Assembly: GCA_030523555.1 (NCBI GenBank)
Contig: JAUNIH010000004.1
Location: 1-52,272 of the forward strand
Direction: 5' to 3'
Length of the DNA stretch: 52,272 nt
Source of the DNA: Erysipelotrichaceae bacterium
GTDB lineage: Bacteria; Bacillota_I; Bacilli_A; Erysipelotrichales; Erysipelotrichaceae
The position numbers and the translations under genes were made by a program. The notes beneath the pieces were generated by a model. The model was not told the origin of the DNA and did not search any database. It saw nothing but the letters and a program-made list of their open reading frames with translations. Positions within the stretch are counted from its first letter, which is position 1. Each line of letters opens with the position of its first letter. Shown here one piece after another: positions 1 to 52,272 of the stretch.

Positions 1-56
1 ACAAATTAAGACAATGAGCGATTTTCCAAAAACACTCAATATGTCAAATTACCATT

Positions 57-86
57 AAACAAAGCCTCGTATAGAGGCTTTTGTTT
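57..86 (-). terminator. Terminator of tldD-pmbA
   Basis: The inverted repeat AAAGCCTC (61-68) / GAGGCTTT (74-81) has a 5-nt loop. In the minus direction it is followed by TTTGTTT. It touches the pmbA stop codon. Bases 1-56 hold no gene that I can see. Confidence 0.75.
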
Positions 87-1350
87 AGAAAATACTGATA
101 TTATCAAAGATAAAATATTTTGGTCCGGAATACGATGAATCAACTGTCTTCGTTTTTGAGAAACGGATATTTTTAATATCATCATACAAGGAACCGGAAA
201 TAGAGAATCCGCTTAATGGAATATACTTCTTCCCATCATAATATTTAGCCAGTCTTACTTCTCCGCCCCAGTATCCTGAAGCTGATTCAAGCTGAGGAGA
301 TGAGAAGATTTCAATGAGAAGATGTTTTGTGTTTTCGAAATCGACACCGTCAGCCTTAATTGTACATACAGGAATTGAGCCCGTGATATTTTCAGCATTA
401 AGATAAGTACCGAATCTTAATGAACCATAGGTATCACATGCCTTACCCTTTCTGATAATGGTCTTTTCCTTTAGCACAATACCATTACCATCATATTCAG
501 AAGATCTTATGGCACCTTTTACAACCGGTTTCATCGTTACTGTGAATGGATTTCTGGAAATCTCATCATTTACAGCGTAATGATTGTTTCTTGTGTACTG
601 AGACATATAAGTCATTTCAGAACTGAGCTGCTCTGCAATCATGTTTCGCATTTCTCCCTGAATGACTACCGGAAGATTCTTTGGAAGTTTTACCTTAGCT
701 AAAGGTTTGGCTTCGGCTCTTGCCTTAGACTGAAGAAGAACTTCTTTTACTTCCCTTTCAATATCCTTATAATCAATCTTTGCGGTTTCATAGAATCTGT
801 AGACCTCGTATTCTTCTTTTTTATTCTTCCATGTAGGCACCAGCTCTATCTGTATTCTGAAGCGGTAGCTTGTATGATGTATACCGTTTGAATTATAGAA
901 TTCTCTTTTGTATCTGCTTACTAATATTTCGGTTGAAGAAATATGTCCTTCTTCATATGTATCTGCCTTGAAAACAGCTTTGGCAACTTTAGAGGCAATA
1001 TCATTAAGATCAAGATCTTCCGGTTTGTCTTCTTTGATATTGACTGTCTTTTCAGCTAAAGGATAGTATCTGTTTTTTGCCTGTTTAGCTTTAGTGACAG
1101 CCTGTTTTATTTTTCTGTTCAATGATTTTTCATCATCGGCAGCAGTTACTACGATACCGCTGGAACCAGTGTATTTTTTATTGGATACATAGATATCTAT
1201 TGAACAGCTTTCTGTATCTACAGCACGACTTATTTCAATGTGTCTCAGGACATAAAACAGTTCTCTTGACTCTTTATGTGATAAATGTATTTCGTAGCCT
1301 GTAACGGCTTTATTTGCCTTTAAACAGGAAATTATATCTTTTGTCTTCAT
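85..1350 (-). CDS. pmbA: PmbA/TldE-like metalloprotease subunit
   Basis: This 421-residue protein belongs to the TldD/PmbA (U62) family. It lacks the HExxxH zinc motif carried by its neighbour TldD, as expected for the non-catalytic TldE/PmbA partner. The open frame extends upstream to 1458, but that would put 104 nt inside tldD. The ATG at 1350 (MKTKDII) lies 4 nt after the tldD stop and is the better start. It is co-transcribed with tldD. In other bacteria the TldD/TldE heterodimer degrades unfolded peptides and matures some ribosomal peptides. No precursor peptide gene is visible here, so its substrate is unknown. Confidence 0.85.
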   Translation of the reverse strand: MKTKDIISCLKANKAVTGYEIHLSHKESRELFYVLRHIEISRAVDTESCSIDIYVSNKKYTGSSGIVVTAADDEKSLNRKIKQAVTKAKQAKNRYYPLAEKTVNIKEDKPEDLDLNDIASKVAKAVFKADTYEEGHISSTEILVSRYKREFYNSNGIHHTSYRFRIQIELVPTWKNKKEEYEVYRFYETAKIDYKDIEREVKEVLLQSKARAEAKPLAKVKLPKNLPVVIQGEMRNMIAEQLSSEMTYMSQYTRNNHYAVNDEISRNPFTVTMKPVVKGAIRSSEYDGNGIVLKEKTIIRKGKACDTYGSLRFGTYLNAENITGSIPVCTIKADGVDFENTKHLLIEIFSSPQLESASGYWGGEVRLAKYYDGKKYIPLSGFSISGSLYDDIKNIRFSKTKTVDSSYSGPKYFIFDNISIF

Positions 1351-1354
1351 ATTC

Positions 1355-2734
1355 TTATCCCAGTTTGGCCTCCGTCTTAAGATATGGTCCGCCATCAGAC
1401 ACATAAACCCATTCTTTATAACCTTTACCGCACATACCTGATCCATGGATGTGTACATCTTCAGAAACCATTGATATTGATTTGAGCAGATCTACAACAT
1501 ATCCCGATATGATAACCGGAGATACATAGTTATCAGTAAGTTTACCATCTACTATTTCAATGCCATAAAGAGCTACACACTGTATCTGCCAGTTTTTAGG
1601 GTCTTCCATGCCGTTGCTTGACTGAACAATGTAGTATCCATGTTTTACACTTTTCAGCATTTCTTCAAAGGTACTCTCACCCTTGCCAAAGAAAGTATTG
1701 GTCATACGTGTATATACCTTACGTGAATATGACTGTCTTCTTCCGTTGCCGGTTGGTACAGTACCCAGTTCCATCGCACTTAAGGCATCAGATATACCGT
1801 TTACCAGTATTCCTTTATCAATAATTTTTGTAGTCCCCGCTTCTATACCGTCATCATCAAAGAAATATGAAGCATTCGAAACACACGACGCAGCACCATC
1901 ATACATATCCACAAGTTCAGATGCTACATATTTTCCTACGTAATCTTTGGCCTTAGCTCTGTTTTTGACAAACATATCCATCTCTACCCCATGACCAAAT
2001 GCTTCATGAGCGATAAGTCCGGATACTGAAGGATCGGTAATAACAGTATATTTACCAGGAACTATAGGTTTGGAATCTATCAGTTTGACTGCCGTTTTCA
2101 CAACCTTATCAGCCATTTCTTCAGCCTGAGATAAAGCTATAGATGTAGATGCTTCACCTAAGGCATCAAAACAGTTTTTGATTGTTTCGTTTTCCTTGAC
2201 AACCGCATAACACATCATATTAATCCAGTCATATTTTTGACTAAGACATTTCTTATCTGAAACAAAGATGCTGGATGTCTCTCTTTTGGCATAACGGATA
2301 TTAAAATTGATAAGTCTTTTCTCTTTATGAGCCTTATCCTTCAGTTTTATAAGTTTTTCGATTATTTCTTTATCTGAATAACTGTCTTTATCTTCTCTCA
2401 GATAGTCTTCAGTATGTTCTTCTTCGTTGAATAAAGGCACTTTATAATCATCACTTACCGAATTATTCAATGTAAGAGCCTTAATAATCTTATTGACACT
2501 TAAACCTCTTACATCGTTACATGAATATTCAGAATATCTTCCATCCTTATAGACCTTAATCACAAAACCGCATTCGTTGTCAGTATCATCAATGGAACTT
2601 GAATGGGTAGAAACTCTGATACTTTTATTTGATACATAATTTCCGAATATGGAAACATATTCATAATGTTTCCCTAATTTATCCACAAGACTTTTACAGT
2701 CTGTAATTCTACTTTTTAAAAATGGATTTAACAT
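1355..2734 (-). CDS. tldD: TldD-like metalloprotease
   Basis: This is the 459-residue catalytic subunit of a TldD/TldE protease. The zinc-binding HEAFGH motif (HExxxH type) is at residues 243-248, preceded by the family's VSGLIA segment. A strong ribosome-binding site GGGAGG precedes the ATG. It is the first gene of a two-gene operon with the pmbA-like gene. The 39-bp interval to the divergent oxidoreductase gene must hold both promoters. The family assignment is firm; the physiological substrate cannot be read from this window. Confidence 0.9.
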   Translation of the reverse strand: MLNPFLKSRITDCKSLVDKLGKHYEYVSIFGNYVSNKSIRVSTHSSSIDDTDNECGFVIKVYKDGRYSEYSCNDVRGLSVNKIIKALTLNNSVSDDYKVPLFNEEEHTEDYLREDKDSYSDKEIIEKLIKLKDKAHKEKRLINFNIRYAKRETSSIFVSDKKCLSQKYDWINMMCYAVVKENETIKNCFDALGEASTSIALSQAEEMADKVVKTAVKLIDSKPIVPGKYTVITDPSVSGLIAHEAFGHGVEMDMFVKNRAKAKDYVGKYVASELVDMYDGAASCVSNASYFFDDDGIEAGTTKIIDKGILVNGISDALSAMELGTVPTGNGRRQSYSRKVYTRMTNTFFGKGESTFEEMLKSVKHGYYIVQSSNGMEDPKNWQIQCVALYGIEIVDGKLTDNYVSPVIISGYVVDLLKSISMVSEDVHIHGSGMCGKGYKEWVYVSDGGPYLKTEAKLG

Positions 2735-2773
2735 GTTATTCCTCCCTAATTATTCTACAATAATAAAAAGAGT

Positions 2774-3742
2774 ATGGTTATGGATAAAATTAATATTGCA
2801 GTACTTGGACCCGGAAAAATTGCCAGAAGATTCGTTAATGGCAAAAGCGAATATGTAAACTATTATGCTGTATGCGGAAGAAATCCCGATAAAACAAAGA
2901 AATTCGCAGAAGATAACGGTATTGATATTTATTATTCAATAGAAGAATGTCTTAATGATGACAATGTAGATGCGGTTTATATCAGCACTCCTAATCCTAC
3001 CCATTATGAGCTCACAAAACTGTGTCTCAATCATCATAAACATGTCCTTTGCGAAAAGCCTTTTGTCGGTACAAAAGAAGAATGTAATGAACTGTATGAT
3101 CTGGCTAAAGATAAGGGGCTGATGCTGATGGAGGCAGACAAACAGCTTTTTCTACCCTTGACACAAAAGATTAAAGAAATTCTTGATAATAAAATTATCG
3201 GCGATGTAAAGTATATGAACGGTTATTACTGCGATAACCGCGAAAGCAAAGATATATTTCAGAAAGATCACTGGGTATTTGAAGAAAAGACCGGAGGCGC
3301 TATCAGAGATATAGGCATCTACCCTATTGCCTATTTCAATTATCTGAATAACTGGGAAATAGAAGAAGTAAATACTGTTTCCAGATACCTTCACGGAGTC
3401 GACTGTTTCAGCATCACGGAGATCAGATATAAAAACGGTGTCTTCTCCACTTCAGTATCCGGATTTGACATAGATCTTCCTAAAGGATGCGATATCTATG
3501 GAACGCTGGGCCATATACATATCGATAATTTCTGGAAAACAGGCAAGGCTTCAATATATCTGAATACAAGTGAAACCATTGAACTTAACGAAGAGATGAT
3601 ATCCGATTTCAAATATGAGACTGATCATTTTGCCTTATGTATCAAAAAAAGCCTTAATGAATCACCAGTAATAGGAAGAAATGAATCATTAAAACTTATA
3701 GATATATTTGAATCCGCTAAAAAACACAAGAGCACAGATTAA
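2774..3742 (+). CDS. Gfo/Idh/MocA-family oxidoreductase
   Basis: This 322-residue cytoplasmic NAD(P)-dependent dehydrogenase has an N-terminal Rossmann motif, GPGKIA, at residues 12-17. The family's EKP motif, with the catalytic lysine, is at 94-96. The C-terminal half is the alpha/beta substrate domain. An alternative in-frame ATG lies two codons downstream, and the RBS (AAGAG) is weak. The gene is monocistronic and divergent from tldD, with a terminator immediately after it. Members of this family oxidise or reduce sugars, inositols or diols. Its position beside the pectin locus suggests a sugar substrate, but this is only contextual. Confidence 0.8.
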   Translation: MVMDKINIAVLGPGKIARRFVNGKSEYVNYYAVCGRNPDKTKKFAEDNGIDIYYSIEECLNDDNVDAVYISTPNPTHYELTKLCLNHHKHVLCEKPFVGTKEECNELYDLAKDKGLMLMEADKQLFLPLTQKIKEILDNKIIGDVKYMNGYYCDNRESKDIFQKDHWVFEEKTGGAIRDIGIYPIAYFNYLNNWEIEEVNTVSRYLHGVDCFSITEIRYKNGVFSTSVSGFDIDLPKGCDIYGTLGHIHIDNFWKTGKASIYLNTSETIELNEEMISDFKYETDHFALCIKKSLNESPVIGRNESLKLIDIFESAKKHKSTD

Positions 3743-3757
3743 ACTGTGCTTTGTTTA
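3731..3757. terminator. Bidirectional terminator
   Basis: The stem AGCACAG (3731-3737) / CTGTGCT (3744-3750) has a 6-nt loop and T-rich flanks on both sides. It lies between the convergent 3' ends of the oxidoreductase gene (+) and the GH28 gene (-), and probably ends both transcripts, including the long pectin operon. Confidence 0.75.
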
Positions 3758-5293
3758 TTAATTGGAGAAGTTATCTACACCTTCCAGATTATATGCCTCA
3801 CCCTTCTGACCATCAATATCAACATTCTTCACAATAACGTTTTCTACATTATAGAAATAGAAACCGCCGTTATTTACCTGTGGACACTGATAGATCATGA
3901 TAGGTCCTTCTTCCTTGGTATATGATGAATCATATGTTACATGGATATTTTCCAGAACAATCTCATCAATCTTTCTTTCAGGAAGACCATAGAAGAAACC
4001 GGCACAGATCTTGATATTCTTACATTCAAGATTCTTGAAATGGAAGTTCTTGATATGTGGAGTAAGTTCAGTTACTTCTACATAATCCTTTGAGAAGATG
4101 ATATCTGTTGGATCCCATCTCTTGAGATAATATGACATATTAACTGTTAAAGCGTTCTTTACGCCATTCATCAGGATATTATCAAAATTGATATCTTCTA
4201 TTTCAGCTTTATTACCTCTGTCTCTTCTGGTCTTGATTCTTAAACCTCTGTCGGTTTCATCAAAGATACAGTTTTTGACATCGACATGTTTGATACCGCA
4301 TGAAGATTCTGAACCGAATACCACACCGCCATGTCCTGCACCCATATAACAGTTTCTGATTGTCAGATGTTCACATGGTTTATAGTGAGTCTGGCTCATA
4401 ACGTATACACCTGACTTGATCGCGATACAGTCATCACCGACACAGATCTTGACACCGATAATATCTACAACATCACATGATTCAGGATCGATACCATCTG
4501 TATTTGGGGAATGAGGGTCATTTTCAACCAATAAATCAATAAATCTTACATTTTCAGAATAGAAAGGATGAATATTCCAGCTTGGAGAATTCTTGACATT
4601 CAAACCTACAAAATCAACATTCTTACATCTGTTGGTAAAGATATTGTTGCCTCTCCAGGCACCACGTTTTGTAAGACAGTCAACCCACCAGTCAGCCTTA
4701 TCAGCGTTACCGTTGATTGCACCTTCACCGACGATCATGATATTTTCACTGTCATAGCTTGAAATCAGGGACATGAAACAGTCCTGAGGTTCACCTTCCC
4801 ATGAAGCATCTACATATTCAACACCATCTTCTACTCTGATACCCTTTACGATTGGATAATCATATCTTTCAATGCTTCCTAAGATTTCAGCACCCTTTTT
4901 AAGATATACATAGGTATTTGATCTGAAATTAAGTGCACTAGTAAGGTATGTTCCTTCAGGGAAGACAACGAGATCATTATCACAGCTGTCCAGTATTTTC
5001 TGAATAGCTTCAGTGTTCATGGTTGTACCCTCACCAACAACACCTTCATCAAGCACGTTGATAACCTTGTTTACCTTTAATGTATGGAATTTAGCACTTA
5101 ATCCTTTTACACATACTTCGTAATCTGTATCAGGTTTTAGATCAAAAACCGAAAAGACATTTCTGCCATCTTTTCTTACTGCTGTACCGTTAACACTTAT
5201 CTCATATTCTGATTCATTCTTGTAGATAAAATCATTAACGAGTTCAAACGTTGCGGATACAGGTGAAATGTGAATAATTTTGAGTTCTTCCAT
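3758..5293 (-). CDS. GH28 polygalacturonase-type hydrolase
   Basis: This 511-residue protein has an N-terminal beta-sandwich-like region (about 1-75) followed by a right-handed beta-helix. All four GH28 signatures are present: NTD (264-266), GDD (286-288), GHG (320-322) and RIK (352-354). They supply the three catalytic aspartates and the substrate-binding His, Arg and Lys. There is no signal peptide, so it should act in the cytoplasm on imported galacturonan or rhamnogalacturonan oligomers, probably as an exo-acting enzyme. It is the last gene of the pectin operon, 2 nt after the acetylesterase gene. Exact linkage specificity cannot be decided from sequence alone. Confidence 0.9.
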   Translation of the reverse strand: MEELKIIHISPVSATFELVNDFIYKNESEYEISVNGTAVRKDGRNVFSVFDLKPDTDYEVCVKGLSAKFHTLKVNKVINVLDEGVVGEGTTMNTEAIQKILDSCDNDLVVFPEGTYLTSALNFRSNTYVYLKKGAEILGSIERYDYPIVKGIRVEDGVEYVDASWEGEPQDCFMSLISSYDSENIMIVGEGAINGNADKADWWVDCLTKRGAWRGNNIFTNRCKNVDFVGLNVKNSPSWNIHPFYSENVRFIDLLVENDPHSPNTDGIDPESCDVVDIIGVKICVGDDCIAIKSGVYVMSQTHYKPCEHLTIRNCYMGAGHGGVVFGSESSCGIKHVDVKNCIFDETDRGLRIKTRRDRGNKAEIEDINFDNILMNGVKNALTVNMSYYLKRWDPTDIIFSKDYVEVTELTPHIKNFHFKNLECKNIKICAGFFYGLPERKIDEIVLENIHVTYDSSYTKEEGPIMIYQCPQVNNGGFYFYNVENVIVKNVDIDGQKGEAYNLEGVDNFSN

Positions 5294-5295
5294 TT

Positions 5296-5979
5296 TTAAA
5301 CTCCTTTCAGATATTTAGACAGTTGATCATTGTTTTTCTTTAACTGTTCAATGAAGATATTTCCGATTTTTAATCCACCTTTATATACAAGGTGAGTATT
5401 ATCTTTCATACCTTCAGGATATAAAGGATAGGTATCTGCAGGGAAATACATATACAGATCTTTTGAATTTTCATCACCAAGTTCAATAAGCATATCCCTT
5501 GTTAGAACACACATATCAATAAGATCAGTACCTGTTTCTTCAGCAGCCTCAATCATAGCTTCGCGATAGTCTTTATGACAGTCCATCCTGATAGAACCAT
5601 CTTCAAGGAACCACCTTCGGTATATTGATGTTAAAAGGATTACTTCAGCACCCTTTTCACGGCAGACAGATACCATGTGTTTGAGATTGTCCTTATATTC
5701 AGTATATGGCTGAGTATAGGTTTCAGGATCATAATCATGTTCATCATTATGACCGAATTCAATAACCACATATGAATTTTCATCCATAACCTTTAATGCT
5801 TCATCAAAATAACCCAGATTCATAAAGGTTTTAGTGCTTTTACCGTTTTTGGCGAAATTGTATATCTCAATATTTTCAAACCTGTCGTATACTGTCTGAG
5901 GCCATCCTACCTGAGGATAGGTCGTCTCGTCGTTATACTGTAAAGTTGAATCGCCTAAAAATATCAGTTTATCAGCCAT
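5296..5979 (-). CDS. CE12-like SGNH acetylesterase
   Basis: This 227-residue SGNH/GDSL hydrolase resembles the rhamnogalacturonan acetylesterases RhgT/YesT. Block I is GDST with nucleophile Ser11; the FGHND block gives Asn78; the DNTH block gives Asp193 and His196 of the triad. There is no signal peptide, so it probably deacetylates pectin oligosaccharides inside the cell. The start overlaps the end of the GH105 gene by 8 nt, indicating translational coupling. The CE12 assignment rests on these motifs and on context. Confidence 0.85.
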   Translation of the reverse strand: MADKLIFLGDSTLQYNDETTYPQVGWPQTVYDRFENIEIYNFAKNGKSTKTFMNLGYFDEALKVMDENSYVVIEFGHNDEHDYDPETYTQPYTEYKDNLKHMVSVCREKGAEVILLTSIYRRWFLEDGSIRMDCHKDYREAMIEAAEETGTDLIDMCVLTRDMLIELGDENSKDLYMYFPADTYPLYPEGMKDNTHLVYKGGLKIGNIFIEQLKKNNDQLSKYLKGV

Positions 5980-7015
5980 ATATTTCAGAATATGCCATGA
6001 TAAATGGCGCTACACCCTTCACCTCATTTGATGAAATATCTTCGGACATATAGTATTCAAATGAACCGTCTCTCTTCTTATTGTCAAGACCGGCAACACG
6101 GCAGATACCATTAAGATTTGTACCATCAAATTCTTCAGCCATGATTGTATCAAATACTTTCATACCAAGATTATATTCATCCAGCATGCCGATTCTCTTA
6201 GCCTTGAATAAAGCGTAAGCCATCATTGCACTGCCTGAAGTTTCCTTGTAGTTAGGTTCTTTGTTTTCTTCTTCAACAACCTGATATAACATACCTGATG
6301 TAACATATGGTTTTAATGAATTAACTTCCTTTACAAGGATTTCCTTACAGATATCCAGTCCGATTTCTTCATATACATCAACCATAGCCATTAATACCCA
6401 ACCGCAGGCTCTTGACCAGCAGTGTGGAGATCTTCCGGTTTCAGGATCTGCCCACTGCATAACCTTGGCTTCATCATAGGCATGCATATAAAGGTTCTTT
6501 TCAGGTGCCCAGAGTCTTTTATCTGCGACATGAAGCTGATGATCAATATCTTCAACAATACCTGCAGTACCGAATTCCTTAGCGTACATCGCATAGAATA
6601 CCTGGCCCATATAGATACCATCCATCCATACCTGATTGGTATAGATTTCTTTATGCCAGAAAGAATTCTCTTTAGTACGAGGATGTTTCATTAACTGATC
6701 ATATAAATAATCCATACATTTCTTGAATTTAGGAAGTGGATTATCTCTGTATAATTTCATCAGAGCGATACCAGGACAGATATTATCTATGTTGTAGGAT
6801 TCGTTTCTTTTTCTTAAGATTGAACCATCTTCACCAATAATTCCATCAAAATAATTCATGACGAAATCATAATATTTCTGTACACCGGATACTTTGTACA
6901 TATCATAGATGGCAGTCATCAGAATACCATCTTCATAACACCATTCACCGCCCTTATAAGGTGTGAAATTAGCCATATAAGAGTCAACATACGCGTTAAT
7001 CTGAGTATTATTCAT
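5972..7015 (-). CDS. GH105 unsaturated rhamnogalacturonyl hydrolase
   Basis: This 347-residue (alpha/alpha)6-barrel protein of the YteR/YesR type hydrates and releases the delta-4,5-unsaturated galacturonyl residue that pectin lyases leave on oligosaccharides. The family's VWMDGIYMG segment carries the catalytic aspartate (about residue 132). The conserved SRACGW segment follows. The frame opens at a TTG (7021), but the ATG at 7015 lies 8 nt after GGAG and is preferred; it overlaps the upstream gene by 8 nt. It is cytoplasmic, with no signal peptide. Its presence implies that lyase-generated oligomers reach the cell, although no lyase gene is in the window. Confidence 0.9.
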   Translation of the reverse strand: MNNTQINAYVDSYMANFTPYKGGEWCYEDGILMTAIYDMYKVSGVQKYYDFVMNYFDGIIGEDGSILRKRNESYNIDNICPGIALMKLYRDNPLPKFKKCMDYLYDQLMKHPRTKENSFWHKEIYTNQVWMDGIYMGQVFYAMYAKEFGTAGIVEDIDHQLHVADKRLWAPEKNLYMHAYDEAKVMQWADPETGRSPHCWSRACGWVLMAMVDVYEEIGLDICKEILVKEVNSLKPYVTSGMLYQVVEEENKEPNYKETSGSAMMAYALFKAKRIGMLDEYNLGMKVFDTIMAEEFDGTNLNGICRVAGLDNKKRDGSFEYYMSEDISSNEVKGVAPFIMAYSEIYG

Positions 7016-7841
7016 TTTCAATTCTCCTTACAGTCTCTACAGACTTTCTGATATTATCTTCCCCTGTTATACCTTCAAGTATCAGGTATGCTTCAGGACA
7101 GTTTTCCTTTATTTTTGGAATATAGTATTCCCAGTTCATTATGCCATCCCCTATCGCACACTGCACGAGTTTGCCGTCGATGACATTATAGTCTTTCAGA
7201 TGGAAGACTCTGATCTTGTCTTTAAACAGTTCAAGGCATTCATCAAAGATCTTATCCGCATCTTTATAGTTATCAATATTCAGATAATTGTATACATCTA
7301 CCGTTACATCATTGATTTCTGTTTCATCTATCAGCAGTTTAAGCCCGCTAGGTTGATAAACGGTATGGGCATACGCTGCTTCAATGATTGGTTTAGATTT
7401 GAATTCTCTTCCGTATCTGTTAAGCTCTTTAACTGTATCTGTAACGATTTTAAATGCTTCTTCAGTGTGATTATATTCATTGAAGGTCCATTTATCGCCA
7501 TTGGCTGAACCCGTCTCAGAACCTACCAGTTTCGTTTCAAACAGGAAAGCTGTTTCCATACACCATTTGAAATACAGTTTACCGGCATCTCTTTTTTCAA
7601 GATCAGGATGAATCATATTGAAATATGCCCCTATCATCGCAACCTTGATGTCATTCTTTTTAAGGACATCTGCCAGTTCAACTATAAACTGTGCTTCCTG
7701 TTTAAAACCTTTAAAGCCTTTTTTATAGACTAGCTGCAGTGTATCAATACCTACAAGCTTTAAGGCCTCTACCATATCTTCAGGTTTTTCAAATGGAGCA
7801 CCTGGAAGATCATGTCCTCTTATTCCGATTTTTAAACTCAT
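7008..7841 (-). CDS. Sugar phosphate isomerase/epimerase-like TIM barrel
   Basis: This 277-residue protein is of the AP-endonuclease-2/xylose-isomerase-like TIM-barrel superfamily. Conserved acidic and His residues occur in the strand segments IIEAAYAH, VDVYNYL, VFHLKDY and LILEG, consistent with a divalent metal site. A strong RBS (AAGGAG) precedes the ATG. It lies directly upstream of the GH105 gene and downstream of the transporter genes. Members interconvert ketoses or keto-uronates, so an isomerase or epimerase step on a pectin-derived sugar is plausible. The specific reaction is unknown. Confidence 0.75.
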   Translation of the reverse strand: MSLKIGIRGHDLPGAPFEKPEDMVEALKLVGIDTLQLVYKKGFKGFKQEAQFIVELADVLKKNDIKVAMIGAYFNMIHPDLEKRDAGKLYFKWCMETAFLFETKLVGSETGSANGDKWTFNEYNHTEEAFKIVTDTVKELNRYGREFKSKPIIEAAYAHTVYQPSGLKLLIDETEINDVTVDVYNYLNIDNYKDADKIFDECLELFKDKIRVFHLKDYNVIDGKLVQCAIGDGIMNWEYYIPKIKENCPEAYLILEGITGEDNIRKSVETVRRIENE

Positions 7842-7864
7842 AGAAAACTCCTTTTCAAATATTT

Positions 7865-7891
7865 AAATAGATGAACTGTGTCCATCTATTT
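7865..7891 (-). other. Intercistronic hairpin in pectin operon
   Basis: The inverted repeat AAATAGATG (7865-7873) / CATCTATTT (7883-7891) has a 9-nt loop and overlaps the stop codon of the membrane gene upstream in the operon. The T-run lies on the plus-strand side, so it is a poor terminator for minus transcription. It may act as an RNA processing or stability element between transporter and enzyme cistrons. Confidence 0.5.
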
Positions 7892-8479
7892 ATTTTTTTT
7901 AAATAAGCCGATAACCTGATTCTTCAGGTAGATAAAGAACATATCAATTGAAGTATATACAATACCAAACACGATAGGTTCTACACCAAGTGTAAAGTTA
8001 AATAAACTGTTTAAGATAGTATTCAGAAGTACATAGAACTGATATGTGCAGTACAGTAAGAGAAACGCATATAAGACATCCCATATAAGATAGATAAAAT
8101 CCTTTTTAGGGAACATTATATACTCTGTGTAGTCATCATATTCTGATATGAACTTCAGTACATTGTTGGTAAGAATATTGGTTACAAAACCAAGGATAGT
8201 TCCAAACACAAACAGCATATCCAGCTGATTTGCGATATATACTCCAAGTCCCCAGTATACAAAAAAACAAACAGCACCAGCGAACCAGAACTTAATGAAA
8301 TATCCTTTCACCCAGGTAGGAATCTTACTTAACCAAGACTGTTTATACTGACCGAGTTCTTCATCAGAAACTTTTCTGGCGTTATCTTTATTGACTGTCG
8401 CCAGACGTTCAGTCGCTTCAGTATTTAGTTTGTAATATTCTTTTTCGCTATTGGTAATCTGTTTGTTTTTCTTTGACAT
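7886..8479 (-). CDS. Small four-helix membrane protein of pectin transporter
   Basis: The function is not recognised. This 197-residue protein has a hydrophilic, charged N-terminus of about 58 residues and four predicted membrane segments (about 60-82, 87-105, 128-151 and 166-186). It ends in a short basic tail (GLFKKNK). It follows the preceding membrane gene by 3 nt and has only a weak RBS, so it is probably translationally coupled. It has no EAA loop or ATPase motif and is not a canonical permease. Its position in the operon after the ATPase suggests an accessory part of the uptake system. Confidence 0.7.
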   Translation of the reverse strand: MSKKNKQITNSEKEYYKLNTEATERLATVNKDNARKVSDEELGQYKQSWLSKIPTWVKGYFIKFWFAGAVCFFVYWGLGVYIANQLDMLFVFGTILGFVTNILTNNVLKFISEYDDYTEYIMFPKKDFIYLIWDVLYAFLLLYCTYQFYVLLNTILNSLFNFTLGVEPIVFGIVYTSIDMFFIYLKNQVIGLFKKNK

Positions 8480-8482
8480 AAA

Positions 8483-9034
8483 TTAATCTTCTGATAATTC
8501 GATATTGCCTACATCATCATTTCCGGCAATTTCGACAGAAGTATCAATCTTGGAAAGCATCTTACCCATTGTAGGGATAAGAGCAATCGTAATTACGGAA
8601 ATAACCGATAATACAATATGGATAATAAGCATTGTTTTTGCCTGAGGAATACATATTCTTGCACTAGTGATCTGAATAGTCTGTAATCCTTCGTTGATTT
8701 TGCCAATGTAGATAACATCAGCAACTATGACTAATATCTGCATCAGATACATAAGCAGCATCATAGGAACATTGACAGGCTGTCTTTTTGGATATGCATT
8801 CAGGAAACATACGAATGCCAGCATTGAGAACAGCATAGTTACAAATGAGCATAGACCCATAGGCTGCTTATTTACAATAGCTGTCGTGTTGGAAATCTTA
8901 GTCAGATTGAATGAATATACAATAAAGGTAATTGCCATCATAACAAGCGCGATATTATGAGGTCTTTTCTTTAGAGAAACTATGAATTTTCTTTTAGTTT
9001 CATTAAAGTCTTTTTTTCTTGTTTCAGCTTTCAT
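8483..9034 (-). CDS. Small four-helix membrane protein of pectin transporter
   Basis: This is a 183-residue protein of unknown function. It has a basic N-terminus (1-25), four predicted membrane helices (about 28-44, 59-79, 90-110 and 133-154), and an acidic cytoplasmic tail. The RBS AGAGGTG is good. It lies 11 nt downstream of the first ATPase gene and 3 nt before another membrane gene. From memory, similar small proteins recur beside carbohydrate ABC transporters in other anaerobic Bacillota, but I cannot check this here. It may be an accessory or coupling subunit. Confidence 0.7.
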   Translation of the reverse strand: MKAETRKKDFNETKRKFIVSLKKRPHNIALVMMAITFIVYSFNLTKISNTTAIVNKQPMGLCSFVTMLFSMLAFVCFLNAYPKRQPVNVPMMLLMYLMQILVIVADVIYIGKINEGLQTIQITSARICIPQAKTMLIIHIVLSVISVITIALIPTMGKMLSKIDTSVEIAGNDDVGNIELSED

Positions 9035-9045
9035 GTGGCACCTCT

Positions 9046-10110
9046 TTAAATAATAGCTTCTTCTGTTTCAGAATCGAACAGATGAATCTTTTCTTCATCA
9101 AAATCAATACCTACGACTTCACCTGTCTTATATCTCATCCAGTCTCTAAATTTGGCAACAGATGTCTTACCAAACAGTTTGCCGTGAGTCAGAGTGAAAT
9201 GACCGGTATTTTCATTTAAAGTAACATTCAGTTTATAAGTATTGCCAGGTTTGATATCTTCTGGTCTGATACCTAAGATGAAATTACTCTTTCCTGATTT
9301 ATTAATAGCGTCAACTACCTTTGAAGGAAGAGCAATTTCTTCACCTTCAGCGTAATATTTGCCATTTTCAACTTTTAAAGAGAAAGTGTTCATTGGTGGT
9401 AAACCGATGAATGTAGCTACGAACAGATTTTTAGGATGATCGTAGAGTTCAAGTGGTGTACCAATCTGCTGAACATGGCCCATAGACATACAGCAGATTC
9501 GATCTGCAAGAGTCAGGGCTTCGGTCTGGTCATGTGTTACATAGATCATTGTAGTACCTAGTCTTCTGTGCAGTAATTTGATTTCTCTTCTGGTAGATCC
9601 ACGAAGTTTAGCGTCGAGGTTTGACAGAGGTTCATCAAACAGGAAGACTTTAGGATTTCTAACGATAGCACGGCCCATGGCAACACGCTGTCTTTGACCA
9701 CCTGACAACTGACTTGGTTTCTTGTTTAACTGAGCAGTCAGACCAAGAATTTCAGCAGCAGCCAGTACTTTTTCATGAATAACATATTTATCTTCCTTAG
9801 CCAATACTAATGAGAAAGCCATGTTTTCATAAATAGTCATATGACCATATAATGCGTAGTTCTGGAAAACCATCGCAATATCTCTGTCCTTTGCAGGAAG
9901 TCTTGTACAGTCTTTATCACCGATCATCAGCTTTCCGGCAGAGATATCTTCAAGACCTGCGATCATTCTGAGTGTAGTAGATTTACCACAACCGGAAGGT
10001 CCTACAAAGACGATAAATTCACCGTCTTCAATGTCCATGTTGAAATCATAAACAGCCTGAACATTATTATCATAGATTTTATCTAAGTGCTGTAAACTTA
10101 AACTAGCCAT
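9046..10110 (-). CDS. MalK/MsmK-type ABC transporter ATPase (copy 1)
   Basis: This 354-residue sugar-ABC ATPase has Walker [10 protein letters not shown] at 37-45, signature LSGGQ at 135-139 and Walker B VFLFDE at 155-160. A C-terminal OB/TOBE-like regulatory domain follows (about 235-354). The Q-loop region reads FQNYALYGH, where MalK proteins usually have YPH. It is flanked on both sides by small unknown membrane genes rather than by permease genes. A second MalK-like ATPase is encoded 6 kb upstream in the same operon. It may energise the LplB/LplC pair or a complex with the small membrane proteins. Confidence 0.93.
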   Translation of the reverse strand: MASLSLQHLDKIYDNNVQAVYDFNMDIEDGEFIVFVGPSGCGKSTTLRMIAGLEDISAGKLMIGDKDCTRLPAKDRDIAMVFQNYALYGHMTIYENMAFSLVLAKEDKYVIHEKVLAAAEILGLTAQLNKKPSQLSGGQRQRVAMGRAIVRNPKVFLFDEPLSNLDAKLRGSTRREIKLLHRRLGTTMIYVTHDQTEALTLADRICCMSMGHVQQIGTPLELYDHPKNLFVATFIGLPPMNTFSLKVENGKYYAEGEEIALPSKVVDAINKSGKSNFILGIRPEDIKPGNTYKLNVTLNENTGHFTLTHGKLFGKTSVAKFRDWMRYKTGEVVGIDFDEEKIHLFDSETEEAII

Positions 10111-10120
10111 TTCTGTACCT

Positions 10121-10576
10121 CTACTTTCCGATTGTCTCCAGATACTTATTGAGTTTTCCGGAGTTATTTATACTGATGATTCCACCTACAACTAGACATG
10201 CAGCAGATGCAACCAGGTATGCAATACATAAAGTAGACTGACCAGATGTAATAGCTTCAGCTTCTAAAGCCTTCATTGGATAGTAGAAGATTCTAATAAC
10301 CTGAAGTACAGCCAATCCAATCATCACATAAGCATATGTACTGTGATAGTTTTTAACTTCTTCTGAAGATAAAAAGCACACCAGAAGGAATAACAGATTC
10401 ACAATTATTGACATACCGATAAAGTATGTATAGAAGAAATCCGCATTTGTTTCATATATAGAAAAGAAGTAAAGCACATTAAATACAATCGCCAGGATTG
10501 CCAGCATTTCAGGTACGCTATCATTTTTATAACGCATTCTGTCTAATTTAACATCAGTTTTAACGTCATTATTCAT
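10121..10576 (-). CDS. Small membrane protein of pectin transporter
   Basis: The function is not recognised. This 151-residue protein has about four predicted membrane segments (near 24-42, 48-69, 80-97 and 116-136 from the chosen start). The open frame starts at a GTG at 10588, but that codon lies inside the GGAGG sequence that serves as RBS. The ATG at 10576 is therefore preferred and overlaps the upstream gene by 8 nt. It is part of the ATPase-flanking set of small membrane proteins. It is too small, and lacks the EAA motif, to be a normal ABC permease. Confidence 0.7.
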   Translation of the reverse strand: MNNDVKTDVKLDRMRYKNDSVPEMLAILAIVFNVLYFFSIYETNADFFYTYFIGMSIIVNLLFLLVCFLSSEEVKNYHSTYAYVMIGLAVLQVIRIFYYPMKALEAEAITSGQSTLCIAYLVASAACLVVGGIISINNSGKLNKYLETIGK

Positions 10577-11141
10577 TTGTAACGACACCTCCGCTTAATA
10601 TTTCATCTTCCTGCTTTACTAGTTTTGTTTTCCAAATTAAGTTGTATACAATAGCACCTGCAAAAACAACAAGAATTACAGCTAATACAAAACCGATATC
10701 AAACCAGAATGTTGATTCTGAATAATTGAAATTCATCATATCAGACATTTCTTTATATAAAGTGAAATCAACAGTGGTCAGGAACTGAGTTCTGTATTTG
10801 ATTGTATTCATAACTACATATACAGCCATAACGACAAATGCGCCAGCCTGTACGTAAGTTGCTATTGTATTGCCAATATAATATTTTCTTCTTGTATTAG
10901 AAGCAAAAATAAACGGCAGTGTACTGATAAGAATCAGTCCAATAGATCCATAAACAAGGATATTATTATAACCCTGCATATCTGTAAAGATTTTAGATCC
11001 TGGAACTCCACCTAAAGCCTGAGTTTGGTATAAACCGTATACACCAGTCATAAGTCCTAGACCGTATACAAACATCACTGCCGAGAAAATAAGAGCCAGT
11101 AGAAATAGAATCTTTTGAAATTTCATTTGTGGTTTAAACAT
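10569..11141 (-). CDS. Small membrane protein of pectin transporter
   Basis: This is a 190-residue protein of unknown function. An N-terminal membrane helix (about 9-30) is followed by an extracytoplasmic-looking loop (YGLYQTQALGGVPGS), two central helices, a second polar loop, and a final helix near 150-172. The frame opens at a GTG (11150) that overlaps the RBS AGAGGTGA. The ATG at 11141 is chosen. It directly follows the binding-protein gene beyond a strong hairpin, and its polar loops could contact the binding protein. It is not a canonical permease. Confidence 0.7.
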   Translation of the reverse strand: MFKPQMKFQKILFLLALIFSAVMFVYGLGLMTGVYGLYQTQALGGVPGSKIFTDMQGYNNILVYGSIGLILISTLPFIFASNTRRKYYIGNTIATYVQAGAFVVMAVYVVMNTIKYRTQFLTTVDFTLYKEMSDMMNFNYSESTFWFDIGFVLAVILVVFAGAIVYNLIWKTKLVKQEDEILSGGVVTNE

Positions 11142-11162
11142 AAAAGTCACCTCTACTATAGT

Positions 11163-11196
11163 GTATCCTTGTGCTGACGATACAGCACAAGGATAC
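11163..11196 (-). other. Perfect 14-bp intercistronic hairpin after binding-protein gene
   Basis: The inverted repeat GTATCCTTGTGCTG (11163-11176) / CAGCACAAGGATAC (11183-11196) is perfect, with a 6-nt loop. It lies between the binding-protein stop and the RBS of the next gene. No U-run follows in the minus direction. This placement is typical of mRNA-stabilising or partial-attenuation elements that keep binding-protein mRNA more abundant than the downstream cistrons. Confidence 0.7.
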
Positions 11197-11226
11197 TGAA
11201 TAATAATTAATTAATAAGACTACAAA

Positions 11227-13350
11227 CTATTTGATAGTGTCGTAGTAAGCTTTCAGAGCAGTCCACTGAGCATTCTTAATCATTAAGTATGCAGCACCGT
11301 TCCAGTCGTTAGCTACATAATTAGCATAAGCCTTAGCTGTAGCTTCAACACCTGTTAAAGTGTAACCTTCCTTGATGATGTTATAGAATACTGATACGCC
11401 ATCCTTAGATGACTGGAAGTTAGAACTCAGATCTGTGTAACCCTTTAAGGTATTTGTCTGTTCAGCAGTAGTTGGAAGAACTGTAGGAACAGAAGTGTAC
11501 CACATATTTGATTCATTAACTGTCAGTAATGGATGTTTGATTACACCAGCAGAGATAGCAGCTGATAATACAGCAGCACCCTTCTTACCAACTTCATTAG
11601 TTGCCTGGTATTCAAATGCCTGTGACTTAGGGAAACCATTGAGAGTAGAACCTAAGTATCTTCTTGCGAAGTTAGTGTAGTTACCGTTTTCTAATTCAAT
11701 CATTTCATCGAAAGTTTCCTGCTTCATAGTAGGCCACTGTTTACCGTTGAAAGTGAATGTTTCGTATTTAGCAGCTACATCATCCCAAGTCTTAACTTCT
11801 ACAGTTTCGTCCTTAACGTTGATGAATGCATCTGGACCATAAGACATAGTGATCTGGCCCTGTACAGAGAATGCGAAGTCAATTAATGCTAAAGCAGCAT
11901 TTAACTTATCAGTTGAATCAGCAACACCGGCAGCAGAGATAGCCCAACCATCAACCTTTACAGATCTCCATGATTCAGTAAATCTCATGTATGTACCAGT
12001 AGTACCATCTTCCCAGTAAGCAACTGGAACCATGATAGCTAAGTATTCTTCACCATCCTGTAACTTAGTGTCGTTCATAACTGTCTGAGTCTGGTTGTAG
12101 TCATATGACATTAAACCTGCATCCAGTTCAAGATAGTTAGCAGAGTTCTGTGAACCTCCAACGCACAGTAAGCCTTCAGATACAAGATCATGTAATCTTT
12201 CAACAGCTAAGTAAGCAACTTCATCCTGTCTAGCATCCTGTAATTTACCAGTGTTATCGAAGTATAAGTAATCACATCTTGATTCCATACCTCTAGCACC
12301 GAATAATGAACCAGCAAATCTAACTAAGTCGATTTCTCTCTGTAAGTTAGAAGTTTCTCTTGAGAATAAACCAACGATTGGATCTCCATTGTTATTGTCT
12401 AATGAAGCAACTGCACATCTTAATAATGCAACCATTTCATCAGCATCCCAACATGCATCATAACCTAAGAACAGGTCAGATCTGTTAGCGTAATCAGGAT
12501 ACATTGAATCAATGTAATCTCTGAACATCTGAACAGCAGCATCACCAGTTAAGCCTTCAGCAGCATTCATCTGAGCGATGATGTTCTGAGTAGCATCGTA
12601 ATCCTTAGTGATAGTCTGAGTACCAGTACCATCAGCAGTTAAAGATTCAATTTCTACTTTACCAGTAGTTGGCATATAAGGTTCATAAGCATAAGCTGCA
12701 AGAGCTCTGTTAGCACCAGCATAAGCTGTATCGCCATCTAATAATGTACGAACCAGGTCAGCTCTGATTAATGGCATTCTTTCGATATCATCTACACCGT
12801 CGAAATATGGAGAGAAGTAGATAGCGCCAGTTTCGGTATTGCCAGTGATAGATAATCTTGCGATCTGATTGTCTTCTAAGTAAGCCTTGAAGTTAGGCAT
12901 CTGGTCAATATAGTCAGCTAAGTTGATCAGTTTGCCTTCAGCACCAGCAGCGTTTAATAATTCAGTAGTACCAACAATGATATCAACCTGATCTAACTGG
13001 TTTTCCCATACTGCCCATTCTTTTGAAGAAGAACCTGCACCAGAGAATTTATCATCGAAAGTGATACCTAATTTTTCAGAAACATAAACCCAGGTTGGTT
13101 TTAAATCGCCTGTATGGTAAGTAACACCATCAACTAATGTAACACCATCACCTACTACATCAGCGTTTTTGAAGCTGATAGCGGTTTTGTCGTCGTTGTA
13201 TCCGGCTGCAATTCTTAATTCTGTACCTTCAGCGTATTCGAGAGTGAAATCAGCAGGTGTATCATCTACAACTGCAGTTCCGCTACCGCCACAAGCACAT
13301 AATGTAAGAGCCATAGCCAGAGACAATAGAATTAAGATAAGTTTTTTCAT
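11227..13350 (-). CDS. Extracellular carbohydrate-binding lipoprotein (LplA-like)
   Basis: This 707-residue solute-binding lipoprotein has a basic n-region, a hydrophobic h-region and a lipobox ending LCAC, with Cys20 as the probable lipidated residue. It is longer than the usual LplA-type binding protein (about 500 residues). A very strong RBS (GAGGAGG) fits high expression. It sits directly downstream of the lplC- and lplB-type permease genes. By context it captures pectin-derived oligosaccharides outside the membrane. The exact ligand (oligogalacturonide or rhamnogalacturonan fragment) cannot be told from sequence. Confidence 0.88.
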   Translation of the reverse strand: MKKLILILLSLAMALTLCACGGSGTAVVDDTPADFTLEYAEGTELRIAAGYNDDKTAISFKNADVVGDGVTLVDGVTYHTGDLKPTWVYVSEKLGITFDDKFSGAGSSSKEWAVWENQLDQVDIIVGTTELLNAAGAEGKLINLADYIDQMPNFKAYLEDNQIARLSITGNTETGAIYFSPYFDGVDDIERMPLIRADLVRTLLDGDTAYAGANRALAAYAYEPYMPTTGKVEIESLTADGTGTQTITKDYDATQNIIAQMNAAEGLTGDAAVQMFRDYIDSMYPDYANRSDLFLGYDACWDADEMVALLRCAVASLDNNNGDPIVGLFSRETSNLQREIDLVRFAGSLFGARGMESRCDYLYFDNTGKLQDARQDEVAYLAVERLHDLVSEGLLCVGGSQNSANYLELDAGLMSYDYNQTQTVMNDTKLQDGEEYLAIMVPVAYWEDGTTGTYMRFTESWRSVKVDGWAISAAGVADSTDKLNAALALIDFAFSVQGQITMSYGPDAFINVKDETVEVKTWDDVAAKYETFTFNGKQWPTMKQETFDEMIELENGNYTNFARRYLGSTLNGFPKSQAFEYQATNEVGKKGAAVLSAAISAGVIKHPLLTVNESNMWYTSVPTVLPTTAEQTNTLKGYTDLSSNFQSSKDGVSVFYNIIKEGYTLTGVEATAKAYANYVANDWNGAAYLMIKNAQWTALKAYYDTIK

Positions 13351-13409
13351 TTTTTTGCCTCCTCTAAAATGAAATCATTTTTTAAAGTTGAATGTTAACA
13401 ACTATATAT

Positions 13410-14309
13410 TTATTCCTTAACACCACCGACAGTAGTACCCTTAGCGAAGTACTTCTGGATGAAAGGATAAATAATCAGAATTGGAATGATTGCACAGATA
13501 ATCAGTGCATAGATAGCTGAGTTTGGAGAATATGAAGCTCTCCATCCAGCCAATACTTCAAGGTTTGTATATTCTTCCAGTAAGCCTCTGATGAATACCT
13601 GTAATGGCTGTTCATTTGCAGAACCGGAAGCTGCAATCATCTGTCTTGCCCAGAAGTAACCGTTCCATCTAGAAATAGCGAAGAACAGTGCAACTGTAGC
13701 GATTGTAGACTGAGACATAGGGATATATACCTTAGTCAATACCTGGAATTCAGTAGCGCCATCGACGATAGCTGCTTCTTCAATTTCGCTTGATACACCT
13801 TCGAATGCGTTTCTCAAGAGGATGATATTCATCGCAGCCATACCCATGGCAATGACAATCAGCCATTTAACATCGGTAATACCAATAGCGTTGAAGACGC
13901 GCTGAGTATTCAGATAGTTCAGATACTGAGGAACGATACCTGCAGAGAACCACATTGTGAATACTAAGAAGAAGTTGAATCCGGATCTGAATAACAGTCT
14001 CTTCTTTGATAATGCATAAGCACCAAGGATAGATACTACCAAGGAGAAGATTGTACCATACAGAGTCAGGAACAGTGTATTGGTATAAGAGTTCCAGAAT
14101 GTATTGTTGTTGAAGATTGATGCAAAGGCATCAAACTGAATATCCTTAGGGAACAGTACTACCTGGTTGTAGTCCACCGCATGCGCACCAGAGATAGAAG
14201 ATGATACAGCATATACGAATGGATACAGACAGCATAGTGAGAATACTGTCAGGAACAGGTAGGAAACAACCTTAAATATTAATTCACTTACTTCAAGTTT
14301 ACGTTTCAT
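13410..14309 (-). CDS. ABC transporter permease, LplC/YtcP type
   Basis: This 299-residue inner-membrane permease is of the MalG/LplC class. It has about six membrane helices and the cytoplasmic EAA loop, EEAAIVDGATEFQVLTKVYI (around residues 177-196), that docks onto the ATPase. The C-terminus, FAKGTTVGGVKE, matches the family's typical ending. It lies 20 nt downstream of the LplB-type permease gene and 59 nt upstream of the binding-protein gene. Together these form the classical core of the importer. Confidence 0.92.
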   Translation of the reverse strand: MKRKLEVSELIFKVVSYLFLTVFSLCCLYPFVYAVSSSISGAHAVDYNQVVLFPKDIQFDAFASIFNNNTFWNSYTNTLFLTLYGTIFSLVVSILGAYALSKKRLLFRSGFNFFLVFTMWFSAGIVPQYLNYLNTQRVFNAIGITDVKWLIVIAMGMAAMNIILLRNAFEGVSSEIEEAAIVDGATEFQVLTKVYIPMSQSTIATVALFFAISRWNGYFWARQMIAASGSANEQPLQVFIRGLLEEYTNLEVLAGWRASYSPNSAIYALIICAIIPILIIYPFIQKYFAKGTTVGGVKE

Positions 14310-14329
14310 AATTAATTATCTCCTCCCCG

Positions 14330-15385
14330 TTAGTACAGTGATACGTCTGATGCCTTCTTGGCAATAGCGTTAGCACCGATAACCAGGATCATACCGGTAA
14401 TGTTGTTGAGCATTTCAGCCGCAGAAGCTATAGCCTGTGAACCACCACCGGAAGTACCTTCAAGACCCATTCTATACGCAAATGTAGAAACTACGTCGGC
14501 AGTAACCCATGTATTAGTGTTATACAGCAGGATAACCTTTTCATAACCGATGGACAGTAATGTACCGATTTTGGTAATCAGCATAATGACAATTGTAGAC
14601 AGGATACATGGAATAACAACGTATCTCATCTGAGCGAATTTACCGGCACCATCAATCTGTGCAGCTTCATAAGATGTAGGAGAGATACCGATGATAGCCG
14701 CAAAGTAAACGATTGAACCATAACCGGCTTCTTCCCAGATACCACTTATTTGGTAGATAGCTCTGAAGAATGAAGGATTGTTAAGTAAACCTGCATCAGC
14801 GGTTTCTTGAGAAATAAGTCCTATTGCAGCCAGAGCATTAGAGATAATACCAGTACTTGATACCAGGTCATTCTGTTTCAGCAACATTGTTACCAGAGTT
14901 GTCATAACGACTGTTGACATGAACTTAGGAAGATATGTCAATACCTGATATACAGATCTTAAGATATCTGACTTGATTTCATTAAAGAATAAAGCCAGGA
15001 TAATTGGCATTGGGAAACCAAACAGCAAGCCATAGAAACTTAATACGAAGGTATTTCTGAAGGCTCTCCAGAACAGGACACTCTGAGTAGATCCGCCAAA
15101 CATCAGTGCCTGGAAGTTTGCGAAACCACACCACTTCATTTCTGATACCTGTTTACCAACTTCTGTAATCTTGAAACATCCAAGCAGTTCGTACATTGGG
15201 AAATATCTCCATAATACGAATACCACAATCATTGGTATCAGCATCACATAAAGGCGCCAGTCCTTAAGTATAGCTACCTTGTTGAGCTGCCATCTGTTTT
15301 TTTCAACGTCATCCCTAACCTTCTGTTCAGGATCAAGTTCATAACATTTCAGCTCTTCATTATAAATAAGATACTCATCATTCAT
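14330..15385 (-). CDS. ABC transporter permease, LplB/YteP type
   Basis: This 351-residue permease is of the MalF/LplB class. It has a hydrophilic N-terminal extension of about 45 residues, six predicted helices, and the EAA loop YEAAQIDGAGKFAQMRYVVI. An upstream ATG at 15400 coincides with the Shine-Dalgarno stretch GGAGGGG, so the ATG at 15385 (MNDEYL) is chosen. It follows the ECF-S-like gene, whose last codons supply that RBS. With LplC and the binding protein it makes up the oligosaccharide uptake channel. Confidence 0.92.
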   Translation of the reverse strand: MNDEYLIYNEELKCYELDPEQKVRDDVEKNRWQLNKVAILKDWRLYVMLIPMIVVFVLWRYFPMYELLGCFKITEVGKQVSEMKWCGFANFQALMFGGSTQSVLFWRAFRNTFVLSFYGLLFGFPMPIILALFFNEIKSDILRSVYQVLTYLPKFMSTVVMTTLVTMLLKQNDLVSSTGIISNALAAIGLISQETADAGLLNNPSFFRAIYQISGIWEEAGYGSIVYFAAIIGISPTSYEAAQIDGAGKFAQMRYVVIPCILSTIVIMLITKIGTLLSIGYEKVILLYNTNTWVTADVVSTFAYRMGLEGTSGGGSQAIASAAEMLNNITGMILVIGANAIAKKASDVSLY

Positions 15386-15386
15386 G

Positions 15387-15989
15387 TTAGTCCCCTCCAT
15401 TTATTGAATCGTAATCATCGAAGTTTTCATCTTCTTCATTTTCTTTCAGTTGAATCAGATACTGTTTCTGATCCATGAACAAGCCTTCTACTTTTCTGGC
15501 AATAAATATTCCTACCAGAGTGAAGACCAATGTCAGCATATCTGTAAACACAAATACACTGATTACCTGTACGGATACTCCTGAAACTATCACGGCTGCT
15601 AAGCCTCTAGAAAGTTCCATCAGAAGATATCCTATTACAACATATCCCATTGTCAGAAATATGCTGTTTCTTATTTTATCCTTGCCTACTTTACTGACAT
15701 ATATAAGCGTCAGCATGAAGCCAAGATTACCAGCCAGGTAGATAATATACTGCTGAACACTACCGGACTGATAGGCAACAAACAGGATGCTCGAGATTAC
15801 CGCCTGAAAGATACAGTATTTATCCCATCTCATCATTACTATCAGTAATAACAGTAACATTATTGAGATAGAATACATTTCATCCCAGACAAACCATACA
15901 GTTGCCGATTTGATGACCAGGAATTCACATATCGCATACATGGCGATAAATATACACAAATCCAAGGTCCTGTACTGTTTGAAATTCAT
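15387..15989 (-). CDS. ECF-S-like integral membrane protein
   Basis: This 200-residue protein has about five to six membrane segments. It starts with a YRTLDLCIFIAMY-like first helix. Later come an MMRWDKY turn, a YLAGNLGFML segment, a late FVFTDMLTLVFTLVG helix, and a charged, acidic C-tail after GLFMDQKQYL. The pattern (TLD near the start, MRW, YxxGN, DQKxYL) recalls S-component-like proteins of ECF transporters, though no EcfA or EcfT partner gene is adjacent. It lies between the second ATPase gene and lplB, with 3-nt and 1-nt spacings. The ECF similarity is pattern-based and needs a profile search. Confidence 0.65.
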   Translation of the reverse strand: MNFKQYRTLDLCIFIAMYAICEFLVIKSATVWFVWDEMYSISIMLLLLLIVMMRWDKYCIFQAVISSILFVAYQSGSVQQYIIYLAGNLGFMLTLIYVSKVGKDKIRNSIFLTMGYVVIGYLLMELSRGLAAVIVSGVSVQVISVFVFTDMLTLVFTLVGIFIARKVEGLFMDQKQYLIQLKENEEDENFDDYDSINGGD

Positions 15990-15992
15990 TAT

Positions 15993-17072
15993 TTATTTCT
16001 CTTCAAGAACAGCTTCTGTTTCCTTGTCGAATAAATAAATCTTGTCGTATGGGATATAGAAATCAAATTCTACTTCAAATCCAGGTGCATCATGTGGATC
16101 ACACTTCAGGATAATTGTGTCATCACCAATCTGTGTATATACATTGGTTGAATCACCCAGCATTTCAATCAGAGTAGAATATCCTTTAACCTTAACTGCA
16201 TTATCAACAGGTTTCATTGATACAGCTTCTGGTCTGATACCGAATTTAACTGCCTGATCTTTGAGCTTGTATTTGGTAGCTTTAAGATCAATGACATTAT
16301 CGTTCTTTTCAAAACTGATCTTTCCATCCTTTATTTCACCATCAATGAAGTTCATAGGTGGTTCACCGATGAATCCGCCTACAAAGACATTGCATGGATA
16401 GAAGTATAATTCTTCAGGAGTACCGATCTGCTGTACATAACCGTCTTTCATAACAACGATTCGATCTGCCATTGTCAAGGCTTCAGTCTGGTCGTGTGTT
16501 ACGTAGATGGTAGTCGCATGAGTAGATCTGTGAATCTGAATGATTTCTGAACGCATGGTAACACGCTGTTTAGCATCGAGGTTTGATAACGGCTCATCCA
16601 TTAAGAAGATATCAACCTGTCTGATAATAGCTCTACCTACGGCAACTCTCTGTCTTTGACCACCTGACAGTGCTCTAGGCTTTCTGTCAAGATAATCAGT
16701 AAGACCTAAGATAGCCGCAACATTATTAACTTTTTCTTCGATAACATCATCGTCAATACCTTCAAGTGTAAGACCGAATGCGAGGTTATCATATACGGAT
16801 AAATGAGGATAAAGCGCATATGACTGGAATACCATCGCAATTCCTCTTTCGATTGGCGATTTCTCATTGGCTCTTTCACCGTTGATCAGGAAATCACCCT
16901 TTGAAATTTCTTCCAGACCGGCAATCATTCTCAGTGTTGTTGATTTACCACAACCTGATGGACCTACAAAGACAATAAATTCCCCATCTTTGATTGTCAG
17001 ATTGAAGTTGTGTACTGCATGGAATCCATTTGGATAAATTTTGTTTATATCCTTTAAAACAATATCAGACAT
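15993..17072 (-). CDS. MalK/MsmK-type ABC transporter ATPase (copy 2)
   Basis: This 359-residue sugar-ABC ATPase has Walker A at 37-45, LSGGQ at 135-139, Walker B IFLMDE at 155-160, and a C-terminal TOBE-like regulatory domain. The frame extends to 17126, but ATG 17072 with GAGGGGAC upstream gives the canonical MSDIVLKDI start. It is the first gene of the 14-gene pectin operon, downstream of the operator at 17151. It differs from copy 1 in the Q-loop (FQSYALYPH) and in its C-terminal domain, so this is not a recent duplication. Confidence 0.93.
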
Positions 17073-17150
17073 GCTCGTCCCCTCTTTTCTTAATAAATTA
17101 TTACTGCATTGAGCATATGAGTACATACGCTCATATATAATTATTGTAAC

Positions 17151-17164
17151 TGAAAACGTTTACA
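17151..17164. promoter_or_regulatory. cre/LacI-type operator of pectin operon
   Basis: TGAAAACGTTTACA matches the 14-base catabolite-responsive element consensus TGWAANCGNTNWCA at every position. It lies 79 nt upstream of the first ATPase start. A nearly identical site lies at 21123. The binder could be CcpA or a pathway-specific LacI-family repressor; no regulator gene is in the window. I see no convincing -35/-10 pair here. Confidence 0.75.
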
Positions 17165-17197
17165 AATACTATTAAAATAATGATAATTTTTAAATAT

Positions 17198-17220
17198 TTT
17201 ACATAATTGATTTACATAAT
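17198..17220. repeat. 10-bp direct repeat upstream of pectin operon
   Basis: TTTACATAAT occurs twice (17198-17207 and 17211-17220), 13 bp apart start to start. It lies upstream of the operator at 17151. It could be an activator site or simply AT-rich sequence. Confidence 0.4.
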
Positions 17221-17249
17221 GTTCACTTTAATGAACTATATGCACAATA

Positions 17250-17289
17250 AAATCCCCTTCTAATATTTAAATATATAAGACGGAGATTT
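17250..17289 (-). terminator. Possible terminator of kduI operon
   Basis: AAATCCCC (17250-17257) pairs with GGAGATTT (17282-17289), including one G-U pair, across an AT-rich 24-nt loop. In the minus direction TTTATT follows. It is placed just after the kduI stop. It is a weak structure. Confidence 0.45.
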
Positions 17290-17302
17290 CTTATCATATG
17301 AA

Positions 17303-18127
17303 TTATCTTAAATCAGTCATTGCTACGCCATCCATATCATCGAAGTCCTGATTTTCACCAGCCATACCCCAGATGAAAGTATAGGCACTTGTAGCAGCTG
17401 CAGAATGAATAGACCAGCTAGGAGAAATAACAGCTTCTTCATTTCTCATAACGATGTGTCTTGTTTCGGTTGGCTCACCCATCAGATGAATTACGATATC
17501 TTCAGGTTTAAGTTCAAAGTAAAGATATACTTCCATTCTTCTATCATGTGTATGACATGGCATAGTATTCCATACTGAACCTTCAAATAAAGTAGTCATG
17601 CCCATTTCCAGCTGACAGGATTCTACCTGTCCAGGAAGAATATATTTACGTATTACACGATGGTTACATGTTTCCAAAGATCCAAGTTCAACCTTTACAC
17701 AGTCTTCAGGATGAATGAGAACTGTAGGATAAGTCATATGTGCAGGAGTTGAATTGAAATAGAATTTTGCAGGTTTGGAATTATCATCAGATTCAAATTC
17801 AATATCCTTTGAACCCATACCTACATACATACCGTCTTTATAATCAAGTTCATATACAGTACCATCAACAGTAACCTTACCTTTACCGCCGATATTGATG
17901 ATGCCCATTTCTCTTCTTTCAAGGAAATATTTGGCTCTTAATTCGTCCCCTGCCTGAAGTTTAACTTTCTTAATTGGAGATACCCCACCTGTAATAATTC
18001 TGTCGATGTGTGAATATACACATTTGACATCTTCACCAAAGAGATCCTGAATCAGAAATTCTTCTCTGTTTCGGGCTGTATCATAATATTTTGCGTCCTT
18101 AGGACTGCATGCTGCACGTACTTCCAT
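17303..18127 (-). CDS. kduI: 5-dehydro-4-deoxy-D-glucuronate isomerase (KduI)
   Basis: This 274-residue cupin enzyme converts 5-keto-4-deoxyuronate, the unsaturated uronate from pectin lyase products, to 2,5-diketo-3-deoxygluconate. The zinc ligands are visible: His192 and His194 in PCHTHD, Glu199, and His241 in SWSIHS. Length is normal for KduI. A strong RBS (AAGGAGG) precedes the ATG. It lies 11 nt downstream of uxaA, as the last gene of the uxaB-uxaA-kduI operon. The usual partner kduD is not in the window. Confidence 0.95.
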   Translation of the reverse strand: MEVRAACSPKDAKYYDTARNREEFLIQDLFGEDVKCVYSHIDRIITGGVSPIKKVKLQAGDELRAKYFLERREMGIINIGGKGKVTVDGTVYELDYKDGMYVGMGSKDIEFESDDNSKPAKFYFNSTPAHMTYPTVLIHPEDCVKVELGSLETCNHRVIRKYILPGQVESCQLEMGMTTLFEGSVWNTMPCHTHDRRMEVYLYFELKPEDIVIHLMGEPTETRHIVMRNEEAVISPSWSIHSAAATSAYTFIWGMAGENQDFDDMDGVAMTDLR

Positions 18128-18138
18128 TATTCCCCTCC

Positions 18139-19611
18139 TTATAATGTAACGCCTTTTTTGAATATAGCCAGGTCATGATAACCTTCTGCTTCTGCTTTAA
18201 CGAGTTTACCGGAAGCAGTTTCAATAACTTCCTTATAGAGTTTTTCACCCATTTCCTGCAAAGTCTTGTCTTCAATCAGTTCACCGGCATTGAAATCAAT
18301 CCAGTTTTTCTTCTTTTCATATAATGGAGTATTTGAAGAAATCTTGATTGTAGGAACAGGACAGGCAAAAGGTGTACCTCTGCCTGTAGTAAACAGAATG
18401 ATATGTGCACCTGCTGCAGCTAAAGCAGTAGAAGCTACAAGGTCATTACCTGGAGCACTTAAGAGATTAAGACCAGGATTCTTAACCTTCATACCATATT
18501 CCAGAACATCCATAACAGTAGAATCACCAGACTTCTGTACACAACCGTTGGATTTATCTTCCAGAGTGGAAATACCACCCTTTTTGTTACCAGGGGATGG
18601 ATTTTCATAGATAGTCTGATTGTTTGCCTTATAGTAGTTCTTAAAGTTATTGATAAGATCTACAGTCTTATTGAATGTCTCTTCATCCTTGGCTCTGTTC
18701 ATTAACAGCTGTTCAGCACCAAACATTTCCGGAACTTCAGTAAGAATGGTTGTTCCATGATGTCCGATAAGAATGTCGGAGAATCTTCCGACTGTCGGAT
18801 TGGCAGTAATACCCGATAAACCATCAGAACCACCACACTTAAGACCGACAATCAGTTTGGAAGTAGATACCTTTTCTCTCTTGAAGCCTTTTACATATTC
18901 CGCAAGTTCTGCAATAACTTCGAGAGCTTTTTCAACTTCATCCTCATATTCCTGAGCAATCACAAACTTGATATGTTCAGGATCATAGTCAGGCATATGT
19001 TTCTTTATTTCTTCGATATTTGAGTTTTCGCAACCAAGACCTACTACCAGAACACCACCTGCGTTTGGATGACAGATGAGATCTGCAAGTACTTCTCTTG
19101 TGTTTTCCTGATCATCACCCATCTGTGAACATCCATATGGATGATTGAAGGCGATAATTCCTTCCAAAGATCCACCAACATATTTCTGTGCTTCCTGTTC
19201 AATCTTTTTAACTACTGAGTTAACGCAACCTACAGTTGGCATAATCCAGATTTCATTACGTACACCGACTTTACCGTCCTTACGTACATAACCCATAAAA
19301 TAATCTTCACCCAGGTCTTTATCATCACATTTGACAGGATTATAGGTATAGTCATTGATATCACCTAAGGTTGTCCTGATATTATGGACATGGATATGAT
19401 CACCACGTTTGATATCTTCCTTGGCATAGGCAATCAGATTACCGTACTTGATAATTGAATCCCCAACCTTTAAATCACATAAAGCTACCTTATGGCCCTG
19501 ATCGATGTCTTCATTAAGAACAGTACCATCATCAAGTACATAACCTTTAGCTAAAGGTTTAAGCGCAACAATTACATTATCTTTTTCATTAATTTTGATA
19601 TAGTCTTTCAT
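18139..19611 (-). CDS. uxaA: Altronate dehydratase
   Basis: This 490-residue enzyme dehydrates D-altronate to 2-keto-3-deoxygluconate in the galacturonate pathway. It has an N-terminal SAF-type domain (about 1-90) and a large C-terminal catalytic domain. Conserved Cys/His segments include FNHPYGCSQMGDD, VGLGCEN and GLKCGGSDGLSG. Its ATG overlaps the uxaB stop in TAATG, showing tight coupling. Length is that of the full two-domain enzyme. Confidence 0.95.
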   Translation of the reverse strand: MKDYIKINEKDNVIVALKPLAKGYVLDDGTVLNEDIDQGHKVALCDLKVGDSIIKYGNLIAYAKEDIKRGDHIHVHNIRTTLGDINDYTYNPVKCDDKDLGEDYFMGYVRKDGKVGVRNEIWIMPTVGCVNSVVKKIEQEAQKYVGGSLEGIIAFNHPYGCSQMGDDQENTREVLADLICHPNAGGVLVVGLGCENSNIEEIKKHMPDYDPEHIKFVIAQEYEDEVEKALEVIAELAEYVKGFKREKVSTSKLIVGLKCGGSDGLSGITANPTVGRFSDILIGHHGTTILTEVPEMFGAEQLLMNRAKDEETFNKTVDLINNFKNYYKANNQTIYENPSPGNKKGGISTLEDKSNGCVQKSGDSTVMDVLEYGMKVKNPGLNLLSAPGNDLVASTALAAAGAHIILFTTGRGTPFACPVPTIKISSNTPLYEKKKNWIDFNAGELIEDKTLQEMGEKLYKEVIETASGKLVKAEAEGYHDLAIFKKGVTL

Positions 19612-21083
19612 TACAGTTTTTCCATTGCCTTTCTGACACCGTTTGTCTTTATATCATCTAGATATTCAACCACCAGATCTTCAAGTCCAGGAACCTCTGT
19701 AAGATCCTGACCATGGAAATCTGTATTGGATAAATATTTATGAACCAGTTTATTTGATTCAAGATATGAATTAGCCTGGAAGAATTCCAGTACATTTGAA
19801 TCATCCTTAATATCATATACCTGACCGAAGCGATGTCCTTTCAGAACATGATCCACAATTCTTTCACCGTTATAGAAAGCTATAAGAGCTGCCAGGGAGA
19901 AAGTAAGGTGTGTAGGAAGTTCATTATATTTCTCAAGATATCCAAGTAATGAAGGAAGACATCTTGCACGCCACTTGGATACGGAGTTAAGTGATATAGC
20001 CAGCAGCTGATGTTTGATAAACGGATTATTGAATCTGTCTACAACCGCATCCGCAAATTCTTCCAGTTCTTCTTTTGGTAAAGATAATGTCGGAATAACT
20101 TCCTTATGCAAAGTATCCAGCATGAACTGTTTTACCAGATCATCTTCCATTGATTCCTTAACCGTATCATTACCCATCAGGAATGATGCCAGTACAAATG
20201 ATGTATGTGCACCATTGAGAATTCTTACCTTACGCTGTTTGTATGGTTTCTGATTATCAGTGAATATGACATCCATACCAGGCTTATCAGCTAAAGGTTT
20301 ATCCATAGGGAATTCTTTGGATATATCTTTTTCTGATTCAATTACCCATAAGGCAAATGGTTCAGCAGTATTCAGCAGTTCATCATTATATCCAAGATTG
20401 GCACTGATCTGATCAATTTCATCTCTAGGATATCCGGTAACAATTCTGTCTACAAGAGTAGAAGCGAATACACATGATTCGTTAACCCACTTTTTGAATC
20501 CTTCATCCATGTTCCATAAATCAATATACTGATTTACACATTTCTTTAAAGCCTGACCGTTATCATCAATAAGTTCTACCGGCAGCATCACGAGTCCCTT
20601 CTCAGGATCTCCATTAAACGCTTTATATCTTGCCTCTAAAAACTGAGTAAGTTTAGCTGGGAATGTGATATTCTTTTTTTCTTCGTATTCATCATCAGCA
20701 CTGAATACGATACCTGCTTCTGTAGTATTTGATACCACAAATCTCAGTTCAGGTTCCTTAGCCAGTGCGATATATCTGTCATAGTCAAGATATACACTAA
20801 CCGCATCAGAACAGCAGGTAATCACTCTTGTCTCCACATATTTCTTTCCTTCAACAAGACCTCTTAACTGTAAAGTATATAAACAGTCCTGATCCTTGTA
20901 TTTATCAAGATTGCCTCTAGGTGTTGATTTGATCAGTACAACATTGCCATTGAAATCCGTCTTCTCATTTGCCAGATCAATAAAGTATTCAACAAAGCCT
21001 CTTAAAAAATTTCCTTCGCCAAACTGAATAACCTTAACCGGTCTTTCAACAACAGGAACTATCTTAGAATTAATTATTTCCAT
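19611..21083 (-). CDS. uxaB: Tagaturonate reductase
   Basis: This 490-residue protein belongs to the mannitol dehydrogenase/polyol-type family. The N-terminal Rossmann region VIQFGEGNFLRGF is followed by the C-terminal helical substrate domain (NGAHTSFVLASFL). It reduces D-tagaturonate to D-altronate with NADH. It is the first gene of uxaB-uxaA-kduI and has the RBS AAAGGGG. An extended -10 box lies at 21107 and an operator at 21123. The uronate isomerase uxaC that should feed it is not in the window. Confidence 0.94.
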   Translation of the reverse strand: MEIINSKIVPVVERPVKVIQFGEGNFLRGFVEYFIDLANEKTDFNGNVVLIKSTPRGNLDKYKDQDCLYTLQLRGLVEGKKYVETRVITCCSDAVSVYLDYDRYIALAKEPELRFVVSNTTEAGIVFSADDEYEEKKNITFPAKLTQFLEARYKAFNGDPEKGLVMLPVELIDDNGQALKKCVNQYIDLWNMDEGFKKWVNESCVFASTLVDRIVTGYPRDEIDQISANLGYNDELLNTAEPFALWVIESEKDISKEFPMDKPLADKPGMDVIFTDNQKPYKQRKVRILNGAHTSFVLASFLMGNDTVKESMEDDLVKQFMLDTLHKEVIPTLSLPKEELEEFADAVVDRFNNPFIKHQLLAISLNSVSKWRARCLPSLLGYLEKYNELPTHLTFSLAALIAFYNGERIVDHVLKGHRFGQVYDIKDDSNVLEFFQANSYLESNKLVHKYLSNTDFHGQDLTEVPGLEDLVVEYLDDIKTNGVRKAMEKL

Positions 21084-21106
21084 ACTATTCCCCTTTATTC
21101 CTAATT

Positions 21107-21136
21107 ATTATAACATCTAAAAAGAAAACGTTTACA
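21107..21136. promoter_or_regulatory. uxaB extended -10 and shared operator
   Basis: On the minus strand TG-T-TATAAT gives an extended -10 box for uxaB (TATAAT at 21107-21112). The operator AGAAAACGTTTACA at 21123-21136 matches the cre consensus at 13 of 14 positions. It shares GAAAACGTTTACA with the site at 17151. It lies between the divergent uxaB and pectin methylesterase genes and could control both. Confidence 0.7.
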
Positions 21137-21168
21137 TAAGGTTATAATAATTTATAGAAAGTAAATTT

Positions 21169-22041
21169 ATGATTAAAACAAAAAATAAATATTTTACCGA
21201 TTTACAGGAAGCATTAGACAGTATTGAATATTCTGATTCAGAAACTGTTATCGAGCTTGATAATGATACCTATTACGGTCAGTTTACAGTAGATAAACCC
21301 AATATAACCATTATGGGTAATGGTTCTGTTATTACCGGTTCTTTATATGGACACGAAATACTTGATGACGGTTATAAAAGAGGAACCTTCAATACATATA
21401 CCCTGTTTATAGATGCGGATAATGTTAAACTCTATGATCTGTGCATTATGAATAATGCCGGATACGGAAAAGATATCGGGCAGGCTATAGCCTTAATGTC
21501 TAACGGTGACAATCTTAGGGTATACAACTGTGAAATAATTTCCTATCAGGATACCCTCTTCATCGGACCTTTACCTGAAAAAGAGATAGAACCAGGTGGT
21601 TTTAAAGGTCCTATGCAGAATAAGGAAAGAAGACATATCACCAATTATTTTGAAGATACCTATATTTCCGGATCCATAGACTTTATATTCGGATCAGGTA
21701 GCGCATATTTCAACTCATGTGTTTTATATTCAAGAAATATAAACGCTGAAATAAACGGGTATGTCTGTGCCCCGTCTACCATAAAAGAATATCCGGGATT
21801 TATATTCAATTACTGTGAGTTTTTATCAGACTGTAAAGATAATTCCGTATACCTGGCAAGGCCATGGCGCAATAACGCAAAGGTTTATATAAAGAATTCT
21901 TATATCGGAAAACATATAAAACCTGAAGGATATCATGACTGGGATAAAACAGAAGCCCGGAATACAGTAGAATTCGTTGAAGAAAACAATATAAATGCGA
22001 ATACTCCAGAAAGAGTATCATGGGCAAAAGTTATCAAATAA
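21169..22041 (+). CDS. CE8 pectin methylesterase, cytoplasmic
   Basis: This 290-residue right-handed beta-helix enzyme carries the CE8 signatures: Gln105 in GQA, Gln127-Asp128 in YQDTL, Asp171 in GSIDFIFG, and Arg231/Trp233 in ARPW. It removes methyl esters from galacturonate residues. There is no signal peptide, whereas most CE8 enzymes are secreted, so it should act on imported oligomers. It is divergent from uxaB and shares the operator at 21123-21136. The RBS is weak. It is followed at once by a strong terminator. Confidence 0.9.
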   Translation: MIKTKNKYFTDLQEALDSIEYSDSETVIELDNDTYYGQFTVDKPNITIMGNGSVITGSLYGHEILDDGYKRGTFNTYTLFIDADNVKLYDLCIMNNAGYGKDIGQAIALMSNGDNLRVYNCEIISYQDTLFIGPLPEKEIEPGGFKGPMQNKERRHITNYFEDTYISGSIDFIFGSGSAYFNSCVLYSRNINAEINGYVCAPSTIKEYPGFIFNYCEFLSDCKDNSVYLARPWRNNAKVYIKNSYIGKHIKPEGYHDWDKTEARNTVEFVEENNINANTPERVSWAKVIK

Positions 22042-22075
22042 AAGCGTTATCTTAAGAGGATAACGCTTCTTTGTT
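22042..22075. terminator. Bidirectional terminator
   Basis: A 10-bp stem AAGCGTTATC (22042-22051) / GATAACGCTT (22059-22068) has a 7-nt loop and a T-rich tail on the plus strand, with TTTTATTT on the minus side. It ends both the methylesterase gene and the convergent MATE gene, whose stop codon lies in the loop. Confidence 0.85.
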
Positions 22076-23401
22076 TTTTCTTAGAAGAATTATGACAAAT
22101 ATCCATAAGACAACCATGGTAATACCCCAGCTTAAGGGATAGGTAAACATGACTGTTTCAATTTTTCTGTATCTGTCAAACATTGCATAAATCCATAAGA
22201 GTCTGGTACCGCAAACTCCCAGCATCATTGTAACAGTAGGAATAATTGAATATTTAAGACCTCTTAATACGGATACGGCAAGCTGCATAACGGCGTAGAG
22301 TATATATGAATACAAAGCGAAATGTATTCTGATAATACCACAGTCAATAACCGCCTGATCTGTAGAATAGATACCTATCAGCTGACGGTCAAAGAAATAG
22401 GCAATAAGCGCAATACCACTACAGGTAATAAACATGATTAATAATGTAGATTTGATGGTACCGATAATTCTGTCGTATTTTTTGGCACCGGCATTTTGTG
22501 ATACATAGGTCAAGGCACCACTTGCAAGGCCCTGAACTGTACCATTGGCAAATCCTTCAACTGAACTTGCAGCACCACACCCTGACATCATCGTTGAACC
22601 GAACGAATTGATTGATGACTGAATTACGACATTACTTATCGCAAACATCGTACTCTGTAAACCTGCAGGAACACCTAATATAAGTATTTCTTTAAGACTG
22701 TTCCAGTCGATTTTAAGATTGCTTAAAGAAAGAGCATAATCCCCTTCCTCGTTTCTTAAAAGATTAATCACCAGGAACGCACTTATAAACTGTGATACAA
22801 CCGTAGCGATCGCTACGCCATCAACAGTCATCTTAAATACGACAACTAAAAATATATTCAGAACAACATTAATACCGCCTGATAATAACAGGAAGAATAA
22901 AGGTCTCTTGGAATCCCCTTTTGATCTTAAGGCTGCAGATCCGAATTCATATACCAGCATTGGCGGCATGGATATGAAATATATTTTCAGATATAAAGTT
23001 GATAAATCGATAAGATTATCCGGTGTATTCATATAGATTAAAGCCGTTCTTGAGATACATATTCCGAATATCATCAGGCCGATACCGCAGATAAACGCAA
23101 AAAGAATTGCGGTATGTAAAGATTTTGATATGGCTTCTCTTTTACCTTCCCCTATCTTTCTGGCAATATGAACATTTACGCCTATTGCCATACCTGTAAA
23201 AAGATTGATGAAAAGATGTATCAGATGATTTGTACTGGTAACAGCTGCAAGACATTCAGATCCTGCAAATCTTCCTACAACTACAACATCCATCGCATTA
23301 AAGAGTAACTGAAGAATATTGGTCGCAATCAAAGGAACAGAGAAAGTAAGTATCCCCTTTAATATAGACCCATTCAGCATATCAAGTTCATTCTTTTTCA
23401 T
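22052..23401 (-). CDS. MATE-family efflux transporter
   Basis: This 449-residue, 12-helix membrane protein is of the MATE/NorM-MepA type, with two pseudo-symmetric halves. Segments such as SVPLIATNILQLLFNAMD in helix 1, GRFAGSECLAA, and the second-half ILGVPAGLQSTM are typical. It exports organic cations or drugs, driven by Na+ or H+. No Shine-Dalgarno sequence precedes the ATG; an extended -10 box lies 9 nt upstream. It is not obviously tied to pectin metabolism. Confidence 0.88.
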   Translation of the reverse strand: MKKNELDMLNGSILKGILTFSVPLIATNILQLLFNAMDVVVVGRFAGSECLAAVTSTNHLIHLFINLFTGMAIGVNVHIARKIGEGKREAISKSLHTAILFAFICGIGLMIFGICISRTALIYMNTPDNLIDLSTLYLKIYFISMPPMLVYEFGSAALRSKGDSKRPLFFLLLSGGINVVLNIFLVVVFKMTVDGVAIATVVSQFISAFLVINLLRNEEGDYALSLSNLKIDWNSLKEILILGVPAGLQSTMFAISNVVIQSSINSFGSTMMSGCGAASSVEGFANGTVQGLASGALTYVSQNAGAKKYDRIIGTIKSTLLIMFITCSGIALIAYFFDRQLIGIYSTDQAVIDCGIIRIHFALYSYILYAVMQLAVSVLRGLKYSIIPTVTMMLGVCGTRLLWIYAMFDRYRKIETVMFTYPLSWGITMVVLWIFVIILLRKNKEALSS

Positions 23402-23410
23402 ACGTTATAA

Positions 23411-23419
23411 AGTATAGCA
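23411..23419 (-). promoter_or_regulatory. Extended -10 box of MATE gene
   Basis: TG-C-TATACT on the minus strand ends 9 nt before the ATG. There is no RBS, so the mRNA leader would be about 2-3 nt or absent. Confidence 0.55.
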
Positions 23420-23472
23420 CCAATACAAAATATTAAAGATAGAAAAAGATGACAGTATCATCTTTCATATAT

Positions 23473-24213
23473 TTATTCAAATGGTTTTAATATATCGTTC
23501 AGAAACCTTATGGAATCATCTACCCAGTGCAAAGCTTCAGGATCAAGTGTAAAATCAGGGGATCCATTCACATATCTGTCGCCTGTAGAGAAACCATGAG
23601 GACCATATTCATAGATATGAGCTTCATATGGAATATCGTAAGTCTTGAATTTTTCTATAGCCTCTAAAGTATTCTCTACCGGAACACTCTGATCAGTCAT
23701 TGTATGAAAAATAAAGACAGGACAGATATCTTTTCTGAAGTAATCAGTAAGACCTGGAGCGGTTGGATTGTATATATGCGTAGTTTCTTCGTTAAGAACC
23801 GGATAGCCCAGTATCAAAGCGCCAGGCATTTCTTCACTTAAAAGTGTTCCCGCCGCTGCAAGATGTCCACCTGCTGAGAATCCGATTACTGCAATCTTAT
23901 CTTTATCGGTCATTGTTTCATTACTGTGATCTTTGATATAAGTCATGGCTGAAACATAATCTTCTAAAGGCAAAGGCCAAATTTTATATTCCATAATTGA
24001 ATAATAAAGGATATATACATTATAGCCTTTTGCGTAATATGACATACCTACAGGTTCAGATTCTCTGTATGAACAATGATTATATCCTCCGCCAGGTATA
24101 ACCAGAATTGCGGGTCTAAGATTAATCTGCTCAAAACCTTCCGTATCAGTCCAGATGTAGGATCTCATATGGACGTTACGCTCTTTATTAAGAATTATAT
24201 CTTCATATTTCAT
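23473..24213 (-). CDS. Alpha/beta-hydrolase, acetyl esterase-like
   Basis: This 246-residue serine esterase has an oxyanion-hole segment, IPGGGYNHCS (39-48). The nucleophile elbow GFSAGGH carries Ser113, with Asp174 and His206 (in GPHGF) as the probable triad. It resembles acetylxylan/feruloyl-esterase-like alpha/beta hydrolases and has no signal peptide. Next to the pectin locus, it could remove acetyl groups from imported oligosaccharides. The ATG has no RBS and lies 6 nt after an extended -10 box. Confidence 0.8.
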   Translation of the reverse strand: MKYEDIILNKERNVHMRSYIWTDTEGFEQINLRPAILVIPGGGYNHCSYRESEPVGMSYYAKGYNVYILYYSIMEYKIWPLPLEDYVSAMTYIKDHSNETMTDKDKIAVIGFSAGGHLAAAGTLLSEEMPGALILGYPVLNEETTHIYNPTAPGLTDYFRKDICPVFIFHTMTDQSVPVENTLEAIEKFKTYDIPYEAHIYEYGPHGFSTGDRYVNGSPDFTLDPEALHWVDDSIRFLNDILKPFE

Positions 24214-24219
24214 ATATAA

Positions 24220-24228
24220 ATCATAGCA
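24220..24228 (-). promoter_or_regulatory. Extended -10 box of esterase gene
   Basis: TG-C-TATGAT on the minus strand, then 6 nt, then ATG. With a normal 6-7 nt spacing the transcript would begin at or next to the A of the start codon. Confidence 0.6.
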
Positions 24229-24230
24229 CT

Positions 24231-24261
24231 AAAAAAGCCTTAAGGAATTAACCCAAGGCTT
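24231..24261 (-). terminator. Terminator after tRNA-Glu
   Basis: Stem AAGCCTT (24235-24241) / AAGGCTT (24255-24261). On the minus strand it is followed by six U. It ends the infC-rpmI-rplT-tRNA unit. Confidence 0.75.
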
Positions 24262-24274
24262 CTTAATCATTAAA

Positions 24275-24350
24275 TGGTGATCTGTACGGGATTCGAACCC
24301 GTGAATGTCGCCTTGAGAGGGCGATGTGTTAACCGTTTCACCAACAGACC
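24275..24350 (-). tRNA. tRNA-Glu (CUC anticodon)
   Basis: The cloverleaf is complete at 76 nt with an encoded CCA (24275-24277). The acceptor stem GGTCTGT/ACAGATC has one G-U pair. The anticodon loop CTCTCAA (24313-24319 on the complement) gives anticodon CUC at 24315-24317, and the T-arm is standard (GGGTTCGAATCCC). The mature 5' end directly touches the U-tract of the rplT terminator. No separate promoter is visible. Confidence 0.93.
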
Positions 24351-24371
24351 AAAAAGAGCCGAAGCTCTTTT
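24351..24371 (-). terminator. UUCG-loop terminator between rplT and tRNA-Glu
   Basis: AAAAGAGC (24364-24371 complement) and GCTCTTTT pair across a TTCG tetraloop, followed by five U that run straight into the tRNA 5' end. It lies 2 nt after the rplT stop. Confidence 0.8.
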
Positions 24372-24373
24372 GA

Positions 24374-24733
24374 TTAAGCTATTTTGCCGTTTTTGGCGAT
24401 GTCACAGAATTTTGTGAAATCTTCAGGATTGTGAATAGCGATTTCAGAAAGCATCTTTCTGTTGACAGTTACACCGGCTTCTTTTAAACCGTGCATCATC
24501 TTTGAATATGATAAACCGTTCATTCTGGCTGCCGCATTGATTCTGGCAATCCACAGCTTACGCATATTTCTCTTTGTCTGTTTTCTGTCGATATAAGAAT
24601 ATCTCCATGAACGCATAACCTGTTCATGAGCTGTTCTGTACAGTAAATGCTTGGAACCGAAATAGCCCTTAGCTGACTTTAAGATTTTCTTTCTTCTGTT
24701 TCTTGTAGGAGTTGAACCTTTTACTCTTGCCAT
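24374..24733 (-). CDS. rplT: 50S ribosomal protein L20
   Basis: This is a 119-residue basic protein beginning [19 protein letters not shown]. It carries the conserved [15 protein letters not shown] and [12 protein letters not shown] segments that bind 23S rRNA, and its length is normal. It is the third gene of infC-rpmI-rplT. In Firmicutes L20 binds the operon leader and represses its own synthesis, and a leader with competing hairpins is visible upstream of infC. A good RBS (AGGAGGATAAAAG) precedes it. Confidence 0.97.
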
Positions 24734-24747
24734 ATTCTTTTATCCTC

Positions 24748-24942
24748 CTATCCCTGCAGTAAATCTCTTACTCTTTTAACAGTAGAGTTTGAAGTAATTG
24801 ATGGTTTGTGCAGATTCTTGTTCTGTTTGTGAGTTTTGTTGGTAGCGAAGTGTGAAGTATAGTTGGATCTCTTCATGAACTTGCCTGTACCAGTGACTTT
24901 TATTCTTTTCTTAAAAGTCTGTTTAGTTTTCATCTTTGGCAT
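24748..24942 (-). CDS. rpmI: 50S ribosomal protein L35
   Basis: This 64-residue protein starts MPKMKTKQTFKKRIKVTGTG, the L35 signature. The frame runs upstream to 24981 into infC, but the ATG at 24942 has AAGGAG 8 nt upstream and gives the standard N-terminus. It lies between infC and rplT in the conserved order. Confidence 0.97.
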   Translation of the reverse strand: MPKMKTKQTFKKRIKVTGTGKFMKRSNYTSHFATNKTHKQNKNLHKPSITSNSTVKRVRDLLQG

Positions 24943-24953
24943 AATCTTTCTCC

Positions 24954-25478
24954 TTATTTCTTCTTTGGTGTCAAAACACAAGACATGATGTTACCTTCCA
25001 GTTTAGGCATTTTATCAACGGATGCGATCGGAGACATCTGATCAATAAAATCATTCATGATCTTAAGACCGACTTCCTGTCTTGTCATCATTCTTCCACG
25101 GAAACGCATATCAATCTTGACTTTCATACCTGACTCAACCCATTTTGTAGCCTGTTTGAGTTTGGTATTGAAATCATTGGTATCAATTACCGGAGACAGA
25201 CGCAGAGGTTTGATTTCGGTATTTGACTGATTCTTTTTCGCTTCCTTGGCTTTCTTCTGCTGATCGAATTTGTACTTGCCGTAATCCAGAATTTTACATA
25301 CTGGTGGCTGCGCGTTTGGTGCAACACATAATAAATCGAGCTCACTGTCGTAAGCAATCTGTAATGCATCATACTTAGACATAACGCCCATCTGGCTTCC
25401 ATCTGGGCCGATGACCATAACTTCTTTAAAGCGGATAGCTTCATTTACTAGATCATCATTTCCACGTTTTCTTGTAAT
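24954..25478 (-). CDS. infC: Translation initiation factor IF-3 (AUU start)
   Basis: This is a 174-residue IF-3. The N-terminal domain contains VNEAIRFKEVMVIGPDGSQ and the C-terminal domain carries the conserved GKYKFDQQKKAKE and SGMKVKIDMRFRGR segments. The first ATG in frame (25418) would remove the essential N-terminal strand. An in-frame TAA precedes the codons ATT ACA AGA AAA, and GGGGG lies 9 nt before that ATT. An ATT start at 25478 is therefore predicted. Rare AUU starts are known for infC and let IF-3 repress its own translation. Confidence 0.9.
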   Translation of the reverse strand: MTRKRGNDDLVNEAIRFKEVMVIGPDGSQMGVMSKYDALQIAYDSELDLLCVAPNAQPPVCKILDYGKYKFDQQKKAKEAKKNQSNTEIKPLRLSPVIDTNDFNTKLKQATKWVESGMKVKIDMRFRGRMMTRQEVGLKIMNDFIDQMSPIASVDKMPKLEGNIMSCVLTPKKK

Positions 25479-25500
25479 AGTTTTTTACCCCCAAATTAAA

Positions 25501-25600
25501 TAAAAAGTGAGACAGAGCCCACTTTAAATATCGCACATATCAGTAGCAATAATACCCAGGTTCTTAGAACGTCAGGTGAGAAGTGGCCTTCTTCTTTCTA
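25501..25600 (-). promoter_or_regulatory. L20-type ribosomal leader with attenuator
   Basis: The leader contains a terminator-like hairpin (AGTGGG..., 25502-25523, followed by five U) just before infC. Its 5' arm AAGTGG (25519-25524) can instead pair with CCACTT (25581-25586 complement) upstream. This gives competing terminator/antiterminator folds. Position and logic match the Firmicutes L20 leader. The assignment rests on pairing by eye. Confidence 0.75.
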
Positions 25601-25621
25601 CAAACTTTTTATTACTAAATT

Positions 25622-25650
25622 ATTTAAACATACGTAATGTTTAAAGTCAA
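25622..25650 (-). promoter_or_regulatory. infC operon promoter with overlapping inverted repeat
   Basis: TTGACT (25645-25650), 17 nt, then TTAAAT (25622-25627) make a plausible sigma-A promoter. A perfect 9-bp inverted repeat TTTAAACAT / ATGTTTAAA (25623-25631 and 25637-25645) covers the spacer and part of the -10. It looks like an operator. Confidence 0.6.
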
Positions 25651-25652
25651 TA

Positions 25653-26453
25653 TTATTTTCTTATTTTGTTGTAGTTAAGACTCTTTCTGGATGTCAGAAG
25701 ACTTAACTGTTTTTCAGATTTCATGATTTCAACATCGGTTTCTAGATTTCCGATGTTGTTTCCATCAACATATAATGATGGAATATTCGCATATGTATCC
25801 TTAGGTTTAAGAGATATTACATCATCATCACTAAGGATGATTGATTTCTCAGATCCCAGATGAGGACATATAGGTGTAATGATAAATGCCTTCAGATTAG
25901 GATCGACAAATGGTCCACCTGCTGCATATGAATAGGATGTAGAACCTGTTGGCGTAGAAATGATAATACCATCCCCTCTCCAGCGCATATCTTCCATCTG
26001 ATTGCAGCTGATATCTACAGTAATAGTAGAACCGAAATTGGATTTGGAAAGAACAATATCATTTAATGCGTGATAATCACTTCCTTCATAGGTAATTTTT
26101 AATAATGAACGCTTGCTCAGTATTAGGTTACTTATATCAAATCCTTCTTCGATTATGGTTTTGGCATCAACCGCACAGAGATATCCAAGTCTTCCGGCAT
26201 TGATACCGATAAGTTTTTTATCATATTCAATTGCGACCTGAGCAGCTCTTAAGACTGAACCATCTCCTCCTAAAGAAGCTATGATATCACAGTCTTCAAC
26301 TGATCCGGTATGACTATTATCAGAAAAAACCGCCATGGAATCATTTTCTGACAGTGTACATACGATATTATCATTCTCTAATGCCTTGATGAGATCTCTG
26401 GCAACAGATAACTGATCTTCTCTTAATGTATTTGGACAAAAATGTATTCTCAT
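25653..26453 (-). CDS. nadK: NAD kinase
   Basis: This 266-residue ATP-dependent NAD kinase makes NADP+. The diacylglycerol-kinase-fold motif GGDG is at 62-65, followed by INAGRLGYL and the TPTGSTSYSYAAGGP segment of the NAD-binding domain. It lies 21 nt downstream of nfnB, which suggests co-transcription. NADP synthesis would thus be tied to a transhydrogenase that uses it. Confidence 0.93.
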   Translation of the reverse strand: MRIHFCPNTLREDQLSVARDLIKALENDNIVCTLSENDSMAVFSDNSHTGSVEDCDIIASLGGDGSVLRAAQVAIEYDKKLIGINAGRLGYLCAVDAKTIIEEGFDISNLILSKRSLLKITYEGSDYHALNDIVLSKSNFGSTITVDISCNQMEDMRWRGDGIIISTPTGSTSYSYAAGGPFVDPNLKAFIITPICPHLGSEKSIILSDDDVISLKPKDTYANIPSLYVDGNNIGNLETDVEIMKSEKQLSLLTSRKSLNYNKIRK

Positions 26454-26474
26454 GGCGATTTAAACCTTTATTAA

Positions 26475-27878
26475 TTATTTAGACAGATATTCGTCAATAG
26501 CTTTTGCAGCTGTCTTGCCTGCACCCATAGCCAGGATAACAGTTGCAGCACCGGTAACGGCGTCACCACCGGCATATACACCAGTCTTTGAAGTAAGACC
26601 GTCTTCGTTGACAATAATGCCACCGTGAGAGTTGACTTCAAGACCCTTGGTAGTATCTTTGATCAGTGGGTTTGGCGAAGTACCAAGTGACATGATTACG
26701 GTATCACAGTCAATTGTGTAGTTGCTTCCAGGAACTTCAATTGGACGGCGACGGCCCTTTTCATCTGGTTCGCCAAGTTCCATTCTGATAACTTCCATAC
26801 TTGTAACAAATCCGTTCTTAGGATCTCTAGGATCATCAGGATTGTTGTAACCGTTGATCTTGACTGGGTTATTTAATGTCAGGAATTCGATACCTTCTTC
26901 TTCAGCGTGTTCAACTTCTTCTTTTCTTGCAGGAAGTTCTTCCATTGAACGACGGTAAACGATAGAAACATCACCACCAAGTCTTAAGGCAGTTCTCGCA
27001 GCATCCATCGCAACGTTACCACCACCGACAACGATAACCTTACCACCTCTCTGGATTGGAGTTGGTGATTCAGGATTGAAAGCTTTCATCAGATTTGAAC
27101 GGGTAAGGAATTCATTTGCGGAATATACACCCTTTAAGCCTTCACCTTCAATATTCATAAACTTAGGAAGACCTGCACCTGAACCTACAAATACTGCTTC
27201 ATAGCCCATTTCGAAGAGTTCATCAATTGTCAGAGTCTTACCGATAACGACGTTAGTCATTACGTTAACACCTAAAGCCTTAAGTGTTTCAACTTCCTTG
27301 GCAACGATAGCCTTAGGAAGACGGAATTCAGGAATACCATAAACTAATACACCACCGGCAGTATGAAGCGCTTCATAGATTGTAACTTCATAACCCTTCT
27401 TAGCCAGGTCACCGGCACAGGTTAATCCTGAAGGACCAGAACCAACAACCGCAACCTTATGACCGTTTGATGCTGGTTTTTCAGGCGCTGCAGTAGAATT
27501 GGCGTTGTGCCAGTCTGCAACGAATCTTTCAAGACGACCGATACCTACAGGTTCCATTCTGATACCCATAGTACATTTGGATTCACACTGTGATTCCTGA
27601 GGACATACACGTCCACATACTGCAGGTAAAGATGAAGACTGGTTGATTACCTTATATGCACCTTCGAAGTCACCTTCTTTAACGCACATAATGAAATCAG
27701 GAATAGAAATATTTACCGGACAACCTTCAACACAAGGTCTGTTCTTACAGTTTAAGCAACGTTTTGCTTCTTCTACAGCGATTTCAGCTGTATAGCCTAA
27801 TGCAACTTCTGAGAAGTTATGAGCTCTTACGGAAGGCTCCTGTGTAGGCATTTCATGTTTCTTTGGATCTAAAGCCAT
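26475..27878 (-). CDS. nfnB: NfnB-type NADP-dependent flavoprotein (GltD homologue)
   Basis: This 467-residue protein has an N-terminal iron-sulfur domain with two cysteine clusters (Cys41, 44, 49, 53 and Cys88, 92, 98, 102). An FAD site (VAVVGSGPSGL) and an NADPH site (VIVVGGGNVAMDAA) follow. It resembles the small subunit of glutamate synthase. Because it sits 13 nt after an NfnA-type gene, it is best read as NfnB, which with NfnA couples NADH and ferredoxin oxidation to NADP+ reduction. Sulfide dehydrogenase SudA is the alternative name for the same architecture. Confidence 0.88.
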   Translation of the reverse strand: MALDPKKHEMPTQEPSVRAHNFSEVALGYTAEIAVEEAKRCLNCKNRPCVEGCPVNISIPDFIMCVKEGDFEGAYKVINQSSSLPAVCGRVCPQESQCESKCTMGIRMEPVGIGRLERFVADWHNANSTAAPEKPASNGHKVAVVGSGPSGLTCAGDLAKKGYEVTIYEALHTAGGVLVYGIPEFRLPKAIVAKEVETLKALGVNVMTNVVIGKTLTIDELFEMGYEAVFVGSGAGLPKFMNIEGEGLKGVYSANEFLTRSNLMKAFNPESPTPIQRGGKVIVVGGGNVAMDAARTALRLGGDVSIVYRRSMEELPARKEEVEHAEEEGIEFLTLNNPVKINGYNNPDDPRDPKNGFVTSMEVIRMELGEPDEKGRRRPIEVPGSNYTIDCDTVIMSLGTSPNPLIKDTTKGLEVNSHGGIIVNEDGLTSKTGVYAGGDAVTGAATVILAMGAGKTAAKAIDEYLSK

Positions 27879-27891
27879 TTCTAATTACCTC

Positions 27892-28740
27892 CTATGCCTT
27901 CTGAAATAAGTTACAAGCTTCTTCACGTGCATGAGCTTCAAAGTCAGCATACATTCTGCCACGTGACATAGCTTCATCAAAGTCTACTTCATAACCATTG
28001 AAATCAGGTCCGTCTACACACGCAAACTTGGTAACCTTCTTGCCATCAACATTCAGTGTAAGACGGCAGCCACCACACATGCCTGTACCATCAATCATGA
28101 TTGGGTTCATTGATACAGTTACTGGAACATTAAATGGTTTAGCAGTAGCTACAACGAATTTCATCATGATAACCGGACCGATAGTAATAATCATATCGTA
28201 TGTTTCACCGGCTTCCAGCATTTCCTTAAGAGGAACAGTAACGTTACCATGACGTCCGTATGAACCATCATCTGTCATCATGATAAACTTGTCTGAACAT
28301 GCCTTGAATTCATCTTCAAGGATAACGATATCCTTGTTTCTGAAACCGGTAATAGATGTAACTTCAGCACCAAGTTTGTGGAATTCCTGAGCTACAGGAA
28401 GCGCAATAGCACAACCTACACCACCACCGACAATACATACCTTCTTGATGCCATCAGTATGAGTAGCTACACCTAATGGACCAACAAAGTCCTCAATGTA
28501 TTCACCCTGTTCTTTGGCATTTAAAGCCATTGTTGTTCCACCAACAACCTGGAAAATAATTTTAACTGTGCCTTCTTCTGGATCAGTACCGGCAACCGTA
28601 AGTGGAATACGTTCACCTAATTCATCAACACGTAAGATGATAAACTGACCAGGTTTGGCTTTTTTCGCAACTAATGGAGCATCGATTTCCATTTCACTGA
28701 CAGTAGGATTCAATACTCTTTTTCTGACGATTTTATACAT
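27892..28740 (-). CDS. nfnA: NfnA-type ferredoxin-NADP reductase subunit
   Basis: This 282-residue flavoprotein is of the ferredoxin-NADP reductase family: an FAD domain (1-95), a nucleotide-binding domain starting at VCIVGGGVG (101-109), and a C-terminal [2Fe-2S] site. The site's ligands Asp217, Cys222, Cys225 and Cys241 match the unusual one-Asp/three-Cys cluster of Nfn. The RBS AAGGAGAG is good, and a TATAAT lies upstream near 28766. With NfnB it forms a cytoplasmic electron-bifurcating transhydrogenase in anaerobes. Confidence 0.88.
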   Translation of the reverse strand: MYKIVRKRVLNPTVSEMEIDAPLVAKKAKPGQFIILRVDELGERIPLTVAGTDPEEGTVKIIFQVVGGTTMALNAKEQGEYIEDFVGPLGVATHTDGIKKVCIVGGGVGCAIALPVAQEFHKLGAEVTSITGFRNKDIVILEDEFKACSDKFIMMTDDGSYGRHGNVTVPLKEMLEAGETYDMIITIGPVIMMKFVVATAKPFNVPVTVSMNPIMIDGTGMCGGCRLTLNVDGKKVTKFACVDGPDFNGYEVDFDEAMSRGRMYADFEAHAREEACNLFQKA

Positions 28741-28768
28741 GTCTTTTCTTCTCTCCTTAATATTCTTA

Positions 28769-28795
28769 TTATATAAAAATCCTGAACGATTTTAT
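28769..28795 (-). terminator. Weak terminator after yfcE
   Basis: ATATAAAAATC (28769-28779) pairs with GATTTTATAT (28786-28795) with one bulged A, overlapping the yfcE stop. It is AU-rich and weak, and may allow readthrough into nfnA. Confidence 0.4.
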
Positions 28796-29343
28796 ATATT
28801 ATCTTTATATTCTTTATAGATTTCTCCGCTTAAAAGATCTTTCCATATATACCTGTTATCTTCAATAACCATATAGCTGTGACATGAATCATTCTTTGGT
28901 ATTGAAACAGATCCCGGATTCATATAGATACACTTATCCAGTTCTATAAGTGCAGGAATATGCGTATGCCCATGAAGAAGTATCATATTGTGAGCCAGAT
29001 AAGGAAGATTACCCTGATTATAGTTATGACCATGAGTCATAAAGATATCTCTTTTACCATTATGAATTATCTTATAATCATCCATCACCTCAAAATCAAG
29101 AACCATCTGATCAACTTCCGCTTCACAGTTGCCTCTTACACAGGTAATGTATTCCTTATATTCATTAAGTAAAGCTATCACTTCTTTAGGAGCGTATTCA
29201 TATGGAAGATCATTTCTTGGTCCATGATAAAGAACGTCTCCCAGAAGCAGCATTCTTTCACATTCTTCCGCTTCAAAAGCTTCAATCATTTTCTTTGCGT
29301 AATATATACTTCCGTGTATATCGGAACCTACAAACATTTTCAT
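28792..29343 (-). CDS. yfcE: YfcE-type phosphodiesterase
   Basis: This 183-residue calcineurin-like metallophosphoesterase has the full metal-binding motif set: SDIHG, GDVLYHG, RGNCE, THGH and HGHTH. It hydrolyses phosphodiesters with Mn2+ or similar metals; the natural substrate is unknown. Its ATG overlaps the stop of the preceding phosphoesterase gene (ATGA). It is the last gene of the phoH operon. Confidence 0.9.
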   Translation of the reverse strand: MKMFVGSDIHGSIYYAKKMIEAFEAEECERMLLLGDVLYHGPRNDLPYEYAPKEVIALLNEYKEYITCVRGNCEAEVDQMVLDFEVMDDYKIIHNGKRDIFMTHGHNYNQGNLPYLAHNMILLHGHTHIPALIELDKCIYMNPGSVSIPKNDSCHSYMVIEDNRYIWKDLLSGEIYKEYKDNI

Positions 29344-29801
29344 CAGATATTAACCCTCTTTACAAAAATATTATCATCATCATCTATAAACACCTGTGCG
29401 TAACACGGTGCGGTATAATCCCTGTTATAGTAACAGCTTCCCGGATTTATAAGATGTATACCATCCATGATTTCATCATTAAACAGATGAGTATGTCCAT
29501 AAAAGACTGTATCACATCCTTCTTCAATCGTCTTGTATCTTAAATCCTTTTTGGAAAAGGTATAGCCGTTTCCATGAAACAGCAGTATCTTATGTCCTTT
29601 AATCTTTATTATCTTCTGTTTTGGATAATCATTACCCCAGTCATTGTTCCCCTTTACCACCAGAAAAGGTTTCATTTCTTCAGGAGGAAGACAGGCATCA
29701 CCACAATGAAAATAATAATCACATGAAGGATTATCGCTCAATATTCTACTGATTGATTCATAATCACCATGATTATCTGATACCAGCAGTATTTTCAGCA
29801 T
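29343..29801 (-). CDS. YsnB/MJ0936-type phosphoesterase
   Basis: This is a 152-residue metallophosphoesterase of the short MJ0936/YsnB branch. Metal-binding motifs are SDNHGD, HCGDACL, KGNNDW, FHGNGY and GHTH. In many Firmicutes this gene follows rdgB, and here it is in the same operon. It is paralogous to the downstream YfcE-type gene, and the two reading frames overlap by 4 nt. Confidence 0.88.
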   Translation of the reverse strand: MLKILLVSDNHGDYESISRILSDNPSCDYYFHCGDACLPPEEMKPFLVVKGNNDWGNDYPKQKIIKIKGHKILLFHGNGYTFSKKDLRYKTIEEGCDTVFYGHTHLFNDEIMDGIHLINPGSCYYNRDYTAPCYAQVFIDDDDNIFVKRVNI

Positions 29802-30301
29802 TTCAGTATAAAATCTTCTCCTTTAAGAAATTCTCTGTCACTAAGATTCCCAAATCCAACCTGTCTTAAACATTCATAGGCACCTATGGCTACACAGTTG
29901 CTGAGATTAAGACTTCTCGCATCTTTACGCATAGGCAATCTGTAGCACTTATCAAGATTATCCTTTAAAATCTGTTTCTCAATTCCTGTACTTTCTTTAC
30001 CAAAGACAAGATAGATATCTTTTTCTTTATCAAAGACACATTCATCAAATGATTTAAGGGCATATCTTGTGAAATAGACAAACTGCCCTTCTACACTATT
30101 ATAGAAAGATTTCCAGTCAGGATACACTGTGTAATCAAGATCTTTGATATAATCCATACCGCTTCTTTTAAGATGTTTCTCATCAAGAGAAAAACCTAAA
30201 GGCTCTATAAGATGAAGTTTCATTTCAAAAGCAGAACAGGTTCTCATGATATTACCGGTATTCTGAGGAATCTCTGGTTCATACAATACAACATTAATCA
30301 T
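29795..30301 (-). CDS. trmL: tRNA (cytidine/uridine-34 2'-O)-methyltransferase TrmL
   Basis: This 168-residue SPOUT methyltransferase methylates the ribose of the wobble base in certain tRNA-Leu species. The start MINVVLYEPEIPQNTGNIMR and the knot segments VFGKESTGI and LPMRKDARSLNLSNC are diagnostic. The frame extends to 30334, but the ATG at 30301 gives the conserved N-terminus and overlaps the upstream gene by 8 nt. Confidence 0.92.
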   Translation of the reverse strand: MINVVLYEPEIPQNTGNIMRTCSAFEMKLHLIEPLGFSLDEKHLKRSGMDYIKDLDYTVYPDWKSFYNSVEGQFVYFTRYALKSFDECVFDKEKDIYLVFGKESTGIEKQILKDNLDKCYRLPMRKDARSLNLSNCVAIGAYECLRQVGFGNLSDREFLKGEDFILKC

Positions 30302-30995
30302 CAGTTTTACTCTTCCTTTGATAAACCAATACAAAATACATCAGCGCAATGAGTATAAAGAAAGTAACGACAATCCTTATGACAAGATTATTAAAGAACT
30401 GTGGTGGAACGATCATTATCAGGATATCTTTTCTTAAATCAAGTATCCATAAGCCATTACCCGGAAAGAAAAGATGATGAAAACTGGTCCAGAAGGAATC
30501 AAAGTCAATAAGTATCCATAAACTTAATGTCCCAAAAAACAGGAGACAGCCAAGAAGTACTTTCCTGTATGAATCAAAGAGTCTGTATGAAGAAAAACCT
30601 TTAATCACAAAATAAACAATAATTGATACAAGAATAACTCCTGAAGCTATAAGTATATAATTGGCAGTCATATTGAGATTTCTTACATCTACCATATGCG
30701 CCTTTTCATCATCAGTAAATATTTCTCTTACACTTCCGTTGACATTCATCTGAATATCAAGGTCTCTTGATGGATCATTAAGATAAGCTAAAGTAAAATG
30801 AGTCAGTTCTTTAAGATCATCATTACTGATACCGATATATTCATTTATTGGTTTGTTTCCTAATGTAAGAGTATTGTGCTGGGCTTCATAGAATGATTCG
30901 TTATAGCACCAGAAATGAATGCTGCCAAGTAAAGCACAGATAATAAACAGTATAGAAAAAACCGTATATAAAAGATTAGAATTCTTTTCTGACAT
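30294..30995 (-). CDS. DUF1461/TIGR01906-type integral membrane protein
   Basis: This 233-residue membrane protein has an N-terminal helix, a long extracytoplasmic loop (FYEAQHNTLTLGNKPI onward), then about three to four helices. The family hallmark is FDSFWTSFHHLFFPGNGLW followed by IVPPQFF. The function of this family is unknown. The frame begins at a TTG (31001), and the ATG at 30995 is preferred. It overlaps rdgB by 20 nt, so expression is coupled to it. Confidence 0.8.
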   Translation of the reverse strand: MSEKNSNLLYTVFSILFIICALLGSIHFWCYNESFYEAQHNTLTLGNKPINEYIGISNDDLKELTHFTLAYLNDPSRDLDIQMNVNGSVREIFTDDEKAHMVDVRNLNMTANYILIASGVILVSIIVYFVIKGFSSYRLFDSYRKVLLGCLLFFGTLSLWILIDFDSFWTSFHHLFFPGNGLWILDLRKDILIMIVPPQFFNNLVIRIVVTFFILIALMYFVLVYQRKSKTDD

Positions 30996-31566
30996 CTTCA
31001 ATCCATTTCTTCATCGCAACAGCTCTATGCGAATATTCATTCTTATAAGTTTCGCCTAATTCTGCCTCAGTCATTCCATATTCTTCTATAAGAAATATCG
31101 GATCATAGCCAAAGCCGTCAGTACCCTTCTGAACATGCGAAATTAATCCAGGATTAATACCTTCATAATGATGTACATTTCCTGATTCATCGGCGTAACA
31201 GATATCTGCCACAAACTGCGCAGCTCTGTTATCAGTATTTTCCATCATTTTAAGAACAATATCATTCTTGGTCTTATAATCGATATCACCAAAAAATCTG
31301 GCAGAATAGATACCAGGCAAGCCATTGAAATAATCAATGCAGATACCTGAGTCATCAGCCAGGGTTGGTAAATGATAAAGATTGTAATAGAAAAGAGCTT
31401 TTATCTCAGAATTTTCTTTAAAGGTTTTACCGTTTTCACAAGGTTCTTCTTTACAGTCAAAATCCTTTGGACATACTAGTTCAAGATATATGCCATTCTG
31501 TTCGAGAATAGTATTTATTTCGGATATTTTATGGGCATTACTGGATGCGATAAATAATTTGTTCAT
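30976..31566 (-). CDS. rdgB: XTP/dITP diphosphatase RdgB
   Basis: This 196-residue HAM1/RdgB-family pyrophosphatase cleanses the nucleotide pool of dITP and XTP. Motifs are FIASSNAHK at the N-terminus, TLADDSGI with the catalytic Asp, GLPGIYSARF, GFGYDPIF and SHRAVAMKKW. A TTG lies two codons upstream, and the ATG at 31566 is chosen. It follows phoH within the same operon. Confidence 0.94.
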   Translation of the reverse strand: MNKLFIASSNAHKISEINTILEQNGIYLELVCPKDFDCKEEPCENGKTFKENSEIKALFYYNLYHLPTLADDSGICIDYFNGLPGIYSARFFGDIDYKTKNDIVLKMMENTDNRAAQFVADICYADESGNVHHYEGINPGLISHVQKGTDGFGYDPIFLIEEYGMTEAELGETYKNEYSHRAVAMKKWIEDVRKEF

Positions 31567-31568
31567 AA

Positions 31569-32504
31569 TCAACTCAACTGATATTTTTCAATAATTTTCT
31601 GTACCAGAGGATTTCTTACAACATCACTGTTGTCAAATTCGACAAAAGCGATATTCTTTATTCCCTGCAGTTTATTTATAGCCGTAACAAGACCGCTGTG
31701 ATTTCTGCTGATATTAAGATCAATCTGGGTTATATCGCCATTTACAATCATCTTGGAATTAAATCCAAGTCTTGTAAGAAACATCAGCATCTGTCGATCT
31801 GTCGTATTCTGGGCTTCATCAAGAATCACAAAAGCCTCATCAAGTGTTCTTCCTCGCATATAGGCCAAAGGCATGATTTCAATAATACCCTTTTCAACAT
31901 ATTTGTCTTTCTGTTCCTTGCCTAATATCTGATCTAAAGCGTCATAAATAGGCATAAGATAAGGATCTATCTTTTCTTTTAAATCTCCAGGAAGAAAGCC
32001 TAAAGATTCCCCTGCTTCTACGGCAGGTCTGGTGATAATTATCTTATGAACTTCATTTTTCTTTAAAGCTGATACCGCCAGCATTACCGCCAGAAAAGTC
32101 TTACCGGTGCCCGCAGGACCACTGGCAAAAACCAGATCGTTGTTTCTTACAGCTTTAATCAGTTTATACTGGTTTCTCGTCTTACATTTATATGGTTTAC
32201 CGTTAGATGAATAACAGATAATCTCATTATGGAAATTTTCATCCTTACTTTCATTGATATAGATAAATGACTGTCTGATAAAGTTCTGATCTATAGTATT
32301 GTCTTTGACCTGTTCACTAAGATAATCCATATGTCTTGAGAATCTGTCAAAAACTGATTCATCATCCGTAAGAAGTTTAAAGACATTGTCTCTGTATACA
32401 ATTCCACAGTCATACAGTTCTTCCATAAACATCAGATTGGAATCCTGTACCCCGATAATATTCATAATGTCATCATGTGAAAGATTTGAAATTTTATATT
32501 CCAT
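31569..32504 (-). CDS. PhoH-like ATPase
   Basis: This 311-residue PhoH/YbeZ-family protein has a P-loop GPAGTGKT (129-136), the Walker B region [10 protein letters not shown], and the arginine/serine-rich helicase-like segments [14 protein letters not shown]. YbeZ works with the endoribonuclease YbeY, but ybeY is not adjacent here. The ATG lacks a clear RBS and lies 6 nt after TATAAT, directly behind the rpsU terminator. It is the first gene of a six-gene overlapping operon ending in yfcE. Confidence 0.9.
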
Positions 32505-32510
32505 GACCTA

Positions 32511-32516
32511 ATTATA
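32511..32516 (-). promoter_or_regulatory. -10 box of phoH operon
   Basis: TATAAT on the minus strand, 6 nt before the phoH ATG and immediately after the U-tract of the rpsU terminator. No convincing -35 is seen. It predicts a leaderless phoH mRNA. Confidence 0.5.
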
Positions 32517-32517
32517 T

Positions 32518-32548
32518 AAAAAAATAGTAAGGAAAAACCTTACTATTT
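32518..32548 (-). terminator. rpsU terminator
   Basis: An 11-bp stem AAATAGTAAGG (32522-32532) / CCTTACTATTT (32538-32548) has a 5-nt loop. In the minus direction it is followed by seven U. It overlaps the rpsU stop codon. Confidence 0.88.
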
Positions 32549-32722
32549 CATTCTTCTTAATTTTCTTGCGTTTTCACGTTTAAGTCTTTTCTTAACACCT
32601 GGCTTAACGTAATATTCTCTTTTCTTTGCTTCAAGAAGTGTTCCGTTACGGGAAACCTGTCTTTTAAAACGACGTAAAGCATCATCAAGCTGTTCGTTTT
32701 CTTTAACATATACTTTAGACAT
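32543..32722 (-). CDS. rpsU: 30S ribosomal protein S21
   Basis: This 59-residue basic protein was read directly from the sequence. It begins [20 protein letters not shown] and ends [15 protein letters not shown], the S21 pattern. A strong RBS, GGAGGTGA, lies 7 nt before the ATG. It has its own promoter (TTGAAA-17-TATAAT) and its own terminator, so it is monocistronic. S21 takes part in mRNA and anti-Shine-Dalgarno recognition on the 30S subunit. Confidence 0.96.
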
Positions 32723-32751
32723 TCAATTCACCTCCATTCGCGAATAATAGT

Positions 32752-32780
32752 ATTATATTGATTATTTCTTACAATTTCAA
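32752..32780 (-). promoter_or_regulatory. rpsU promoter
   Basis: TTGAAA (32775-32780), a 17-nt spacer, and a consensus TATAAT (32752-32757) lie on the minus strand about 30 nt before the rpsU ATG. It is one of the best sigma-A promoters in the window. Confidence 0.8.
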
Positions 32781-32782
32781 GT

Positions 32783-34117
32783 TTATTCTATAGAAATAAT
32801 CATATTGTCGCTTACTGTTACTTTTAATACATCAAGTGGTTTGATAAATGGAAGTCTGTCAGATATTTCGATTGAACAGGTATAGATTTCATTTTCTATA
32901 GTCTGTATATAGTAAATGGTATATCCGTCTACAACAGCACTCTCAATATCATTTACGGTAATTTCTTTAATATCTGTAGCTTGAGATGTAACGATATTTT
33001 TTCCTGAGAAGTTTATAAGTGCTTCCTGGATAGATTTACCGGTACCTACTTTCTGATAGTTCTTATAGGATACAAAGGCATATTCCTTGATAAGACCGGC
33101 ATTGTCTTTTAAACCCATAAAGTATACTTCTTCGCCCTGAATATTGACCATAGTCGGGAATAATGCCTGATAGCCTTTTTCCTGTACAGCACCTTCCGCA
33201 GAAGCTCTGGCTGAATATTCTTCAGCACCTGCAGATTCGATGTAGATAACATCCTTGTTCTGAAGGTCAATATACATATAGCCGACATTTGATTCATCAC
33301 TTCCAACTGATGTAACACCTGTATAGATCCATAAATGTCCGTCCTTCTGAAGATAGGCATAATCATCGGTTGTTGAAGTTATACCTTTCTGGGCAAAGTT
33401 GAACAAGCCGTATCTGTACTGCGAATAGGAATTATACTGTTCACATACCATGCTTGGACCATAGACATTATCTACCCACGAAGGTATTTCACCTACAGGA
33501 TAGTAATTACTCTTACCATCAATCGGAGAAGTTATAATTACCCCTTCAACATCGACAGCCTTTGATATGAATGAATATTTAAGACATTTGGTAACCCAGT
33601 AAGGATTCCAGCTGTCATCTACTTCAAATTTAACTTCACCAAGTATCTTTGCCGGATACTGAAGTCTTACATGAAGATTGAGATTGGCAAGGAAATAGGC
33701 ATTATTGGTAAAGGTAAGACCTTCATCAACCTTATGGAAGACCGTTGTTCCATCGCTTACATCAACAGAAATAAAGCCTGGTGTACCATTGGATCTAGTA
33801 GACATCCATTTGATAAAACCGGAAAATTCAACAGGTGTAAGTCTGTACATGACATTATTCACCACACACTGGTTGTAGATATCAGGCATCTGATACTGGG
33901 ATACAATCTGGGCACCCATTTCACCGAATACCCGATCCGCCAGAGATTTTGAAACTTCCTTATCAATTACCTGAACCTGCTTATCAGAGAATTCTGACAT
34001 CTCTGATATAGTGCCGGCTTCAGGAACAACAATTCTGTTACGGTATGAATTAAGTCCTCCAAGATATGGCGTACCTATCAGTAAGGATATAAAGATTATC
34101 AGACCGCCAAATATCAT
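32783..34117 (-). CDS. Membrane-anchored extracytoplasmic protein, large fragment
   Basis: The function is not recognised. This 444-residue reading frame starts with one membrane helix (about 2-20). A large, Tyr- and Ser-rich extracytoplasmic domain of mixed alpha/beta character follows, with no lipobox. The ATG has no RBS and begins within the helix region. Nine codons upstream in the same frame is a TAA that ends the 59-residue ORF at 34142-34321, which has a good RBS. The two together look like one three-helix protein of about 512 codons broken by a stop. This part may be poorly translated unless it is re-initiated or the stop is read through. Confidence 0.6.
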   Translation of the reverse strand: MIFGGLIIFISLLIGTPYLGGLNSYRNRIVVPEAGTISEMSEFSDKQVQVIDKEVSKSLADRVFGEMGAQIVSQYQMPDIYNQCVVNNVMYRLTPVEFSGFIKWMSTRSNGTPGFISVDVSDGTTVFHKVDEGLTFTNNAYFLANLNLHVRLQYPAKILGEVKFEVDDSWNPYWVTKCLKYSFISKAVDVEGVIITSPIDGKSNYYPVGEIPSWVDNVYGPSMVCEQYNSYSQYRYGLFNFAQKGITSTTDDYAYLQKDGHLWIYTGVTSVGSDESNVGYMYIDLQNKDVIYIESAGAEEYSARASAEGAVQEKGYQALFPTMVNIQGEEVYFMGLKDNAGLIKEYAFVSYKNYQKVGTGKSIQEALINFSGKNIVTSQATDIKEITVNDIESAVVDGYTIYYIQTIENEIYTCSIEISDRLPFIKPLDVLKVTVSDNMIISIE

Positions 34118-34141
34118 AATAAATGTAAGGGTCTTGTTTCT

Positions 34142-34321
34142 TTAAGTGAACACCCCTTCCTTAAAGTCATAAGACAGTAAAAGAAAAGGAACTGCTGATA
34201 AGACAAAGAACAGCCAGAAGACAAACGAATGAATATTGATTGCGGGTTTCATGGTGAAGTATAAGAATGCTACCCATACAACACACAGAAAGTACAGTAT
34301 TTTTTTAAGTCCTTTCAACAT
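34142..34321 (-). CDS. Two-helix N-terminal fragment of the same membrane protein
   Basis: This 59-residue ORF begins MLKGLKKILYFLCVVWV. It has two hydrophobic helices (about 8-23 and 31-50) and ends KEGVFT before TAA at 34142-34144. The RBS AAAGGAG is strong, and a TATAAT lies at 34346-34351. It is in the same frame as the 444-residue ORF, with only TAA and eight sense codons between them. Either it is a genuine small membrane protein translated ahead of its partner, or it is the 5' part of a gene interrupted by a nonsense change. Confidence 0.6.
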   Translation of the reverse strand: MLKGLKKILYFLCVVWVAFLYFTMKPAINIHSFVFWLFFVLSAVPFLLLSYDFKEGVFT

Positions 34322-34395
34322 ACGAACTCCTTTTATGTATAAACAATTATACTACATATACTCAAAATATATATTAACTGTATGTATACCGGATG

Positions 34396-34420
34396 TAAAA
34401 TAAAAGCCCTGACGGGCTTT
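34396..34420 (-). terminator. Terminator of rsmE-deoC operon
   Basis: AAAGCCC (34403-34409) / GGGCTTT (34414-34420) pair across a TGAC loop, with TTTATTTT following on the minus strand. It is 4 nt after the deoC stop. Confidence 0.85.
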
Positions 34421-34423
34421 AGC

Positions 34424-35071
34424 TTATTCACCTTTTTCGATGAGTTTTGTACCGGATGAAGTACCTATGCGGTTGGCGCCAAGTTCAATCATCTTCAGCA
34501 TATCCTCATGGCTTCTGACGCCGCCTGCAGCTTTAATAAGACATTTATCCTTAACCGCATTCTTGAGTATCATGACATCGCCAAACGTTGCGCCTGATGT
34601 AGAGAAACCGGTAGAAGTCTTGACAAAGTCCGCATGAGTCTTAAGGATACATTCACAGGCTTTCTTCTTTTCTTCATCAGTAAGCAGACATGTCTCGATA
34701 ATAACCTTTAAAGTCTTATCGCCTACCGCTTCCTTGATCTTTCTTATTTCTTCGGTAACATAATCGTAATCCTTGTCTTTAAGTCTACCGATATTGATTA
34801 CCATATCAACTTCATCAGCACCCTTTTTAACGGCATCTTCAGCTTCAAATACTTTAGCTTCAGTTGACATAGCACCTAAAGGAAAACCGATAACACAGCA
34901 CACCAGAACGTCTGATCCTTCAAGCTGCTTCTTGCAGAATTCAATATTGCAGGTATTTACACATACTGATTTGAAATCATAATCCTTCGCTTCATCACAT
35001 AACTTTTTAATAGTATCAAGTGATGCGTCAGCCTTAAGACATGTATGATCAATATATTTGCTCAGTTTCAT
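34424..35071 (-). CDS. deoC: Deoxyribose-phosphate aldolase
   Basis: This is a 215-residue class I aldolase. Conserved strands include YIDHTCLK, DEVDMVINIG, the Schiff-base segment VKTSTGF, and IKAAGGVRS. It splits 2-deoxyribose-5-phosphate into glyceraldehyde-3-phosphate and acetaldehyde. An ATG three codons upstream (35080) lies too close to the AAAGG RBS, so 35071 is preferred. It overlaps the MurE-like gene by 23 nt and ends the operon. Confidence 0.93.
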   Translation of the reverse strand: MKLSKYIDHTCLKADASLDTIKKLCDEAKDYDFKSVCVNTCNIEFCKKQLEGSDVLVCCVIGFPLGAMSTEAKVFEAEDAVKKGADEVDMVINIGRLKDKDYDYVTEEIRKIKEAVGDKTLKVIIETCLLTDEEKKKACECILKTHADFVKTSTGFSTSGATFGDVMILKNAVKDKCLIKAAGGVRSHEDMLKMIELGANRIGTSSGTKLIEKGE

Positions 35072-36497
35072 TTTCTTCATCCTTTCCTTCCTTAATATAT
35101 TTTATCGCATAGTAGGCATCGCCATAATATTTTTCCTTGCCAAGACCCATAGTCAGGAAAGTTTCATTTCCTTTGCCAAGTATCAGCAGTACATCTTCGC
35201 TGTTAAGTAAAGATATCGCATTATCAATAGCGGAAGAGCGGTAGAGACATTTAAGGAAACGGTTTTTTGTATTGAACTTATCCCATCTTGAAAGAATCTC
35301 TGATACTTCCCCTTCGTGTGATGCGTCTTCAGTAAGTATTACGACATCTGAATATTTATTCAGAATATCACTGATTCTGGACATACGCGATTCTTCATCA
35401 TAGAAATCCGTACCAAAGACCGTAATAACTCTGCCTTTTGTAATATTTCTGGCAAACTTTTCTATTTCTTCAACACTGCATTCATCATACGCACAGTCTA
35501 TATAGACATTGTATTCATCATCTACAGACTGATATATGCCTTCCACATCTTCAATATCATTAAGTGAAGAAATGATATCCTCCATTGAATAATTCATCTC
35601 GTGAAGACTCGCAATGGCGGCTGTCAGGTTATAGATATTGACATAGCCTTTAAGCGGACATGTTATATCATAGTAAAGATTATTGACATTGAGTCTGAAA
35701 CTGATATTTCGATTAGTGACTGTAGGATTGCTGATACAGTAATCCGCATCCTTATCTGTTCCGTATGTAATAAGATTTTCACCCGCATCCCTAAGTTCAT
35801 CATAGGAAGAATCATCACAGTTGATGATTATTTTTGTATAGTCTTCCAGTGTATAAAGATATCTTCTTATCCAGTTGTAGTATTCCTTTGATGAAGACTT
35901 GTATTCAAGGCTTCTTTCATCACATCCGGTAAAGACAAATACTTCCGGAGATACAACATCCAGCTTCTTAAGATATAAAGATGATCCGGTAGCTTCAAAT
36001 GTCGTAGCTCGGATACCTTCATTTCTCAGATTATAAAGAACCTTGATATTGTCAATCGCGGATAATGTCGGGAAATTCATCTTATAGTTTTTATCCTGAT
36101 ACTGAATACCTAAAATGCCGATATAGGCTGAAGGCATTTTCTTGTTGAGTATTGTATGAATGATCTTGGCTACTGAAGCTCTTCCGTATGTACCGGAAAC
36201 TATATAGGTATCTATATTCTTATTTGGATAATCATAGAAGATATTGGCAGCTCTTTTAAGTGCTTCAGAGACATTTTTTACTTTGATATAGACAGCTTTG
36301 GGTTTATCTTCAAGTTCTTCGGAATAGACAATTACCTTGGCTCCGTTTTTGACTGCTTCCTTGACAAAGCGATGTCCATTATCTTTGATACCTGACATAC
36401 AGAAAAAGACCGCATTCTTCATCGGTATTCTTGAATCAGCCGATATCTGTTCTATTTCAATATCCGGTGCCCCTTTAAACAGTGTACTTAACAGCAT
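35049..36497 (-). CDS. MurE-like Mur-ligase paralogue with degenerate active site
   Basis: This 482-residue protein has the three-domain Mur ligase layout. The N-terminal domain shows ISADSRIPMKNAVFFCMSG and the central domain keeps GYVNIYNLTAAIASL. The C-terminal domain follows. Key catalytic motifs differ from MurE. The P-loop reads SGTYGRAS (101-108) where TGTNGKTT is expected, so the ATP-binding Lys is Arg106. The DHxDYH-type segment reads DERSLEY. The YAHTP segment reads CAYDE. It probably cannot act as a normal ligase and may be a pseudoenzyme or a ligase of changed chemistry. It overlaps mtaB by 10 nt. Confidence 0.75.
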   Translation of the reverse strand: MLLSTLFKGAPDIEIEQISADSRIPMKNAVFFCMSGIKDNGHRFVKEAVKNGAKVIVYSEELEDKPKAVYIKVKNVSEALKRAANIFYDYPNKNIDTYIVSGTYGRASVAKIIHTILNKKMPSAYIGILGIQYQDKNYKMNFPTLSAIDNIKVLYNLRNEGIRATTFEATGSSLYLKKLDVVSPEVFVFTGCDERSLEYKSSSKEYYNWIRRYLYTLEDYTKIIINCDDSSYDELRDAGENLITYGTDKDADYCISNPTVTNRNISFRLNVNNLYYDITCPLKGYVNIYNLTAAIASLHEMNYSMEDIISSLNDIEDVEGIYQSVDDEYNVYIDCAYDECSVEEIEKFARNITKGRVITVFGTDFYDEESRMSRISDILNKYSDVVILTEDASHEGEVSEILSRWDKFNTKNRFLKCLYRSSAIDNAISLLNSEDVLLILGKGNETFLTMGLGKEKYYGDAYYAIKYIKEGKDEENETEQIY

Positions 36498-37744
36498 ATC
36501 CCCATAACCTCATCTTTATTATCGGTTATTCTTACATCGATTAGTGAACCTATTTCATATTCTCCCTTAACTTTTACATAGAAATAGTTTCTTGAATAAC
36601 CGTAACTGTATCCGTCTTTTACTCTTTCAACAAGCACTCTTACATTTTCGCCCATAAACTGATCAGCGAAATTTTTTCTTAAATCATGATCAAGTTCAAG
36701 TATCTTTTTTACTCTTTCCTTCTTGATTTTAGGATCGACATGATTATTCATTTTATCTGCTCTGGTACCGTTCTTTCTTGAATAAGGAAAACAGTGGATA
36801 AAAGAAAAACCTATTTCATTAATATTATTTACTGTCTCGTTAAAGAGTTCATCATCTTCTCCTGGAAATCCGACAATAAGATCCGTAGATACAGATACCT
36901 TTGGAAGTTTATTACGTATATAACATATTCTGTCTTTATATTCTTTTATGGTATAAGGACGGTTCATCGCCTTCAGTATTTCGTTAGAACAGCTCTGTAC
37001 AGGTATATGAAGATGTGGCGCGAGCTTATCGTTATCTTTCATCAGTTCGATTATTTCATCACTGATTTCCGTAATTTCAATACTGCTTAAACGGATGGTC
37101 TCAAGTCCATCAATTTTTAAAAGCTCACATAACAGCTGATAAAGATTGTATTCTCCATCGTTATATCTTCCGGTATGAATACCGGTCAGAACGATTTCTT
37201 TATTTGTTCTGGAGAGTTCTTTCGCCTCTTTGATGATTATATTGTGATCAGCCGATCTTTCTCTTCCTCTTGAATAAGGGATAATACAGTATGAACAGAA
37301 CTGGTTGCAGCCGTCTTCAATTTTAAGAAATGAACGTGATTTGGTCGGATATTTTTCAATATACAGTTCTTCAAAATCAGATGATATTTCTTTATTTACC
37401 TTGTATCCAGATTCATGTTCAAGAATCATATCGAGTATCTGATCTTTTTTATCAGAACCTACAATAAGGTCAATATCTTTAAAGTCGTCTGTATCCCCTT
37501 TTATCTGACTTAAACAGCCTACCGCTACTATATATGCCTCAGGATTTCTTCTTCTGGCTTCATGAAAAAACTTACGGGTTTTTGATTCAGCCGTATTGGT
37601 TACGCAGCACGTAAAAATAAGATAGATATCAGCTTTATTTTTAAAATCAGTTTCTTCAAAGTACTGATTCATTTTTTCTCTTATATAGGTTGCTTCATAG
37701 TCATTGACTTTGCAGCCTAAAACCATCATCGCATAAGTCTTCAT
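36488..37744 (-). CDS. mtaB: tRNA t6A37 methylthiotransferase MtaB
   Basis: This 418-residue radical-SAM methylthiotransferase makes ms2t6A at position 37 of ANN-decoding tRNAs. The N-terminal cluster cysteines are Cys11, Cys46 or 47, and Cys77. The radical-SAM CxxxCxxC motif is at Cys146, 150 and 153 (GCNQFCSYC). A C-terminal TRAM domain is present. The ATG at 37744 overlaps the rsmE stop as ATGA and is preferred to the ATG two codons upstream. Confidence 0.93.
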   Translation of the reverse strand: MKTYAMMVLGCKVNDYEATYIREKMNQYFEETDFKNKADIYLIFTCCVTNTAESKTRKFFHEARRRNPEAYIVAVGCLSQIKGDTDDFKDIDLIVGSDKKDQILDMILEHESGYKVNKEISSDFEELYIEKYPTKSRSFLKIEDGCNQFCSYCIIPYSRGRERSADHNIIIKEAKELSRTNKEIVLTGIHTGRYNDGEYNLYQLLCELLKIDGLETIRLSSIEITEISDEIIELMKDNDKLAPHLHIPVQSCSNEILKAMNRPYTIKEYKDRICYIRNKLPKVSVSTDLIVGFPGEDDELFNETVNNINEIGFSFIHCFPYSRKNGTRADKMNNHVDPKIKKERVKKILELDHDLRKNFADQFMGENVRVLVERVKDGYSYGYSRNYFYVKVKGEYEIGSLIDVRITDNKDEVMGICC

Positions 37745-38427
37745 TGACATTTACCTACTATGATACTGGTCATATATAAAGCCGCTGTTTCCGCTCTTAA
37801 TATACGTTTCCCAAGTGATACACTTTCAAATCCCATTTCACATATCTTCTGATATTCTTTGTCTTCAAATCCTCCTTCAGGACCGATGATATAGGTAATG
37901 CTCTTACTTTTTTCTATTTCTGCAATATTCTTTTCTGATTCATAACAGATATAGTTTTTCTCTGAAAGATATTTATTGAGATCTTTAAGATCGGCATAAT
38001 CGCATACTTTGGGAATGATATTACGGTGTGACTGTTCAGCAGCTTCCTTTACGATTTTTTCAAGTCTTTCTTTTTTCTTGTTGTCTTTAACCTTGATAAC
38101 GCTTCTTACGCTCTTGTAGGGAACTATGCGTTTTACACCCAGTTCAACCAGTTTCTGAATGCAGAGCTCCATTTTATCGTTTTTGATTAAAGAAAGAATA
38201 CAGGTAATATCTGTATCAAGTTCGTTGTTTTCGTTTAGTGATTCCGTTATTTCACACTGATAGTTGTTTATAAGATGTGCATAAAAAACATTCTTATCTG
38301 AATCGACTATTCTGAATATATATTTATTGTTTTTTCTTAAAACCTTTATCAGATGATACAGAGTATCCTTATCAAGTTCTTCGATAGATCCGACACATGT
38401 CTTTCTGTTAATAAAATACTGTTGCAT
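37741..38427 (-). CDS. rsmE: 16S rRNA m3U1498 methyltransferase RsmE
   Basis: This is a 228-residue SPOUT methyltransferase with an N-terminal PUA-like domain and C-terminal knot motifs (IGPEGGFEDKE, SLGKRILRAETA). It methylates U1498 in the ribosomal decoding centre. The ATG has no RBS and lies 6 nt after a TATAAT that directly follows the corC terminator. It is the first gene of rsmE-mtaB-murE-like-deoC. Confidence 0.93.
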   Translation of the reverse strand: MQQYFINRKTCVGSIEELDKDTLYHLIKVLRKNNKYIFRIVDSDKNVFYAHLINNYQCEITESLNENNELDTDITCILSLIKNDKMELCIQKLVELGVKRIVPYKSVRSVIKVKDNKKKERLEKIVKEAAEQSHRNIIPKVCDYADLKDLNKYLSEKNYICYESEKNIAEIEKSKSITYIIGPEGGFEDKEYQKICEMGFESVSLGKRILRAETAALYMTSIIVGKCQ

Positions 38428-38433
38428 AAATTC

Positions 38434-38439
38434 ATTATA
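38434..38439 (-). promoter_or_regulatory. -10 box of rsmE operon
   Basis: TATAAT on the minus strand, then 6 nt, then ATG. It follows the U-tract of the corC terminator. No clear -35 is visible. It predicts a leaderless transcript. Confidence 0.5.
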
Positions 38440-38442
38440 AAC

Positions 38443-38468
38443 AAAAAAGAGGATTTATTTTTCCTCTT
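38443..38468 (-). terminator. corC terminator
   Basis: AAGAGGA (38447-38453) / TCCTCTT (38462-38468) is followed on the minus strand by six U. It overlaps the last codons of corC. Confidence 0.78.
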
Positions 38469-39720
38469 CTTCTTTGTCTTCTTTATTGATTGTAACCTTT
38501 ACTTCATTGACTATCTTCTGGTCAGCCTGTGTTACTTCTACATGCAGATTCTTATAGTCAAAGTTATCACCGGCTACCGGTATTTTGTCCATCATATCAA
38601 TAACCCAGGCAGATGTCGTATTAAATTCGTATTCTTCATAGTTTTCTATGGCGAAATGTTCAAAGAGATCTTCAATAGGCAGATCAGCCTTAATAAGATA
38701 GGTATTATCATCTATCTTCTTGTAGTATTCGATAACTTCATCATGTTCATCATAGATTTCACCAACAAGTTCTTCAAGAATATCTTCCATGGTGATAAGG
38801 CCTTCAGTACCGCCGTATTCATCAGCTACGATTGCCATATGCGACTTGGATATCTGAAACTGTTTAAGTAAGGATGATATCTTAACCTGTGAAGATGTAT
38901 ATGTTGCCGGTTTGATGATTGATTTTATATCGTGTTTCTTTTCATAGAAAAGATGATAGTAGAAATCCTTTTCATGAAGAACACCGATAATATTATCGAT
39001 GGAATCTTCATATACCGGAAGTCTTGAATATCCCGAATCTCTATACATTACTTCGATATCTTCTATAGTGTCTTCATTGATATCGACAGCCACCATATCG
39101 ATACGCGGTGTAAATATTTCGCCTACATCAAGATCTCTGAATTCGAGGGCATTTGTGATAAGATCAGCTTCATGGTCTGCGATGTCACCTTCTTCATTGG
39201 CTTCTTCAACCATCGTGATGATTTCATCAGTCGAATAGGTATCATCATCTACCTTGTAGAGCTTGGACATGAGTTTTTCCATAAGCTGGAATATCGCTGT
39301 CACAGGGCTGAAGATAAGTACCAGGAAAGAAAGGATTGGTGTAACGGCCATCGCAAATCTTTCAGGAATGTTTTTGGCGATGTTTTTAGGGACGATTTCT
39401 CCGATAATCATAATAACCAGTGTCATTACAACCGATGATACAGCCACACCTTTATCATCTCCCATCAGATTGGTGAAGTATACGGTAGCTATGGATGCTG
39501 ATACGACATTGACAATGGTGTTTCCTACCAGAATTGTCGTCAGCAGTTTGGAGAACTTGTCACAAAGATTTAAGGTTTTTTCTGCTTTCTTGTTGCCGGT
39601 ATTCGCTAGAGCTTTCAGCTTAATTCTGTTTAACGAAGAAAAGGAAGTTTCACAGGCAGAAAAGAAACTGTAACTTCCAACCAGTATTATCAGAATTAAC
39701 AATATATTATTATTGTCCAT
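38455..39720 (-). CDS. CorC/HlyC-family transmembrane protein
   Basis: This 421-residue protein has an N-terminal DUF21/CNNM membrane domain of three to four helices (about 1-140). Two CBS domains follow (about 200-325), and a CorC_HlyC transporter-associated domain lies at the C-terminus. Such proteins are linked to Mg2+ homeostasis, probably Mg2+ export. A good RBS (GAGAGG) precedes the ATG. It is monocistronic, with its own terminator. Confidence 0.9.
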   Translation of the reverse strand: MDNNNILLILIILVGSYSFFSACETSFSSLNRIKLKALANTGNKKAEKTLNLCDKFSKLLTTILVGNTIVNVVSASIATVYFTNLMGDDKGVAVSSVVMTLVIMIIGEIVPKNIAKNIPERFAMAVTPILSFLVLIFSPVTAIFQLMEKLMSKLYKVDDDTYSTDEIITMVEEANEEGDIADHEADLITNALEFRDLDVGEIFTPRIDMVAVDINEDTIEDIEVMYRDSGYSRLPVYEDSIDNIIGVLHEKDFYYHLFYEKKHDIKSIIKPATYTSSQVKISSLLKQFQISKSHMAIVADEYGGTEGLITMEDILEELVGEIYDEHDEVIEYYKKIDDNTYLIKADLPIEDLFEHFAIENYEEYEFNTTSAWVIDMMDKIPVAGDNFDYKNLHVEVTQADQKIVNEVKVTINKEDKEEEEK

Positions 39721-39826
39721 GAAAACCTCTCATTTCTGAGATCATATACTTACTCGGCAAGGGATTTTCTTCAACTTTTATCATGATTAATATACTAACA
39801 AAATTAATACAATAATACAATATCCC

Positions 39827-40554
39827 CTATTTCATTAAGGGAATGATATATTCTTCAATAAGATTCATATTATAGTTAACTACAAGTTCATCAGGGAAAC
39901 TGATTTCTTCCAGTAACTGTTCAGCCAGATCAAAACAGTTTATCTGATATTTGATATGGGCATCAGAACTCAGAATAATCGGAATATTATTCTTACGGCA
40001 TATATCAAGAATGATTCTATCTTTTTCTTTTGCCCCTGGTCTTGCGCTGTCAGGATGTAAAGATGCGTTGTTTAATTCTATTAATATATGCCTTTTATGA
40101 GCTTCTAGAATTACCTTTTCATAATCTATCGGATATGCAGGATTATCTATATGACCAAGTATCTTTACATATGGACATTCCATAGCCTTTAAAAAGGCGT
40201 TTGTATTGTCTTCACGTGTATGGGTTTTAGGTGAATAGGTAAAGGTATGCATGGAAGCGATGGCATAATCGAGTTTTTCAACAGGTATGTCAAAAAAATC
40301 AAAACCGTCTTCTAGTATATTTAGTTCAATACCGACCATTTATTTGTATTACCCATTTTCTTTGGAGTAATGCGTTTGCAGTTTCCAAAGGCATACTTAT
40401 GGGCACCTACACCGTACTGATCAGCCTGATGTTCGCTTATTCCGTAATAAAGAAGATTATTATCTGCAGCATACTCTATGTTTTCAGTCAAAGAGGAATA
40501 GGCATGTTTGGATAAAACGGAATGGGTATGCAGATCAACAAATGATTTTTTCAT
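39827..40554 (-). pseudogene. PHP-domain phosphohydrolase, frameshifted
   Basis: Two overlapping frames together make one YcdX-like PHP phosphoesterase of about 240 residues. The first part (from ATG 40554) holds the metal-binding VDLHTHSVLSKHAYS and ISEHQADQYG segments. It runs into a stop shortly after KRITPKKMGNT. The second part, from about 40339, continues with GIELNILEDG, ASMHTF, LGHIDNP, IELNNASL and SSDAH to the normal C-terminus. The frame offset equals the loss of one base near the AT-rich ACAAATAAATGG (around 40340). It may be a true pseudogene or a sequencing error. Confidence 0.8.
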
Positions 40555-40560
40555 ATAAGA

Positions 40561-40583
40561 AAAAAGCACATGAAGTGCTTTTT
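40561..40583 (-). terminator. ftsZ terminator
   Basis: AAAAAGCAC (40561-40569) / GTGCTTTTT (40575-40583) has a 5-nt loop and a U-run on the minus strand. It overlaps the ftsZ stop codon. Confidence 0.85.
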
Positions 40584-41682
40584 ATGAACGTGTTTTGAAG
40601 AAATCAGGGATATCTTCTTCTTCGACAAAGGTAACAGTTTCCTCTTTTTCTTTAACAGCTGTATCGTTTGTCTTAGGTTCAAAGAACTCAGGTGTTGATG
40701 CAGTACTCTGAGTACTTGAAACGGAATGTTTGGTTGTAGGTAAATCAAATCCGGTTGCGATAACAGTAACGATGATTGATTCGCCTAAAGATTCATTTAT
40801 GGCAACACCATAGATGATATCGATATCATTACCAGCCGCGTCCTTGATATAGTCTACAGCTATAGAAGAATCCTGTAATGAAATATTAGGTCCACCGGTA
40901 ATATTGATGATAGCGGATTTTGCACCCTTGATATTGGCTTCAAGTAATGGCGAACGGATAGCTCTTGCAGCTGCATCTTTAGCTTTGTTTTCACCCTGAG
41001 CCATACCGATACCGATTAAGGCAGTACCCTTACCGGACATTACGGCACGGATATCAGCGAAATCGAGGTTGATAAATGCAGGTACGGCAATCAGGTCGGT
41101 GATTGTCTGAACACCCTGTCTTAAGATATTGTCAGCTTCCTTGAATGCTTCAGTCATAGGAATCTTACCGATGACATTCAGTAACTGGTTATTGGAAACA
41201 ATGATCAGGGAATCAACGTTCTGTTTGATACGTTCAATTCCGACATTGGCCTGATCCATTCTTCTTCTGCCTTCAAAATCAAACGGTTTGGTTACAATAC
41301 CTACTACCAGGGCTCCCATATCTTTCGCAAGCTTGGCAAATACCGGAGCAGCACCGGTTCCGGTACCACCTCCCATACCACAGGTGATGAAGACCATATC
41401 AGCACCGGCTAAAGCCTTCTTGATTTCATCTTCTGATTCCATGGCTGCCTTCTGGCCTATTTCCGGATTACCACCGGCACCTAAACCTTTGGTAAGTTCT
41501 TTACCTAAAACTATCTTGTTTGGACATTTGGACAGGTTTAAAGCCTGAATATCCGTATTGGCAATATAGAAGTCAACTCCTTTGACTCCATCATTTACCA
41601 TTCTATTTACGGCATTGCAGCCGCCTCCACCGATGCCGAATACTTTGATTCTGGCAACCTGATTATATTCTGGTGCATTCAT
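40582..41682 (-). CDS. ftsZ: Cell division GTPase FtsZ
   Basis: This 366-residue tubulin-like GTPase forms the division ring. The N-terminal [13 protein letters not shown] loop and the tubulin signature GMGGGTGTG (102-110) are intact. A short linker of about 35 residues leads to the C-terminal peptide [10 protein letters not shown], which binds FtsA and other partners. The RBS GGGGGAT is strong. It lies 3 nt after the ftsA-like gene. Confidence 0.96.
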
Positions 41683-41685
41683 AAA

Positions 41686-42942
41686 TTACTGATCCCCCTT
41701 TACATATTGTTTGAACAGACTCTTAATCTTAGAAGTAATTGTATCTCCATCAGCATCAAAATCCTTATCTTTTACTGATGTATCATATTCCAGCAGATTG
41801 ATACAGTTTACAGAAAGATTATTCATAACCGCTTTTTCTCGGTATACGATAAAACTTCCATATAAGGCTGTAAGAGAAGGATCTCTTACACCGATTGTAT
41901 CAGGATAGTACAGACGGCAGTTGCCGTTGTTTTTTTCTTTCAGGATATTCACCAGAGCTTTCATCTGTTCACCTTCACCGGTAACTATCAGATCAGCTCC
42001 GTTTTCCATAATAGGTTTACACATCGTAATGATATTTTCCGCATAATCATTAAGTGAATCCTTAACCAGATCATTGAGTTTCTTTGTTGTAATAACACTG
42101 GTCTTGGAATCCCTGCTGATCGCATAGACAGTATCATCAGGATATTTGCTGTCATAATCGACATTGAATTTCACAAGCTTATACAGATCATTATCACTCA
42201 GTTCATATATGCTTTTTACCGGACGGGCAATCTTGGCAAGACCCTCAAAGATGGTTTCACAGGATATGAGCTTACCTTTGGATAATAATGAAAGGTATGT
42301 AACTTCCTTTTCAATATCAAGAATAATAATATTCTTTTTTAAAGATTCTTCAATAAGAGAAGATTCTTTCGCAATACAGTATGAATTAAGTGTAATATCA
42401 AGAACCTTTATACCTGCTTCTTCAACAACCGATACATAATCATAGGCCATCTGTTTGTCACAGCATAAAAGATCAATATCCGCTACCACATCATCACTGA
42501 TTTCTTTTTCCGGCATACGTCTTGTTGAAATACCGTTTACCGTGTATTTTGTGACAACCGGATTAACAACCATAACACCATCATCAATCTTAGCCTTTAA
42601 TGAATTACTTACAGCGCGAATAATATCGTCTTTTCTTACTACTCCGTTTTCAGGAATAATACTGCTTCTCAAAGTAAATCTTTTGAAATTGTATGCCGGA
42701 AGAACCAGAATAACCTTTTCAATCTGTGCTCCGATTTTGGCAGAAGTATCTTTTATGGCGTAAGTAATATTATTAACGAGTGCTTTACGGTCAACTATCT
42801 TGAAATCAGATATGGCATCACTCGGATAAGATTCATTTCTGATGATATTAAAACGGGTGCTGTAATATTCAGATACAAGTACTCTGATATCATTTAATCC
42901 CAGTTCTAGAGAAACATAAATCTGTTTGGAATCATTACTCAT
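41686..42942 (-). CDS. ftsA: Divergent FtsA-like protein
   Basis: This 418-residue protein sits directly before ftsZ. The actin-like fold is recognisable (SLELGLNDIRVL near the start, the IIILDIEKEVTYLSLLSKG strand pair at 205-223, LIVTGEGEQM at 318-327), and a basic amphipathic C-terminal helix, ITSKIKSLFKQYV (402-414), resembles the FtsA membrane-targeting helix. The nucleotide motifs are degenerate: phosphate-2 reads DIEKEVT where DIGGGTT is usual, and phosphate-1 lacks the GTS/GTT turn. It probably tethers FtsZ to the membrane with little or no ATP binding. The ATG has no RBS and lies 6 nt after an extended -10 box. Confidence 0.8.
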   Translation of the reverse strand: MSNDSKQIYVSLELGLNDIRVLVSEYYSTRFNIIRNESYPSDAISDFKIVDRKALVNNITYAIKDTSAKIGAQIEKVILVLPAYNFKRFTLRSSIIPENGVVRKDDIIRAVSNSLKAKIDDGVMVVNPVVTKYTVNGISTRRMPEKEISDDVVADIDLLCCDKQMAYDYVSVVEEAGIKVLDITLNSYCIAKESSLIEESLKKNIIILDIEKEVTYLSLLSKGKLISCETIFEGLAKIARPVKSIYELSDNDLYKLVKFNVDYDSKYPDDTVYAISRDSKTSVITTKKLNDLVKDSLNDYAENIITMCKPIMENGADLIVTGEGEQMKALVNILKEKNNGNCRLYYPDTIGVRDPSLTALYGSFIVYREKAVMNNLSVNCINLLEYDTSVKDKDFDADGDTITSKIKSLFKQYVKGDQ

Positions 42943-42948
42943 AAATAA

Positions 42949-42957
42949 ATATTAACA
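42949..42957 (-). promoter_or_regulatory. Extended -10 box of ftsA-ftsZ
   Basis: TG-T-TAATAT on the minus strand ends 6 nt before the ftsA ATG, with no RBS. It predicts a leaderless ftsAZ mRNA. Confidence 0.55.
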
Positions 42958-42995
42958 TATTTGAAATAATAAAGATAAAACAAAAATCATTGTAA

Positions 42996-43001
42996 TATAA
43001 T
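42996..43001 (+). promoter_or_regulatory. -10 box of second MATE gene
   Basis: TATAAT ends 7 nt before the ATG at 43009, with no RBS between. It is divergent from the ftsA promoter within a 66-bp interval. Confidence 0.5.
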
Positions 43002-43008
43002 AATTTCT

Positions 43009-44394
43009 ATGGAAAACGAAAATACCGCCAGAATAGGACAGGATTTTACTTTAAAATCATTATTCCTTTTCGGTCTACCGGGACTTCTTACAAATCTGTT
43101 TGCGAGAATGTTTGAATCGCTGGATGACGGTCTTTTTATATCCCGCTTTGTCGGACATCTGGCTCTGGCTGGTATCAAAATTCTTGGACCTCTTGATGCC
43201 CTTAACTTCGCCTTCTCTCATATCTTTGCGGTAGGCGCAAGTACTGTTGCTGCCCATCAGATGGGCAAAGGAAGCAAAGAAGAAGCTTCAGTTATCTTTA
43301 CCAAAATGATAAGACTGTGTTTTATCTTTGGTGTGGGCATGGCTCTAGTCTTCAATATCTTTGCCCACCCTATTTTAAGTTTTCTTGGTGCTGGAGATGA
43401 TATTTCAGGTTATGGACTGATATACATAAGGTCATACTATTCATTTATTTCCTCCCGTTTATGCGCTATGGCTTTTGCAGCTTTTTATTCAACTTCCGGT
43501 AATCCGAAGATGACACTTGTCGAAAGTATCGTAAACGGTGTTATGAATATCGTTCTGGATATCCTGTTTATTGTCGTACTGAAGATGGGTGTTTTAGGTA
43601 CAGCTCTGGCTAATACCATTTCTTCATTTACTGTTTTTATGATCGGTCTTATCTTCTTTATGAACGATAAAAGAGAAATACATTTTGTAAAGACGGATCA
43701 CCATTATATCGACATATTGAAAGAGTGCTGGCTTACAAGTTTCCCTCAGGTATTAAACTCTGCATCCTTTGGTTTTACCAGTTTTGTCTCAAACAGAGTG
43801 ATTATATATATGCTGGGATCAGAAGGCGTTGCAGCGCAGGCTATCATTCAGGATATCAGAAGAATCCTGGCAAGTTCCTTTATCGGTTTTGCCGGGTGCA
43901 TAGGCCCTATTATGGCTTACAATTACGGAGCCAGAAACAAAGAAAGAATATCTAGATATATCAGATATACCATGCAGATATGGTTTATCGGAACCAGTAT
44001 ATTTACGATAGGTGGATTCCTGCTTAGAAAACCGATGCTTTCAATATATATGTCGGCTGATACATCTGCCAATCTTATGAATATGGCTTTGGAGGGTTTA
44101 ACAATTGAACTCTTCTCTACTGCTTTTGTATCAGGATCTATTCTAATAAATAGAATATTTGTATCATTCAGAAATACCAAAGTAGCTACTTTTTTATCAA
44201 TAATGAGAAATATTGTCTTTAAACTGCTGTTTACTATTGCCTGTCCTGTCATCATGGGAGACAGCGGTATATGGTGGTCATTCCTGATATCAGAACTGGT
44301 AGCTTTCACTTTAGGTTCTACCCTTTTCTATCTCAACAGAGACAATTACGGATACGGAAAAAGCGGTACAGCCTTACTGCTGGATGAAAATTAA
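43009..44394 (+). CDS. MATE-family efflux transporter (second copy)
   Basis: This is a 461-residue, 12-helix MATE protein with SLFLFGLPGLLTNLFARMF in helix 1 and GSEGVAAQAIIQDI in the second half. It is only distantly similar to the MATE protein at 22052-23401. It probably exports a cationic drug or metabolite, substrate unknown. It is monocistronic and divergent from ftsA. No RBS precedes the ATG. Confidence 0.87.
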   Translation: MENENTARIGQDFTLKSLFLFGLPGLLTNLFARMFESLDDGLFISRFVGHLALAGIKILGPLDALNFAFSHIFAVGASTVAAHQMGKGSKEEASVIFTKMIRLCFIFGVGMALVFNIFAHPILSFLGAGDDISGYGLIYIRSYYSFISSRLCAMAFAAFYSTSGNPKMTLVESIVNGVMNIVLDILFIVVLKMGVLGTALANTISSFTVFMIGLIFFMNDKREIHFVKTDHHYIDILKECWLTSFPQVLNSASFGFTSFVSNRVIIYMLGSEGVAAQAIIQDIRRILASSFIGFAGCIGPIMAYNYGARNKERISRYIRYTMQIWFIGTSIFTIGGFLLRKPMLSIYMSADTSANLMNMALEGLTIELFSTAFVSGSILINRIFVSFRNTKVATFLSIMRNIVFKLLFTIACPVIMGDSGIWWSFLISELVAFTLGSTLFYLNRDNYGYGKSGTALLLDEN

Positions 44395-44402
44395 AAATGT
44401 TA

Positions 44403-44431
44403 TTGCAATTGAAATAATTATTTGTTAATAT
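44403..44431 (+). promoter_or_regulatory. rpmB promoter
   Basis: TTGCAA (44403-44408), a 17-nt spacer, and TAATAT (44426-44431) preceded by TGT (extended -10). It lies about 35 nt upstream of the rpmB ATG. Confidence 0.72.
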
Positions 44432-44465
44432 AAATAAGCATTAAAAAAGAAAGGGGGCCAGCTGT

Positions 44466-44660
44466 ATGTCGAGAGTATGTCCAATTACTGGTAAAGGACC
44501 TTTGTCTGGTAACAATCGTTCACATTCACTTCGTGCTACACGCCGTAAATGGAATGTCAATCTTCAAACTGTTACACTGATGGTTGATGGTAAGCCAAAG
44601 AAGGTTCGCGTTTCTGCCCGTGCACTAAGAACTTTAAAAAATCAGGCTAAGGCAGCTTAA
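44466..44660 (+). CDS. rpmB: 50S ribosomal protein L28
   Basis: This 64-residue protein contains the L28 segments [16 protein letters not shown] and [18 protein letters not shown]. It has a strong RBS (AAAGGGGG) 11 nt before the ATG. It is monocistronic, with its own promoter and terminator, and converges on the priA-rpe operon, a common arrangement in Firmicutes. Confidence 0.96.
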
Positions 44661-44682
44661 CTTCCATAATGGAAGTTTTTTT
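44659..44682 (+). terminator. rpmB terminator
   Basis: AACTTCCA (44659-44666) / TGGAAGTT (44670-44677) has a TAA loop and then a T-run. It overlaps the rpmB stop codon. Confidence 0.85.
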
Positions 44683-44688
44683 ATACTT

Positions 44689-44712
44689 AAAAATGGGGTT
44701 AACCCCATTTTT
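44689..44712. terminator. Terminator of priA-rpe operon
   Basis: The palindromic AAATGGGG (44691-44698) / CCCCATTT (44703-44710) has a TTAA loop and T5 on each strand. It is adjacent to the rpe stop. It is probably bidirectional. Confidence 0.82.
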
Positions 44713-45361
44713 ATTTGCATGATCTTAATTTATTGACATTAGAAATGATATCCCCGTCAAAGATATATGACCCGGCAACAAGACAGTCGCATCCCGCATT
44801 AAGTACTTCGTGTGCAGTCTGATCATTTATTCCTCCATCAACCTGAATGATATAGGAAAGGTTATACAGTTTACGGTAATAATCAAGTTCTTTTATTTTA
44901 TCGGTAGATGAAGGTATATACTTCTGTCCGCCAAACCCTGGTTCAACAGACATGACAAGGACCAGATCAACCTTGTTCAGTAAAGGTTCAATATCTTTTA
45001 CGGATGTTCCCGGATTAATGGAAATGCCGGCTTTAAGATAAAGAGAATGAAGTTTATCTATCAGTTTTATGCATTCATCCGGATCATTGTAGTTTTCATA
45101 ATGGAAAGTAATACTTTCAGCACCTTTATTCGCAAACTCCATCGCATAATGTTCAGGATCATTAACCATCAGGTGGACATCCATGAATAATGAGGAATTC
45201 TTCCTGAAATAGGAAAAGATAACCGGGCCAAAAGAAATATTAGGTACAAAATTACCATCCATAACATCAAAATGCAGCCATTCAACCGATTCATTAAGGG
45301 CATCCAGCTGATTTTTGAAATCGTCATAATGTAAAGATAATACTGAAGGTGAAATTATCAT
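44711..45361 (-). CDS. rpe: Ribulose-phosphate 3-epimerase
   Basis: This 216-residue TIM-barrel enzyme interconverts ribulose-5-phosphate and xylulose-5-phosphate. Family segments are SPSVLSLHYDDF, LHFDVMDGNFVPNISFGP, VDVHLMV, MSVEPGFGGQKYI and QVDGGIN, and they hold the metal ligands and catalytic Asp residues. The RBS GTAGGAG is good. It lies 8 nt after prkC as the last gene of the operon. The rsgA gene often found between them is absent. Confidence 0.95.
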   Translation of the reverse strand: MIISPSVLSLHYDDFKNQLDALNESVEWLHFDVMDGNFVPNISFGPVIFSYFRKNSSLFMDVHLMVNDPEHYAMEFANKGAESITFHYENYNDPDECIKLIDKLHSLYLKAGISINPGTSVKDIEPLLNKVDLVLVMSVEPGFGGQKYIPSSTDKIKELDYYRKLYNLSYIIQVDGGINDQTAHEVLNAGCDCLVAGSYIFDGDIISNVNKLRSCK

Positions 45362-45369
45362 GTTGACTC

Positions 45370-47043
45370 CTACTGATTATCTGCAGGTATGGTATCTACA
45401 GGTGAAGAATCAGGTTCATAGAAATAGATGGTAATGTAGTTGTCATCACCAGGTATAAACGCACTTCCTAGAGCAGGATCGGTTTTTACCACTGTGTACG
45501 GTTTGAAATTGTTCTGTTCATCAGTACTCAGTGAATACTGGGCAACCGCCACAAGTTTATAGTTATAACCCAGCTGTTCAAAGTAGGATGCAGCTTCTGA
45601 TATATCCATACCTGATACAGAAGAATCAAGAATAACAGATTCTTCTACAGCGTATTCAAGAGTTATGTCATTATTTACAGATGAATCAAACTTATCTCCT
45701 GGAGCTACAGACTGAGACAGAACTGTACCCGGTACAGATGTGGACTGTACACCTACAAGTTTGATACGGAAATTAAGGGATTTGAGTGTATCCTGAGCGG
45801 TATTGTAGTCCATACCTACATAATTGCCCATTATGGAATAAACCCCGTCAGAAACCGTTACTTTGATTTTAGAGCCCTTTTCAACAGTTGATCCGACTTC
45901 CGGAACTACCGAAACAATCCTGTTTTTCTCTACAGAATCAGTAAGTATCCATTCAATTCTTGATTCATCAATTTCTATTCCCAGCACTGCAAGTTCATCC
46001 CTTGCTTCCTGAATTGTCTTATCAACGATATCCGGTACAGTAACATTCTGGGTTCTGTTTCTGAATACACCGGATACAGTCATAATAAGAAGCAGCAGAA
46101 TAACAGATAAAAGACTTAATACAACAATCAGTATTTTATTGGAGAAATTTCTTTCATTACCGGTTTTGGTCTCTTTTTCATCAATGAAACCATCACTTGT
46201 AAGTACAAGCTTTTTATCGTAAAGATGATCATCATTGAGACATTCGTTAAGATCCTTCAGCATCAGACTGATATTCCTGTATCTGTATTTAGGATTCTTG
46301 CAGGTAGCACGGATAATGATATTTTCTACCGATTGAGGAATATCCGGATTTATAGATCTGACAGAAGGAATTGTTTCTTTGATATGTTTCAAGGCAACCT
46401 GAATGGCATTATCTCCGGTAAACGGTACATCACCTGTAAGCAGTTCATAGAAAACGATACCCAATGAATAGATATCCGACTGCATGGATGCCTGTTTACC
46501 TTTGGATAATTCCGGAGCCAGATAATGTACGGAACCAATTACCGAATCCTTGGATGTTATTTCGATATCACCATTGGCAATCGCAATACCAAAATCTGAA
46601 AGTTTAACAGTACCGTCATGTTTAATCAGGACATTCTGGGATTTTATATCACGGTGAATGATTTCATTCTTATGGGCTTCCATTAAAGCACCAGACAGCT
46701 GTTTCATCATCCAGACAGATTCTTTATAAGGAATAGCTCCCCTTTTCTTTATCAGCTGTTTAAGGGCATATCCTTTGATATATTCCATGACAATATAATG
46801 GTTTTCACCATCATCACCTACATCATAGACATCAACGATATTAGGATGCGAAAGGTTCGCAATTGCCCCTGCTTCTCTTGAAAAACGTTCCAAAGAGACC
46901 TTGTCATCCGCAAGATCTGATTTAAGAATCTTTACCGCTACTTCTCTTTTCAGAATAACATCGTAAGCGAGATACACATCAGCCATACCACCCTTACCGA
47001 TATGCGATATTATCTGATATCGGTTGCCTATGGTCTTATTCAT
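45370..47043 (-). CDS. prkC: PASTA-domain Ser/Thr protein kinase (PrkC/StkP)
   Basis: This is a 557-residue membrane kinase. The cytoplasmic kinase domain (about 9-270) has GKGGMADV, catalytic Lys38, HRD at 130-132, DFG from Asp150, and APE in YLAPELS. One membrane helix lies at about 303-325. Three extracellular PASTA repeats follow (about 333-545), which sense muropeptides or lipid II. The frame opens at a TTG (47058), but the ATG at 47043 has the RBS GGAAAGGA and overlaps the phosphatase gene by 8 nt. Confidence 0.95.
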   Translation of the reverse strand: MNKTIGNRYQIISHIGKGGMADVYLAYDVILKREVAVKILKSDLADDKVSLERFSREAGAIANLSHPNIVDVYDVGDDGENHYIVMEYIKGYALKQLIKKRGAIPYKESVWMMKQLSGALMEAHKNEIIHRDIKSQNVLIKHDGTVKLSDFGIAIANGDIEITSKDSVIGSVHYLAPELSKGKQASMQSDIYSLGIVFYELLTGDVPFTGDNAIQVALKHIKETIPSVRSINPDIPQSVENIIIRATCKNPKYRYRNISLMLKDLNECLNDDHLYDKKLVLTSDGFIDEKETKTGNERNFSNKILIVVLSLLSVILLLLIMTVSGVFRNRTQNVTVPDIVDKTIQEARDELAVLGIEIDESRIEWILTDSVEKNRIVSVVPEVGSTVEKGSKIKVTVSDGVYSIMGNYVGMDYNTAQDTLKSLNFRIKLVGVQSTSVPGTVLSQSVAPGDKFDSSVNNDITLEYAVEESVILDSSVSGMDISEAASYFEQLGYNYKLVAVAQYSLSTDEQNNFKPYTVVKTDPALGSAFIPGDDNYITIYFYEPDSSPVDTIPADNQ

Positions 47044-47767
47044 CGCTGTCCTTTCCAATTATCAGTGTGATATTGTCATATCCGCCTTTAGACAAAGCTT
47101 TTTCTTTAAGTATATTAACCTTATCTTCAAGCGTATTGTCAGACAGTACAATATCTTCAATATCTTTTTCATCCACATATGAATGAAGTCCATCTGTACT
47201 CACCATAAAATAATCCATCTTCTTTACCTGATGTACATCACAGTTAATACGGTCAAATATACCTATGGCCTTAACAAGATAATGACGTTTAGGATGATTG
47301 ATCGCTTCTTCATATGATATCTTTCCTGATTTCAGCATCTGATTGACAAGTGTATCATCATCAGTAAGACGGAACAGTTTATTGTCTATAAATCCATATA
47401 CACGGGAATCACCACAGTTTAGTGTTACCGCATATTCTTTGGTTACAAGCACACCGGAAACAGTTGTGCCCATTCCTGAATACTGTTCATAGGCACACGA
47501 CATATCAAAAACATGTTTATTGCATCTTGACAGATGAAGTTCAAGATAATCGATTATATCGTGAACAGAACTGAAAGGTCCTGATTCCTTAAACACATAA
47601 TCGAAATATTTGACTGTTTCTTCGCTGGCAACCTCTCCAGCTTTACCTCCACCTATACCATCAGCCACAAGAAAAAGATAATCGCCATAGCCATTAACAG
47701 CCACCATCATACTATCCTGATTTTTTTCTCTGATTAGACCTACATCACTGATACAAGCGTATTTCAT
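47036..47767 (-). CDS. prpC: PP2C-type Ser/Thr phosphatase (PrpC/Stp)
   Basis: This 243-residue metal-dependent phosphatase reverses phosphorylation by the adjacent PASTA kinase. Motifs are SDVGLIREKNQDS, VADGIGGGKAGE, TVSGVLV, STDGLHSYV and GGYDNITLI, with the usual metal-binding aspartates. It starts 4 nt after rlmN without an RBS. A TAAAAT lies 6 nt before the ATG inside the end of rlmN, so both coupled and leaderless initiation are possible. Confidence 0.95.
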   Translation of the reverse strand: MKYACISDVGLIREKNQDSMMVAVNGYGDYLFLVADGIGGGKAGEVASEETVKYFDYVFKESGPFSSVHDIIDYLELHLSRCNKHVFDMSCAYEQYSGMGTTVSGVLVTKEYAVTLNCGDSRVYGFIDNKLFRLTDDDTLVNQMLKSGKISYEEAINHPKRHYLVKAIGIFDRINCDVHQVKKMDYFMVSTDGLHSYVDEKDIEDIVLSDNTLEDKVNILKEKALSKGGYDNITLIIGKDSDE

Positions 47768-47771
47768 AAAT

Positions 47772-48803
47772 CTATTTTAAATTATTGGCACGAAGTTGAC
47801 CACATGCAGCGTCAATATCTGTACCCTTTTTCTGTCTTAAAGTTACCGAAACCCCATTTTTCTTTAATAAATCATAGAATCTCAAAGCATTTTCTTCCGA
47901 ACTTGTCTTATAATCCTTTTCTTTAACTTCATTGTAAGGAATGAGATTGATATACGCATTCATCCCTTTAAGAAGTTCTTTGATCTCTTTCGCATTCTGA
48001 GCTGAATCATTTACTCCACTTAACAGAAGGTATTCAAATGTCAGACGTCTGTTGTTGGTGGCAGAATATTCTTTTAAAGCCTTCATAAGTTCTTCCAAAG
48101 GATATGCCTTATTTACAGGCATTAGAGAAGACCTTAATTCATCATTTGATGCGTGTAATGATATAGCCAGATTATACTGAAGATTTTCTTTCGCAAATCT
48201 TTCTATACCAGGTATAACTCCACAAGTTGAAATAGAGATATGTCTTGCCCCTATTTCCATTCCATATGGTGAATTGATGATCGACATCGCCTTCATGACA
48301 TTATCATAGTTGTCAAAAGGTTCTCCTGTTCCCATGACAACGATATTTCCTAATCTTTTATCTATCTCATCAAGTCTTTTCTGAATCATGAGAGCCTGCA
48401 ATACTATTTCGCCGGCACTGAGATTTCGCTGTTTTTTTAATAATCCTGAAGCACAGAAAGTGCATCCCATGTTGCATCCTACCTGTGAAGAAAGACACGC
48501 TGAATAACCGTATTCAAAGACCATCATTACTGATTCAACCAGAGATCCGTCAGCCATTTCAAAAAGGTATTTCTCTGTACCGTCTTTAGATACCTGTACA
48601 TCCTTAATCGAAATACTGTCAATAATAAAATCTTCATTCAGTTTCTTCTGAAGATCTTTGGATATATCACTCATTTCTTCAAATGTAGAAACTCTTTTTT
48701 CATAAAGCCATTTCATTATCTGCTTGGCTCTGAAAGGTTTTAAGCCCAGTGAAACAAGATAATTTTCCAGATCTTCAAGATTTAAATCATATATTGAATT
48801 CAT
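47772..48803 (-). CDS. rlmN: 23S rRNA/tRNA m2A methyltransferase RlmN
   Basis: This 343-residue radical-SAM enzyme methylates C2 of A2503 in 23S rRNA and A37 in some tRNAs. The cluster motif CxxxCxxC is at Cys110, 114 and 117. The catalytic pair is probably Cys103 and Cys334 (in AACGQLR). The RBS AAGGAAGG is good. It lies directly after rsmB. Confidence 0.95.
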   Translation of the reverse strand: MNSIYDLNLEDLENYLVSLGLKPFRAKQIMKWLYEKRVSTFEEMSDISKDLQKKLNEDFIIDSISIKDVQVSKDGTEKYLFEMADGSLVESVMMVFEYGYSACLSSQVGCNMGCTFCASGLLKKQRNLSAGEIVLQALMIQKRLDEIDKRLGNIVVMGTGEPFDNYDNVMKAMSIINSPYGMEIGARHISISTCGVIPGIERFAKENLQYNLAISLHASNDELRSSLMPVNKAYPLEELMKALKEYSATNNRRLTFEYLLLSGVNDSAQNAKEIKELLKGMNAYINLIPYNEVKEKDYKTSSEENALRFYDLLKKNGVSVTLRQKKGTDIDAACGQLRANNLK

Positions 48804-49994
48804 TTATGCCTTCCTTAGTTTAGCGTAATAGAAACAGTCTCCAAGTTCATTGATAATTGTGTTTTCTTCCTCAAGCATAAAATCAGGATATCTCTTAAGA
48901 AAACTGTTTACCTGTTTTGAATTTTCTTTTTTATTCAGGGTACATGTCGAATAAAGGATTGTACCTTTATCTTTAAGTAAAGATAGTGCTGAATCCAACA
49001 GTTCACTCTGCAGAACCTCAAGTTCATCAAGACTTTCCGGTTTAATGTGAAACTTGAGATCCGGTTTTCTGTTTATAACTCCCAGCCCTGAACAGGGAGC
49101 ATCAAGAAGAATTTTATCAAATCTGATATCCGTAATATCTTTTATCTTTCTTCCATCTTTACAGAAGAGATTGATGTTTTTATATCCCAGTTTTTCAGCC
49201 ATCTTTCTGATAAGTTCAACTCTTGATTCATGAACATCATTGCCATAGGCATTTTCTTCTTTAACAATATCAAGACAGTTGAACAGCTTTGATCCTGGTG
49301 CACTGCACATATCAAGAAAGATATCATCTTCTTTAAGATCAAGGTATTTATATAAGGATGCGCTGTTAAGATCCTGTACATAGAAATAACCATCCTTATA
49401 TAAAGTGGTATTAATCATATTTCTGTCACTGGTAAAGATATCTTCATTAATCCAGTTGACATTAAGATTATCAAGCGTGGCCTTAGTGCATTTGTTTCTG
49501 TTGATACGGTAATATACTTCAGGAACTTTCTGGAATCCCTTAACAATCTTTTCAAGTTCATCTATGCTGTACTGAGCCTTCAGTAAAGAATAAATCCATT
49601 TGGGAAGATTGGCATTTACATCTTCTTCATCAGATTCTTTGAATGTATCGGTATTATGTAATACCGCATTCACAAATGACTTTTCATATTTACTTGATGC
49701 CAGTTTTACATATTCATTGTTTACGGCATAATCCTTTTCCTTAAGATAGAATTTCTCATACATCGCCATACATAAGATAATACGTGTTTTAAGACTGGTA
49801 TTCTTCTTAATATGTTCTTTGAACTGAAAATTGAGAATCTCGTATTTTCTTAAGACTTCATTGACCAGATTGGTGCAGAAAGAACGCTGTATTACAGGCA
49901 GCTGCGACAGTTCCTTTCGCATCAATAAATTGGAATAGGATTCATCATGTATGGTCTTATAGATAATATTTAAAGCTACTTCTCTCTGTGTCAT
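48804..49994 (-). CDS. rsmB: 16S rRNA m5C967 methyltransferase RsmB
   Basis: This 396-residue protein has an N-terminal NusB-like RNA-binding domain (about 1-130) and a C-terminal Rossmann methyltransferase. SAM and catalytic motifs are LDMCSAPGSKLF, DAPCSGLGV and YSTCTLNKKEN, with the two catalytic cysteines. The ATG overlaps the priA stop as TGATG. In many Firmicutes def and fmt lie between priA and rsmB; here they are missing. Confidence 0.94.
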   Translation of the reverse strand: MTQREVALNIIYKTIHDESYSNLLMRKELSQLPVIQRSFCTNLVNEVLRKYEILNFQFKEHIKKNTSLKTRIILCMAMYEKFYLKEKDYAVNNEYVKLASSKYEKSFVNAVLHNTDTFKESDEEDVNANLPKWIYSLLKAQYSIDELEKIVKGFQKVPEVYYRINRNKCTKATLDNLNVNWINEDIFTSDRNMINTTLYKDGYFYVQDLNSASLYKYLDLKEDDIFLDMCSAPGSKLFNCLDIVKEENAYGNDVHESRVELIRKMAEKLGYKNINLFCKDGRKIKDITDIRFDKILLDAPCSGLGVINRKPDLKFHIKPESLDELEVLQSELLDSALSLLKDKGTILYSTCTLNKKENSKQVNSFLKRYPDFMLEEENTIINELGDCFYYAKLRKA

Positions 49995-52150
49995 CAGTCT
50001 AAATAATTGGAATCAACCTTTACGGTTATGGTGGACTTGTTTCTCAGTTTCAGATATTCATCAACAATACCCGAAACATCCTTTAACATTGCCAATAGAT
50101 CCTTATCAAGCAATACAATCCTGTATCTTTTAAGTTTATTAAGCTTGTTGAGACTGTAAGGCTTGTATTTTCTGTATGGCAACATATCAATTCTATCATA
50201 GAGTTTATTAACACTGTCTTCGAGTCTATTGTCGTTTGTATCGGATAAGACAATTTCCAGTAAATGTGAATATGGCGGATATTTGGTCTTTTCACGGTAT
50301 TTCATTTCAATATTGTAGAAATATGTATAATCCTGATATTCAACAGCTTTAATTGCGTAATGTTCAGGATTGAAAACCTGAATGAAAACCTTGCCTTTAC
50401 TGTCTGATCTTCCAGATCTTCCAGATGCCTGCATCAGAAAATCAAAAGTGGTCTTTGATGAATTGTAGTCCTGATGCATAAGACCGGCATCACCGTTTAA
50501 GATACCGACTAGTGTTACATCAGGGAAATCAAGCCCTTTGGATATCATCTGCGTACCAACAAGAATATCGTATTCCTTATCACCAAAAGCCTTTAAAATC
50601 TTCTGATGAGCACCCTTATGTCCTACAGCGTCCCTGTCCATACGGATTATTCTTTTATCAGGATAAAGCTTAATCAGTTCTTCTTCGACTTTCTTGGTAC
50701 CAAAGCCATAATAAATGAGATTACTACTGTTACAGTTAGGACATCTTTTCGGTACTGCATATTTCCTGCCGCACTGATGACACTTCAAAACATTTTCATC
50801 ATTGTGATAGGACAACGCTATATCGCAATCCTGACACATCAATACATCTCCGCAGTCTGCACACTTGATTACCGGTGAATATCCTCTTCTGTTTAATAAA
50901 ATGAGCGCCTGTTTATTATTGGATAGAACATTATCCAGTTCTTCTTTTAAAGGTTTTGAAATAATATAGGAATGTCTGTTGCGAAGTTCCTTATTCAGAT
51001 CAATCAATGTAATATCAGGAAAGGACTGATTGATACGGTTTTTCAGTTCCAGGAACTGATAATCCCCTTTTAAGGCTCTGCTGTAGGATTCTAAAGATGG
51101 CGTAGCTGATGCAAGTAATACTTTTCCTTTAAAGTCTATAGCTCTTTTAATCGCTACATTTTTAACGTTATAGACAGGTGTTGAATCCTGATAATAGCTC
51201 TGATCATGTTCTTCATCGATAATGATTAAACCCAGATCATTAAAAGGAAGGAAGATAGAACTTCTAGTCCCTACAACTATTTTTACTTCATTATTCTTCA
51301 CTCTTTTATACTGTTCATATCTTTCCTGATCATTAAGTTCAGAGTGATAGAACACGACATCTTCAAATCTTTCTTTTACTCTTTCAATCATCTGAGGTGT
51401 CAAAGATATTTCTGGTACCAGAATAAGCACATTCCTGTTCAGACTCAGATAGTATCTTGCCAGATGAAGATATACTTCCGTTTTACCTGATCCGGTTACG
51501 CCAAACAGTAAAGATACAAGCTTATCTGTATTAATAACGCCCTTATATGCGGCTTCCTGTTCTTTGTTTAATGTTTTAAAAGAAGATTCAGGAATAAGAT
51601 CGTTGGTATATTCATATTCTTCTTCATATATTTCAATAGCGCCACAATCTATCAGTTTATTGCGGATACTGATGGATAAAGAATCGAGTTCACTGACTTT
51701 CATTCCGTCATATATCTTTTCATATATTTCCTTCTGTTTAGGTGTCTTTATATTATCGGCGCAAATACGTCTTATTTTTCTGACAGTTTTGGGCTTTGTA
51801 TAGGTCTTGGATGTCTTTAAAACCTTCGGCAGCATGGCATTGAGACACGAAATAAGCGGTGAAATGGTTGTACGCGACAGCCATTTCGCCAGTTCATACT
51901 GTTCTATGGATATTACCGATTCTTCATCAATAACCGATAAGACAGGTAACAGTTCAAAGCCGAATTCTTCCTTTAATTCATTACTGTTTTTATCGGTATA
52001 TGCACAGGCTGTCACAAGTGCTACATTATCACTTCTGTTGAATGATACATTGATACGTTTAAAAAGATCAATCTCAACATCAGATACATAAGTAAAAGGA
52101 TGATTGATATTTAATGATGAATTGGTTACGTAACATTCAATCAGATACAT
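49994..52150 (-). CDS. priA: Primosomal helicase PriA
   Basis: This 718-residue replication-restart helicase has an N-terminal DNA-binding domain, Walker A GVTGSGKT (217-224), and DEEH (312-315). The zinc-binding cysteine block CADCGDVLMCQDC ... CHQCG ... CPNC follows, then the C-terminal helicase domain with QASGRSGR. The frame opens at 52174, but MYLIECYV at 52150 fits the family N-terminus. It lies 6 nt after TATAAT. There is no RBS, so it is a candidate leaderless first gene of a six-gene operon. Confidence 0.93.
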   Translation of the reverse strand: MYLIECYVTNSSLNINHPFTYVSDVEIDLFKRINVSFNRSDNVALVTACAYTDKNSNELKEEFGFELLPVLSVIDEESVISIEQYELAKWLSRTTISPLISCLNAMLPKVLKTSKTYTKPKTVRKIRRICADNIKTPKQKEIYEKIYDGMKVSELDSLSISIRNKLIDCGAIEIYEEEYEYTNDLIPESSFKTLNKEQEAAYKGVINTDKLVSLLFGVTGSGKTEVYLHLARYYLSLNRNVLILVPEISLTPQMIERVKERFEDVVFYHSELNDQERYEQYKRVKNNEVKIVVGTRSSIFLPFNDLGLIIIDEEHDQSYYQDSTPVYNVKNVAIKRAIDFKGKVLLASATPSLESYSRALKGDYQFLELKNRINQSFPDITLIDLNKELRNRHSYIISKPLKEELDNVLSNNKQALILLNRRGYSPVIKCADCGDVLMCQDCDIALSYHNDENVLKCHQCGRKYAVPKRCPNCNSSNLIYYGFGTKKVEEELIKLYPDKRIIRMDRDAVGHKGAHQKILKAFGDKEYDILVGTQMISKGLDFPDVTLVGILNGDAGLMHQDYNSSKTTFDFLMQASGRSGRSDSKGKVFIQVFNPEHYAIKAVEYQDYTYFYNIEMKYREKTKYPPYSHLLEIVLSDTNDNRLEDSVNKLYDRIDMLPYRKYKPYSLNKLNKLKRYRIVLLDKDLLAMLKDVSGIVDEYLKLRNKSTITVKVDSNYLD

Positions 52151-52156
52151 AAAATA

Positions 52157-52162
52157 ATTATA
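52157..52162 (-). promoter_or_regulatory. -10 box of priA operon
   Basis: TATAAT on the minus strand, 6 nt before ATG 52150. No clear -35 is seen. Confidence 0.5.
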
Positions 52163-52185
52163 CATCATAGACATAAACGCATATA

Positions 52186-52209
52186 AAAGGACATCATGCG
52201 ATGTCCTTT
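52186..52209 (-). terminator. Terminator of a gene upstream of priA
   Basis: AAAGGACATC (52186-52195) / GATGTCCTTT (52200-52209) is a 10-bp stem with a 4-nt loop, followed on the minus strand by TTTTATAT. The transcript it ends begins outside the window. Bases 52210-52272 hold nothing that I can assign. Confidence 0.75.
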
Positions 52210-52272
52210 AACAATACGGCTTTTTATCCTATCGTGTGTATGTGTCTTTGCTATGTCTTCATATGTGGCCTT

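Follow-up and report, generated by a model that had tools for sequence, protein, structure and literature searches.

A membrane-protein gene split by a single in-frame TAA in a Candidatus Colivicinus-group genome, probably through a recent nonsense mutation

Two ORFs on the (-) strand of the window, the 52,272-nucleotide stretch of DNA analysed here, together form one gene, parted by a single premature in-frame TAA. The gene encodes a membrane protein of three predicted helices and a large outer domain. The stop is probably a recent nonsense mutation, which would make the locus a young loss-of-function allele; the gene itself is probably dispensable.

Reading frame and genomic setting

The 5′ fragment (34145-34321, (-) strand) starts at ATG 34321, with a TATAAT-like box and the ribosome-binding site AAAGGAG ahead of it; according to sequence, alignment and model, its 59 codons encode the first two transmembrane helices of the ancestral protein. 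It ends at TAA 34142-34144 (-), placed by the same evidence at ancestral residue 60, in a cytoplasmic loop where helix 3 starts. Beyond the stop, the 3′ part of the ancestral frame (32783-34141, (-)) is open up to its normal terminator (TAA 32783-32785) and, on the basis of translation, homologue search and model, encodes helix 3 and the outer domain. Eight codons (RNKTLTFI) follow the stop before the first ATG, at 34117, which lies 25 bases past the stop in the same frame and opens a 444-codon ORF (32783-34117, (-)); inspection of the sequence before this ATG found no Shine-Dalgarno-like sequence. Read through, the two ORFs give a product of 512 residues. Sequence and translation thus bear out the first-pass annotation in its description of two ORFs in one frame, separated only by TAA and eight sense codons, the shorter with a strong ribosome-binding site and the longer without.

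The gene lies between a DeoC-family aldolase gene upstream (deoC, 34424-35080, (-), Pfam PF01791) and the gene of ribosomal protein S21 downstream (rpsU, 32543-32722, (-), Pfam PF01165). A Lit-family lipoprotein intramolecular transacylase (Pfam PF07314, E 7e-33) is encoded at 30294-31001 (-). Another interrupted gene was observed 6 kb away at 39827-40554 (-), with a frameshift near 40336-40363 that places its N-terminal 73 codons in a different frame from the C-terminal 170; it is intact in five same-genus relatives (237-260 codons). Its product is one that we take, from HTH..H motifs recognised by eye, to be of the PHP-phosphoesterase type, and a Pfam search with the separate fragments reached no family.

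The source assembly, a draft of 1.79 Mb in 95 contigs (95% complete) of which the window is contig 54, belongs to the Candidatus Colivicinus group of the Erysipelotrichales, with Candidatus Colivicinus equi as the nearest named relative. Candidatus Colivicinus is the former GTDB group UBA636 from mammalian guts (PMC8957277). The host species is represented by this one assembly, and the nearest homologues have about 62-65% identity in the outer part.

Homologues and the predicted protein

Compared with 61 relatives, the long ORF had single-frame homologues in 50 genomes (its own included), none with an internal stop; the frames of the relatives ran to between 513 and about 580 codons and encoded the helix hairpin upstream of the matched part. 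In alignments of the read-through product, the hairpin matched on the N-terminal side of the stop, and the match beyond it comprised helix 3 together with the outer domain. The two nearest relatives, both of the Candidatus Colivicinus group, carry single ORFs that align end to end over 511-512 residues at 59-61% identity with exactly one stop, and against the nearest named relative there were no indels. As these single proteins align across the stop, the two ORFs are not a chance juxtaposition. Among GTDB contigs, 79 of 80 loci were complete single ORFs of 512-595 aa, hairpin included, and the remaining one lay at a contig edge. The orthologue alignment proposed by the first-pass annotation has therefore returned uninterrupted single proteins (50 of 61 genomes; all 79 complete GTDB-contig homologues), and its central claim, a membrane protein gene split by a single in-frame TAA, is upheld by the end-to-end match. 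Across the order the family was present in 207 of 316 genomes, and among the near-full-length matches listed an internal stop was found only in the source genome.

Three other apparent splits were dismissed: the TAG reported in G097 is the normal terminator of that gene, the one in G233 is a matter of a contig edge, and in G242 two contigs disagree by one base. A run of N lies inside the homologous gene of G214. The single-contig genome G191 has three family matches, each with at least two internal stops, which suggests long-decayed copies in that species.

At the position of the stop, the two nearest relatives have leucine codons (CTT and TTA), and for this reason the CAA to TAA route offered earlier as an example is not supported. 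An alternative alignment of the local DNA with the relatives, offset by one base, is also possible, so that a substitution and paired indels are not distinguishable.

An AlphaFold2 model of the read-through protein, built on an alignment with 59 homologues, had a mean pLDDT of 91.1 and a pTM of 0.80. It agrees with the earlier description of the combined product, predicting three helices (residues 2-24, 33-50 and 60-82) together with a large outer domain in which strands and helices both occur. The stop takes the place of residue 60, in the variable loop that links helix 2 to helix 3; it is here that the model has helix 3 begin.

No curated Pfam or NCBIfam model had general support among 60 members of the family, and weak matches to EF-P, AraC and other profiles in scattered members were rejected as its identity. 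The PDB gave no match by sequence and nothing usable by structure: no TM-score over the query exceeded about 0.18, and the rmsd was near 20. A search of viral contigs for the junction pattern found no match. With the single protein as query, the GTDB contig search returned no confirmed relative; with the alignment as query, it matched at least 570 loci. Annotated homologues are named 'hypothetical protein', for example in Aerococcus tenax (CP127381.1) and, more distantly, on a Ligilactobacillus salivarius plasmid. In a comparison that covers the outer domain of the 444-residue query, both share that domain, the former over 88% of the query at 35% identity and the latter over 66% at about 22%. 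The family is conserved, uncharacterised and widespread in Bacilli and related gut bacteria, also beyond the order.

A DUF1836/MerR-type regulator ORF was located near the homologue in 16 of 21 same-genus loci, and a PspC-domain protein in four (one contig, present in two collections, accounts for two of these), neighbours that hint at an envelope role. In the source genome the gene lies between deoC and rpsU, unlike the regulator-associated loci of the genus, and the only trace of the regulator in the assembly was a weak homologue of the query fragment (33% over 46 residues). This displaced, partnerless position would fit, as circumstantial evidence, a gene on its way out. Four same-genus assemblies, 99% (G001), 95% (G027), 94% (G015) and 91% (G018) complete, had no match to the family; from this absence in near-complete relatives, the gene is best read as probably dispensable.

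Origin of the stop

Apart from the stop upstream of it, the 444-codon part is free of damage. Against two relatives dN was about 0.31 with dS saturated, amino-acid changes being far rarer than silent ones, and of 74 columns that at least 95% of the other sequences conserve, 63 are retained in the window and 66 in the nearest relative. An intact and conserved remainder implies that the stop would be young relative to the divergence from these relatives, or else not real. With silent sites saturated, the stop is not datable, and it is from the intact remainder only that we infer its recency.

A recent nonsense change, one of the causes suggested by the first-pass annotation, is the likeliest of them, given intact relatives, an intact remainder and a stop in one genome; the disturbed locus and the second interrupted gene of the window also count for it. 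With orthologues uninterrupted and the stop present only in the source genome among the near-full-length matches listed, the gene shares these two attributes with a nonsense-mutation pseudogene. A recent mutation would have created TAA in the helix 2-3 loop in the source genome; translation from ATG 34321 would then produce a two-helix stub of 59 residues and terminate, leaving the outer domain absent or made in traces only. We infer both that the base is real and that the full-length product is lost. Against this reading, an open downstream frame is equally expected of a functional split or of an assembly error. The latter was implied by the first-pass annotation only in its advice to resequence, and is treated here as an explicit rival: a base-call or assembly error, or a minor strain variant picked by the assembler, with the gene intact in the living population. 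We regard it as unlikely, yet of appreciable weight. The assembly is a draft in 95 contigs, the frame is otherwise perfectly kept, the frameshifted gene at 39827-40554 is near, and the one-base-offset alignment would allow paired indels instead of a substitution. G242 illustrates that these data do contain artefacts or strain variants of this kind: its contigs L198 (1-214) and L199 (382-596) overlap at 99%, yet disagree by a one-base indel where the same helix 2-3 loop has an A-run, leaving one copy of this family member intact and the other frameshifted. A single wrong consensus base is, however, uncommon in short-read assemblies, and the source genome holds one match only, so no overlapping contig contradicts the TAA.

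Two polypeptides could also arise if ribosomes re-initiated, or weakly initiated internally, at ATG 34117, a single-helix outer domain being made beside a small two-helix protein. The ATG is within re-initiation range of the stop, neither part is interrupted and the outer domain is conserved, but the ATG has no ribosome-binding site and lies inside helix 3 of the model, so that the product would lack the positive RNK flank and some eight residues. Under the positive-inside rule, losing positive residues before a helix weakens correct insertion, and a product begun there would accordingly be predicted to insert less correctly. None of the complete relatives examined has the same boundary. Neither a boundary shared by orthologues nor an initiation signal for the second ORF was thus found, and the earlier suggestion of re-initiation, which these observations do not support, is improbable. 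More doubtful still is a fixed stop that functionally separates the two parts in this species, stub and outer domain being made by re-initiation at ATG 34117 and reassembling; if true, this would be a gene fission specific to one lineage of an uncharacterised membrane family. Least credible is readthrough of the TAA to the full 512-residue protein, also proposed earlier. In its favour the remainder is conserved, and low dN versus dS near in-frame stops is the argument of Belinky and colleagues, in whose view readthrough may be common in bacteria, many such events being short-lived and sequencing errors being among their sources (PMC7918605). A very young stop would leave the same conservation, however, and the stop is not kept in relatives, as would be looked for in programmed readthrough. 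Nor was a decoding tRNA found, none of 35 tRNAs in the 95% complete assembly having a UAA-reading anticodon. TAA is the usual terminator in the window (a mechanical count, a few spurious ORFs included, gave 36 of 50 ORFs with 150 codons or more), and RNA folding around and after the stop was no better than in shuffles (z -0.96 and -0.68), leaving readthrough without a stimulatory structure.

Significance and comparison with known cases

The interruption is most likely ordinary gene inactivation, or otherwise a base error, with no new mechanism, and its mechanism carries little weight, since draft genomes often contain single premature stops. The lesson is that a proposal of recoding for a split ORF in an assembled genome should wait for a comparison with relatives. 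Of more use, as a by-product, is a family of uncharacterised membrane proteins that has neither a Pfam or NCBIfam model nor a convincing structural relative.

The stops under purifying selection that were interpreted as readthrough (PMC7918605) likewise are single and in frame, with conserved flanks and no other damage; unlike in those cases, the stop here is a TAA in one genome only, and its decoding partner was not found. Young bacterial pseudogenes with one nonsense mutation (reviewed, for example, in PMC11078800 and PMC2916853) also show a conserved frame whose only defect is a premature stop, orthologues that are intact, and relatives from which the gene is missing, and no difference from the present gene is evident. 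Nothing sets this case apart from a young pseudogene.
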